Of a stretch of DNA of 41,517 bases, positions 1 through 41,517 are shown in pieces. This DNA comes from a virus: the IMG/VR virus record IMGVR_UViG_3300011116_000589, positions 1 through 41,517 of that record; one strand, 5' to 3'. The notes beneath the pieces were generated by a model. That model saw only the letters and a list, made by a program, of their open reading frames with translations, did not search any database and was not told the DNA's origin. Within the stretch, counting starts at the first letter, position 1; every line of letters starts with the position of its first letter. Made by a program: the position numbers and the translations under genes.

Positions 1-506
1 GCGGTTCTGGTGGCGGCGGTGGTGGCGGCAACGCCAGAAGTGGCGGTTTAGGAGTTGCGGGTCAAGGAAATAATGGCGGCGCAAAAACCGGGGTTGGCAC
101 GGTTGGGGCTGGCGGCGGTGGCGCAGGCGCTGTTGGCAATAGCAACAGCGGCAGTACTGGTGGTTCTGGTGGCTCTGGCTTAACATCGACCACATTTGGC
201 GGAACTTATGCTGGCGGCGGTGGTGGCGGCGGTGGCGGCGGCGCAGGCGGCGTTGGTGGGTCTGGTGGCGGTGGAAACGGCACACCCGGCTCTGCTACGG
301 GCGGTGCTGTCAACACAGGCGGCGGCGGCGGTGGACTTTTTGGCTGCGGCTGTTGCGGCGGAAATGTATCTGGAGGCTCAGGCATTGTTTTTGTCCGTTA
401 TCCAAATACTTATCCAACAGCGACAACAACAGGTTCGCCCATATTTACATGCACAGGCGGCTACCGTGTTTATAAGTTTACTGGCACCGGAACTCTAAAG
501 GTATAA
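1..506 (+). CDS. Glycine-rich tail fibre/adhesin protein, 3' part
   Basis: Reading frame 3 is open from the left edge to a TAA at 504-506; the start lies outside the window. The visible 167 residues are dominated by runs of glycine with short Ser/Asn/Thr interruptions, then a non-repetitive tail of about 35 residues (around YPTATTTGSPIFTCTG and ending in YKFTGTGTLKV). The same Gly-rich block plus TTTGSPTVTTSGS-type ending recurs in the genes at 5576 and 7104, so this is a third member of that family. Polyglycine-rich domains are known in phage receptor-binding adhesins, so host recognition at the fibre tip is the likely role (inference). Another frame is open over 196-498, but its Ala/Val-rich product is a by-product of GGC/GCG codons. 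Confidence 0.85.
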   Translation, partial: GSGGGGGGGNARSGGLGVAGQGNNGGAKTGVGTVGAGGGGAGAVGNSNSGSTGGSGGSGLTSTTFGGTYAGGGGGGGGGGAGGVGGSGGGGNGTPGSATGGAVNTGGGGGGLFGCGCCGGNVSGGSGIVFVRYPNTYPTATTTGSPIFTCTGGYRVYKFTGTGTLKV

Positions 507-516
507 GGAGGATTAC

Positions 517-825
517 ATGGCATATTTTGCACAACTTAATGTTTCCTCCATCGTCACTGAGGTCATTGCCGTGAACAATGACACTATAGACAATCTTCCG
601 TTCCCAGAGAGCGAGCCTGTTGGAGTTACGTTCTGCCAATCTCTGTATGGGGCCGACACTGTCTGGAAGCAGACCAGTTACAACAAAAACTTCCGCAAGA
701 ACTATGCTGGCATTGGGTTCACCTATGATCCTGTGTTAGATGCGTTTATACCACCGCAACCTGACCCGGCCTGCACGTTGAATGTTGAAACATGCCGCTG
801 GGTCTGTCCGAGACCTACATCATAA
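517..825 (+). CDS. ~100-aa tail-associated protein (partner of Gly-rich fibre), copy 1
   Basis: 102 aa with a strong AGGAGG ribosome site 7 bases before the ATG. It is a homologue of the products at 6790 and 8267: all share an N-terminal strand of the type M-x-[HY]-F-A-x-[LV], a WKQTSYN/WIQTSYN block, a NYAGIGFTYDP block and a C-terminal LN-x-[ES]T-x-x-W motif. Small proteins of this kind are common beside fibre genes in environmental phages; no biochemical role is established. Because each copy directly follows a Gly-rich fibre gene, a chaperone, cap or small virion component acting with the fibre is the simplest inference. Confidence 0.8.
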   Translation: MAYFAQLNVSSIVTEVIAVNNDTIDNLPFPESEPVGVTFCQSLYGADTVWKQTSYNKNFRKNYAGIGFTYDPVLDAFIPPQPDPACTLNVETCRWVCPRPTS

Positions 826-833
826 GGGGGAAT

Positions 834-1537
834 ATGATGTGCAAAGCCAACCAGATAAATGAGCTACCAGAGCCAATAACTGCGCCAACTATTGAGGTGA
901 AACTGGAATCCTTGTTTCACTTCCCGGTCGCTATTTACAAGTTTAAGGCACCGCAGTTCTTGGCGTCGGCCAAGGAAGTTACGGACGAGGCGCTCGCGGC
1001 AAGGATGAGCGAGCTAAAGACGCTCGACGAGATTTACCCGCTAGTTATGACCGAAAATCTTCACGCAGACCCAAGGATGCGGGACTTGTCTACGTTCATC
1101 CAACAGGTGGCTTGGGATATTTTGGACGATCAGGGCTACGACATGCGGCACTTCGGCACCTACTTCACGGAGTTTTGGTGCCAAGAACATCACAAGCACT
1201 CGGCTATGGAGCAGCATGTGCATGGGTACGGTTCGCAGATCGTTGGGTTCTATTTCATCGACGTTCCAGATGGTAGCTCTAAAGTCTTGTTCCATGACCC
1301 ACGGGCTGGCAAGGTGCAGTTAAATTTGCCAGAGAAGGACATGACGCAGGCGACAATCGCCTCCAATGTCATCAACTTTGTCCCAGAACCCGGCATGTGT
1401 ATGTTCACCAATGCTTGGCTGGCGCATTCCTTTACACGCCATGCGGCGAACAAGCCTATGCGATTCATCCACTTTAACGTCAGTGTCCAGACAGTAGCCG
1501 CGCCAACGGCTTGCTCTGCGACTGAAGTTGAGGTGAT

Positions 1538-1541
<4 letters not shown>
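834..1541 (+). CDS. Putative 2-oxoglutarate/Fe(II)-dependent oxygenase
   Basis: 235 aa. The ATG at 834 follows AAGGGGGAAT; ATG 837 is an alternative, and an upstream in-frame ATG at 792 lies inside the previous gene and lacks a ribosome site. The C-terminal half carries the double-stranded beta-helix signature of phage 2OG-FeII oxygenases (2OG-FeII_Oxy_5 type): metal ligands H128-x-H130 in QHVHGYG, a strand IVGFYFIDVP, FHDPR near 153-157, the distal histidine H198 (WLAHSF) and R210 for 2-oxoglutarate. Such enzymes hydroxylate amino-acid side chains or small molecules; the substrate cannot be read from sequence. The next large gene is a collagen-like fibre rich in Gly-Pro-Thr, which makes fibre hydroxylation an attractive but unproven idea. 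Its stop overlaps the next start (TTGA). Confidence 0.75.
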
Positions 1542-4938
<3,397 letters not shown>

Positions 4939-4949
4939 GGGATAGCAAA

Positions 4950-5567
4950 ATGAGCATCACTCGGAACGGGTCAATCATGGTGCAGGGAGCCAGCGCATCT
5001 GGCATCCTTGGCGGCAGCTATGGTGGGCTTGGCGCAAGCATATCGCCGACGACTACAGGCAATGTGCTTTTCACTACCAACGGAACGTCTTGGTCTTCTA
5101 CGCAGAAGATTGTGCAGGGTACTGCGGTGGCCTCAAACAGCGGGACCAGCATTGATTTCACCAGTATCCCAAGTTGGGTGAAGCGCATTACTTTACTACT
5201 TAATGGCGTTAGCACAAGCAACGTATCATACGTTCAAATTCAAATAGGCTCTGGTTCTGTTGTCACTACAGGATATACATCTCAGGCTTCATTCTCTAGT
5301 TCTAATAGTGGTGTTATAACATCTGGTTTCGCTATTTTTAATAAAACATCAACCTTCACTCTGACCAGTGCTGTTCAGCTTTTTTCAATTGGCTCTAATA
5401 CTTGGATTTCTACGGGAGTTACAGCATATACAAATGTTGCAAGTGTCACTTGGCAATCTGCTGGAAACAGCCCTGCATTGTCCGGCGCTCTTGATAGAGT
5501 CCGGCTTACCACAGTCAACGGCACCGACACATTTACAGCCGGTTCAGTCAACATCCTCTACGAGTAG
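4950..5567 (+). CDS. Short tail fibre protein sharing the C-terminal domain of the collagen-like fibre
   Basis: 205 aa. The N-terminal 25 residues (ITRNGSIMVQGASASGIL...YGG) match the start of the fibres at 5576 and 7104. From about residue 37 to the end it is a diverged copy of the C-terminus of the preceding fibre: [31 protein letters not shown], and a near-identical ending [14 protein letters not shown][10 protein letters not shown]. It therefore looks like docking segment plus distal domain without the collagen shaft, either a partner or an alternative tip. Ribosome site GGGGATAGC upstream. Confidence 0.8.
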   Translation: MSITRNGSIMVQGASASGILGGSYGGLGASISPTTTGNVLFTTNGTSWSSTQKIVQGTAVASNSGTSIDFTSIPSWVKRITLLLNGVSTSNVSYVQIQIGSGSVVTTGYTSQASFSSSNSGVITSGFAIFNKTSTFTLTSAVQLFSIGSNTWISTGVTAYTNVASVTWQSAGNSPALSGALDRVRLTTVNGTDTFTAGSVNILYE

Positions 5568-5575
5568 GAATAGCA

Positions 5576-6793
5576 ATGGCGAACGCTCGTAACTTATCCA
5601 ACTTAGCTCCGGGCCTAAGCACGGTTGGAATCGTGTCGAGCCCTTATGGCGGCTCGCCTGTTTGGCAGTCTGTGCAAACGGGTAATTTCACGGCGGTCGC
5701 TGGGCGGGCGTATCCAGTTAACACTACATCCGGCGCGGTGACAGTGACGTTGCCTGCGAGTCCAACTGCTGGGCAGTTAGTGCAGTTGACGGATTATGCT
5801 GGGACTTGGGCAACGAACAATGTGACTGTTGCGCCTAACGGAAGTAAAATTAATAGCAGTACGTCAAATGTGATTTTATCTGTTTTTAGGGAAAGCATAG
5901 CGTTTGTCTATATAGACTCTACTCAAGGGTGGATTGTCTATTCAGCAGCGAATGCAACTAATGTTTATGGCGCTTCGTATTTAATTGTCGCGGGCGGCGG
6001 CGGTGGCGGATATACGCAGGGTGGCGGTGGCGGGTCTGGCGGATTATTAACTGGCTCTCTTAGTCTTATTTCTGGCAATGTTTATTCTGTTGTTGTTGGC
6101 GGTGGCGGCGCAGCCAGTTCTAGTGCAGGTGTTGCCGGAACATCTGGCTCATCTTCTACTTTGACCGGTATTACAGCGACAGTTGGTGGCGGTGGCGGTG
6201 GTAGCGCGAGTTATCCATCTGCTGGAAATGGCGCGTCTGGTGGATCAGGAGGGGGCGGATCACCCGGCACTGCTAATGGAACTGGTGGTTCCGGGACATC
6301 TGGACAAGGTTTCGCTGGAGGAACATCTGCAACGGATGGTTCAACTTATGGCATTGGCGGTGGCGGTGGCGGTTCAAGTGCAGCCGGTTCGAATGCTACG
6401 GCTGGCGGCCCTGCTGGTTCTGGAGGAGCGGGAACGGCATCTTCAATTACCGGTTCATCTGTAACTTATGCCGGTGGCGGCGGCGGTGGCGGAGATAGTC
6501 GTACAACAAACAAAAATGGCGGAACTGGCGGAACAGGCGGCGGCGGCTCTGGTGGCAACGGCGTGAGTGGACAAGGAGTAGGAACGGCGGGCACGGCTAA
6601 TACAGGCGGCGGGGGTGGCGGTGGTGCTTATACTGGAGCCAACAATTCAGGCGGCGCTGGCGGCTCTGGCGTAGTCATTTTGTCTGTACCCACTGCGTTC
6701 TATTCGGGCACCACAACCGGCTCCCCAACCGTGACCACCAGCGGCTCCAACACAATTATCAAATTCACTGCATCAGGGAGCTACACAGCATGA
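5576..6793 (+). CDS. Glycine-rich tail fibre/adhesin protein
   Basis: 405 aa. Residues 1-30 are the shared docking-like segment (ARNLSNLAPGLSTVGIV..YGG). Residues about 31-125 form a beta-rich domain (AYPVNTTSGAVTVTLPASP, LVQLTDYAGTWATNNVTV, VYIDSTQGW) seen in many phage fibres. From about 140 to 370 the chain is a polyglycine-type domain, followed by a short ending (TTTGSPTVTTSGSNTIIKFTASGSYTA). The gene at 7104 is a clear paralogue with the same domain order. The stop overlaps the next ATG (ATGA at 6790-6793), so the ~100-aa partner is translationally coupled. Confidence 0.85.
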   Translation: MANARNLSNLAPGLSTVGIVSSPYGGSPVWQSVQTGNFTAVAGRAYPVNTTSGAVTVTLPASPTAGQLVQLTDYAGTWATNNVTVAPNGSKINSSTSNVILSVFRESIAFVYIDSTQGWIVYSAANATNVYGASYLIVAGGGGGGYTQGGGGGSGGLLTGSLSLISGNVYSVVVGGGGAASSSAGVAGTSGSSSTLTGITATVGGGGGGSASYPSAGNGASGGSGGGGSPGTANGTGGSGTSGQGFAGGTSATDGSTYGIGGGGGGSSAAGSNATAGGPAGSGGAGTASSITGSSVTYAGGGGGGGDSRTTNKNGGTGGTGGGGSGGNGVSGQGVGTAGTANTGGGGGGGAYTGANNSGGAGGSGVVILSVPTAFYSGTTTGSPTVTTSGSNTIIKFTASGSYTA

Positions 6794-7107
6794 GCCACTT
6801 TGCCAAAGTGCTTGATGGGAAAGTCATCCAAGTCATCGTCGCTGAACCTGAGTTCTTCGATACTTTCGTAGACTCGTCGCCGGGCTCGTGGATACAGACC
6901 AGTTACAACACCCGTGGCGGCATCCACTACGGGCCAGACGGTCAGCCTGATGGTGGCGTTGCTCTGCGCGGGAACTACGCTGGGGTTGGCTACACTTACG
7001 ATCCGCAGAACGATGTATTCTATGCGCCGCAGCCGGGGCCTGAATGGACGTTGAACACAAGCACATGGTTGTGGGAAGCGCCTATTTCTGAGGGTATTAA
7101 CCAATGA
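6790..7107 (+). CDS. ~100-aa tail-associated protein, copy 2
   Basis: 105 aa, overlapping the preceding Gly-rich fibre by ATGA and the following Gly-rich fibre by ATGA. It has the same blocks as copies 1 and 3: HFAKV start, WIQTSYNTRGGIHYGPDG, ALRGNYAGVGYTYDPQNDVFYAP, WTLNTSTWLWE. The conserved aromatic and glycine positions suggest a small beta-rich fold. Function unknown; strict pairing with Gly-rich fibres points to a role in fibre assembly or as a minor virion part. Confidence 0.8.
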   Translation: MSHFAKVLDGKVIQVIVAEPEFFDTFVDSSPGSWIQTSYNTRGGIHYGPDGQPDGGVALRGNYAGVGYTYDPQNDVFYAPQPGPEWTLNTSTWLWEAPISEGINQ

Positions 7108-8270
7108 CCATCTCTCGCAACATCTCGGTTCTCGCGCAGGGCGCCAGCGCTGCTGGCGTTCTCAGTCCTCCATATGGAGGAGCCTTGGCATGGCAATCCG
7201 TTCAGACCGGCGGGTTTACCGCTACTGCCGGTAATGCTTATCCGGTTAATACAACATCCGCCGCAATTACAGTCACATTGCCACTGACTCCATCTGCTGG
7301 AAATGTCGTCCAAATTACAGATTATGCGGGTACATGGGCCACTAATAATGTCACTGTTAGCCCTAATGGCGGCAAGATAAATGGCAGCACTTCATCTTTT
7401 ACCGCAAATACAAATCGCGAAGCTCTTTCTTTTGTTTATGTTGACTCTACTCAGGGTTGGCTAGTTTACTCAGGCGTCAATGTTATATCGCCTTACACAT
7501 ATCTAGCATCATATTTTGCCGTTGGTGGAGGTGGGTCTGGCGGGACCACCGGGCCGGGCGGTGGTGGTGGCGCTGGCGGCATTGCTTCGTCATCAATAGC
7601 TCTGCAAAAAGGCGTTGTTTACACAATCACTGTTGGCGGCGGCGGAAGTCTTTCTAGCGGAAGCGCATCTACTATATCTGGAGCAAATATAGACACAATT
7701 ACCGCAGCGGGTGGCGGTCAGGGTGGTTCTGCATCTGCGGCTGGATCAAATGGCGGTTCTGGTGGAGGTGGCGGCGGGTCTGCTGTCGTATCTGGTGGAC
7801 TTGGAACATTTTCACAAGGTTTGTCTGGCGGAAATACAACTGCGGCTGGAGTAATTGGCGGCAGCGGCGGCGGCGGCGCTGCAGGCGTTGGCGCTAATAC
7901 GGGTTCTGGAACAGGTGGCGCAGGCGGGGTTGGAACAACATCAGTTATCAGCGGTGTGACAGGATCATTTGGTGGAGGTGGCGGCGGTTCTGGCAGAAGC
8001 CCGTCTTTGGGTGGCGGCGGCGGAACTGGCGGTGGCGGAGCTGGTGGAAACACTTTGCCTACTGCTGCGACAGCAGGCACAGCAAATACTGGCGGCGGTG
8101 GTGGCGGCGGCGGTGGTGTCAATTCTGGCGCAGCGGGTGGTTCTGGAGTGGTTTATCTGTCTATCCTCACGTCAAACTACACCGGAACAACAACTGGTTC
8201 ACCAACTGTGACCACAAGTGGCAGCTATACAATTCTCAAGTACACTTCTTCTGGGAGCTACACAGCATGA
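7104..8270 (+). CDS. Glycine-rich tail fibre/adhesin protein, paralogue
   Basis: 388 aa. It shares with the 5576 product the docking-like start (TISRNISVLAQGASAAGVL..YGG), the beta-rich domain at about 31-125 (AYPVNTTSAAITVTLPLTP, ITDYAGTWATNNVTVSPNG) and a polyglycine domain from about 141, but the Gly-rich part differs in detail, as expected for a receptor-binding region under diversifying selection. It ends with TTTGSPTVTTSGSYTILKYTSSGSYTA. ATGA overlaps at both ends place it in a tightly coupled fibre operon. A long Pro-rich frame on the opposite strand is only its mirror. Confidence 0.85.
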   Translation: MTISRNISVLAQGASAAGVLSPPYGGALAWQSVQTGGFTATAGNAYPVNTTSAAITVTLPLTPSAGNVVQITDYAGTWATNNVTVSPNGGKINGSTSSFTANTNREALSFVYVDSTQGWLVYSGVNVISPYTYLASYFAVGGGGSGGTTGPGGGGGAGGIASSSIALQKGVVYTITVGGGGSLSSGSASTISGANIDTITAAGGGQGGSASAAGSNGGSGGGGGGSAVVSGGLGTFSQGLSGGNTTAAGVIGGSGGGGAAGVGANTGSGTGGAGGVGTTSVISGVTGSFGGGGGGSGRSPSLGGGGGTGGGGAGGNTLPTAATAGTANTGGGGGGGGGVNSGAAGGSGVVYLSILTSNYTGTTTGSPTVTTSGSYTILKYTSSGSYTA

Positions 8271-8569
8271 GCCATTATGCAAAGGTTGTAGATGGTATAG
8301 TTGTTCAGGTTATCGTAGCTGAACCTGATTTCTTTACCACGTTTATAGATACTGAGCCGGGTCAGTGGATACAAACAAGTTATAATACTCATGGCAATGT
8401 TCATTACGGGCCAGACGGTTTGCCTGATGGGGGCGTTGCTTTGCGGGCTAATTATGCTGGTGTTGGCTTTAATTACGACGCGGAGCATGATGTATTTTAT
8501 GCCCCATGTCCGGGCATTGAATGGTTTCTTAATACAAGCACTTGGTGCTGGGAAATGCCAGAAGGATAG
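8267..8569 (+). CDS. ~100-aa tail-associated protein, copy 3
   Basis: 100 aa, coupled by ATGA to the preceding fibre. Closely similar to copy 2 (SHYAKVVDG, WIQTSYNTHGNVHYGPDG, ALRANYAGVGFNYD, LNTSTWCWEMP). It is more AT-rich at the third codon positions than copy 2, so the two are not a very recent duplication. Function unknown, as for the other copies. Confidence 0.8.
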   Translation: MSHYAKVVDGIVVQVIVAEPDFFTTFIDTEPGQWIQTSYNTHGNVHYGPDGLPDGGVALRANYAGVGFNYDAEHDVFYAPCPGIEWFLNTSTWCWEMPEG

Positions 8570-8578
8570 GAGGCTCAC

Positions 8579-8770
8579 ATGGAACGCATAGAGGTCAACG
8601 TCGAGACCGGCGAGGTCAAGGTCATCCAATTCACGCCAGAGGAAGAGGCGGCTGCGCTGGCCTATGCCGCCACCATTCAGGAGCCTGTGCCGGTGAAGCC
8701 GACGCTGGAGGAGCTTCAGGCGCAACTGGCGGCTATCTCGGCGCAGATACAGGGATTGGCGAACGCTTAA
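8579..8770 (+). CDS. Small coiled-coil protein at the end of the tail operon
   Basis: 63 aa with a strong ribosome site (GGATAGGAGG) upstream. The N-terminal half is a short beta-type stretch (IEVNVETGEVKVIQFTPEE), the C-terminal half a likely amphipathic helix (EELQAQLAAISAQIQGLANA). Similar short proteins often end phage tail-fibre operons. It is the last plus-strand gene before a hairpin and a switch to minus-strand genes. Function unknown. Confidence 0.65.
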   Translation: MERIEVNVETGEVKVIQFTPEEEAAALAYAATIQEPVPVKPTLEELQAQLAAISAQIQGLANA

Positions 8771-8777
8771 ACGAAAG

Positions 8778-8804
8778 ACCCCAGCCAGGATAACCGGCTG
8801 GGGT
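8778..8804. terminator. Hairpin between convergent operons
   Basis: Perfect 9-bp arms ACCCCAGCC (8778-8786) and GGCTGGGGT (8796-8804) around a 9-base loop, 8 bases after the tail operon stop. In the plus direction no T-run follows; in the minus direction the stem is followed by CTTTCGTTT. It probably terminates or insulates transcription from both sides, better on the minus strand. The 8805-8927 stretch beyond it shows no gene. Confidence 0.6.
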
Positions 8805-8927
8805 AAGTCAGTTTCGAACAAATCACCTAGGGGACTGAGCCTACAGACGCCTAACGCAAAGGCATCGCCGTATGTAGGTCACAGACCATTCCGTGACTCG
8901 TCCAGTGTGCCATAGTTCCTAAAGGCT

Positions 8928-9122
8928 TCAAGCAGAGCAACGGCCAAAAGTGATATTTTTTTCTGCGCGAATGTCTTGGTTTCGCCATGACCAGCATTCG
9001 CCATCATCTTGGAACACAATCCAGATAAGGTCAGCCTCAACGCCATAATCAATCAAGACATGCGCTATGCCCTTGCCTTTAGGGGTCACTACCGAGATCG
9101 CAGGATTAAGCTGTAGCATCAT
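8928..9122 (-). CDS. Small conserved phage protein (HVLIDYG / WRNQDIR)
   Basis: 64 aa, last gene of the minus-strand recombination operon; overlaps the previous gene's end by 17 bases. The sequence has an HVLIDYGVEADLIWIVFQDDGECWSWRNQDIR core, a pattern I recognise from small phage proteins whose function is not known. No membrane segment or metal site. The start (two adjacent Met codons) could be either ATG. Confidence 0.6.
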   Translation of the reverse strand: MMLQLNPAISVVTPKGKGIAHVLIDYGVEADLIWIVFQDDGECWSWRNQDIRAEKNITFGRCSA

Positions 9123-9606
9123 CTTCTTTGCTCCTTGGCGGTTCTGTTGACATGGGATTCAGGTCTTCTTCTGGCACACGCCAAACAGTTATTTTGTTAT
9201 TCACATATGGGGCTAAATATTTGTCCTGCTTGGCATCCGCGCCACGGATCCACCCGCAGACCCTGTAGTTTGGCGACATGCCTTTGACCAAATAGTAGAA
9301 GTAATCTGGGTTGTCTTTTGGATAGATAAGAAGCCCATACTCTTCTCTGTTGGTTGTTCTTACCCCTATATCATCACCAAGATCTGGTTTCCCATAGGTG
9401 TTGATGCTCCCGGTGAAGTGGATGTTGAGCACTTTGGCAACGCATACTTCACCCATCGCGCCTTCTATGTGCGATGTCAGTGGCGTCATCTTGTCACCAG
9501 TAAACCCATCAGAATATTCGGAGTTCTTTTGGTCTGATGCGTACTGCCGGATAGTGCCAGCGTTCGATGCGCTCAACATCTCAGGAAGATTGAGTTTTAC
9601 CTTCAT
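9106..9606 (-). CDS. Uncharacterised protein with nuclease-like (PD-(D/E)xK-type) layout
   Basis: 166 aa from ATG 9606, chosen because AAGGA lies 9 bases upstream; an in-frame ATG at 9648 would overlap the preceding gene deeply and lacks a site. The pattern is a helix ending GAMGEVCVAK, then GKPDLGDDIGVRTT and a strand LLIYPKDN. This recalls the E...D...xVRT arrangement of phage PD-(D/E)xK-like proteins, with the usual Lys replaced, so catalytic activity is doubtful. The C-terminal part has YRVCGWIRG and a VWRVPEEDL motif. It sits next to recombination genes. Functional call is tentative. Confidence 0.5.
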   Translation of the reverse strand: MKVKLNLPEMLSASNAGTIRQYASDQKNSEYSDGFTGDKMTPLTSHIEGAMGEVCVAKVLNIHFTGSINTYGKPDLGDDIGVRTTNREEYGLLIYPKDNPDYFYYLVKGMSPNYRVCGWIRGADAKQDKYLAPYVNNKITVWRVPEEDLNPMSTEPPRSKEDDATA

Positions 9607-10132
9607 TTCGATATGTCCTTGTAATTGTATAATAGCATAGTTTTGCATGGTCTTCGCAGTATGAGCCGCGCTCTTTAGGCTTCCCGCAGAACAAGAAATC
9701 CTTGGGTTCGCCGCTGTTTATGACATATCGGCACGACCTGGATGTCAGATTCTCAAACCTTATGGGTTTACCCACTGGCGCGGGCACTTCTTCGCATTTG
9801 ATCAGATTGACAGGCGCGCATACAGGCGTGGTATCGACGCTGGCTAATGGGATCAGTTTATCTTCTATCTTGTATAGGCTGACTTTTTGAGGCGGTTGTT
9901 TTGTTAGTTCACTAAGCCTGGTAACCTCATTCTTGCGCGCCGTATCTTTGATGGACGAAAGTCTGGCTTCAATGTTCTTCTTCTCGATGCGGCCAGATAT
10001 CTTAAACCGATGGAGCTTACCCGCAATAGCATTACGGGTAATCCCAAGTTCCTTGGATATTTGGCTAGCTGGAAGACCCTTCTGCCAAAGCTCAATCATC
10101 TTCTCGTCAAGATCTTCCATGGCCATCTCCAT
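9581..10132 (-). CDS. GcrA-like cell-cycle regulator homologue
   Basis: 183 aa. Residues 5-48 match the GcrA N-terminal HTH (IELWQKGLPASQISKELG, ITRNAIAGKLHRFKISGR). The C-terminal part has the family's Cys/His segment, C134-R, FCG with C149, and YC159-x-x-H162AKL-x-Y. GcrA family proteins occur in Alphaproteobacteria and their phages; cellular GcrA binds RNA polymerase sigma70 holoenzyme and activates promoters carrying methylated GANTC. Here a long variable linker separates the domains. The start at 10132 overlaps the previous stop (TAATG); ATG 10120 with GGAG before it is an equally good start. It could let the phage redirect transcription to its own GANTC-bearing promoters (inference). 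Confidence 0.85.
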   Translation of the reverse strand: MEMAMEDLDEKMIELWQKGLPASQISKELGITRNAIAGKLHRFKISGRIEKKNIEARLSSIKDTARKNEVTRLSELTKQPPQKVSLYKIEDKLIPLASVDTTPVCAPVNLIKCEEVPAPVGKPIRFENLTSRSCRYVINSGEPKDFLFCGKPKERGSYCEDHAKLCYYTITRTYRNEGKTQSS

Positions 10133-10473
10133 TACCTGTATTCGCCTACTGGCTCGCCCTCAGGCGTTGCGACGGCCATCTGCACGGCCTTCTCCAGGTC
10201 GTATGGATCTTTTTCTTCTGTGATCAACTCTCCAGCGAAGGCCATGTAGTTGACACCATCGATGTAATGATCTGGGTTCTTTCTGTCTGAGTTAAGACGC
10301 GATAGCTTTACAGCATGAAGCACTAGGGCAACATCATGGGCAGTCAGGTGAATGCCAGTGATGATTGTCGCAATTTGAGCGACGTTTTCCATACCCATGC
10401 GCATGTCTCCATACTTCGGGTTTCTGTCGTTAAAGATCTCTGCGGCGTTTCGCATGATGTCGTAATAGTTCAT
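10132..10473 (-). CDS. DUF6378-type phage protein
   Basis: 113 aa. The pattern NPKYGD at the N-terminus, DVALVLHAVKLSRL, then DHYIDGVNYMAFAGEL is the layout I know for the DUF6378 family of small phage proteins. The helical character with acidic residues recalls all-alpha NTP-pyrophosphatase-like proteins, but that link is inference. It lies in the recombination operon directly before the GcrA homologue, with TAATG coupling. Confidence 0.65.
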   Translation of the reverse strand: MNYYDIMRNAAEIFNDRNPKYGDMRMGMENVAQIATIITGIHLTAHDVALVLHAVKLSRLNSDRKNPDHYIDGVNYMAFAGELITEEKDPYDLEKAVQMAVATPEGEPVGEYR

Positions 10474-10488
10474 TAGGTTCCCCTTTGA

Positions 10489-10800
10489 TTAGAAGTTGCG
10501 TGTGTACTGGCGCGGTTTCTGAAATCGGCGCTGAACATCCGCCTCTTTCTCAGCGTCCATATCCATGTACTCTTGAGCTTTCCCGATCCATGATGTGTTG
10601 ATGATGATCTCTCCTCTGTCTTGCCACCACAGCTCCCCGTCGCTGTTCTGGCGTCGGTAGAACATACGGAAGATGATAAACTCTTGCCGATTCAATAACG
10701 CACACAACTCTTCCTGAGACTTTACAGGATGCTCTAGCGTTAACTGGTGGGTGTCTGTGCCATTGATACTTGGCATGTTCATGGTTACTACGAATCGCAT
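10489..10800 (-). CDS. Hypothetical protein in the recombination operon
   Basis: 103 aa, overlapping the upstream HNH gene by 13 bases. Contains VTMNMPSINGTDTHQLTLEHPVKS then a basic/aromatic middle (FRMFYRR, LWWQDRGEIIINTSWIGKAQEYM). It looks like a small mixed alpha/beta cytoplasmic protein. I do not recognise the family; operon position is the only functional hint. Confidence 0.6.
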   Translation of the reverse strand: MRFVVTMNMPSINGTDTHQLTLEHPVKSQEELCALLNRQEFIIFRMFYRRQNSDGELWWQDRGEIIINTSWIGKAQEYMDMDAEKEADVQRRFQKPRQYTRNF

Positions 10801-11156
10801 GTATCATCGCCTTTGTTGCGCAAAACCACTGTTCCATCCATGCGGCGCTTCCACTTGGAAAAACGACCGCCCGGCAGCGGGGACTTGGACCTTGTAGCCC
10901 CAATATGCTTCTGGTGCTTTCTCCGCACTTTGGCAATCAGGGGCATATCTACCGTGCTGGTATGAACCCTATGGCACTTTCTATGGGCAACCAGCCAATT
11001 GCTCTCATCATCTTTACCACCAGCCTCAAGCGGGATCTCATGGCTCACATCCCACTCTTGGCCGGGTAACACCTTCATGCTGCACATATGGCATACACCA
11101 TCGTGCCGCAAAAATATGTCTGCCCTCATCTTCGTTGTAATGCGAACGCGCTTCAT
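10788..11156 (-). CDS. HNH endonuclease
   Basis: 122 aa. Zinc-binding C22-x-x-C25, the ββα-metal core DVSHEIPLEAGG (36-47, catalytic His39), N53, and H58RKC61H62. Basic C-terminus (KVRRKHQKH, FSKWKRR). The layout is that of small HNH nucleases widespread in phages, where they act in packaging, recombination or as free-standing homing enzymes. Being within the recombination operon, not next to the terminase, favours a recombination or homing role. Start ATG adjoins the preceding stop. Confidence 0.8.
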   Translation of the reverse strand: MKRVRITTKMRADIFLRHDGVCHMCSMKVLPGQEWDVSHEIPLEAGGKDDESNWLVAHRKCHRVHTSTVDMPLIAKVRRKHQKHIGATRSKSPLPGGRFSKWKRRMDGTVVLRNKGDDTCDS

Positions 11157-11410
11157 TAGTGGACAGGCTCTTCGTCATCTTTGCCGTAGTAATAAGAATC
11201 TATGCTGTTCATCACATTGTTTAAGAACGTAGCCGCCATAGCCTTGGCGACAAGAGGGCCCTGATCTTGACTGAGCACCATCTTCAAAAAAATAAAATTG
11301 ATGACCGCTGTAGCTGTGGACGGTTCAATCTTTTGAAGAATCTTCTCAACCTTTTCAGTCGTCTTAACCATAATGTCTGCGGCTTCAGAAAGATCGTGCT
11401 CATTTATCAT
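11156..11410 (-). CDS. Hypothetical alpha-helical protein
   Basis: 84 aa from ATG 11410, overlapping the upstream stop as ATGA and preceded by GGAGATGAG; an upstream in-frame ATG at 11452 lies inside the neighbour. Mostly helical (SEAADIMVKTTEKVEKILQKI, VAKAMAATFLNNVMNSID). One segment (ATAVINFIFLKMVL) is hydrophobic but too short and broken to call a membrane helix. Unknown function. Confidence 0.6.
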   Translation of the reverse strand: MINEHDLSEAADIMVKTTEKVEKILQKIEPSTATAVINFIFLKMVLSQDQGPLVAKAMAATFLNNVMNSIDSYYYGKDDEEPVH

Positions 11411-11724
11411 AGTCTCATCTCCGCTCGTTTTGATGCTTCTAGTGACTGCCATTCGTTAAATTTCATGCGGATGTATTCAAGCTTCACCTTAAGAAATGCC
11501 GCTTTTTCACGGGCCTTCACCATGTTGGTGACGAACTCATTCCATTCGGCAGAAGCTTTTGTCTGCATCTCAGCGCGGCTGACTGGCATGTCGCCCAGAG
11601 CGAGCATCATGCGAGCCAGCACAGCGCTTTTGGTTTCCTCAAGCAGAGACGCAGCGGAATCAGCATCCACATATGCTTTCGCGACAACTCGGTACTGTTC
11701 AGAAAGCGGTAGATTGCTGTCCAT
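11407..11724 (-). CDS. Conserved phage protein associated with ERF/exonuclease modules
   Basis: 105 aa, predicted almost entirely helical. It contains YVDADSAASLLEETKSAVLARMM, GDMPVSRAEM and KVKLEYIRMKFNEWQ, a pattern I recognise from small proteins placed beside recombination genes in alphaproteobacterial phages. A possible role in ssDNA handling or as a recombination accessory factor is inferred from location only. No enzymatic motif visible. Confidence 0.65.
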   Translation of the reverse strand: MDSNLPLSEQYRVVAKAYVDADSAASLLEETKSAVLARMMLALGDMPVSRAEMQTKASAEWNEFVTNMVKAREKAAFLKVKLEYIRMKFNEWQSLEASKRAEMRL

Positions 11725-11732
11725 GTGTCACC

Positions 11733-11981
11733 TCAGAATGGTATGGAGTCCTCGTCCAGATCCACCGGCTTTGCCGTCTGGCGCTGCCCAGCGGACGGGT
11801 TCTTGGGGGTCACCGAAAAGCTGACCCACTTCTCCCCGTTCTTATCGGTCTTGGACCAAGCTGAGACCCAGTACTCGACACCGCCAATCATGGCGTTGCC
11901 GGTAAGTGGCGGAGACTTCTCATTTTTGGGCTTGTTGTTCTTGAAGATAGCCCCACTATTATCTTTCTGCTCATACGCCAT
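11733..11981 (-). CDS. DUF736-like protein with SSB-type acidic tail
   Basis: 82 aa. The start (AYEQKDNSGAIFKNNKPKNEKSPP) and the VEYWVSAWSKTDKNGEKWVSFSV core match small DUF736/OB-like phage proteins. The C-terminus DLDEDSIPF resembles the acidic, Phe-ending tip by which ssDNA-binding proteins recruit partners. With ERF and exonuclease genes next to it, it plausibly acts as a small ssDNA-binding or accessory protein. The start overlaps the exonuclease end by 11 bases. Confidence 0.7.
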   Translation of the reverse strand: MAYEQKDNSGAIFKNNKPKNEKSPPLTGNAMIGGVEYWVSAWSKTDKNGEKWVSFSVTPKNPSAGQRQTAKPVDLDEDSIPF

Positions 11982-12591
11982 TGGTCTTCTCCTTCAACTG
12001 GGCGATCTTGCGATCTAACTCATTGATAAAGTTTACAACTTCTCCCTCAAGCTCTGCGATAGCTGCGGTGTCGCGATCTATGCGCTTGATGAAAAGCTGC
12101 ATCTTCTCAGGCATGCGGGGGTCATAGGACACGAAATCGCACCATTTGCGGCCCGTGCAGGCCATTTGCCACTGCATCTGAGTGATGTATCGCCCAGGCA
12201 CAGATTGTCCCAAAAGGGTGTCGATATGCGTGGCGGTTATTGGACATTTGACCTCGACAAGCCCATCGTCACCGATGAGCCCGTCTGGAGACGCCCCCGC
12301 CATGGGGATCGAACCGTGGGGGACAAATCCCGTTTCGATGACAAGCGAGCCTACTTTAGCCTCGTAAGCGGCGCGAGCCATAGGCTCAGTTTCTGTCCCC
12401 CACTGCATTGCGGCGCTGGCATAGGAAGCCCCCTGCATCCCTGTCAGGCGCTCGCAAATCAATTCAGCCATATAGTTGGCGCGGCTGGTACTGTAGCCAG
12501 TTTTGGTCTTGGCGACGATATCTGCAACGCGAGATGCCGTCACATGCCCAAGCCTAGCTGCATACCACTCTGGTGATCTTTGCTCCATCAC
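11971..12591 (-). CDS. YqaJ/lambda-type recombination exonuclease
   Basis: 206 aa. Motifs of the YqaJ viral recombinase/lambda-exonuclease family: RSPEWYAARLG near the N-terminus, WGTETEPMAR at 64-73, the catalytic GASPDG (D103) then LVEVK (E113, K115), and YITQMQWQMACTG. Such enzymes degrade the 5' strand of duplex ends and hand ssDNA to an annealase, here the ERF protein two genes upstream. Likely magnesium-dependent and oligomeric (family knowledge). Start at either of the two adjacent Met codons. Confidence 0.9.
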   Translation of the reverse strand: MMEQRSPEWYAARLGHVTASRVADIVAKTKTGYSTSRANYMAELICERLTGMQGASYASAAMQWGTETEPMARAAYEAKVGSLVIETGFVPHGSIPMAGASPDGLIGDDGLVEVKCPITATHIDTLLGQSVPGRYITQMQWQMACTGRKWCDFVSYDPRMPEKMQLFIKRIDRDTAAIAELEGEVVNFINELDRKIAQLKEKTNGV

Positions 12592-12857
12592 TTCACCGCC
12601 TTCTTAGGGCGACCGCGACCGCGCTTTACGGGTGCAGGGGCAGCGGCTGGCTCCTTAGCCTTTTTGGGGGCCTTGGTCTTGGTCGCTTTCAGTTTGGCCT
12701 TAAGCGACTCAATTTCTTCTTCTTGACGCTTAATGCGATCCTTCATGCGATCTATGAAAAATTCTGACATGCCAGCATTTTCATCTCTGTCATTAAGAGC
12801 CGTAACGAGCGCGGCGATGATGGTGCCAACCTGGTCTTCGTCAAAGTGGAGTTCCAT
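12588..12857 (-). CDS. Coiled-coil protein with C-terminal AT-hook
   Basis: 89 aa between the ERF and exonuclease genes with ATGA-type overlaps on both sides. Residues about 35-60 are a charged coiled coil (RMKDRIKRQEEEIESLKAKLK), followed by a Lys/Ala/Pro-rich linker and the AT-hook-like tail KRGRGRPKKAVK. It probably binds DNA minor groove and may tether the recombinase pair to DNA (inference). No named family recognised. Confidence 0.65.
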   Translation of the reverse strand: MELHFDEDQVGTIIAALVTALNDRDENAGMSEFFIDRMKDRIKRQEEEIESLKAKLKATKTKAPKKAKEPAAAPAPVKRGRGRPKKAVK

Positions 12858-13441
12858 TATTCTGCATCCTTCTTGTCTACAGCAGTTGCGATAGCCTTAA
12901 GATCTCTTATGGCTTCTGGGGTTAAGAGCTTGCGCTCATCTGCATCCAGCCCCCGCCAGAAGGCGTTGAGGGCATCCAGGCCCTTCTCAGCCTCCTTCTT
13001 GGCGCGGATAGCCATATCACGGACGGCCTTAGGATCAGGCTCCGCAACAGGCTTGGCTGTCTGGGCAGCATTGCCGTCATCATCATCTGCCGCCAAGTTG
13101 GCGATAGACATGAGGGCGTAGCGGCGGGCATATGAGATCCCGCTGCCAATTGGGTGGGGCTCATGCTTCACCGGCATGAACAGCGTTTCGGCCATGAACT
13201 CCCCAGATGAATGGAGAAGCATGGTTTCAACCTCGACCCCGCCGGGAACAGTGCGGGGGAACTGCACTACCGACAATCCGTTGTCAGCGAATGGCTGACG
13301 GATGGCGGCGCGCACTGACGCCAGATCAGCATACTTTGACTTGTAGAAGTCGTTCTTGCTGGACTTGGTGGCGTCTTCGATCTGCCCTTGCGCGATGGAG
13401 AGCGCAGCAGCAAGCTGGTCAATTGTCTCTGACATTTTCAT
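12857..13441 (-). CDS. erf: ERF-family single-strand annealing protein
   Basis: 194 aa. The ERF-superfamily core is visible: an N-terminal helix, KNDFYKSKYADLASVRAAIRQPFADNGLSV split over 30-58, and the signature GSGISYARRYAL at 99-110 followed by the acidic DDDDGNAA. ERF proteins anneal complementary strands during phage recombination and genome circularisation; they form rings. The C-terminal third is Lys/Glu-rich and variable. Gene order with an exonuclease downstream is the classic two-component recombination module. Confidence 0.9.
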   Translation of the reverse strand: MKMSETIDQLAAALSIAQGQIEDATKSSKNDFYKSKYADLASVRAAIRQPFADNGLSVVQFPRTVPGGVEVETMLLHSSGEFMAETLFMPVKHEPHPIGSGISYARRYALMSIANLAADDDDGNAAQTAKPVAEPDPKAVRDMAIRAKKEAEKGLDALNAFWRGLDADERKLLTPEAIRDLKAIATAVDKKDAE

Positions 13442-13454
13442 TGGGTAGTTCCTA

Positions 13455-13745
13455 TCAGTCTACAGCGGCCATGCGGCACTTATCAAAGATGATGTCCATG
13501 AGCTTGGTATCGCGATGGAGATCTTCACGCAGGCTCTTGGCATTAGGATGGTTGTCAGGCTGCCCCAGCTCAAAGTGATACTTGCCCTTGCGCTGCGTTC
13601 CTTCGTTCCAAACATCCAGATCAAAAGCCCAGATGTAGGGGGCCTCATCGATGTGGCAAATCTCGATCTCCAAAGTGCCGGTCAAGAACAGATGGTCGGG
13701 CATTTCGTGTTCGTCTAGTTGATATGTGATTGGTGCTAGTTCCAT
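13455..13745 (-). CDS. Hypothetical protein, first gene of the leftward operon
   Basis: 96 aa from ATG 13745, preceded by CGGGAGAAAGAA; an in-frame ATG at 13781 lacks a good site. The protein has a beta-rich look: ITYQLDEHEMPDHLFLTGTLEIEICH, PYIWAFDLDVWNEG, YHFELGQP. No recognised motif. As the first gene after the switch region it would be transcribed earliest in the leftward operon. Confidence 0.6.
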   Translation of the reverse strand: MELAPITYQLDEHEMPDHLFLTGTLEIEICHIDEAPYIWAFDLDVWNEGTQRKGKYHFELGQPDNHPNAKSLREDLHRDTKLMDIIFDKCRMAAVD

Positions 13746-13795
13746 TTCTTTCTCCCGTTGTGGGGTGTCTCTTTCTCGCATGTCCCCTGATTCGT

Positions 13796-13850
13796 GTCAA
13801 CAAACAATTTGACTTATGTTGAAAATAGTCCATAATGCTCAACATGACAA
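13796..13850. promoter_or_regulatory. Overlapping divergent promoters with dyad operators (genetic-switch region)
   Basis: Rightward promoter: TTGACT (13809-13814), 16-base spacer, CATAAT (13831-13836). Leftward promoter on the minus strand: TTGTCA (complement of 13845-13850), 17-base spacer, TATTTT (complement of 13822-13827). The two face each other and share DNA. Two dyads overlie them: GTCAA (13796-13800)/TTGAC (13809-13813), and ATGTTGA (13816-13822)/TCAACAT (13839-13845), the second covering both -10 boxes. This arrangement fits mutually exclusive transcription controlled by a dimeric regulator such as the Cro-like product encoded immediately to the right. Confidence 0.65.
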
Positions 13851-14041
13851 GGAAGCGAACCACCGAATTGATCAGCGTCATCCTCCACTACGGGTCTCTC
13901 AAGGCCTTGGCGAAGGAGCTAGATCTTACCCTCCAGGCAGTCTCCAAGTGGGACAAAGTGCCGTTCAGACATTTGTCGCGTATATCTAGAGAGACGGGTG
14001 TCCCCCGCCAGATATTGAGGCCAGACCTGTACGAGGACTGA
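13844..14041 (+). CDS. Cro/CI-type HTH regulator
   Basis: 65 aa from ATG 13844. An in-frame ATG at 13835 sits within the -10 box and cannot be in the transcript, so 13844 is preferred; the transcript would then begin at or one or two bases before the start codon (leaderless). HTH: YGSLKALAKELDLTLQAVSKWDKVPFRHLSRISRETGVPRQ in three pieces, ending LRPDLYED, the usual layout of YdaS/Cro-like phage regulators. It probably binds the dyads in its own promoter and represses the leftward recombination operon. No CI-type repressor was found in the window. Confidence 0.8.
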   Translation: MTRKRTTELISVILHYGSLKALAKELDLTLQAVSKWDKVPFRHLSRISRETGVPRQILRPDLYED

Positions 14042-14042
14042 C

Positions 14043-14234
14043 ATGAACGACAAGCAGCTTCCGAATCGCGCTAGGGTAAAGATGTTCTGGGATATGGGAT
14101 ACGACAGCATCCAAATCGCCAGGATGATGAAAAATTCGGAAGCCAACATTTACAACGCCATGGCAAAGATCTTAGACGACAGATACGTGGACAGGATGCT
14201 CAATGATAAAAATCATTCTCGCGCTTCCGCCTAG
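14043..14234 (+). CDS. Small HTH-like protein
   Basis: 63 aa, beginning one base after the regulator's stop. It has a helix-turn-helix-like stretch (ARVKMFWDMGYDSIQIARMMKNSEANIYNAMAKIL in parts), similar in spacing to small regulators that recognise DNA. No convincing ribosome site is seen, so translation may be coupled to the upstream gene. Overlaps the RusA start by 32 bases. Function: possible transcription regulator. Confidence 0.5.
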   Translation: MNDKQLPNRARVKMFWDMGYDSIQIARMMKNSEANIYNAMAKILDDRYVDRMLNDKNHSRASA

Positions 14235-14559
14235 TGTTAATAGCCTATGGAGAACAACCGCGACAGGAGGGATGTACAGGTCCAAGCAATACACCGCTTG
14301 GAGAAAGACCGCCGTCCTGAACGCCCTGCTCCAGTCTGGACGCAAGAGGATCGACGGACCCTACAAGCTCACCTTGGAAGCGGTCAGGCCCGACAAAAGA
14401 AAACGAGACCTTGACAATTTACTGAAAGCTGCCAGCGATTGTTTAGTTGAAGCTGGAATTATAGACGACAGCAAGTGTGAACATATCGAAGCTCGCTGGG
14501 TGCAGAGCGAAAACCCCTGCACACTCATAGTACAGGAAATAGACAAAACAACCGGATAG
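14203..14559 (+). CDS. rusA: RusA-type Holliday junction resolvase
   Basis: 118 aa. RusA signature: N-terminal strand ILALPPSVNSLWR, a central YKLTLEAVRPDKRKRDLDN with acidic residues D69 and D71, D79, and GIIDDS (D88/D89). In RusA these aspartates bind magnesium and cut Holliday junctions symmetrically. A phage copy would resolve recombination intermediates made by the ERF/exonuclease pair or debranch DNA before packaging. The length is close to the ~120 aa typical of the family. GGACAGGATG precedes the start. Confidence 0.85.
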   Translation: MIKIILALPPSVNSLWRTTATGGMYRSKQYTAWRKTAVLNALLQSGRKRIDGPYKLTLEAVRPDKRKRDLDNLLKAASDCLVEAGIIDDSKCEHIEARWVQSENPCTLIVQEIDKTTG

Positions 14560-14567
14560 GTGAGAAC

Positions 14568-15062
14568 ATGAACAAGGCAGACATCGCACTGGTAAAGATT
14601 GAACAAGCGTTTGCAAAAATCACTGCTACCTTTGATGAGCGAATTGCTCGCGTTATGAAATCAGAAGAAAAACGAATCGCCCTTGCCATCTCGGATCGCA
14701 AGCGCAAGCGGGTCGCTCGCCGCAAGGAGCTTGAGGCGCAAGGCGAGAAAATCCCTAAGTATCTGCTTGAAGATGACGAGAAGCATCTCAAATCAATCTT
14801 TGATATCCCGCGTTACATCACTGACGCATATGAGCGTTCATATGCTCTGTCTGTCGTTCTCGATATCAACGACATCAAGACGAACGTACAGGGCTACTGC
14901 GAGTTCTTGGCGCGGCTGAAAGAGAGCGACCATCCCATTCTTTATGACACTGCTTATGAGCTGCTTCCAAAAGCGCAGAAGCTGTTATCCCTGATCCACA
15001 TCCATCGCGCCCATCCTGATGACTGCATCAAGAGAGCGAACGCTATTATAAACCCTCAATAA
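14568..15062 (+). CDS. Hypothetical alpha-helical protein
   Basis: 164 aa with GGTGAG upstream of the start. Highly charged N-terminal half (RIARVMKSEEKRIALAISDRKRKRVARRKELEAQG, in two segments) likely forms a long basic helix; the C-terminal half is helical with a hydrophobic core (YALSVVLDINDIKTN, AYELLPKAQKLLSLIHIHRAHPDD). The basic region could contact nucleic acid. No family recognised. Confidence 0.6.
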   Translation: MNKADIALVKIEQAFAKITATFDERIARVMKSEEKRIALAISDRKRKRVARRKELEAQGEKIPKYLLEDDEKHLKSIFDIPRYITDAYERSYALSVVLDINDIKTNVQGYCEFLARLKESDHPILYDTAYELLPKAQKLLSLIHIHRAHPDDCIKRANAIINPQ

Positions 15063-15083
15063 CTTGCGACGTTGGAGCTTGAT

Positions 15084-15338
15084 ATGCGCCTCAACATACA
15101 TCCTGGGATAACCCACGACGTTAAAGAAACCGCCACCCACGTAGGCATGGCGTACTTTGCCATGACAGGCCCCGCCAATACGTTCTGTAGTCAATGCGAT
15201 TACAGGTCTAAGGGCGGGTGCGCCAAGTTCGTGCAGATGACAAGGGGCAAACTGCGGATGTTTCCGCCAGAGACGCCGTCTTGCAAGTATTTTGTCCCCA
15301 AGCAGCTTAACTTGGATCCGGTGCCAGATGAAGACTGA
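15084..15338 (+). CDS. Small Cys-rich (zinc-binding-like) protein
   Basis: 84 aa from ATG 15084, chosen because TTGGAG lies 6 bases upstream; a TTG at 15072 is a weaker alternative. Cysteines C-x-x-C (FCSQCDYRSKGGC) with a later Cys in PSCKYF could form one zinc site. N-terminal HPGITHDVKETATHVGMAYFAMTGPA looks globular. Unknown function; lies in the run of small early plus-strand genes. Confidence 0.6.
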   Translation: MRLNIHPGITHDVKETATHVGMAYFAMTGPANTFCSQCDYRSKGGCAKFVQMTRGKLRMFPPETPSCKYFVPKQLNLDPVPDED

Positions 15339-15720
15339 CGCTGAGATCATTAAGGAGCTTCGGCTGCGTGTTCGTTCTCTTGAGATCGAGCTTAACAAGT
15401 TCCGTGACGAAGAAAGCGTTATGAAGAATGCTTTTGCTGGCAAGCTGTCCAGGCTGCAACTCGCACTCTTGATGGCGATCAGCAAAAAGGATGTCGCATC
15501 ATATGCTTATCTCGACCGGTTCACAGAAGAGTACGGCATATACAACAGGAACGAAGGCGAGATGCATATCAGCCTTAGAACCCGTGTGGGCGTTTGGAAA
15601 CTGAGAAGAAAGTTGAAGCCATATGGGATTGAAATTCATATGTGGCGCAGCATCGGCTACTACATGGACGACGAGAACAAGGCCAAATTAAAGGCAATGA
15701 TGGAGAAGAAAGATGCCTAA
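15328..15720 (+). CDS. Coiled coil plus winged-helix DNA-binding protein
   Basis: 130 aa, ATG 15328 overlapping the previous stop by 11 bases. Residues about 1-35 are a charged coiled coil (IIKELRLRVRSLEIELNKFRDEE in two parts). The C-terminal half has LSRLQLALLMAISKK, then HISLRTRVGVWKLRRKLKPYGIEI and IGYYMDDE. The order helix, helix, recognition helix with KLRRKL, then a beta hairpin ending GYY is the pattern of OmpR/PhoB-type effector domains. A dimeric transcription regulator without a receiver domain is the best guess; family membership should be confirmed by profile search. Confidence 0.55.
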   Translation: MKTDAEIIKELRLRVRSLEIELNKFRDEESVMKNAFAGKLSRLQLALLMAISKKDVASYAYLDRFTEEYGIYNRNEGEMHISLRTRVGVWKLRRKLKPYGIEIHMWRSIGYYMDDENKAKLKAMMEKKDA

Positions 15721-15952
15721 ACCCATCACCAAGAAACAGCTATCAGATCTATGGTTTGATGAGTATGCAAAACGCAATCATTGCTGCCTCTGCGGGAACT
15801 ACGGGGTCATCAATACGCGCGATAAGGTCTTCACCGCAGCCGGGGTTGAGTGCGGAGACATAGCTTTCTGCATTTGCCCGAATGGTCGAAGCTGGAAGAG
15901 ACAAGACCCGCAAGCAATCGAGCGTATGAAGGTGAACTCGCCAAGCAATTGA
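15713..15952 (+). CDS. Small Cys-rich protein
   Basis: 79 aa, start 8 bases before the end of the preceding gene with GGAGAAGAAAG as ribosome site. CCLCGN at 24-29 and a later C-x-x-x-x-x-x-C-x-C (CGDIAFCIC) could coordinate one zinc ion. The first 20 residues (PKPITKKQLSDLWFDEYAKR) are a likely helix. No enzymatic motif. Unknown function. Confidence 0.6.
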   Translation: MPKPITKKQLSDLWFDEYAKRNHCCLCGNYGVINTRDKVFTAAGVECGDIAFCICPNGRSWKRQDPQAIERMKVNSPSN

Positions 15953-15964
15953 TGGAGAAGAAAG

Positions 15965-16144
15965 ATGCTGAATAGCTTTGACCCATTTAACATGCTTGTC
16001 GGCTTCATTGCCATGCTTTGTGGGCTCACTGTGCTTGTCGTGAGCGTTGTCTTGTTTGAATCCGGTGTCTTGCACTGGTTCATTCTGGGCGCAATAGCCT
16101 GTTACTACCTTGGCAAGGTTATTCGTGAAAGGACAGGGCTATGA
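15965..16144 (+). CDS. Small membrane protein with two predicted TM segments
   Basis: 59 aa, too short for many gene callers. ATG at 15965 with GGAGAAGAAAG upstream, the same ribosome site as the gene before. Two hydrophobic stretches: MLVGFIAMLCGLTVLVVSVVL split at residues 10-30, and WFILGAIACYYLG near 37-49, followed by a basic KVIRER tail. Size and topology resemble holins or small accessory membrane proteins, but no lysin lies nearby, so a lysis role is not supported. ATGA overlap with the next gene. Confidence 0.6.
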   Translation: MLNSFDPFNMLVGFIAMLCGLTVLVVSVVLFESGVLHWFILGAIACYYLGKVIRERTGL

Positions 16145-16254
16145 TCATCGTCATCGAAATCATGCTCGCGATGATCGCCTGCATGGTGCTGGCTGGGGTC
16201 ATCCTGTTTCTGGCGCGTATGATTGGAACACTATGGGGGAAGAAAGATGGATGA
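16141..16254 (+). CDS. Tiny single-TM protein
   Basis: 37 aa coded from ATG 16141 (ATGA overlap with the previous gene) to TGA 16252-16254. The sequence is almost all membrane helix (IVIEIMLAMIACMVLAGVI), then FLARMIGTLWGKKDG with a basic end. The next gene starts 8 bases before its stop. Translational coupling on both sides supports it being real; function unknown. Confidence 0.5.
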   Translation: MIIVIEIMLAMIACMVLAGVILFLARMIGTLWGKKDG

Positions 16255-16444
16255 GCACACTGTAACACTGACTTATCGTGAATACGCGATGTTCTTAGAT
16301 AAGTTGACTGTACGCGACCAATTCGCAATGGCTGCTCTGACTGGAATGATAGCCGATCCCAATGGCCCGGATTATCGCAGTGTGCCTAAGAAAGCTTATG
16401 AAATGGCCGACGCCATGATAGCCGAAAGGAGCAAGAAAACATGA
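16247..16444 (+). CDS. Small conserved phage protein (RDQFAMAAL / AYEMADAMIAER)
   Basis: 65 aa from ATG 16247 with GGGGGAAGAAAG upstream; an earlier in-frame ATG at 16223 falls in the neighbouring gene. It matches a short family I know from many phages with L-R-D-x-F-A-x-x-A-M near the middle and AYxMADAM(I/L)AxR near the C-terminus. Helical, acidic/basic mix. Role unknown. ATGA coupling to the HNH gene that follows. Confidence 0.65.
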   Translation: MDEHTVTLTYREYAMFLDKLTVRDQFAMAALTGMIADPNGPDYRSVPKKAYEMADAMIAERSKKT

Positions 16445-16860
16445 TTAGAAATTGTTCTAAGTGCGGCTCAGTTGCTGAGTTTCCAGACAACCATCCTTCT
16501 CGTCTTGGATATTGGTGTAAGCCATGCAAAAGCGCATACAATGTCGAGTGCGCTAAAAGGAATCGTGAGAGAAAACGCCGCAATAACAACGCATATCATG
16601 CCCGTATATCTAAGGAACGGTCTGCTGCAACAGCCAAGTGGCGCGCTAATCATCCAGAAAAGCGCATTGCTCATCAGGCCGTTCAAACGGCTGTGCGTAA
16701 TGGGGCTTTGAAAAAGCAGCCCTGTGAAGTTTGTGGAACAAGTGTCAGGATTCATGCTCACCATGATGACTATGCGAACGTCTTAGATGTTAAATGGCTT
16801 TGCCATACGCATCATATGGAGCATCACGCCATGCTCGAAACGCGAAAGGAAAAGAAATGA
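16441..16860 (+). CDS. HNH-type endonuclease with N-terminal zinc finger
   Basis: 139 aa. N-terminal C5-x-x-C8 and C26-x-x-C29 form a likely zinc ribbon; a basic linker follows (KRNRERKRRNNN). The C-terminal HNH core has C95-x-x-C98, HAHHDDY at 105-111 and WLCHTHH at 119-125. The HHDDY...WLC-x-x-HH pattern is common in phage HNH proteins that are free-standing or homing nucleases. ATGA overlaps on both sides show it is built into this operon. Confidence 0.75.
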   Translation: MIRNCSKCGSVAEFPDNHPSRLGYWCKPCKSAYNVECAKRNRERKRRNNNAYHARISKERSAATAKWRANHPEKRIAHQAVQTAVRNGALKKQPCEVCGTSVRIHAHHDDYANVLDVKWLCHTHHMEHHAMLETRKEKK

Positions 16861-17060
16861 TTAGTAAAGACAAACAATACCGCACCCGAGATGGTCAAGA
16901 AGTCCGCATCTATGCGACGGATGGGGAACATGGCGAATTGGTTCATGGAGCAGTCAATCACAGCCAACATAGCCCGCAAAGCACTGGAGGGGAAAGATGG
17001 TTGATCTACAGGAAAAGTCCATTGAACTTTGGCGGGACGCATACTTCAAATTGCATTTGA
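16857..17060 (+). CDS. Small phage protein with YRTRDGxEVRIYATDG motif, possibly C-terminally altered
   Basis: 67 aa, ATGA-coupled to the HNH gene. The N-terminal KQYRTRDGQEVRIYATDG and VHGAV block match a known short phage family. After that the sequence (NHSQHSPQSTGGERWLIYRK..) no longer looks like the family, and its last 64 bases overlap the next gene. A second frame inside it (16930-17004) reads MANWFMEQSITANIARKALEG, so the 3' part may be a fusion or frameshift product. Function unknown. Confidence 0.5.
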   Translation: MISKDKQYRTRDGQEVRIYATDGEHGELVHGAVNHSQHSPQSTGGERWLIYRKSPLNFGGTHTSNCI

Positions 17061-17191
17061 AGCTCCGCAAAGTTGAGGACGCTTTAATAGCTCTCAAAGC
17101 CATGCACCATGAGGGCGGCATTGACGACATAGTAGAGCGAGACGACCAAACTTATTTCACGGTCTGTAATGCGTTGGAGGAACTACAATGA
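16997..17191 (+). CDS. Small helical hypothetical protein
   Basis: 64 aa with a strong GGAGGGGAAAG site before ATG 16997. Helical heptad-like sequence (KSIELWRDAYFKLHLKLRKVEDALIALKAM in two parts) then an acidic segment. It overlaps the end of the previous gene by 64 bases in another frame and the next gene by ATGA. The strong ribosome site makes this frame the more credible one in the overlap. Confidence 0.6.
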   Translation: MVDLQEKSIELWRDAYFKLHLKLRKVEDALIALKAMHHEGGIDDIVERDDQTYFTVCNALEELQ

Positions 17192-17319
17192 ACGACTACA
17201 TGCAAACCCTGATGAACATCTGCTTTACGATGGTGACCGGCGTCATCATCGTTGGGGGCATAGGCGTAATGGTGTTCCTGTCTCTAATGTTTTGGAACAT
17301 GATCAAGGATGAGCTGTGA
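17188..17319 (+). CDS. Tiny single-TM protein
   Basis: 43 aa, ATGA-coupled to the preceding gene. Residues about 9-35 are hydrophobic (NICFTMVTGVIIVGGIGVMV, then FLSLMFW), ending in charged KDEL. A single membrane helix is clear. It is one of several such tiny membrane genes in this operon. Its last base is shared with the degenerate gene start at 17319. Confidence 0.55.
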   Translation: MNDYMQTLMNICFTMVTGVIIVGGIGVMVFLSLMFWNMIKDEL

Positions 17320-17357
17320 TGGGCAAGAGATCCAGCTTTGAGCGCAGGGAGAATTAA
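17319..17357 (+). pseudogene. Degenerate copy of the methyltransferase gene start
   Basis: ATG at 17319 reads MGKRSSFERREN and stops at 17357. The first ten residues are nearly the start of the methyltransferase gene at 17837 (MGKRSEFKRR), and about 23 of the first 30 bases are identical. The HNH gene at 17359 lies exactly between the two copies. The simplest reading is that the HNH gene arrived within the first codons of the methyltransferase gene, bringing its own version of the 5' end and leaving this stub. Confidence 0.65.
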
Positions 17358-17358
17358 A

Positions 17359-17853
17359 ATGAGTAAGCTATCTAGCCTTAATCTTAATGACAGTGACACT
17401 AAAAGATTTTGGTTGAAAGTAGATAAAAAAGACCAAAATAATTGTTGGAATTGGACCGCTTGTAGGGATAACCATGGATATGGAAATTTTCGCATAGGCG
17501 GCAGATCAGGAGCGGCTGAAAAAGCGCATCGAGTTGCTGCTGCGTTATCTTTTGAAGATTTTGATGCAAAATCCCATTATCTTCATTCATGCGATAATAG
17601 AAGCTGTTGCAATCCTCTTCATTTAAGAAAAGGTACGCATAAAGAAAACATGAAAGATATGGTAGACAGAAATAGAAATAGATCCCCTCGGATTGGTAAC
17701 GGTGTCATCAAGATAGGAATTGGGTTGTACCCTAAAATTATCGAATTAATAGAAAGCGGAAAATCTAAATCAGAAGTAGCTCGAACATTTAATGTAACAC
17801 CAACAAGAATCCGTCAAATTGTGAATGGAGTCAAAAATGGGAAAGAGATCTGA
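17359..17853 (+). CDS. Free-standing HNH homing endonuclease with C-terminal HTH
   Basis: 164 aa from ATG 17359 (AGGGAG upstream). The HNH_3-type core includes CWNWTACRDNHGYGNF, AHRVAAALSF and LHSCDNRSCCNPLHLRKGTHKENM in parts, the classic homing-nuclease layout with its Cys/His metal sites. The C-terminus is an HTH (IIELIESGKSKSEVARTFNVTPTRIRQIVNG in parts). Base composition is clearly more AT-rich than its neighbours, a sign of transfer. Its last codons (NGKEI) contain in another frame the first codons of the downstream methyltransferase gene. It most likely cuts phage DNA lacking the insertion and spreads by repair. Confidence 0.85.
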   Translation: MSKLSSLNLNDSDTKRFWLKVDKKDQNNCWNWTACRDNHGYGNFRIGGRSGAAEKAHRVAAALSFEDFDAKSHYLHSCDNRSCCNPLHLRKGTHKENMKDMVDRNRNRSPRIGNGVIKIGIGLYPKIIELIESGKSKSEVARTFNVTPTRIRQIVNGVKNGKEI

Positions 17854-18361
17854 GTTTAAACGTAGGCCAATGGACGCTTACGCCACCCCTGAAGCGGCTG
17901 TCTTACCATTGCTGCCATATCTCCCGCGCCAGACGAGGTTCTGTGAGCCCTGCGCTGGTGAGGGGCACCTCATCCGCCATCTAGAGAAGCATGGGCACCA
18001 GTGCTCCTCTGCGTTTGATCTAGACCCTGATAGCGCCCACCCCGAACTGGATGCGCTGCATTTGACACCCGAACATCTGGCGGGGGCAGATTACATCATC
18101 ACGAATCCGCCCTGGACGCGCCATGTGCTGCACGGCATGATAGATCGGTTCACATCACTAGCTCCAACCTGGCTATTGTTTGATGCAGACTGGGCTTATA
18201 CTAAGCAGTCCATGCCACACATGGATCGTTGCAGGATGATCGTGGCTGTTGGCCGCGTGAAATGGATTGAGGGCTCTCAGCATACCGGCAAAGACAATTG
18301 CTCTTGGTATCTCTTTGGGACCAAGACCCAAGCTCACACTGACTTCGTAGGCCGCAAATGA
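17837..18361 (+). CDS. DNA adenine methyltransferase-like protein
   Basis: 174 aa. SAM-binding motif I FCEPCAGEGHL at 35-45 and catalytic motif IV NPPW at 90-93 mark the N6-adenine (amino) methyltransferase fold. The N-terminal MDAYATPEAAVLPLLPYLP is also usual for phage versions. There is no separate target-recognition domain, so it is short compared with restriction-modification enzymes; it might methylate a short site or act as a solitary anti-restriction enzyme (inference). ATG 17837 lies within the HNH gene's 3' end; ATGA couples it to the next gene. Confidence 0.75.
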   Translation: MGKRSEFKRRPMDAYATPEAAVLPLLPYLPRQTRFCEPCAGEGHLIRHLEKHGHQCSSAFDLDPDSAHPELDALHLTPEHLAGADYIITNPPWTRHVLHGMIDRFTSLAPTWLLFDADWAYTKQSMPHMDRCRMIVAVGRVKWIEGSQHTGKDNCSWYLFGTKTQAHTDFVGRK

Positions 18362-18594
18362 AGGTCTCTATAGACGACCAGGTTCAGGCGCTGGAGGAGG
18401 CCGTTATAGCCCACCGCAGCTATGTCAGGACCGTCAAGCGGCTGGTGACACTGAAAGAGCGCCCCAAAGAGATTTTGGAGGACACAGAGCGCCGTCTCCC
18501 GTTGATGGAGGCGGCATTAAAAACATTAAAATGGGTGCAATTAAATCGAGAAACAATTATTGAGGCCCATAATAAATGCCAAAACAGCGCTTGA
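18358..18594 (+). CDS. Small helical phage protein
   Basis: 78 aa, ATGA overlap with the methyltransferase gene. Helices with charged heptads (VQALEEAVIAHRSYVRTVKRLV), a RPKEILEDTERRLPLMEAALKTL block, and a polar C-terminus. The layout matches short phage proteins of unknown role found next to replication and methylation genes. No catalytic motif. Confidence 0.6.
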   Translation: MKVSIDDQVQALEEAVIAHRSYVRTVKRLVTLKERPKEILEDTERRLPLMEAALKTLKWVQLNRETIIEAHNKCQNSA

Positions 18595-18608
18595 TTTGTG
18601 CCAATTTA

Positions 18609-18622
18609 GCATTTACAAATGC
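18609..18622. promoter_or_regulatory. Small palindrome upstream of an HTH gene
   Basis: GCATTTACAAATGC has perfect 6-base arms with a 2-base centre and lies 24 bases before the start of the HTH gene at 18647. It could be the operator by which that protein controls itself. It may equally be part of the upstream transcript with no function. Confidence 0.35.
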
Positions 18623-18646
18623 CGCTTCAGCATAAAAGGAGCCGAC

Positions 18647-18826
18647 ATGAGAAATGCAGAATTAGCAGAATTAAATCGCCTTATTGATAAATCTGGATTG
18701 ATGCGAATCGAAATATCTAATTATCTAGGCATCGGTGAGCGCACCCTCTACACATGGATGAGGGGCGGCTCTCGCATCCCCAAGATGGCCATCATCGCCT
18801 TGAAAGTCTTGGTGAAAGAGGTATAG
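18647..18826 (+). CDS. Small HTH DNA-binding protein
   Basis: 59 aa from ATG 18647, chosen for the AAAAGGAG site; a longer in-frame reading from 18560 overlaps the previous gene and has none. The HTH is MRIEISNYLGIGERTLYTWMRGGSRIPK in two parts: the first helix pair with the turn at LGIGE and the recognition helix RTLYTWMRGG. It resembles tiny Cro-like or MerR-free regulators in phages. A palindrome just upstream is a candidate operator. Confidence 0.7.
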   Translation: MRNAELAELNRLIDKSGLMRIEISNYLGIGERTLYTWMRGGSRIPKMAIIALKVLVKEV

Positions 18827-18838
18827 TAGCAAATGAAA

Positions 18839-18869
18839 GAGGCCCGCCAGCGGCAAACTGGCGAGCCTC
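18839..18869 (+). terminator. Hairpin between the HTH gene and the replication block
   Basis: Arms GAGGC/GCCTC (18839-18843, 18865-18869) and GCCAG/CTGGC (18846-18850, 18858-18862) are separated by a two-base internal loop, with a 7-base apical loop. No T-run follows, so it may be an attenuator or RNA-stabilising hairpin and not a strong terminator. The remaining bases to 18966 show no gene. Confidence 0.45.
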
Positions 18870-18966
18870 GTAACCAACACGCGCTTGCACCGCACGTTGG
18901 GCCTAATCCGGTTTTACCCGCCTTTGGTCTGATTTGCAATGCTCCGCGCCAACAGGAGTATGCTAA

Positions 18967-19275
18967 ATGTCTTTTCAAGCTATGGCTTGGGCGGTCAAAC
19001 AGACGCTACCTTCTCGTGAAAAGTTCTTGCTGATCATCTTGGCGAACTACGCCAATGACAGAAACCAGTGCTGGCCTGCTATTGCCACGCTTTGCAAGGA
19101 CACCGGATTCTCCCGCATGACGGTCTCAAGGGGGATTGCCAAGCTGATCAAGCTGGGCGCTTTGAATGCGCGGCATCAAACGAAGAACGGCATGAAAACC
19201 TCAAAAATGTACCGCCTCATGGTCAAGGAGGCACCAATAGCCTTCATTGACGAGGATGACCCGCCCTTTGAATAG
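18967..19275 (+). CDS. Replication-initiator-like HTH protein (lambda O-type N-terminal domain)
   Basis: 102 aa with CAGGAG 8 bases before ATG. It matches the HTH_36 / phage O N-terminal pattern: FLLIILANYANDRNQCWPAIATLCKDTG in two parts, then FSRMTVSRGIAKLIKLGAL as the winged helix. In larger homologues this domain binds origin iterons. Here only this domain is present, directly upstream of iteron-like repeats at 19289-19348 and a helicase gene, which fits a role in origin recognition. A transcription regulator is the alternative. Confidence 0.7.
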   Translation: MSFQAMAWAVKQTLPSREKFLLIILANYANDRNQCWPAIATLCKDTGFSRMTVSRGIAKLIKLGALNARHQTKNGMKTSKMYRLMVKEAPIAFIDEDDPPFE

Positions 19276-19288
19276 GCCGGAAAACTGG

Positions 19289-19440
19289 ATGTCTAAATTT
19301 GAGCATACGATGTCTAAATTTGAACATGGCATGCTCAGGATTAGACATAAACCTATTACAGTAACCTATCATCAACCTATCAGCCTCATACATCCCCGCC
19401 AGAGAATGTAGTTAATATAATATATATACAATAAACCACG
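19289..19440. other. Candidate replication origin with iteron-like repeats
   Basis: Three 18-base sites begin at 19289, 19310 and 19331, exactly 21 bases apart. The first two are direct copies of ATGTCTAAATTTGAGCAT with one difference; the third is an inverted copy with 15 of 18 matches. Each has a dyad around AAATTT. Three ACCTAT repeats follow (19351, 19364, 19375), then an AT-only stretch with TATAAT (19412-19435). Spacing of two helical turns, an AT-rich neighbour, and an initiator-like gene on the left with helicase and primase on the right make an origin likely. Operator sites for the helicase operon are the alternative. Confidence 0.55.
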
Positions 19441-19458
19441 CGAAACAGGAACACAGCA

Positions 19459-20931
19459 ATGGAACTGCGAAGCTATCAACAACGCGCAATCGATGAACTC
19501 AGGCAAGCATTGGGCACCGGCAAGCGCAGGCCTGTGGTGCAATCCCCGACAGGATCCGGCAAGACTGTGATCGCCGCCGCCATCGTGAACATGGCCCGCA
19601 ACAAGGGCAAGCGGATCATCTTTGCCGTGCCTGCTTTGAGCCTGATCGATCAGACGGTGGACCGATTTCGGCAAAACGGGATTTTTGAGATCGGGGTGAT
19701 GCAAGGCCAGCACGAGATGACCGACTATGATCAGCCCGTTCAGGTCTGCTCAGTTCAAACCTTGGCGCGGAGACAACCGCCTAAGGCAGATCTGGTCATC
19801 ATTGATGAATGCCATGTCATGTTTAAGCTTTACGATGATTGGATGAACCGCCCTGAGTGGCAGCATGTTCCGTTCATCGGGTTAACGGCCACGCCTTGGG
19901 CAAAGGGTATGGGCGCCCCAGGCCGGTGGGATCACCTCATCATCGGATCCACGTTGCAGGAACTGATCGAGCTTGGCCATCTGTCAGACTTCCGGTGCTA
20001 TGCCCCAGCCCACCCTGATCTGGCGGGGGTGAAGACGGTCGCCGGGGATTACGACCTGAAGGGATTAGGCAAGGCGATGGACAAGGCCCCGCTGGTCGCC
20101 GACATCGTGACGACATGGTTGGAGCGGGGCGAGAATAGGTCCACCATATGCTTCGCTGTAAACCGAGTGCATGCCAAGCATATCCAGAATCAGTTCATCG
20201 AGGCGGGGGTGAAGGCTGAGTACATGGACGCATACACCAACCTTGAGGATCGCGGCGACATCGTGCAGCGGTTTAGCGACGGCGACATTCAGGTGATCTG
20301 CAACGTAGGGGTGTTGACGACCGGGTTTGACGCGGATGTTCGGTGCATCATCTTGGCGCGGCCCACCAAGTCTGAGATCCTGTATGTTCAGATGATTGGC
20401 AGAGGCCTCAGGACGGCTGACGGCAAATCTGATTGCCTGATCCTCGATCACAGCGATACAACCCTGCGGCTGGGCTTCGTGACCGACATAGGCAAGAACG
20501 ATCTGCATGATGGGACCGCCAACAGGCAAACAGCGGAGAAGACAGCGCCGCTCCCAAAGGAATGCCCCCAGTGTTCGTTCTTGAAGCCCCCAAAGCTTCG
20601 CAAATGTCCATCGTGCGGGTTTGAGGCTATCGCCAAGTCTGAAGTTGAGAGCAAGGACGGCGAGCTTCTGGAGTTAACCCGCAACAAGACGATCAAGCCT
20701 GAGAAGTTCACGATGGCGCAGAAACAGGATTGGTACAGCCAGCTCATCCTGTATGCCCATCTGCGTGGGTACAAGCCTGGCTGGGCTTACTGGGCCTACA
20801 AAGACAAATTTAAGGTTGGGCCAGATCATTCGCTTGATGACCGACCAGCCGCCATGATTAGCTACGAAGTGCAAAACTGGATTACAGCGCGGAATATCCG
20901 CAAGGCGAAGGCAAGGGAGAAAGCGGCATGA
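19459..20931 (+). CDS. Superfamily 2 DEAD/DEAH-box helicase
   Basis: 490 aa. Motif I SPTGSGKT at 29-36, motif II DECH at 116-119, motif III TATP at 143-146, motif VI QMIGRGLR at 311-318. A zinc-like C369-x-x-C372...C383-x-x-C386 follows, then a basic/aromatic C-terminal domain. The layout matches phage replicative or repair SF2 helicases (UvsW/RadD-like) often paired with Toprim primases. It should unwind DNA or branched intermediates with ATP. It is the first large gene after the iteron region; the stop overlaps the next start (ATGA). Confidence 0.9.
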   Translation: MELRSYQQRAIDELRQALGTGKRRPVVQSPTGSGKTVIAAAIVNMARNKGKRIIFAVPALSLIDQTVDRFRQNGIFEIGVMQGQHEMTDYDQPVQVCSVQTLARRQPPKADLVIIDECHVMFKLYDDWMNRPEWQHVPFIGLTATPWAKGMGAPGRWDHLIIGSTLQELIELGHLSDFRCYAPAHPDLAGVKTVAGDYDLKGLGKAMDKAPLVADIVTTWLERGENRSTICFAVNRVHAKHIQNQFIEAGVKAEYMDAYTNLEDRGDIVQRFSDGDIQVICNVGVLTTGFDADVRCIILARPTKSEILYVQMIGRGLRTADGKSDCLILDHSDTTLRLGFVTDIGKNDLHDGTANRQTAEKTAPLPKECPQCSFLKPPKLRKCPSCGFEAIAKSEVESKDGELLELTRNKTIKPEKFTMAQKQDWYSQLILYAHLRGYKPGWAYWAYKDKFKVGPDHSLDDRPAAMISYEVQNWITARNIRKAKAREKAA

Positions 20932-21167
20932 GCAACGATCTTGTGAAGCGACTACGCGAACTTACATGCAACTGCTATGACGCAGAGGTGATTGAGGCGG
21001 GTAAAGATGCGATGGATGAGGCTGCCGACCGTATTGATCAGCTAGAGGCGGCACTTTCTCACATTTGGGCATGGTATCCCATCAACGTATCAAAGCCACA
21101 TGAAACGATTGATGCGATTAAGGATTATGCTTTCGTGGCCATTAAAGGGGGAAAGAAAAATGACTGA
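20928..21167 (+). CDS. Small Ead/Ea22-like protein
   Basis: 79 aa, ATGA overlap with the helicase gene. KRLRELTCNCYDAEVIEAGKDAMDEAADRIDQLEAAL in parts is the helical pattern of short lambda Ead-like proteins (MxEAADRIxxLE). A similar AADRIDELE block occurs in the minus-strand gene at 22554. Function unknown. It separates the helicase and primase genes together with a DUF551 gene. Confidence 0.6.
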   Translation: MSNDLVKRLRELTCNCYDAEVIEAGKDAMDEAADRIDQLEAALSHIWAWYPINVSKPHETIDAIKDYAFVAIKGGKKND

Positions 21168-21477
21168 TCCAGCACGTTGCCATTGCGGTTCCATCAGTTG
21201 GGAGCGCAATATCGAAGAGAGCCGATACATCTGCGCCAGTTGCAAGCGCCCTTTGTGGCAGCCAATTGAAACCGCGCCACAAGATGAAATGATACTGGTT
21301 TGGGCAGAAGATTGGGGCGGTAGTGTAGCGGAGTTAGTTTTGATGAGTGAATATGGGTCATATGATCCAGATGAGTACGAAGATGAAAAAGCTAGAATGT
21401 GGGTTGGTGATCAGGGGTTAAATCTTGTGTTTAATCCAACACATTGGATGCCGTTACCGGATGGGCCAAATGACTGA
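21160..21477 (+). CDS. DUF551 protein with N-terminal zinc-ribbon-like segment
   Basis: 105 aa from ATG 21160, overlapping the previous gene by 8 bases. N-terminal CHCGS...CASC could be a zinc ribbon. The rest matches DUF551: WQPIETAPQDEMILVWAEDW, then W-x-x-D, and the terminal THWMPLPDGP. DUF551 proteins are frequent in phages and prophages; no activity is known. The fusion of a Cys-pair segment to DUF551 is slightly unusual. Confidence 0.75.
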   Translation: MTDPARCHCGSISWERNIEESRYICASCKRPLWQPIETAPQDEMILVWAEDWGGSVAELVLMSEYGSYDPDEYEDEKARMWVGDQGLNLVFNPTHWMPLPDGPND

Positions 21478-22399
21478 GGCCAGACAGATCGCCAGAGGGC
21501 GCTGGAAAGAGATCTTGCCCGCGCTGGGGGTAGACGCCAAGTTCCTCGTCAACAAGCATGGCCCATGCCCTATCTGTGGCGGGGCTGATCGCTTCCGGTG
21601 GGACGACCAGCATGGCGAGGGTGGCTACATCTGCTCGCAATGTGGTGGCGGGGATGGCTTCAGGCTCGCCGGGCGCGTCACAGGCCAGACGTTCGCACAG
21701 TTAGCGCGTCAGGTGGAAGATATGCTTGGTCACAGCAATAGCTATCAAGGGGCGATGGGCGACGTTGAGGAGATGCGTCAGCGCGAAAAGATGAAAAGCG
21801 TCTGGGATGGGTCTAGGACGCCCGCAGTGGGTGGACCCACCGATACCTACTTGGGGGCCCGCGTTGGCTGTCTGTGGCCTTCTCAGGCGATCCGTGAGGC
21901 ATTGTGGGGTCAGACTCCGGTCATGGTCTGCAAAATCGTGGATGCCGGAGGCCAGAGAGCCGTGAATCTGCACCTGACCATGCTGACTATTGATGGGCGC
22001 AAGGCCAGCTTGGACGTAGCAAAACGTGTGATGAAGGGGAAGCTCCCTGACGGGTGCGCGATCCGGCTTGGTCCAGAGAAGCCTGTCATGGGCGTTGCGG
22101 AGGGCATCGAAACCGCCATTAGCGCCGCGATCATGTTTGATATGCCGGTCTGGGCTTGTGTGAACGGGACGCTGTTATCCAAATGGATTCCCCCCGCCAG
22201 GGCTGAGCATGTCACGGTGTTTGGTGACAATGACACCAATTTCACCGGCCAAGCGAAAGCTTTCCATCTCGCAAATAGGCTGGAGGTCCAGTACAAGCGT
22301 AAGGTGACCGTGATGATCCCGCCAATGGCTGGCGATGATTGGAATGACCATCACCATCGCACATGGGGCCAGCCCACGTTCCTGCGGGTTGTGAAATAA
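21470..22399 (+). CDS. Zinc-ribbon/Toprim DNA primase
   Basis: 309 aa from ATG 21470, overlapping the previous gene by 8 bases. Zinc ribbon C33-x-x-C36 (GPCPICGGADRF) and C55-x-x-C58 (YICSQCGGGDGF) as in P4/T7-type primases. The C-terminal half is the Toprim catalytic core: VAEGIETA (E211) and VTVFGDND (D253, D255), with GQAKAFHLANR after it. It should make RNA primers at the phage fork. There is no helicase domain fused, so the separate SF2 helicase or a host helicase must serve. Last gene of the replication operon. Confidence 0.85.
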   Translation: MTEARQIARGRWKEILPALGVDAKFLVNKHGPCPICGGADRFRWDDQHGEGGYICSQCGGGDGFRLAGRVTGQTFAQLARQVEDMLGHSNSYQGAMGDVEEMRQREKMKSVWDGSRTPAVGGPTDTYLGARVGCLWPSQAIREALWGQTPVMVCKIVDAGGQRAVNLHLTMLTIDGRKASLDVAKRVMKGKLPDGCAIRLGPEKPVMGVAEGIETAISAAIMFDMPVWACVNGTLLSKWIPPARAEHVTVFGDNDTNFTGQAKAFHLANRLEVQYKRKVTVMIPPMAGDDWNDHHHRTWGQPTFLRVVK

Positions 22400-22403
22400 A
22401 AAA

Positions 22404-22436
22404 GGCGACACCGGAGGAGTCAATCCCGGTGCCGCC
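22404..22436 (-). terminator. Rho-independent terminator for minus-strand genes
   Basis: Arms GGCG-A-CACCGG (22404-22414) and CCGGTG-C-CGCC (22426-22436) form a 10-bp stem with one mismatch. On the minus strand the stem is followed by a run of six T then ATTT, the classic form. In the plus direction it lies right after the primase stop but without a T-run. It separates convergent operons. Confidence 0.75.
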
Positions 22437-22464
22437 CCATGGGCGCAACGCACTACCAATGCGC

Positions 22465-22566
22465 CTAATGATGCCCCTTATGTTTCGGGGATGTGAAAAG
22501 CGCTGCGAACAATATGAACGCGCCGAATAGGGTGAAGTAAAGGACCGCGCCAGCTAGTCTGAGCAT
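22465..22566 (-). CDS. Tiny membrane protein
   Basis: 33 aa on the minus strand, start CAT at 22564-22566, stop CTA at 22465-22467. A very strong ribosome site (GGGGGAAAC) precedes the ATG. The product is one membrane helix (LAGAVLYFTLFGAFILFAALF) with a basic/His-rich tail (SPKHKGHH). It overlaps the end of the preceding gene by 13 bases and sits just before the terminator. Too small for many gene callers. Function unknown. Confidence 0.65.
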   Translation of the reverse strand: MLRLAGAVLYFTLFGAFILFAALFTSPKHKGHH

Positions 22567-22751
22567 GTTTCCCCCAATACATTGCGGGCACGTTCAAGAT
22601 CGCTGAAGCTTGTCATGCCATAATCAATTAGCCGTTTAAGCTCTGTTTCTAGCTCATCAATACGATCCGCAGCCTGATTTAATTCAGACTTCAGTGGATC
22701 GTAGAAGGTTTCGCTAGCGGATTTTCTTAGCCCCTCTGAGATCTTGCTCAT
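22554..22751 (-). CDS. Small helical hypothetical protein
   Basis: 65 aa. Heptad-like helix ELNQAADRIDELETELKRL, related in pattern to the Ead-like protein at 20928. N-terminus SKISEGLRKSASETFYDP. Overlaps the following KGG gene's end by ATGA (22748-22751). No motif for an enzyme. Unknown function. Confidence 0.55.
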   Translation of the reverse strand: MSKISEGLRKSASETFYDPLKSELNQAADRIDELETELKRLIDYGMTSFSDLERARNVLGETCSD

Positions 22752-23017
22752 TTCTTTGCCCTCGACTTTGCGCCAAGCTTGCCAGCGCGTGACGCTAGAG
22801 CCGGGTCCATCTTGAAGGACCGCTTCTCTGGACGCGATGACTTGCCACCTTTGCTCCCAGCTTTGGACGCCAGTTCCCTGTTGACCGAATAGGCGCGCTT
22901 CTCTTTAGGGACTGATTTGCCCCCTTTAGTCGCGATTTCTTTGCGCTTCTCAGGGGTCATGCTAGCGAAGCCCCGCTTTCCAACGGGGACGACAACCCAG
23001 TTTGATTCCTCAGTCAT
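22748..23017 (-). CDS. KGG-motif (stress-induced protein-like) basic protein
   Basis: 89 aa. It has three tandem units of the KGG type: KRGFASMTPEKRKEIATKGGKS, then SVNRELASKAGSKGGKS, then KMDPALASRAGKLGAKS. The first is the textbook KGG stress-protein motif, known in bacterial desiccation and stress proteins. The chain is strongly basic, so DNA or RNA contact is possible. Ribosome site AGGAGTC with a built-in GANTC site, 7 bases upstream. Unusual in a phage but not unknown. Confidence 0.7.
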   Translation of the reverse strand: MTEESNWVVVPVGKRGFASMTPEKRKEIATKGGKSVPKEKRAYSVNRELASKAGSKGGKSSRPEKRSFKMDPALASRAGKLGAKSRAKK

Positions 23018-23258
23018 TGGTCGACTCCTCTTCAGTTTCGTTTAGCAAATAGTTCCCGTAGGCCATGTCCATGAACCTATGCAGGGCGCGAATATGGGTC
23101 ATGTTTAAAGTGACCATAACCGTCTTTGGTTTCATCTCTGCGTTAGAGACTGATAGCCCGGTAGCCTCCAGCATCAAGAGATTTGGCGCATCGAAGTCAT
23201 GGGATAGCGTCACGCTGTCGCCATCATCGTCGGTGATTGTTATGCTGTAGTCTATCAT
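23010..23258 (-). CDS. Small hypothetical protein
   Basis: 82 aa. Beta-rich first half (DYSITITDDDGDSVTLSHDF, LLMLEATGLSV), then TVMVTLNMTHIRALHRFMDMAYG as strand plus helix, acidic end. It overlaps the KGG gene by 8 bases. No family recognised; clearly coding by its coupling and composition. Confidence 0.6.
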   Translation of the reverse strand: MIDYSITITDDDGDSVTLSHDFDAPNLLMLEATGLSVSNAEMKPKTVMVTLNMTHIRALHRFMDMAYGNYLLNETEEESTND

Positions 23259-23259
23259 C

Positions 23260-23562
23260 TTAGCACCCCTTTGCGTTGCACATAACGGCGATGGACTCGT
23301 CTATCACCGCCTGTAGGTTGTCCATGTATTCCTGACCAGTTTTGTCAGAGAACCTAGCTAATGCGATCTTTTCCAACGCCGCTAGCATTTCTGGCGCGGC
23401 TAATAGGACATTTAGATTGTTGTGGCTTCGGTGCGTCATCACCCGGCAGATGGAAACGTCCCGATCCGTGTTTTGGGCCTTGATGTAGACGCTGTTCTCT
23501 GACCACTTTGTGGTCCAGGGTCCGGGCGTGTGCGGTTGTCTATGCTTTACGATTGCGTTCAT
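23260..23562 (-). CDS. Small phage protein with TPGPW and LLAAPEMLAALE motifs
   Basis: 100 aa from ATG 23562, preceded by GAGGGGGA; a TTG two codons earlier is not preferred. N-terminal HTPGPW and the central NLNVLLAAPEMLAALE helix are hallmarks of a very common short phage family of unknown function. The ribosome-start area reads TTGGTCATG, one of several TGACCA-containing strings in this region. Confidence 0.7.
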   Translation of the reverse strand: MNAIVKHRQPHTPGPWTTKWSENSVYIKAQNTDRDVSICRVMTHRSHNNLNVLLAAPEMLAALEKIALARFSDKTGQEYMDNLQAVIDESIAVMCNAKGC

Positions 23563-23574
23563 GACCAATCCCCC

Positions 23575-23787
23575 TCAATGATAAGCGGCAAGCAGCCACT
23601 GGCGGGCGCTTTCCAGTGAATAGCAATGTTTGACCTGTCCATGAATGGACACGGCGCGCCAATGGTGGCGGTCCCGGTTCTTGACCTTAATCGGTCCAAT
23701 GAACCCGGTGGGGTGACCAAAGTAGGTTAACTGATAGATGCCGTCTGCTTTTGTCAGTTGGATTGGGTTGCTGTTTTGGGTTACCAT
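23575..23787 (-). CDS. Small hypothetical protein, first gene of a leftward operon
   Basis: 70 aa from ATG 23787 (GGAGACTTGGTC before it); a longer reading from 23847 lacks a ribosome site. Basic, beta-rich: IYQLTYFGHPTGFIGPIKVKNRDRHHWRAV in two parts, and YSLESARQWLLAAYH at the end. No recognised family. Its start codon context GGTCATG matches that of the neighbour at 23562. Confidence 0.55.
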   Translation of the reverse strand: MVTQNSNPIQLTKADGIYQLTYFGHPTGFIGPIKVKNRDRHHWRAVSIHGQVKHCYSLESARQWLLAAYH

Positions 23788-23893
23788 GACCAAGTCTCCG
23801 TTGTGGGATGACGAATCGAAGTTTATCATACTCTTGACCATACGCAACAGATAAATTCACCAACGGTCCATGACCAATCAAAAAGGAAATATC

Positions 23894-24091
23894 ATGCAGC
23901 TAGACGAAATGACCATATTCTATATTGCTGTGTTCGTGTTCTTCATCTGTCCATTGGGATTGGTCCTTTGGGCTTTGGTCCTAGACCAGATGACCAGAGC
24001 GAATCAGCCCGCGCCAGAGCGTGACCAATGGTCCGGTCCAATCATCCGCCCCGTGACCAATCCAATCCGGTCCAGCGGTCCAGACCAATGA
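23894..24091 (+). CDS. Small single-TM protein with proline-rich tail
   Basis: 65 aa from ATG 23894, favoured over ATG 23870 because AAAAAGGA lies 8 bases upstream. Residues about 7-31 are one membrane helix (IFYIAVFVFFICPLGLVLWAL). The remainder is polar and Pro/Gln-rich (RANQPAPERDQWSGP). This stretch of DNA is full of TGACCA and GGTCCA strings read in different codon frames. Function unknown. Confidence 0.6.
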   Translation: MQLDEMTIFYIAVFVFFICPLGLVLWALVLDQMTRANQPAPERDQWSGPIIRPVTNPIRSSGPDQ

Positions 24092-24110
24092 CCAATAGGC
24101 GAATGCCATC

Positions 24111-24134
24111 AACCTTGGGCTTAAAGCCAAGGTT
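24111..24134. terminator. Hairpin 1 between convergent genes
   Basis: Perfect 8-base arms AACCTTGG and CCAAGGTT with an 8-base loop, 19 bases after the membrane-protein stop. No T-run adjoins. First of three hairpins within 122 bases. Confidence 0.5.
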
Positions 24135-24167
24135 AAGCAAACCCCAGGTTGAGGCAAGCTTTATTGT

Positions 24168-24190
24168 CCCGCGCCAATGCCCGGCGCGGG
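24168..24190 (+). terminator. Hairpin 2, GC-rich
   Basis: Arms CCCGCGCC and GGCGCGGG (8 bp, all G/C) with a 7-base loop, followed by TTATGT. A very stable stem and a short T-rich start make it the likeliest terminator for the plus-strand gene. Confidence 0.55.
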
Positions 24191-24201
24191 TTATGTGGTC
24201 C

Positions 24202-24232
24202 AATCTTATGGAAAAGCCTTTTCCGTAAGATT
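24202..24232. terminator. Hairpin 3, long AT-rich stem at a gene end
   Basis: AATCTTA-T-GGAAAA / TTTTCC-G-TAAGATT gives a 13-bp stem with one mismatch and a 3-base loop. It touches the stop codon of the minus-strand gene ending at 24231 and would fold at the end of that transcript. Confidence 0.55.
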
Positions 24233-24446
24233 ATCTCTGGAGTCGTTTCCGGCGTGATAATTCTGTCGTTATCGAGTCCATCTCGGCTAGTAGCTTGGCC
24301 ACATATGGGTCATTGATATCGCGCTCTCGATATATGGGAAGAGTCGCGCTGATATCGCGCAATGCATGATTCAATTCGGCAATAGGCTTTGATCTGGCGC
24401 GGGCTTCATAATAGGCCAAGCTTTGATAGATAGGCTCTACTTTCAT
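24231..24446 (-). CDS. Small helical hypothetical protein
   Basis: 71 aa from ATG 24446 with CGGAGTC 8 bases upstream; a longer in-frame reading to 24581 runs into another small gene and a terminator. Helical and charged: EPIYQSLAYYEARARSKPIAELNHALRDI in parts, AKLLAEMDSITTELSRRKRLQR at the end. No family recognised. Confidence 0.55.
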   Translation of the reverse strand: MKVEPIYQSLAYYEARARSKPIAELNHALRDISATLPIYRERDINDPYVAKLLAEMDSITTELSRRKRLQR

Positions 24447-24506
24447 TTGAGGACTCCGATTAGGGTTGAATTTTAGGGTTACTGGCGACTCATGGGCGCA
24501 AGAAAA

Positions 24507-24527
24507 GGCCGGAGACAAGCCCCGGCC
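24507..24527 (-). terminator. Rho-independent terminator on the minus strand
   Basis: Arms GGCCGG and CCGGCC with a 9-base loop. On the minus strand the stem is followed by TTTTCTT. It lies right after the tiny gene at 24536-24616 and so ends the operon that begins with the 25385 gene. Confidence 0.65.
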
Positions 24528-24535
24528 CTTTGCGA

Positions 24536-24616
24536 TTAGATGAAACACAAGGCGCACAATGCGCCCACGAATAGCCAGCACATAAGCGCGGCAATAGCCT
24601 CAATAATCTTTTCCAT
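24536..24616 (-). CDS. Tiny membrane peptide
   Basis: 26 aa on the minus strand, start CAT 24614-24616, stop TTA 24536-24538. An almost ideal ribosome site AAGGAGTCGAAC precedes it. After MEKIIEA the rest is hydrophobic (IAALMCWLFVGALCALCFI), a single membrane helix. It sits ten bases after the end of the large Cys-rich gene and before a terminator. Too short for ordinary gene calling, but the ribosome site is convincing. Confidence 0.55.
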   Translation of the reverse strand: MEKIIEAIAALMCWLFVGALCALCFI

Positions 24617-24626
24617 GTTCGACTCC

Positions 24627-25385
24627 TTAGGCCGCTTTGCGTTTGATATAGCTTGCACCATTCCCATGCGCGGGAATCGCAATGGATTTAGCTTTGACGC
24701 TATTGCCGCCGCATAGGCCGCACGAAAAGCACGTTGTTTTCGCGCCAGCCTCTTTAGATGCGGGACAAAGTATCTCTTTTCCCTTTACGATATCGCCCAC
24801 GGTATCAATAACCCTAAATGTGCGCTTTCCCGTTTCCCATGCGGCGCGGGCTTGTTCTTCGCTATCAGCCGAAACCATATATATCGCCGGATCGAAAGCG
24901 GATTGTGAAAGCCCGGATTGGTGGGAATAGGCCGTGTGGCCATTGGCGCGGGAAAGCAAAGCTTGCCATATGTGCGCGGGAACCGCCGCGCCATCCCCAT
25001 ATGTGCCAATGCGAATCATGCGGCCCGCGCCGATTTCCGCAATAGCATCGAAGCCCGAAACTGTAGGATAGAAACCACGCTGGAAAGCTTTCCAAACAAT
25101 AGTAGGGCCTTGGCCTAGTACTACATAGCAAGGCCGCTTTGCCGCTTGTTTCCCATTAGGGTTGGCAACGCCGCGCAAGGGGCAGTTTCCGCAAATCGAA
25201 TAATCTAGGCCAAGCGCACTGGCGCGGCGCGGATCTATATCGGAGCGCATGATATAGGTTTGCAGCATCGCGCCAGTCTTACGATTCCGCTTGCTAATGA
25301 CGGCTATCACCATAATGGGCGCGCCATCGATAAGGGATGGCCCCATGTAAATGATGCTAGATTGGGCTTTAGGCTTAGATTTCAT
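24627..25385 (-). CDS. Cys-rich conserved phage protein (DUF7227-like)
   Basis: 252 aa. Conserved features: SKRNRKTGAMLQTYIMR near the N-terminus, SICGNCPLRG, a CYVVLGQGP block, GFYP...IRIGTYGDGAAVP, and CFSCGLCGGNS near the C-terminus. The two C-x-x-C pairs could bind zinc or an Fe-S cluster. I associate this layout with DUF7227 of phages and mobile elements, where no function is known; this name should be checked. Ribosome site ATGGAGTCACGCT contains a GANTC site. The start faces the duplicated operator region 25415-25543. Confidence 0.6.
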   Translation of the reverse strand: MKSKPKAQSSIIYMGPSLIDGAPIMVIAVISKRNRKTGAMLQTYIMRSDIDPRRASALGLDYSICGNCPLRGVANPNGKQAAKRPCYVVLGQGPTIVWKAFQRGFYPTVSGFDAIAEIGAGRMIRIGTYGDGAAVPAHIWQALLSRANGHTAYSHQSGLSQSAFDPAIYMVSADSEEQARAAWETGKRTFRVIDTVGDIVKGKEILCPASKEAGAKTTCFSCGLCGGNSVKAKSIAIPAHGNGASYIKRKAA

Positions 25386-25414
25386 AGCGTGACTCCATGT
25401 TCTGTCGTGAGAAC

Positions 25415-25543
25415 GACTCCTTTTTATGCTGATTTGGCATGTTGAGTCAAGCTAAGTATACGTAACAAATATCCTGGCGATTATTAATAAATTTATTACA
25501 AAAATATTGGTGACTCTTTTGTGCCGAAATGGCATAACGAGTC
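25415..25543. promoter_or_regulatory. Divergent promoter region with duplicated GANTC-bounded operator
   Basis: Left element 25415-25448: GACTC, then ATGCTGATTTGGCAT, then GTT and GAGTC. Right element 25512-25543: GACTC, then GTGCCGAAATGGCAT, then AAC and GAGTC. Eleven of 15 core bases agree and both have dyad symmetry bounded by GANTC sites. Between them is AT-rich DNA with a perfect 14-base palindrome TAATAAATTTATTA (25485-25498). A minus-strand promoter TTGACT-16 bases-CATAAA overlaps the left element. The pair probably controls the genes starting at 25385 (minus) and 25572 (plus). Confidence 0.6.
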
Positions 25544-25571
25544 GTGTTCAACACAACACAAGGAATCAGAC

Positions 25572-26129
25572 ATGACCTATCATCTAGCGAAAAATGAAGT
25601 TCCCGCCTTTTTGCGCGGCGCGTATGAAGGAAACAAATTTCGCGCCGAACCTAGTACTAGCGTCACAATTCGGTCGGATGCTGGATTGTGGCAAGGCGGG
25701 AGTCGTGATTTCTTTTATGCCATCGATCTGCAAACGGGGCGCAAGGTAGCATTGCCCGGCCAAGACGGCGCGCCGTGGGATTCTAATCGCGAAACCCGCA
25801 CAATAGAATTGCGCCCCGGCTATGCCATTGTGGAATCTAGTATCTTTTGTGGAAAGCATATGGGGCTTGTCTTTTATGTTCATCCAGATGATATCGCCCG
25901 ACTTGTGCCCAACAATAGCGGCGCTGAATTGTGCGACGTTGAAAAGAGAGTCTTGCGGATTATCGCCGGTTACAAGGCCTTTGCGCGCAATGATGAATTT
26001 AGGCGCGCTGGAATCGAACTAGGCGAGGCTGAGGCTATCAAAGCCCGGCTCATTTCCCTTGGATTGTTGAACAAGGCCGGGGCGATAACCGTTAAGGGGC
26101 GCAATGCTTGTGAGGGAGTCCGGCTATGA
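25572..26129 (+). CDS. Hypothetical protein, first gene of a rightward operon
   Basis: 185 aa from ATG 25572, with CAAGGAATC upstream; the longer reading from 25521 includes promoter DNA. The first ~125 residues look beta-rich (TSVTIRSDAGLWQGGSRDFFYAIDL in parts, PGYAIVESSIF, MGLVFYVHPDDIARLVP), the C-terminal 60 are helical with a winged-helix-like pattern (EAIKARLISLGLLNKAGAITVKGR). The end could be a small DNA-binding domain. I do not recognise the family. Confidence 0.6.
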   Translation: MTYHLAKNEVPAFLRGAYEGNKFRAEPSTSVTIRSDAGLWQGGSRDFFYAIDLQTGRKVALPGQDGAPWDSNRETRTIELRPGYAIVESSIFCGKHMGLVFYVHPDDIARLVPNNSGAELCDVEKRVLRIIAGYKAFARNDEFRRAGIELGEAEAIKARLISLGLLNKAGAITVKGRNACEGVRL

Positions 26130-26293
26130 TCAAGACTCGTAAAATCGGCGGGATGCGCTTTATCTGGATTGGCCGCCTTGTCATTAGCTATTGCGTGACA
26201 AAGCCTAAAAGCCCCAAAGCGCAGGAAATCAAAGCGCTCAAAAAGCAAATAAGCAAAGCTAAAGCTAATCTTAAATTAGGAGTCGTGCTATGA
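26126..26293 (+). CDS. Tiny basic protein with one hydrophobic segment
   Basis: 55 aa, ATGA overlaps at both ends (26126-26129, 26290-26293) and a GGGAGTCC ribosome site. FIWIGRLVISYCV near residues 12-24 is hydrophobic; the rest is Lys-rich (KALKKQISKAKANLKLG). It may be membrane-bound with a basic cytoplasmic tail or simply a small basic protein. Unknown function. Confidence 0.55.
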   Translation: MIKTRKIGGMRFIWIGRLVISYCVTKPKSPKAQEIKALKKQISKAKANLKLGVVL

Positions 26294-26535
26294 AATACAA
26301 TGGCCATAAAAATTGGAATCATTGGAATGTGAGCTTGTGGCTCAATAATGACGAGAATTTATATCGCGCAATGCTTTCATGGATTCGCGGCGCGGGAAAC
26401 AAGCGGAGAGCCGCTAAAGCTTTCCACTATGCTCTCACAAGCGGAAATTATGGGAAGCCTATTCTAAAGACGCCAGATGGCGCGCCTTATAGTGTGTCGT
26501 CTATTCGCGCGGCAATGAATGGGATAGAAGCTTAA
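26290..26535 (+). CDS. DUF7249-like small phage protein
   Basis: 81 aa. The start KYNGHKNWNHWNVSLWLNNDENLYR is the hallmark of a frequent small phage family (YNG-x-x-N-W-x-x-W-x-V-x-L-W-x-x-N-[DE]-E), annotated in some databases as DUF7249. The remainder is helical with a short TPDGAPYSVSSIRAAM end. Role unknown. ATGA coupling to the previous gene and TAGGAGTCGTGCT as ribosome site. Confidence 0.65.
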   Translation: MKYNGHKNWNHWNVSLWLNNDENLYRAMLSWIRGAGNKRRAAKAFHYALTSGNYGKPILKTPDGAPYSVSSIRAAMNGIEA

Positions 26536-26563
26536 CAATACAATAACCCGCGCCAATGAATCA

Positions 26564-26598
26564 GGCTGGAGTCTTAGGACTCCGGCCTATTTCGTTTT
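26564..26598 (+). terminator. Rho-independent terminator
   Basis: GGC-T-GGAGTC, loop TTAG, GACTCC-G-GCC (26564-26587) forms a 10-bp stem with a T/G wobble, followed by TATTTCGTTTT. It closes the operon 25572-26535. The stem itself contains two GANTC sites. The 26599-26775 stretch after it holds no gene; a promoter for the packaging genes is expected there but I cannot fix one. Confidence 0.8.
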
Positions 26599-26775
26599 GA
26601 CGGTCGGAGTCGTTTCTTGTGCGTTGTCAATAGGTTATTTCATCAAGCTTGGCCGTGTAACGTTTAGCCTGGCAATTGTTAATAGAATTGTTAGCGTCTG
26701 GAATGGCTCGCCGGGCTTGTGGTATGGTTTCGCCAAGCGCTCAATTGTTGGCGCGGGAACACGGGGAAATCCACA

Positions 26776-27396
26776 ATGGCCGGGGAAGCAAAGCGGCAAT
26801 CTAAAGAGGAAAAGGCCGAGGCTCGCAAAGCCCGAAATGAAGCGCAGGCAATAGAGGAGCGCACCATATGGGCGCAAATAGAGAAGGAGGCAAATCTAGC
26901 CGCTATCACTCAAAAGCCCCGGATATCCTATAGCGAAGATCTGGCGAATGAGATGATCATTCGAATGAGCGCAGGACAATCTTTGAACAGCATATGCAAG
27001 CTCGAACATATGCCACATATCAGCACGGTGTTTGATTGGATTGAAAAAGACCCCTCTTTTGCCGAGAAATACGGGCGCGCGCGCGAGCTTGCGGCTCATT
27101 CTCTATTTGATTCAATGATTTGCATAGCAGACGACGAGTCAAAGGATCTGCTAGCGGATGGGAGCGCCAATAACGCGGCTATCGCCAGAGCACGGTTGCG
27201 GATCGAAACCCGCGCCAGGGTGGCGGGGAAACTCGCGCCTAAGGTTTATGGCGAGCGGATAGAGCAGTTGGCGCAGACTGTAAACGTGACAAACAATAAC
27301 TTAACTATTGACGCCGCATCTCTTGGCGCAGATCAGCGAGCCGCATTGCGCGCCATGCTCACGCAAGCGAAGGAGGGCAAGGTCATCGATGGCTAA
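26776..27396 (+). CDS. terS: Terminase small subunit (Sf6 gp1-like)
   Basis: 206 aa from ATG 26776, with GGGGAAAT upstream; an earlier in-frame ATG at 26719 has no site. A basic coiled N-terminus (KEEKAEARKARNEAQAI) leads into the terminase core: YSEDLANEMIIRMSAGQSLNSICK, HISTVFDWIEKDPSFAEKYGRAREL in parts, the Sf6-type winged HTH and oligomerisation helices. The C-terminal part (NVTNNNLTIDAASLGADQRAALRAML) likely contacts the large subunit. It recognises the pac or cos site; candidate DNA repeats lie just downstream. The large subunit is 1.6 kb away, an unusual gap. Confidence 0.85.
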   Translation: MAGEAKRQSKEEKAEARKARNEAQAIEERTIWAQIEKEANLAAITQKPRISYSEDLANEMIIRMSAGQSLNSICKLEHMPHISTVFDWIEKDPSFAEKYGRARELAAHSLFDSMICIADDESKDLLADGSANNAAIARARLRIETRARVAGKLAPKVYGERIEQLAQTVNVTNNNLTIDAASLGADQRAALRAMLTQAKEGKVIDG

Positions 27397-27519
27397 GGTA
27401 CCCCGACAGGCACCCACCCCAAGCCGCTGTCCAGAAGAGGCCGGGGGGTCTTAGGTACCAAATTCCCTCCGCGTTAACCGCCACCATATACCCACCCCCA
27501 TCAATATGCCACTCCAGCA

Positions 27520-27535
27520 TGTTTCACGTGAAACA
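27520..27535. promoter_or_regulatory. parS: parS-like ParB binding site 1
   Basis: Exact TGTTTCACGTGAAACA, the consensus of chromosomal parS sites loaded by ParB clamps. A strong hairpin begins directly after it. Confidence 0.75.
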
Positions 27536-27563
27536 CAGGGGTGGGGGCACCCCCCCCGCCCTG
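27536..27563. repeat. G/C-rich inverted repeat
   Basis: CAGGGGTGGGGG (27536-27547) and CCCCCCGCCCTG (27552-27563) pair at 10 of 12 positions. It adjoins parS-like site 1 and could be a packaging or transcription-stop structure. Confidence 0.5.
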
Positions 27564-27672
27564 TAGGTACCCGCTCTCTATACAGTGCGGCATGGCGCGC
27601 TACCCCTGCATAGGGCATAGGTATACCCCCGGTACTGCCCCCCGGTGTTAGGTACCATCTATGTAGGTGAGA

Positions 27673-27688
27673 TGTTTCACGTGAAACA
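27673..27688. promoter_or_regulatory. parS: parS-like ParB binding site 2
   Basis: Exact TGTTTCACGTGAAACA, immediately extended on the right by CGTG, so that a second CACGTG (27686-27691) overlaps its end. Confidence 0.75.
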
Positions 27689-27957
27689 CGTGATCTTGGC
27701 TGTCCGCGCCAAGTGTTAGGCCCCGTTAGCTGTTGGCCTAACTTTGGTGGGGAGCCAGTGGCGGTCAAAGCCAGTGGCCCCCCGATGCCAAAGAGGGAGC
27801 TGCCAAGCGTCTCTTCAGCAAAACCAATATAACCCATTGGCGGGGGTGTTGGAAGTTAAATGATGGGCTGGGTGGGCTTCCAGCATCTTGATCGCCTGGT
27901 GCGCGCCCAGGGTCTCACCGGCCATCCCGGCCATCAATCTGGTTTTACCACATCCGA

Positions 27958-27973
27958 TGTTTCACGTGAAACA
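27958..27973. promoter_or_regulatory. parS: parS-like ParB binding site 3
   Basis: Exact TGTTTCACGTGAAACA; with its flanks an 18-bp perfect palindrome (A before, T after). It directly touches the stop codon of the Tat-signal gene (27974). Confidence 0.75.
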
Positions 27974-28420
27974 TCACACTCCTTTTAGAAACACATGTTG
28001 CGGCACGTATATATTTCTTTTGCGTTCCTTTTCCCAATCTTTCAGAGCGCTAAACTCAGCCACATTGGTAAATCCTGTAGTTTCATCAACAATAGCTTTG
28101 CGTTGGGCGGCAAACCAATCCCGTGTTAGATTGGGTCGTTCAGTCCAGTGGTTAGAATGGCCCGTAAGCGGAGGCATAGGTTTGGAGTAAACAACTTCCG
28201 TGATCTCGCGAAATTTGCCAATGCCGCTACTGTCAAACTTGGCAAACCGCAAAGCCTCATTGGGCGTCCAAACCGTATGCTCTACAACTTCCAAATCCCA
28301 GCCCACGCCCCACACTGTAGCATATGGCTTGACAATAGACCGAACTGGCATGAGCTTGTCAGCAGCAATAATCGCTGGGGCGGCAATTAACCCGCTAAGG
28401 ACAAATCTACGTGTCGGCAT
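27974..28420 (-). CDS. Tat-signal exported protein of unknown function
   Basis: 148 aa, GGGAGAAAGCA before the ATG. The N-terminus TRRFVLSGLIAAPAIIAA carries a twin-arginine signal (R-R-x-F-[VL]) with a hydrophobic stretch and Ala-rich cleavage area, so export in folded form is likely. Similar Tat-signal proteins ending their signal with LMPVRS are found in phages and prophages of Alphaproteobacteria. The mature part is mixed (YATVWGVGWDLEVVEHTVWTP) with a Lys/Arg-rich end. It is transcribed against the packaging genes and is flanked exactly by two parS-like sites, so it looks like an added cassette (moron-like). Confidence 0.65.
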   Translation of the reverse strand: MPTRRFVLSGLIAAPAIIAADKLMPVRSIVKPYATVWGVGWDLEVVEHTVWTPNEALRFAKFDSSGIGKFREITEVVYSKPMPPLTGHSNHWTERPNLTRDWFAAQRKAIVDETTGFTNVAEFSALKDWEKERKRNIYVPQHVFLKGV

Positions 28421-28436
28421 TGCTTTCTCCCTTTAG

Positions 28437-28452
28437 TGTTTCACGTGAAACA
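28437..28452. promoter_or_regulatory. parS: parS-like ParB binding site 4
   Basis: Exact TGTTTCACGTGAAACA, 16 bases before the start codon of the Tat-signal gene on the minus strand, so it lies in its promoter or leader. Confidence 0.75.
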
Positions 28453-28532
28453 TTAGCCGCTATGGAGCCATCCCCAATACCCGCTGACATGTTGGCACGG
28501 CTAGACCAACCGGGCGTTTCTTAGATAGCTAA

Positions 28533-28778
28533 CTATTCCCCGCAAAGATTGTAGTCAGCAATGGTTTTGCCATTGTAATTCATCACATATACTAGACCAA
28601 AGTCTAATGTGTGGGTTAACCGACCGCCATTAACTAAAGGCCCGGTGGTGTAATGGAGCACCCGCTTTAACGGTTTGTCTGTGCCCCACACATCTTCAGA
28701 GTTGTCTGTGTACCAAACGCCTTCTGCTTCAATAAGCTGTTCAGTGTTGTTTTTGTCGATGTGCTTGATAGTGAACAT
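28533..28778 (-). CDS. Small hypothetical protein
   Basis: 81 aa. Beta-rich with many aromatic residues: FTIKHIDKNNTEQLIEAEGVWYTDN in two parts, LHYTTGPLVNGGRLTHTLDFGLVYVMNYNG. A gene starting after CTAGGAGAGCAGC. No family recognised. It lies on the minus strand between the two terminase genes with the Tat-signal gene downstream. Confidence 0.55.
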   Translation of the reverse strand: MFTIKHIDKNNTEQLIEAEGVWYTDNSEDVWGTDKPLKRVLHYTTGPLVNGGRLTHTLDFGLVYVMNYNGKTIADYNLCGE

Positions 28779-28800
28779 GCTGCTCTCCTAGTGCTGCTAT

Positions 28801-28815
28801 GACGGAAGATCCGTC
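28801..28815. promoter_or_regulatory. Short perfect inverted repeat between divergent genes
   Basis: GACGGA-AGA-TCCGTC lies 23 bases upstream of the minus-strand gene (28778) and about 60 bases upstream of the plus-strand gene (28877). Operator for either is possible; the neighbouring AT-rich DNA (28816-28860) would hold promoters. Confidence 0.4.
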
Positions 28816-28876
28816 CAAATCACTATAGCAAAATAATCAACCATCAGCTATATTTTATTTGAACAGGGGGCTGCTC

Positions 28877-29041
28877 ATGCGCAAAAAAAATATCTCCAAA
28901 CGCCGTTGGAAAGCGCGTCTTCTCATAGGCAAATGGATCCCAGGCATGGTGGTCTATCATTACGGCTTTGACCGCATATATAGTGAATCACTGGTCCAGC
29001 ACCCTGAAATGGACTTCTACAGGATCGCGCCAATCCTATGA
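28877..29041 (+). CDS. Small basic protein preceding the large terminase
   Basis: 54 aa from ATG 28877, with GGGGG upstream; TTG 28859 is an unlikely alternative. Strongly basic N-terminus (RKKNISKRRWKARLL) then GKWIPGMVVYHYGFDRIYSES. ATGA overlap with the terminase gene. The basic part could contact DNA or RNA; function unknown. Confidence 0.55.
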   Translation: MRKKNISKRRWKARLLIGKWIPGMVVYHYGFDRIYSESLVQHPEMDFYRIAPIL

Positions 29042-30762
29042 CAACACTTAACTTTGACGGCCAGCAAATTGATATTGAACGCCAGCTTATGGAGCTGGAC
29101 CGTGCAGACTGTGAAGAGAGCCTTTACGAGTTTCTTAAGCACTCTTGGAAATACATTGACGCTTCGCCGTTTACAGAGGGTTGGCCCATTGAAGCTATAG
29201 CGGAGCATTTGCAAGCCGTAGTCGATGGCGAAATTCGCCGCCTTATCATCAACATCCCGCCCCGCATGGGTAAATCATCCGTCACCTCTTGCGCGTTCCC
29301 AGCTTGGACTTGGGCGCAATCACGCATTAGCCCAACCTCTGGCGCGGGTGTCCAATTCCTGCATGCATCATATGCTCAACAGTTGTCCCTGCGTGATTCG
29401 GTCAAATGCCGCCGCCTCATTGAAAGCCCATGGTATCGTGCGCTTTGGGGAGACAGATTTAAATTAACCTCTGACCAAAACACCAAGGGAAGATTTGACA
29501 ATGACAAGAACGGGTCACGGCTCTCCACATCGGTGGGATCAGCTCTTACGGGTGAAGGCGGCTCTATTATCGTTGTCGATGACCCGAATGCGGCCCAAGA
29601 AGCCTTCTCCGAGGCTACCATTGCATCAACCATCGAATGGTGGGACGGCGCGCTCTCAACCCGCCTCAATGACCCAAAGACCGGTGCGTTTGTGGTCATC
29701 CAGCAGAGGCTGTCTGAAGAAGATTTGACCGGCCACATCATGTCCAAAGACGAAGGCGAGTGGACCCACCTCTGCTTGCCCATGCGCTACGAATGGCAGA
29801 GGCATTCCGTCACCTCCATTGGGTGGAATGACCCTCGTGGCTGTGATGAAGACGGGGAGCCCCTTGTTGAGGTGGACGAAGAGGGCAACCGGATCCCAGT
29901 CAGCGTTGATGCTCAGATCGAGCTTGATGAGGTCCGCGAAGGCGAACTTCTCTGGCCAGAGCGTTTTGGCGAGACTGAAGTCACAATCCTTGAAAAGCAG
30001 CTTGGCCCTTGGTCCGCAGCCGGTCAGCTCCAGCAGCGCCCGGAGCCAAAAGGTGGCGGCATTATCAAGCGCGAGTGGTGGCAACCGTGGGAATCAGCCA
30101 ATTTCCCCAATATGGATCTCATCATAGCCACCCTAGACACCGCATATACGGCCAAGACCGAGAATGACCCGTCAGCCATGACCGTCTGGGGCGTCTTTAC
30201 CAGTGATGTTTCCGTCCAGGCGCCCAGCCACGCAGGCAACCGCCACGGCGAACGCATGACTTATTCTAGGCAGTATACTGAGACCGCGCCAAGGGTCATG
30301 CTCATGTATGCTTGGCAAGGCCGCTACGAGTTGCACGATCTGGTTTTGAAGGTCTCGGACACATGCCGCCGCATGAAAGTGGACACGCTCCTCATCGAGA
30401 ACAAAGCCGCAGGGCATTCTGTCGCCCAAGAAATCCGTCGAATGTACGGTTTTGAGAAGTTCGGGGTGCATATGTTCGACCCCAAGTCCCAAGACAAGCT
30501 GGCGCGGCTGTACTCGGTTCAGCACTTGTTCGCTGAAGGTCTAGTTTATGCCCCGCTCCGGCAGTGGGCAGAGATGGTCATCACTCAAGTAGGCCAGTTC
30601 CCCAAGGGGAAACACGACGATTTGGTTGATACAGTAAGCATGGCCATGAGACATTTGCGCGAAACAGGCGCTATCATGCGCGGGGACGAGTACCGGGCTG
30701 AGCTGAACGACAGCTTGGAGTTCAAGGGCAACAATCAATTTCAGCCGCTCTATCCAGTTTAG
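29038..30762 (+). CDS. terL: Terminase large subunit
   Basis: 574 aa. ATPase: Walker A IPPRMGKS at 73-80, Walker B IIVVDDP at 177-183. Nuclease domain: D367 (LDTAY), E454 (IENKAAG) and KHDDLVD at 525-531, the three acidic clusters of the RNase H-like packaging nuclease. It drives DNA into the capsid through the portal and cuts the concatemer. The length is a little above the usual 450-550 aa because of an acidic insertion near 265-305. ATGA-coupled to the gene before it. Confidence 0.95.
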   Translation: MTTLNFDGQQIDIERQLMELDRADCEESLYEFLKHSWKYIDASPFTEGWPIEAIAEHLQAVVDGEIRRLIINIPPRMGKSSVTSCAFPAWTWAQSRISPTSGAGVQFLHASYAQQLSLRDSVKCRRLIESPWYRALWGDRFKLTSDQNTKGRFDNDKNGSRLSTSVGSALTGEGGSIIVVDDPNAAQEAFSEATIASTIEWWDGALSTRLNDPKTGAFVVIQQRLSEEDLTGHIMSKDEGEWTHLCLPMRYEWQRHSVTSIGWNDPRGCDEDGEPLVEVDEEGNRIPVSVDAQIELDEVREGELLWPERFGETEVTILEKQLGPWSAAGQLQQRPEPKGGGIIKREWWQPWESANFPNMDLIIATLDTAYTAKTENDPSAMTVWGVFTSDVSVQAPSHAGNRHGERMTYSRQYTETAPRVMLMYAWQGRYELHDLVLKVSDTCRRMKVDTLLIENKAAGHSVAQEIRRMYGFEKFGVHMFDPKSQDKLARLYSVQHLFAEGLVYAPLRQWAEMVITQVGQFPKGKHDDLVDTVSMAMRHLRETGAIMRGDEYRAELNDSLEFKGNNQFQPLYPV

Positions 30763-30804
30763 CCAAAATCCTGTAAAGTTCTGGGCATTCAGCAGGAAAA
30801 ACGC

Positions 30805-31017
30805 ATGTCCCAGGTACTTGCCAGCGCTATTGTCGATGTCATAACGCCCAATACGCCAGTCCGCATTGGCAACTTCAGGGTCGAGGTCTGGGGCCAAGCG
30901 CCCTATGACTATGTGCGACACTATGAAATCATGGCGCAATCCGATACTATTGCAGCTCAAGAAGGTATTCGGCGCTTCGTCGCAGAGATGGAAGCCCTTG
31001 GCCTTAAAGAGGAATAA
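30805..31017 (+). CDS. Small protein between terminase and portal genes
   Basis: 70 aa with AGGAAAAACGC upstream. Sequence SQVLASAIVDVITPNTPVRIGNFRVEVW then a helical end (IAAQEGIRRFVAEMEALGL). Small genes in this position are common in phages with P22-type portals; role unknown. Only five bases before the portal start. Confidence 0.6.
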   Translation: MSQVLASAIVDVITPNTPVRIGNFRVEVWGQAPYDYVRHYEIMAQSDTIAAQEGIRRFVAEMEALGLKEE

Positions 31018-31022
31018 CTTCC

Positions 31023-33347
31023 ATGCCGATGACCCCCGGTTTGATGCCCAACATCAGGCAAGCGCCACCTGAAGAAGAGGCCCTTGGCGGGGAAGATGCC
31101 CTCATCGAGATCATTGAAGACGGCGAAGACACCCCAAAGTCCGACGAAAGCGGCGCAATTCTTGAAATTGAGCATGCAGACGGGTCAATAACCATTTCCC
31201 TCGATGGGAAACCCATCAACGACAACCGTAAAGAGCGCGATGAGACCGATTGGTATCGCAATCTGGTTGATGATGTCGCTGAAGGGCACCTGAATAACAT
31301 TGCGCAAGAGCTTTTGCGCGGGATTCGCGATGATATTCAGAGCAGAAATGACTGGATCGAGGATCGAGCGCAGGGAATTAAGCTGCTTGGCCTTAAGATC
31401 GAGATCCCCGGCTTGCAGGGGACTGCCGATGGCGCTCCGATTGAGGGCATGAGTAAAGTCCGACACCCGCTGCTGCTTGAAGCAGTGCTGCGATTCCAAG
31501 CGAACGCCCGCTCCGAGCTTCTTCCAACTGATGGGCCGGTCAAAATCCGCAATGATAACAACAATGCAACCCTTGAAAACGACCAGTTAGCCAATGCGTT
31601 GGAAAATGACCTTAATCATTACCTAACCGCGACCGCTACTGAGTACTATCCTGACACGGATCGCATGCTTCTTATGCTTGGCTTTGGTGGCACAAGCTTC
31701 AAGAAGGTGTATTTTTGCCCGTTGCGCAACCGTCCGGTGTCTGAGAGCGTTGATGCGAACGATTTGATCGTCAACAACGCCGCTACTGACCTACGTAATG
31801 CAAAACGCATTACGCATCGGTCCTATATGCGCCCCAGCACGGTTAAAAGGCTCCAAATCCTTGGCGTTTATGCCGATATCGACCTGTCTACGCCCAAAGA
31901 GCCTGATCTTGACAGCGTTCAGCGCGAGAAAAACGCTCAGCAGGGCATCAGCACAGGCTCAATGAACCCAGATGACCGTGATCGCGAGATCTACGAGGTC
32001 TATTGCGAGCTGGATATTCCCGGTTTTGAGCACAAACACAAAGGCAAGCCTTCTGGGCTTGAGATTCCCTACATCGTGACCATCGATGTGTCGTCTCAAC
32101 AGGTTCTATCGGTGGTGCGCAACTATGCAGAAGATGATGCAGAACTTCCAATCGCTAAGCGTCGTTTTGTTAAATACACTTTTGTCCCTGGCATGGGCTT
32201 CTATGACATTGGCCTGCTCCATATACTTGGCAATACGACAAATGCTATCACGGCGGCATGGCGCGAACTCCTAGACGCTGGCATGTACAACAACTTCCCC
32301 GGTTTTCTCATGGCCGACACCGGGGCAAGGCAGAACACCAATATATTCCGCGTCCCTCCTGGCGGGGGTGCATTGGTCAAGACCAATGGCATGCCCATTA
32401 ACCAAGCCATCATGCCGCTTCCCTATAAGGAGCCATCTGGCGCTCTAATGAATCTTGTCACCCAGATGTCTGACACCGGCATGCGCGTCGGCGGAACGTC
32501 TGAAGTCATGGTGACAGAGGGCAAGCCTGACGCTCCCGTGGGCACGACGCTCGCCATGATTGAGCAGGCCCAGAAGGTTTTGAACTCGGTCCACAAGCGC
32601 CTCCATGCCGCGCAGTCAGAAGAGTTTGAGATGCTGGTGGAGTGCTTTAAGGAGCACCCGGAAAGCTTCTGGCAGAAGCGCCGTAAAACCGCATATCCGT
32701 GGGACGAGCAGACGTTCCTTGACGCGCTGGACAACTACTATTTTGTCCCGCAGGCAGATCCCAATACCTCTAGCCAGACCCAGCGGCTTATGAAGGTGCT
32801 GGCCCTGAAGCAGTTGGTGGCGTCAAATCCAGCCCTCTATGACCCAATTGCGGTGGACACGGCTGCGCTTCAAGCCCTTGGCTGGTCTAACCCGCAGCAG
32901 TTTATGATCCCGCCGTCTGCGCAGGGCAAACCCCCGCCAGAGCTTATGCAGGCCATGGCTAAGGCTCAGAACGACAAGAGCAACGCCGACGCCCGCATGC
33001 TGGATAGCCAGACCCGTGCGGCTGAGTCTCAAGCGCGCCTTGAGCTTGATCACATGCGCCTCCAGATGGAGATGCAGCGCGATCAAGGTGACCCGTCCAA
33101 GATGGCGCAGATTGATACGCAGCGGATGGAGATCCAGCAGCGCAATCAGGATACGATCTTGGACGCCATCAACCGTAAGCGTGACCGCGAAAGCCGCGAG
33201 CGTCTTGCCGCTGTAAAGCTTGCTGAAGAAGTCATGCGTAACCCTGATGGGTTGTCCATGGCTCAGCAAATCATTGATCCTGCAATGCTTCAGCGTCTGG
33301 AGGGCAATGAGCCCACTCTGGATGGCACTCAGACTGGAGAACTGTGA
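31023..33347 (+). CDS. Portal protein (P22-type)
   Basis: 774 aa. Acidic N-terminus of about 85 residues, then WYRNLVDDVAEGHLNNIAQEL and WIEDRAQGIKLLGLK, the stem-wing region of P22-like portals with HPLLLEAVLRFQANARSELLP, FGGTSFKKVYF, and a large C-terminal helical part. The last ~140 residues are Gln/Met/Lys-rich heptads (SQARLELDHMRLQMEMQRDQGDP), a barrel-type extension as in P22 gp1. Twelve copies form the DNA channel at one vertex. The length is close to P22 portal (about 725 aa). ATGA overlap with the next gene. Confidence 0.9.
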   Translation: MPMTPGLMPNIRQAPPEEEALGGEDALIEIIEDGEDTPKSDESGAILEIEHADGSITISLDGKPINDNRKERDETDWYRNLVDDVAEGHLNNIAQELLRGIRDDIQSRNDWIEDRAQGIKLLGLKIEIPGLQGTADGAPIEGMSKVRHPLLLEAVLRFQANARSELLPTDGPVKIRNDNNNATLENDQLANALENDLNHYLTATATEYYPDTDRMLLMLGFGGTSFKKVYFCPLRNRPVSESVDANDLIVNNAATDLRNAKRITHRSYMRPSTVKRLQILGVYADIDLSTPKEPDLDSVQREKNAQQGISTGSMNPDDRDREIYEVYCELDIPGFEHKHKGKPSGLEIPYIVTIDVSSQQVLSVVRNYAEDDAELPIAKRRFVKYTFVPGMGFYDIGLLHILGNTTNAITAAWRELLDAGMYNNFPGFLMADTGARQNTNIFRVPPGGGALVKTNGMPINQAIMPLPYKEPSGALMNLVTQMSDTGMRVGGTSEVMVTEGKPDAPVGTTLAMIEQAQKVLNSVHKRLHAAQSEEFEMLVECFKEHPESFWQKRRKTAYPWDEQTFLDALDNYYFVPQADPNTSSQTQRLMKVLALKQLVASNPALYDPIAVDTAALQALGWSNPQQFMIPPSAQGKPPPELMQAMAKAQNDKSNADARMLDSQTRAAESQARLELDHMRLQMEMQRDQGDPSKMAQIDTQRMEIQQRNQDTILDAINRKRDRESRERLAAVKLAEEVMRNPDGLSMAQQIIDPAMLQRLEGNEPTLDGTQTGEL

Positions 33348-34885
33348 TGGCTTCTCCCGCTTATGAGCTTGCCCGTGATGCGGACGGCAATGTTGTTCTT
33401 GTCCCAGCTACAACGCAGCCTCAAAGGCCTAAAGGGTTTTTTGAAGATGTTGCCAGCAAAGCAAAAGAATATTTTGCCCCAAGGGTGTCTGATCTTACAG
33501 AAGGTACCGCCGCAGCATACGAAGCCGGAAAAGACATAAGCAGGAGGGGGTATGAAAACATAAGGGCAAACCCCCTTTACGGCGCGGGCCAAGTAGTTGC
33601 TGGCTCAGCTTTATCGGCGATATCCCCTTTGGCGGGGGCTACAGAATTTGTTGTTCGGCCAGTTGGCAGAACATTTGGTCCATCGGCTGAGCGTGCCGCT
33701 GATATTGCAACTATGGTGGCTCCAACTCCTTCTAAAGGTGCGTCCATGTTTAGACCCCGTGCTCGCGCCGCTACTGCGGCTTCTGAACTTTCAAATATCC
33801 CGCGTGAATTTTCTTATTTGCCGCGAGATATGCAGGAAACAATCAACGCAATGCCGCCCGCTGACAGGGAAATGGTTTTCAGGGTGTTGCGAGAAGAAGC
33901 GCAAGCTCCCGCTGCTGCGGCTGCTCGCCCTGCTGCAACATCTGCAACTGAAGAAGCGGTGCAAACTGCCAGAGCAATTAGCCCGGTAGATTTGGCTATA
34001 CAGCAAAATCGTTATCCTGGGCGGTTTGTTAACCCGCAAACTGGGATGGCGCAATCTGTAAGAGACCCGCTCACGGGCCGATCTATGGCTGCCATGGGCG
34101 CTGTCCACGATCCTTTTGAAGCGCTTGCATTAAGGGCGAGAGAGTTGCCCGCCGAAGCCCGCAGCTATCTTACAGAGCCACGGCCAGTTATTAACCCTGA
34201 AACTGGATATCAGCTTCAAGAAATTGGGCCAAAAGGACAATTTGGCCAATTGCGCACCGAATGGACACCTGGCCAACGTGTGGCTCGAACTGGCGTGGCT
34301 GCTGCGCCTCTTGTAGCCGCAGGCGCGCTTGCTCCTTCGCCGGAGGCTCCTTATTCAGCGCTGTCCAATACTGATAATTCTTGGACTCCAAGAGAGTTTA
34401 TTGGCGCAAAGAATGCGATTGAGAGCAGGGTGCGTGACGCAAACTATAATCCTGCTATGGCGGATGGGTCCATATCTGGCGAACAGTATGGTGAGCGGGC
34501 AAACATGCTCGCTGCCAAAGCTTTGGGTGAGGCGGCTGGTCTCCCAATGCGGCGTCCTGTTGCTACTCCCTCTTTGGAAAGTCGCCAAGCCGCTGCACAA
34601 GCAGTAGCAGATAGAGCCCCTGCGCCAATGCGCCGCCCTGAAGAAGGCATCCTGTCCAAGATCTTTTCTGGTCAGGACTACCAGTCTAAGGGCGGTCAGC
34701 TTCGCCAAGATGGCCGCATCAATTGGGGCGATCCCGAATCTGCTGCTGACTTCTTCCGGGCAGATAGAGCCCGCAGAGAAACGCCTGATGCTCCCGGCAT
34801 GAAGCGTGGCGGGGCTGTTGGCAAGCCAGACTCAGTCCACAAAGCTCTTGAGATCATCCACCATCTCTTGATGCGCGGCCACTAA
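33344..34885 (+). CDS. Putative virion/ejection-type protein with C-terminal KRGG motif
   Basis: 513 aa, ATGA-coupled to the portal gene. An N-terminal ~90 residues is amphipathic (GFFEDVASKAKEYF, AGQVVAGSALSAISPLAGATEF). A long Ala/Arg/Pro-rich middle follows, with little predicted order. The end MKRGGAVGKPDSVHKALEIIHHLL is a short helical tail with the KxGG[KRA] signature that recurs in the next two products. Position after the portal and its low-complexity nature fit an internal or ejection protein, but no homologue is recognised. Confidence 0.6.
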   Translation: MMASPAYELARDADGNVVLVPATTQPQRPKGFFEDVASKAKEYFAPRVSDLTEGTAAAYEAGKDISRRGYENIRANPLYGAGQVVAGSALSAISPLAGATEFVVRPVGRTFGPSAERAADIATMVAPTPSKGASMFRPRARAATAASELSNIPREFSYLPRDMQETINAMPPADREMVFRVLREEAQAPAAAAARPAATSATEEAVQTARAISPVDLAIQQNRYPGRFVNPQTGMAQSVRDPLTGRSMAAMGAVHDPFEALALRARELPAEARSYLTEPRPVINPETGYQLQEIGPKGQFGQLRTEWTPGQRVARTGVAAAPLVAAGALAPSPEAPYSALSNTDNSWTPREFIGAKNAIESRVRDANYNPAMADGSISGEQYGERANMLAAKALGEAAGLPMRRPVATPSLESRQAAAQAVADRAPAPMRRPEEGILSKIFSGQDYQSKGGQLRQDGRINWGDPESAADFFRADRARRETPDAPGMKRGGAVGKPDSVHKALEIIHHLLMRGH

Positions 34886-34896
34886 GGGTTCTTACC

Positions 34897-36354
34897 ATGA
34901 AGCGCAACTCCATCAGCGAAGCCCTGCGTTTAGCCCGCAAGCGTTACGCTAATGGCGGCAGCCCCTTCTATGACCAGACTATCTACGATCAACTCATGCG
35001 AGATATTGCAGCGCAAAAGGGAAAGCCGCTGCCTGCGATTGAACCGCTGCGCACCGGGTATCAAGGGCCAAAAACCACTCCTTATGAGCCGCCTGTTAAG
35101 GATGTGTCAGGCTCGGATGCTGCGGGGAAATCTGATGGCATCAATACAACGCCAGTTTATGGCGGCGGCGGAGGTGACGGCGTTTCAGGGTCATATGATG
35201 GCGTTACTTCTACGCCTGACACATCTATGTCTTCGACCTCCACAGGCCCGTCTGGTCAACCGGGGGCTACGCCTGGGTTCTCATTTACCGGCGCCCCTAT
35301 TGGCGCGGTTTATGTTTCTGATTTGCCGTCTCCTCAACAAATGGAAGCTGACCGGCAAGCTGAGCTGACGGGCGCAATTGCGCCTATTGGGGCCTCGGTC
35401 AACGCGCAGCCATTTTCGCCTGCGGAACCTTCTGCGCCTCAAACATCAAACCCGTATGGCGCATTGGTTGGTCCAAATCAGATTTCCCAACCTCAAGATC
35501 CTTCTCAAACAGCGCAGCCATCAAACCCATATGGCGCATTGGTTGGCCCTTCTCCTGCTGCCATGCAAGCCGCTGCTTCGCAAGCAACTGCAACTCCCGC
35601 TGCGCCTGCTATGGCTCCTGGCGTACAAGCCCCATCATTTGCCGCGCCGCCTGCATTTGCCACTGCCGAGCAGCTCCAAGACAACCCCGACATTACAGGG
35701 CCAACTTCTCCCGCTGCGGCCATGAATGCTGCTTATGGGGTGGCCAATCTCATGGACTCCAGTGAAGATGACGCTGCTGCGCAAGCCGCTGCCGAGGCTG
35801 CCGCAATGGATGCTGCTGCAATGGATGCTGGCTTTGCCGATGGTTCTATTGGTGGGGAGAGCTATGGTGGCGGCTCTTGGGGTGGCGGCATTGGCGGCGG
35901 ATTTAGTGATGGCTCTGTCGGTGGCGAAAGCTATGGTGGGGGATCTTGGGGCGACAGTTCAAGTGGCAGTAACGACGGCGGCGGTTGGGGCGGCTGGGGC
36001 GGCTCTGGCGCTGACGGCGATGGCAGTTACGGCGGCGGCTATGGCGGAGATGACGGCGGCGGCTGGGGCGGTAGTGATGGTGGCAGCGACGGCGGTAGTG
36101 ATGGGGGCGGAGACGGCGGCGGTGGCGGCGACGGCGGCGGGGGTGGTGATGGTGGTGGCGGCGGTGAAAAGCGCGGCGGCCTTGTGACTAAAACACCCCG
36201 CTTCGACAGAGACAAAATGGTCAAGAAAGCCCTCGATGTTTCCTCAAGCCGCAAATCTAAGTCTAAGCAGCAAAAGGGAAAATCCCGCTCTGTTGTTGAG
36301 CAAGCGGTTGTGGTAGCTTCTAAATTGGCAAATCGCCAACGGGGACGCCCGTAA
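34897..36354 (+). CDS. Gly/Ala-rich putative virion protein
   Basis: 485 aa. N-terminal basic helix KRNSISEALRLARKRYANGG, a Pro/Ser/Gln-rich stretch with two near-identical NPYGALVG blocks about 24 residues apart, an Ala-rich segment near 300, and a polyglycine part from about 320 to 430 with DGGS/GGGW units. The C-terminus has EKRGGLVTKTPRFD and a Lys/Ser-rich tail. Mostly low complexity, so probably disordered; a structural or DNA-associated internal protein is the best guess. Start has the ribosome site AAGGGTT. Confidence 0.55.
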   Translation: MKRNSISEALRLARKRYANGGSPFYDQTIYDQLMRDIAAQKGKPLPAIEPLRTGYQGPKTTPYEPPVKDVSGSDAAGKSDGINTTPVYGGGGGDGVSGSYDGVTSTPDTSMSSTSTGPSGQPGATPGFSFTGAPIGAVYVSDLPSPQQMEADRQAELTGAIAPIGASVNAQPFSPAEPSAPQTSNPYGALVGPNQISQPQDPSQTAQPSNPYGALVGPSPAAMQAAASQATATPAAPAMAPGVQAPSFAAPPAFATAEQLQDNPDITGPTSPAAAMNAAYGVANLMDSSEDDAAAQAAAEAAAMDAAAMDAGFADGSIGGESYGGGSWGGGIGGGFSDGSVGGESYGGGSWGDSSSGSNDGGGWGGWGGSGADGDGSYGGGYGGDDGGGWGGSDGGSDGGSDGGGDGGGGGDGGGGGDGGGGGEKRGGLVTKTPRFDRDKMVKKALDVSSSRKSKSKQQKGKSRSVVEQAVVVASKLANRQRGRP

Positions 36355-36374
36355 TCCTGGTACTAGGAGTCGTC

Positions 36375-37892
36375 ATGTCTGATATGGCAAAACAGGCCCG
36401 TGCGGCCATGAAGGCTAAGGCTCAGCGCCTTGGCACGGATCGTTCAACCGAAAAAGTTGATTCGTCTACGTGGACCCCGCCTGAGCTGCTCAATGCAGAT
36501 GTGAAGACGGGCATGCGACCCATTTCTCGTCGGGCTTATAAGTCTGGCGGCAAGGTTGAGGGCAGCAAGGCTATCGCCAACATGGGCAAGTCTGTTCGCA
36601 CTGGCAACAAGCCCATCACGGCTGATTCGCTTGTGAACAAGAATATGAAGGAAGCCAACGAGGAGCGCGAAGGCACCAAGCATATTGGTGGCTTGAAATC
36701 CGGTGGCCGCGCCAAAAAAACTTTTGGCGGCGTCCTTGGCGGCCCCATGGGTGGGCTAATTCCTATGGGCATTAATGCCTTGCGTGGAGATGACGACAAA
36801 GACGGGAAAAAGGCCGGTGGCCGCGCCAAGAAAATGATCGGTGGCCCCATGGCCGGTGCTGCTAAAATGATGCAGCGCGCACAGGCTGTTGGTGATGTCC
36901 CCGGCGCTACCATGAACTTTTCCCCTGTGAAGAAGGGGTCTATTTCTCCGGCTCGCGCTGTTGGTCTTAAAAAGGGTGGCAAGGCCGAGGGCCATGAGGA
37001 TATTGCTGCTGACAAGGCGCTCATCAAAAAGATGGTGAAGCCGTCTGCCCGCACCGGCAAAGACGAGGGTGGCACGATTAAGGTATCTCCGGGTAAAGAT
37101 TATCTCCGTGGCGATACAAATTATGAGCGCAGAATGAATGCGCTTAAAGCGTCAAATGATGTTGGCAAACAAGCAAATTCTGCATTGCGCCAGCATACAG
37201 AAGATCAAAAACCAGAAAGTTGGGATAAATATAAAAACTTAAGCAAGGGCAATAAAATGCTCTTCAATGCGTATAGCGACGAAGCTGACAAAGAGCCTCG
37301 TAAGGCTGGCGGTCGCGCTGCCCGGAAAGAGGGTGGCGGCGTGTTCTCTGGCCCCAGCTATCCCGGCAAAATTCCCGGTGTTGTGCCCGGTGGGCGCACT
37401 GCTCGAGCCCGTGGCGGAAAGGCTAAGGGCAAGACCAACATCAATATCGTCATTGCTGCCGGTAAGCCTGCGGGCGCTGGCGATATGATGCCAAACCCCA
37501 TGGGTGGCCCGACCAAGCCTCCGGGGATGGATGCTGGCCCCGGTGGGATCCCTGTCCAAGTTCCGCCTCCGGGTGCGGCTCCGGGTGGCGCTCCTGTGCC
37601 CATGCCTATGCCAATCCCGATGCCTATGGCAGCTCCGGGCGGCGCCCCCATGCCTCGTAAGTCGGGTGGGCGCGCAACGTCCTACAAGGACATGACTGCT
37701 GGCGCGGGCTCCGGCGAAGGTCGTCTTCAGAAGACCGAGATAGCTGAAAGCAAGCGCAGCGCCCGCAAGGTGGGTGGCCGCACCTATAGCTCCTATAAGG
37801 ACATGGATGCTGGTGCTGGCTCTGGTAAGGGACGGTTAGAAAAGGCTGAGATTGCCTCTAAGACCGCTCGCATTGAGCCGGGCAACTACTGA
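36375..37892 (+). CDS. Basic low-complexity protein with repeated KxGG[RK]A motifs
   Basis: 505 aa, ribosome site TAGGAGTCGTC. The motif K-x-GG-[KR]-[AVT] occurs about eight times (for example at 56-61, 108-113, 146-151, 199-204). Around 207-223 is HEDIAADKALIKKMVKP, a block I know from environmental phage proteins of unknown role. The C-terminal ~60 residues have two copies of SYKDM-x-AGAGSG-x-GRL-x-K-x-EIA. Net strongly basic, so it may bind packaged DNA inside the capsid. Not assigned to any named family. Confidence 0.6.
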   Translation: MSDMAKQARAAMKAKAQRLGTDRSTEKVDSSTWTPPELLNADVKTGMRPISRRAYKSGGKVEGSKAIANMGKSVRTGNKPITADSLVNKNMKEANEEREGTKHIGGLKSGGRAKKTFGGVLGGPMGGLIPMGINALRGDDDKDGKKAGGRAKKMIGGPMAGAAKMMQRAQAVGDVPGATMNFSPVKKGSISPARAVGLKKGGKAEGHEDIAADKALIKKMVKPSARTGKDEGGTIKVSPGKDYLRGDTNYERRMNALKASNDVGKQANSALRQHTEDQKPESWDKYKNLSKGNKMLFNAYSDEADKEPRKAGGRAARKEGGGVFSGPSYPGKIPGVVPGGRTARARGGKAKGKTNINIVIAAGKPAGAGDMMPNPMGGPTKPPGMDAGPGGIPVQVPPPGAAPGGAPVPMPMPIPMPMAAPGGAPMPRKSGGRATSYKDMTAGAGSGEGRLQKTEIAESKRSARKVGGRTYSSYKDMDAGAGSGKGRLEKAEIASKTARIEPGNY

Positions 37893-37959
37893 ATTTGCGA
37901 CGGTGATCGAGATCGTCGCGAATTGGGTGGGGATGCGATCCCCCTTCGTGTCTCCACCC
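37892..37959 (+). terminator. Two hairpins after the basic-protein gene
   Basis: Hairpin A: AATT-T-GCGACG (37892-37902) with CGTCGC-G-AATT (37914-37924), 10 paired bases and an 11-base loop, starting on the stop codon. Hairpin B: GGGGAT-GCG-ATCCCC (37929-37943), which competes with an outer pairing GGGTGG (37925-37930) / CCACCC (37954-37959). No T-run follows. An attenuator or processing site is possible. Confidence 0.45.
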
Positions 37960-37994
37960 ACCAAATCAACAGGGGAACCGCAGGGGGGCGGTTT

Positions 37995-38207
37995 ATGAAG
38001 ACAACATATCAAGCATACTATCAGTATGAGCTAAAAAAGCTCATCAATGCTGAAGTCGAGAGAATTAAAGAATCTCTCGTAAACTCTTATCAAATCGAAG
38101 GTTTTGACTTTTCGAGCTACCGACACCAAGTAGGTAGAATCGAAGGACTTCGCACGGCTCTTGAGCTTTGCGATGAAGCGGAGGCCATTGCAAATGGCAA
38201 AGACTAA
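37995..38207 (+). CDS. Small conserved protein upstream of the co-chaperonin gene
   Basis: 70 aa from ATG 37995, preceded by AGGGGGGCGG; a longer in-frame reading begins in the hairpin region at 37923. Helical: YELKKLINAEVERIKESLV, then YRHQVGRIEGLRTALELCDEAEAI. Small proteins with Y-R-x-x-[VC]-G-x-I-x-G-L are common before phage head genes. Role unknown. Confidence 0.6.
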   Translation: MKTTYQAYYQYELKKLINAEVERIKESLVNSYQIEGFDFSSYRHQVGRIEGLRTALELCDEAEAIANGKD

Positions 38208-38213
38208 GGGGGA

Positions 38214-38612
38214 ATGAGTATGCCTTTTATGACTATGCAGCACGAAACAGATCCGGCTGAAACAATACGGACTGAAATGGGCAGCATCTCATCAGTTGAG
38301 GTGTTCAACAATCAAGTTTTGGTGGCGGTATATATTCGCCCTCAGAAAACCAAGAGTGGGATCATTTTGACAAGCCAAACAACTGATGAGGACCGTTATC
38401 AGTCTAAGGTTGGATTAGTGGTCAAGATGGGCGCGCAAGCTTTCAAGGACAATTCTGGCCAGTGGTTCAGTGGCCTAAAGATCAAAGAGGGTGATTGGAT
38501 AGTGTTCCGCCCGTCTGATGGTTGGAGCATTACCGTCAATGGTGTGCTTTGCCGGATGATTGATGATGTGAACATCAAGGGCCGGATCGATCAGCCTGAC
38601 CGTGTTTGGTAA
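38214..38612 (+). CDS. GroES-like co-chaperonin (Cpn10 family)
   Basis: 132 aa. ATG 38214 sits too near the AAGGGGGA site; ATG 38220 has better spacing and may be the real start. The Cpn10 fold is visible: QVLVAVYIRPQKTKSGIILTSQTTDEDRYQSKVGLVVKMG in parts, with the mobile-loop region SGIILTSQTTDED, then GDWIVFRPSDGWSITVNGVLCRMIDD. Phage versions (such as T4 gp31) replace host GroES so that GroEL can fold the capsid protein. It lies three genes before the decoration and capsid genes, which fits. Confidence 0.8.
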   Translation: MSMPFMTMQHETDPAETIRTEMGSISSVEVFNNQVLVAVYIRPQKTKSGIILTSQTTDEDRYQSKVGLVVKMGAQAFKDNSGQWFSGLKIKEGDWIVFRPSDGWSITVNGVLCRMIDDVNIKGRIDQPDRVW

Positions 38613-38624
38613 TAGGAGAAACCT

Positions 38625-39539
38625 ATGTCTGGTGAAGAGGAACAGATCGAGTTTAAGTTGGATGATGCCCCGCCAGTAGAGGGGGTAAAAGACGGCGAAC
38701 CGGAGGTTGAAATTGTTGATGAACCGGTTCAGGTCGAGGTTAAAGAACCGGAAAAAGACGTAGATAAGGCTCTGAAAAAGCTCAATAAAAGGCTTGAAGA
38801 AGAGCGAAAGGCTCGCATCGAGGCGGAAGCCTTGGCGCGGCAAGCTTCTGAGCAGGCCAGAATGGCCCAAAATGAAGCTACCGACAGCAATATGCACCTT
38901 GTGAGCGGGGCAATTGAGTCGGTTAAGCGTGATCAAGAGATCCTGAAAGCTAATTTGCGCGATGCAATGGCGATTGGGGATTTTGATAAGGCGGCTGAGC
39001 TTCAAGAGCAAATGACTGCCAATATCACAAATCTTCGCCAGCTTGAGCGCGGATTTGAGGAGATGAAGCAGCAGCCACGCATCCAGCCTCAAGCACCTCC
39101 GCCAGGGGAATTGACGGTTGATAGGCTGATTGAGCAAGTCACCCCGCGATCTGCGGAGTGGTTGAAGAAAAATCGGGATGCGTTGCCGGATGCGCGGTCA
39201 ATTCGTGTGATGGCGCGGGCGCATGAGGATGCTGTTGATTACGGGATTGTCCCAGAATCAGACGCCTATTTCCAGTTTGTTGAAAACAGGCTTGGAATTA
39301 ATGCCGCCCGTAAATCCATTCCTGAAGTGGATGACGTTATGTCCAGCGCCGCAACCACCAAACAGAGGCGCTCAGCCCCTCCGTCAGCCCCAGTGTCCCG
39401 CCAGCCGATTGATTCGCCCAATCATAGGCCCGGTGTCATTACATTGACCGCCGCAGAGGTTGAGGCTGCTAAAATCAGCGGGATCACGCCTCAAGAGTAC
39501 TATCGGAACAAGATGCGGGAACAGAACCGCTTGAACTAA
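38625..39539 (+). CDS. Putative capsid scaffolding protein
   Basis: 304 aa. Acidic N-terminus (EEEQIEFKLDDAPPVEG, EVEIVDEPVQVEVKEPEKDVD), a coiled coil (ALKKLNKRLEEERKARIEAEALARQASEQ in parts, AAELQEQMTANITNLRQLERGF), a Pro-rich hinge, and a C-terminal ~100 residues with LTVDRLIEQVTPRSAEWLKKN and a final basic PQEYYRNKMREQNRLN. This acidic-coil-basic layout just before capsid genes is the usual form of phage scaffolds, which shape the procapsid and then leave. Family identity not confirmed. Confidence 0.65.
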   Translation: MSGEEEQIEFKLDDAPPVEGVKDGEPEVEIVDEPVQVEVKEPEKDVDKALKKLNKRLEEERKARIEAEALARQASEQARMAQNEATDSNMHLVSGAIESVKRDQEILKANLRDAMAIGDFDKAAELQEQMTANITNLRQLERGFEEMKQQPRIQPQAPPPGELTVDRLIEQVTPRSAEWLKKNRDALPDARSIRVMARAHEDAVDYGIVPESDAYFQFVENRLGINAARKSIPEVDDVMSSAATTKQRRSAPPSAPVSRQPIDSPNHRPGVITLTAAEVEAAKISGITPQEYYRNKMREQNRLN

Positions 39540-39549
39540 GGAGAGTTAA

Positions 39550-40155
39550 ATGACTGATTCTACTGCAAAACGTCGCGGTCGCCCGCCCCGTACAGCTCCT
39601 GCTCAGGTAGAGGCTGCGGCTCCTCAGGTGGAGGCCCCTGTGGCCATGGAGACTGCGGGTGTTAACCGCCCGCCGATGCGTCCCGCTATGCGCGAAGACG
39701 ACCCAAGGGCTGCTGCGGCTCGCCGTGCGGCTGAAATTCGTGGCCAATTTGAAAACGTGGATGAAGGTGCGGATGAGTTCCGCACCCCGCCCGCGCCAGA
39801 CGGTTGGCAATATGAGTGGAAGCGCCGCACTTTGCTCGGCCAAGAAGACCCTGCGTATCAGGTTGAGCTGGCCCGGATGGGTTGGGAGCCGGTTACGACT
39901 AGCCGACACCCGGAAATGATGCCGTTGCAGGGCAATCACCCTGTAATTGAGCGTAAAGGCATGGTTCTCATGCAGCGCCCGGCGATTATTTCTGATGAGG
40001 CGCGGGCAAATGAGTTGAGAAAAGCGCGAAACCAAGTTCGCGTTAAAGAACAACAGCTTAACGCCACTCCTGATGGCACTTTGACCCGCGATCACCCCAG
40101 TGCGCGGCCTCAAATCAAGAAGGGATATTCGCCGATTGAGGTTCCTGGCGATTAA
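39550..40155 (+). CDS. AT-hook-bearing head-region protein (conserved in environmental phages)
   Basis: 201 aa. AT-hook-like KRRGRPPR at residues 7-14, Ala/Val/Pro-rich linker, then a conserved core PDGWQYEWKRRTLLGQEDPAYQVELARMGWEPV, HPEMMPLQG and ERKGMVLMQRP. I recognise the DGWxYEWKRKTxxGxEDPAYQVxLxxxGWEPV pattern from uncultured marine and freshwater phages, where it sits beside the capsid genes. Function unknown; may help capsid maturation or DNA contact. Confidence 0.7.
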   Translation: MTDSTAKRRGRPPRTAPAQVEAAAPQVEAPVAMETAGVNRPPMRPAMREDDPRAAAARRAAEIRGQFENVDEGADEFRTPPAPDGWQYEWKRRTLLGQEDPAYQVELARMGWEPVTTSRHPEMMPLQGNHPVIERKGMVLMQRPAIISDEARANELRKARNQVRVKEQQLNATPDGTLTRDHPSARPQIKKGYSPIEVPGD

Positions 40156-40169
40156 AATGGCGAATTTGG

Positions 40170-40200
40170 AGGGGTCGCATTTGCGGCCCCTTTACATTTG
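40170..40200 (+). terminator. Rho-independent terminator before the capsid genes
   Basis: AGGGGTCGC (40170-40178), loop ATTT, GCGGCCCCT (40183-40191) makes a 9-bp stem with one T/G wobble, followed by TTTACATTT. It separates head-assembly genes from the highly expressed decoration/capsid pair, which then needs its own promoter (40196-40230 is AT-rich, contains TATAAT at 40206). Confidence 0.75.
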
Positions 40201-40251
40201 TAGATTATAATTGTAATTTCTTGTTTGAAGCCTTCATAGGCTGTCCCCATC

Positions 40252-40302
40252 CCCCGGCGTGGATGGTTAAACTTTCCCCGGCTTCCGAGTCTCCCCGGCG
40301 TG
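40252..40302 (+). repeat. CCCCGGC repeats in the leader of the decoration/capsid transcript
   Basis: CCCCGGCGT (40252-40260), CCCCGGC (40276-40282) and CCCCGGCGTG (40293-40302) are spaced 24 and 17 bases. They lie in the 5' leader of the decoration gene and could affect RNA structure or bind a regulator. No coding sequence overlaps them. Confidence 0.4.
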
Positions 40303-40336
40303 AGATGACGAGCCTCCTGAATAAGGAGATTCCGTC

Positions 40337-40921
40337 ATGGCGAACACTGCCGCCTATAACGGTTTTCAACAGTACAGCGGAACGGGCTCTGCGCCGACCT
40401 ATGAACAGGTTGCGGTCCTGATCTCGTCCAGCAGCACCACTGCTATCTACAACGGCGACCCCGTAGAACCCGATGCTAACGGCTTTATTGTCCGTGGCAC
40501 GACTTCCAGCTCGTCTGGCAACACGCAGATTGCTGGCGTCTTTATCGGCTGCAAGTATCTCTCGGTCTCGCAGAAGCGCACCGTTTGGTCCAACTGGTGG
40601 CCTGGCGCGGACAACAACGGCAATGTCGAGGCCTATATCATCAACGATCCGAACGCCAAGTTCGTGGCTCAGTTTGGCAACGTCAGCGTTGCTCAGAGCT
40701 ATGTGAACAGCGGCGTTGGCTTCAACATTGGTTCCGGCAACTCCACGAGCGGCATTTCTGGTGCTTACCTCGCCACTCTGGCGACTGACAGCTCCATGCC
40801 CTTCAAGGTGGTTGCTCTTGTGACGGACCCTCCGGGGGCCAACGGGACGGAATCTGGCGCTTATCAGAAGGCTATCGTTGCCTTCAATAACGTCTCCACC
40901 AAGCAGCTCACGGGCGTCTAA
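40337..40921 (+). CDS. Putative head decoration protein
   Basis: 194 aa with TAAGGAGATTCCGTC before ATG. Beta-rich and Ser/Thr/Gly-rich: YEQVAVLISSSSTTAIYNGDPVEPDANGF in parts, GVFIGCKYLSVSQKRTVWSNWWPG, AYIINDPNAKFVAQFG. It directly precedes the capsid gene, the usual place of decoration proteins that stabilise expanded heads. A long minus-strand frame (40205-41047) across it is only a mirror. Confidence is moderate for the role, high for the gene. Confidence 0.75.
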   Translation: MANTAAYNGFQQYSGTGSAPTYEQVAVLISSSSTTAIYNGDPVEPDANGFIVRGTTSSSSGNTQIAGVFIGCKYLSVSQKRTVWSNWWPGADNNGNVEAYIINDPNAKFVAQFGNVSVAQSYVNSGVGFNIGSGNSTSGISGAYLATLATDSSMPFKVVALVTDPPGANGTESGAYQKAIVAFNNVSTKQLTGV

Positions 40922-40936
40922 TAAGGAGTAGGGACT

Positions 40937-41517
40937 ATGGCTGTTAATCTTTCTGCCATTAAAGACCTTCTGCTCCCCGGTCTCCGTGGGGTTGAAGGCA
41001 AGTACGAGCAGATCCCGTCGCAGTACGACAAGATCTTCACGAAGCATGAGTCAAAGATGGCTCTGGAGCGCACCGCTGAGATGCGTTTCCTCGGTCTGGC
41101 TCAGTTGAAGACTGAAGGCGGTCAGACTGCTTTCGACAACGGGGCTGGCGAGCGCTATGTCTACAACCAGGAGCATACTGAGATCGCTCTCGGCTATGCC
41201 ATCACTCGCAAGGCGATTGATGACAACCTGTACAAGACCCAGTTCATGCCCTCGAACCTCGGCCTGATTGAATCTTTCCATCAGACCAAGGAAATCTATG
41301 GCGCGAACGTCCTCAACACCGCGACGACCTACAATGCGTCGGTTGGCGGTGACGGACAGGCTCTCTGTTCTTCCTCGCATCCCATCGATGGTGGCACGGT
41401 CTCCAATCTTCCGGCAACTCCCGTTGACCTGAACGAGTCGACCCTGCTCAACGCGATGATCGCCATCAGGACGAACTTCAAGGACCAGGCTGGTCTGAAG
41501 ATCTTCGCCCGTGGCCG
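40937..41517 (+). CDS. Major capsid protein, 5' part
   Basis: 193 residues from ATG 40937 (AAGGAGTAGGGACT upstream) to the right edge; the gene continues outside. Features of capsid proteins in uncultured phages: QYDKIFTKHESKMALERTAEMRFLGLAQLK, ERYVYNQEHTEIALGYAITRKAIDDN, and the LCSSSHPIDGGTVSNLPATPVDLNE block, then IAIRTNFKDQAGLKIFARG. This fits Mu gpT/HK97-fold major heads. It is read immediately after the decoration gene and before (presumably) head completion genes. Confidence 0.8.
   Translation, partial: MAVNLSAIKDLLLPGLRGVEGKYEQIPSQYDKIFTKHESKMALERTAEMRFLGLAQLKTEGGQTAFDNGAGERYVYNQEHTEIALGYAITRKAIDDNLYKTQFMPSNLGLIESFHQTKEIYGANVLNTATTYNASVGGDGQALCSSSHPIDGGTVSNLPATPVDLNESTLLNAMIAIRTNFKDQAGLKIFARG

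Follow-up and report, generated by a model that had tools for sequence, protein, structure and literature searches.

ParB-parS is the main bacterial system for chromosome segregation and SMC loading, and in chromosomal ParABS systems several copies of one 16-bp parS sequence lie within about 2 kb, in arrays near oriC. P1, N15, and the cluster A mycobacteriophages form plasmid-like prophages with partition proteins and a type of partition site of their own. For the SGI1 island, passages of one report (PMC10954446) describe mimic copies of the IncC plasmid parS that bind IncC ParB and stabilize the island.

Here, we describe a phage locus that shares features with each of these systems. The DNA analyzed (the window) is an entire IMG/VR record of 41,517 bases, which is probably a partial genome, since it has no end repeats. 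As in chromosomal ParABS systems, it carries the same 16-bp sequence in several copies within about 2 kb; however, there is no ParA or ParB in cis, and the array is located on a phage, between the terminase genes terS and terL. P1, N15, and the cluster A mycobacteriophages are likewise phage genomes with partition sites, but in the present case ParA, ParB, and a tyrosine integrase were not found. The closest analogue is SGI1, as far as the passages of PMC10954446 describe it, in that it is a mobile element with sites that mimic the parS of another replicon; in SGI1, however, ParB comes from the helper plasmid and the sites are of the plasmid type, whereas here the element is a phage, the sites are of the chromosomal type, and ParB binding is putative. 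A literature search, with preprints and most subscription papers outside its range, found no report of chromosomal parS sites carried by phages.

Four parS sites between the terminase genes

The features of the locus are as follows.

26719-27396, plus strand: terS, small terminase subunit of the Sf6 type (Pfam PF20901, Sf6_terminase, 8e-34; PHROG 1482), left border of the parS interval
27397-29037, unstranded: terS-terL interval, outside of which the record has no parS
27520-27535, unstranded: parS site 1, exact TGTTTCACGTGAAACA, with a G/C-rich inverted repeat and a C8 tract after it, within a doubtful minus-strand frame (27451-27837)
27673-27688, unstranded: parS site 2, exact, within the same minus-strand frame as site 1
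27958-27973, unstranded: parS site 3, exact, directly 3' of the minus-strand gene at 27974-28420
27974-28420, minus strand: cargo gene, 148 aa, no Pfam or PHROG match, homologues in the terS-terL interval of several relatives
28437-28452, unstranded: parS site 4, exact, on the 5' side of the preceding gene and 16 bases from its start codon
28533-28778, minus strand: cargo gene, 81 aa, PHROG 3909 (unknown function), family present in five loci, in the same interval of relatives
29038-30762, plus strand: terL, large terminase subunit (PHROG 38, 6e-85; Terminase_6C), right border of the parS interval

The first-pass annotation had reported four exact copies of a chromosomal parS sequence, unexpected by chance and placed between the terminase genes, and each of these points was borne out. 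TGTTTCACGTGAAACA is the parS consensus of Livny et al. (2007), as cited in a passage of PMC10197239; the four copies are the only words in the window that match it with up to three mismatches, and both terminase genes were recognized by profile. The copies span 933 bp, within the few kilobases over which the sites of a chromosomal centromere cluster. Base composition predicts 7e-6 exact copies, and shuffled versions of the window contained a mean of 0.11 matches at up to three mismatches, with none of 100 shuffles reaching four. A chance origin of the sites is ruled out by these values, together with the control palindromes considered below.

The minus-strand frame at 27451-27837 is probably noncoding, since it matched no family and none of the families listed for the relatives contained a recurrent homologue. 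The product of the gene at 27974-28420 and its homologues have an N terminus that, judged by eye, resembles a twin-arginine (RR-type) signal. Within the lineage of the window, the terS-terL interval is a cargo region of small genes, often on the minus strand. Among the proteins scanned were a helicase, a primase, a RecE-like exonuclease, an Erf-like annealing protein, a RusA-like resolvase, HNH endonucleases, tail proteins, and an SU10-like portal. Roseobacter phage CRP-902 and MW202675 are the closest relatives that have names; their terS and terL genes are directly adjacent, and the sequence read, all of CRP-902 and two thirds of MW202675, contained no parS. Cousins that lack the sites also have a terS-terL interval; therefore, the array does not simply come with the interval.

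The host is likely to be an alphaproteobacterium, to judge from sequence comparisons. Phages of Pelagibacter, Roseobacter, and Caulobacter are among the portal matches, and several of the nearest phages by portal infect alphaproteobacteria; of the 96 alphaproteobacterial genomes sampled, 71 had the exact 16-mer, usually in one to three copies. The window TerL had no close relative among the GTDB representative genomes, where two distant matches (43% and 26%) were obtained. We take the lineage to be of freshwater origin from its IMG sample numbers.

Conservation of the sites in related phages

A search of relatives for the same 16-mer, as the first-pass annotation had proposed, showed that the sites are present in close relatives and nearly invariant. 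Among 80 TerL relatives, most of those whose TerL was at least about 80% identical and whose upstream sequence was long enough had two to five exact copies 5' of terL, at positions that shifted between loci. Some of these loci are copies of the same phage; removal of sites with similar flanks left 84 distinct sites, in which the 16-bp core is nearly invariant and the flanks are unrelated, with near-zero information except for a purine before the core, a pyrimidine after it, and a T at +2. A similar but weaker flank preference was seen at alphaproteobacterial chromosomal sites. The core was still nearly invariant among site-bearing relatives with TerL divergence to about 80%. One variant with a single mismatch, TGTTTCACGGGAAACA, was seen four times in the family (L133, L141, and L170).

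In relatives in which both terS and terL were recognized, all sites lay between the two genes, with one exception located inside terS near its start, and in ten long records, 33 of 33 sites fell within the 21.5 kb of terS-terL interval and none in the 375 kb elsewhere. The 61,106-bp relative G018 carries three exact sites and is effectively complete, since its ends overlap by 146 nearly identical base pairs (one mismatch seen). Apart from one pair of 10-mers, no other repeated palindromes were found in site-free relatives.

Site presence follows the TerL tree, with 6 changes, compared to 19.7 for shuffled labels. In the clade that contains the window (36 rows), sites were present in 29 of 31 scoreable members; outside it, they were sporadic and single. 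Clade members L142 and L143 lack sites, as do many cousins (for example, the 56-kb G025); the array is therefore dispensable over longer times, which counts against the explanation favored below.

Five homologues of one small cargo gene contain a site that encodes the peptide VSRET with identical codons, while the neighboring codons vary. Because of this pattern, and because RNA folding is unremarkable at three of the four window sites and no terminator was found, selection most likely acts on the DNA sequence and not on the protein, as expected of a protein-binding site.

Search for partition and integration genes

The ParB_N profile (PF02195) had no match in any of 39 related records, G018 included, and the HTH_ParB (PF17762), ParA (AAA_31, PF13614; E up to 1), and tyrosine integrase (PF00589; tyrosine type only) profiles had none in nine records; controls were positive in every case. 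The window itself gave no match to the ParB_N, HTH_ParB, or ParA model in searches that were positive in control genomes, and in G018, which is among the site carriers without a match, none of the four was found. Neither in the probably partial window nor in the effectively complete G018 did these searches recognize the ParB and ParA that define a self-contained ParABS system, or the tyrosine integrase of a temperate integrating phage; what is found is the arrangement of a hijacked parABS system, with mimic parS sites and no recognizable parAB in the element. The statement in the first-pass annotation that no parA or parB was in view thus extends to the relatives, where it had called for a parB search, and its suggestion of a plasmid-like prophage receives little support, as neither an integrase nor ParA was found.

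A ParB encoded elsewhere in the phage is ruled out as far as profile searches of the 39 records reach; such searches would miss a ParB that has diverged, or a phage protein of another kind with affinity for the motif. No DNA-binding gene was recognized that is present in site-bearing records and missing from site-free ones, and candidates for co-occurring genes, judged by position, were for the most part structural genes or shadow frames on the antisense strand.

parS clusters in unrelated phages

A scan of IMG/VR for the exact 16-mer returned at least 120 loci, and over 20 parS loci had two or more sites when one-mismatch copies were counted; two composition-matched control palindromes occurred in 11 and 10 contigs, always singly. 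ParB_N was absent from 46 of 50 parS-bearing contigs tested, many of which are fragments; lone sites may be due to chance or host DNA. Site clusters without ParB, of two to six sites each, recur in isolates unrelated to the window lineage. The following complete isolates or genomes lack ParB_N: Ruegeria phages DSS3P8 and V10 (three sites each), Gordonia phages PatrickStar and Woes (Orchidvirus; two sites), Lactobacillus plantarum Harbinvirus Lpa804 (three sites), Bacillus phage vB_BcoS-136 (four sites in 1 kb), and Glutamicibacter phage Voltaire (two sites). Gut inoviruses of about 6 kb, L226 (PQ006097.1), L285 (PQ006135.1), and L286 (PQ006098.1), carry five to six exact sites around the genome and also lack ParB_N.

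It can be proposed, tentatively and at somewhat less than an even chance, that tailed and filamentous phages of several bacterial phyla have repeatedly adopted host-type parS arrays without ParB, by which phage DNA is disguised as the host origin region so that host ParB and SMC position, organize, or protect this DNA during infection.

Two other sets of matches were noted. One IMG/VR contig (L090), possibly host chromosome, has twelve parS-like sites within 5 kb, eleven of which are TGTTTCACGTGGAACA, and many short unannotated records of Listeria phages LM 4-11-1 and LM 4-14-1 match parS and are suspected to be host DNA deposited as phage.

Possible functions of the array

We consider it somewhat likely that the four palindromes are true parS sites of the chromosomal type, selected as a cis-acting loading array for the host chromosomal ParB that would make the phage DNA a mimic partition complex. 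Its two components can be judged separately: it is very likely that host ParB binds the sites and, given binding, likely that the benefit is in cis rather than through titration. In the infected cell, the phage sites would serve as loading points for ParB-CTP clamps of the host, which would then spread across the terS-terL region. The phage DNA would then mimic the host origin or centromere, and host ParA, polar anchors, or SMC could hold, position, or organize it; the benefit may be positioning, ParA-driven movement, SMC loading, or disguise. Recruitment of host ParB had been suggested in the first-pass annotation, and that part of its interpretation gains from the presence of the sites in close relatives, the failure to find ParB, and the lack of a phage DNA-binding gene that convincingly tracks the sites; of the purposes that it attached to recruitment, a plasmid prophage is little supported, and so, to judge from the unrelated phages, is a specific role in packaging. 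A lytic phage has no obvious need of segregation, which counts against the loading array. If parS is kept in phages under strong selection without its proteins, it would represent a new way for viruses to exploit the host nucleoid, and the part that ParB plays in infection could be tested directly with phage-host pairs already available (Ruegeria DSS3P8, L. plantarum Harbinvirus, Gordonia Orchidvirus, and Bacillus B103).

An unlikely alternative is that the sites act as a decoy: many phage copies, each with several parS sites, would titrate host ParB off the chromosome and disturb segregation or division to the advantage of the phage. Several exact sites per genome, multiplied by the phage copy number, are consistent with this idea, as are the small gut inoviruses, whose five to six sites are scattered around a 6-kb genome. 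However, chromosomal ParB is established to be normally in excess over its few sites, and titration needs no clustering, whereas this lineage has few sites and restricts them to a single interval. Tight clusters of two to five sites are more like a chromosomal centromere than a scattered sponge; since the sites are clustered and few, a centromere-like role in cis is favored.

It is quite unlikely that the array is a packaging element, at which ParB or SMC bound beside terS would mark or organize the start of packaging. The sites do lie nearly always in the terS-terL interval, and even where this measures 3.6 to 5 kb they can come immediately after terS; the ends of G018, with their near-identical overlap, are consistent with a circularly permuted genome packaged by the headful mechanism. 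Yet cousins with related terminases lack sites, terS identity falls to about 30% with the sites still exact, and no terminase is annotated near the clusters of the unrelated isolates, in stretches of up to about 3 kb on either side; because genomic locations vary in unrelated phages, a packaging-only role is argued against.

We regard as very unlikely the proposal that the palindrome is an operator for a regulator unrelated to ParB, encoded by the phage or by the host, that controls the small minus-strand cargo genes. Such genes accompany the sites, and site 4 is only 16 bases from a start codon, but the position of the sites relative to genes is not fixed, they sometimes lie inside genes, and promoters are not enriched at them. 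In addition, the genes found in site-bearing but not site-free records included no recognizable DNA-binding gene, and exact identity to parS would have to be a coincidence repeated in unrelated phages. A function as an RNA hairpin or terminator is highly improbable: the palindrome is perfect and one site folds somewhat better than shuffled sequences (z = -2.5), but the other three are weak (z = -0.9 to -1.7), none is terminator-like, an Rfam scan gave no match, and it is the sequence, not pairing alone, that is nearly invariant over 84 sites.

A second repeated word in this part of the window is GGTACC (often TAGGTACC), which occurs at 27397, 27454, 27566, and 27651, four copies within 260 bp downstream of terS, and has one further copy in the rest of the window. 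It is not clustered in the relatives G018 and G022, and local clusters of it are also present in G036 and G027.
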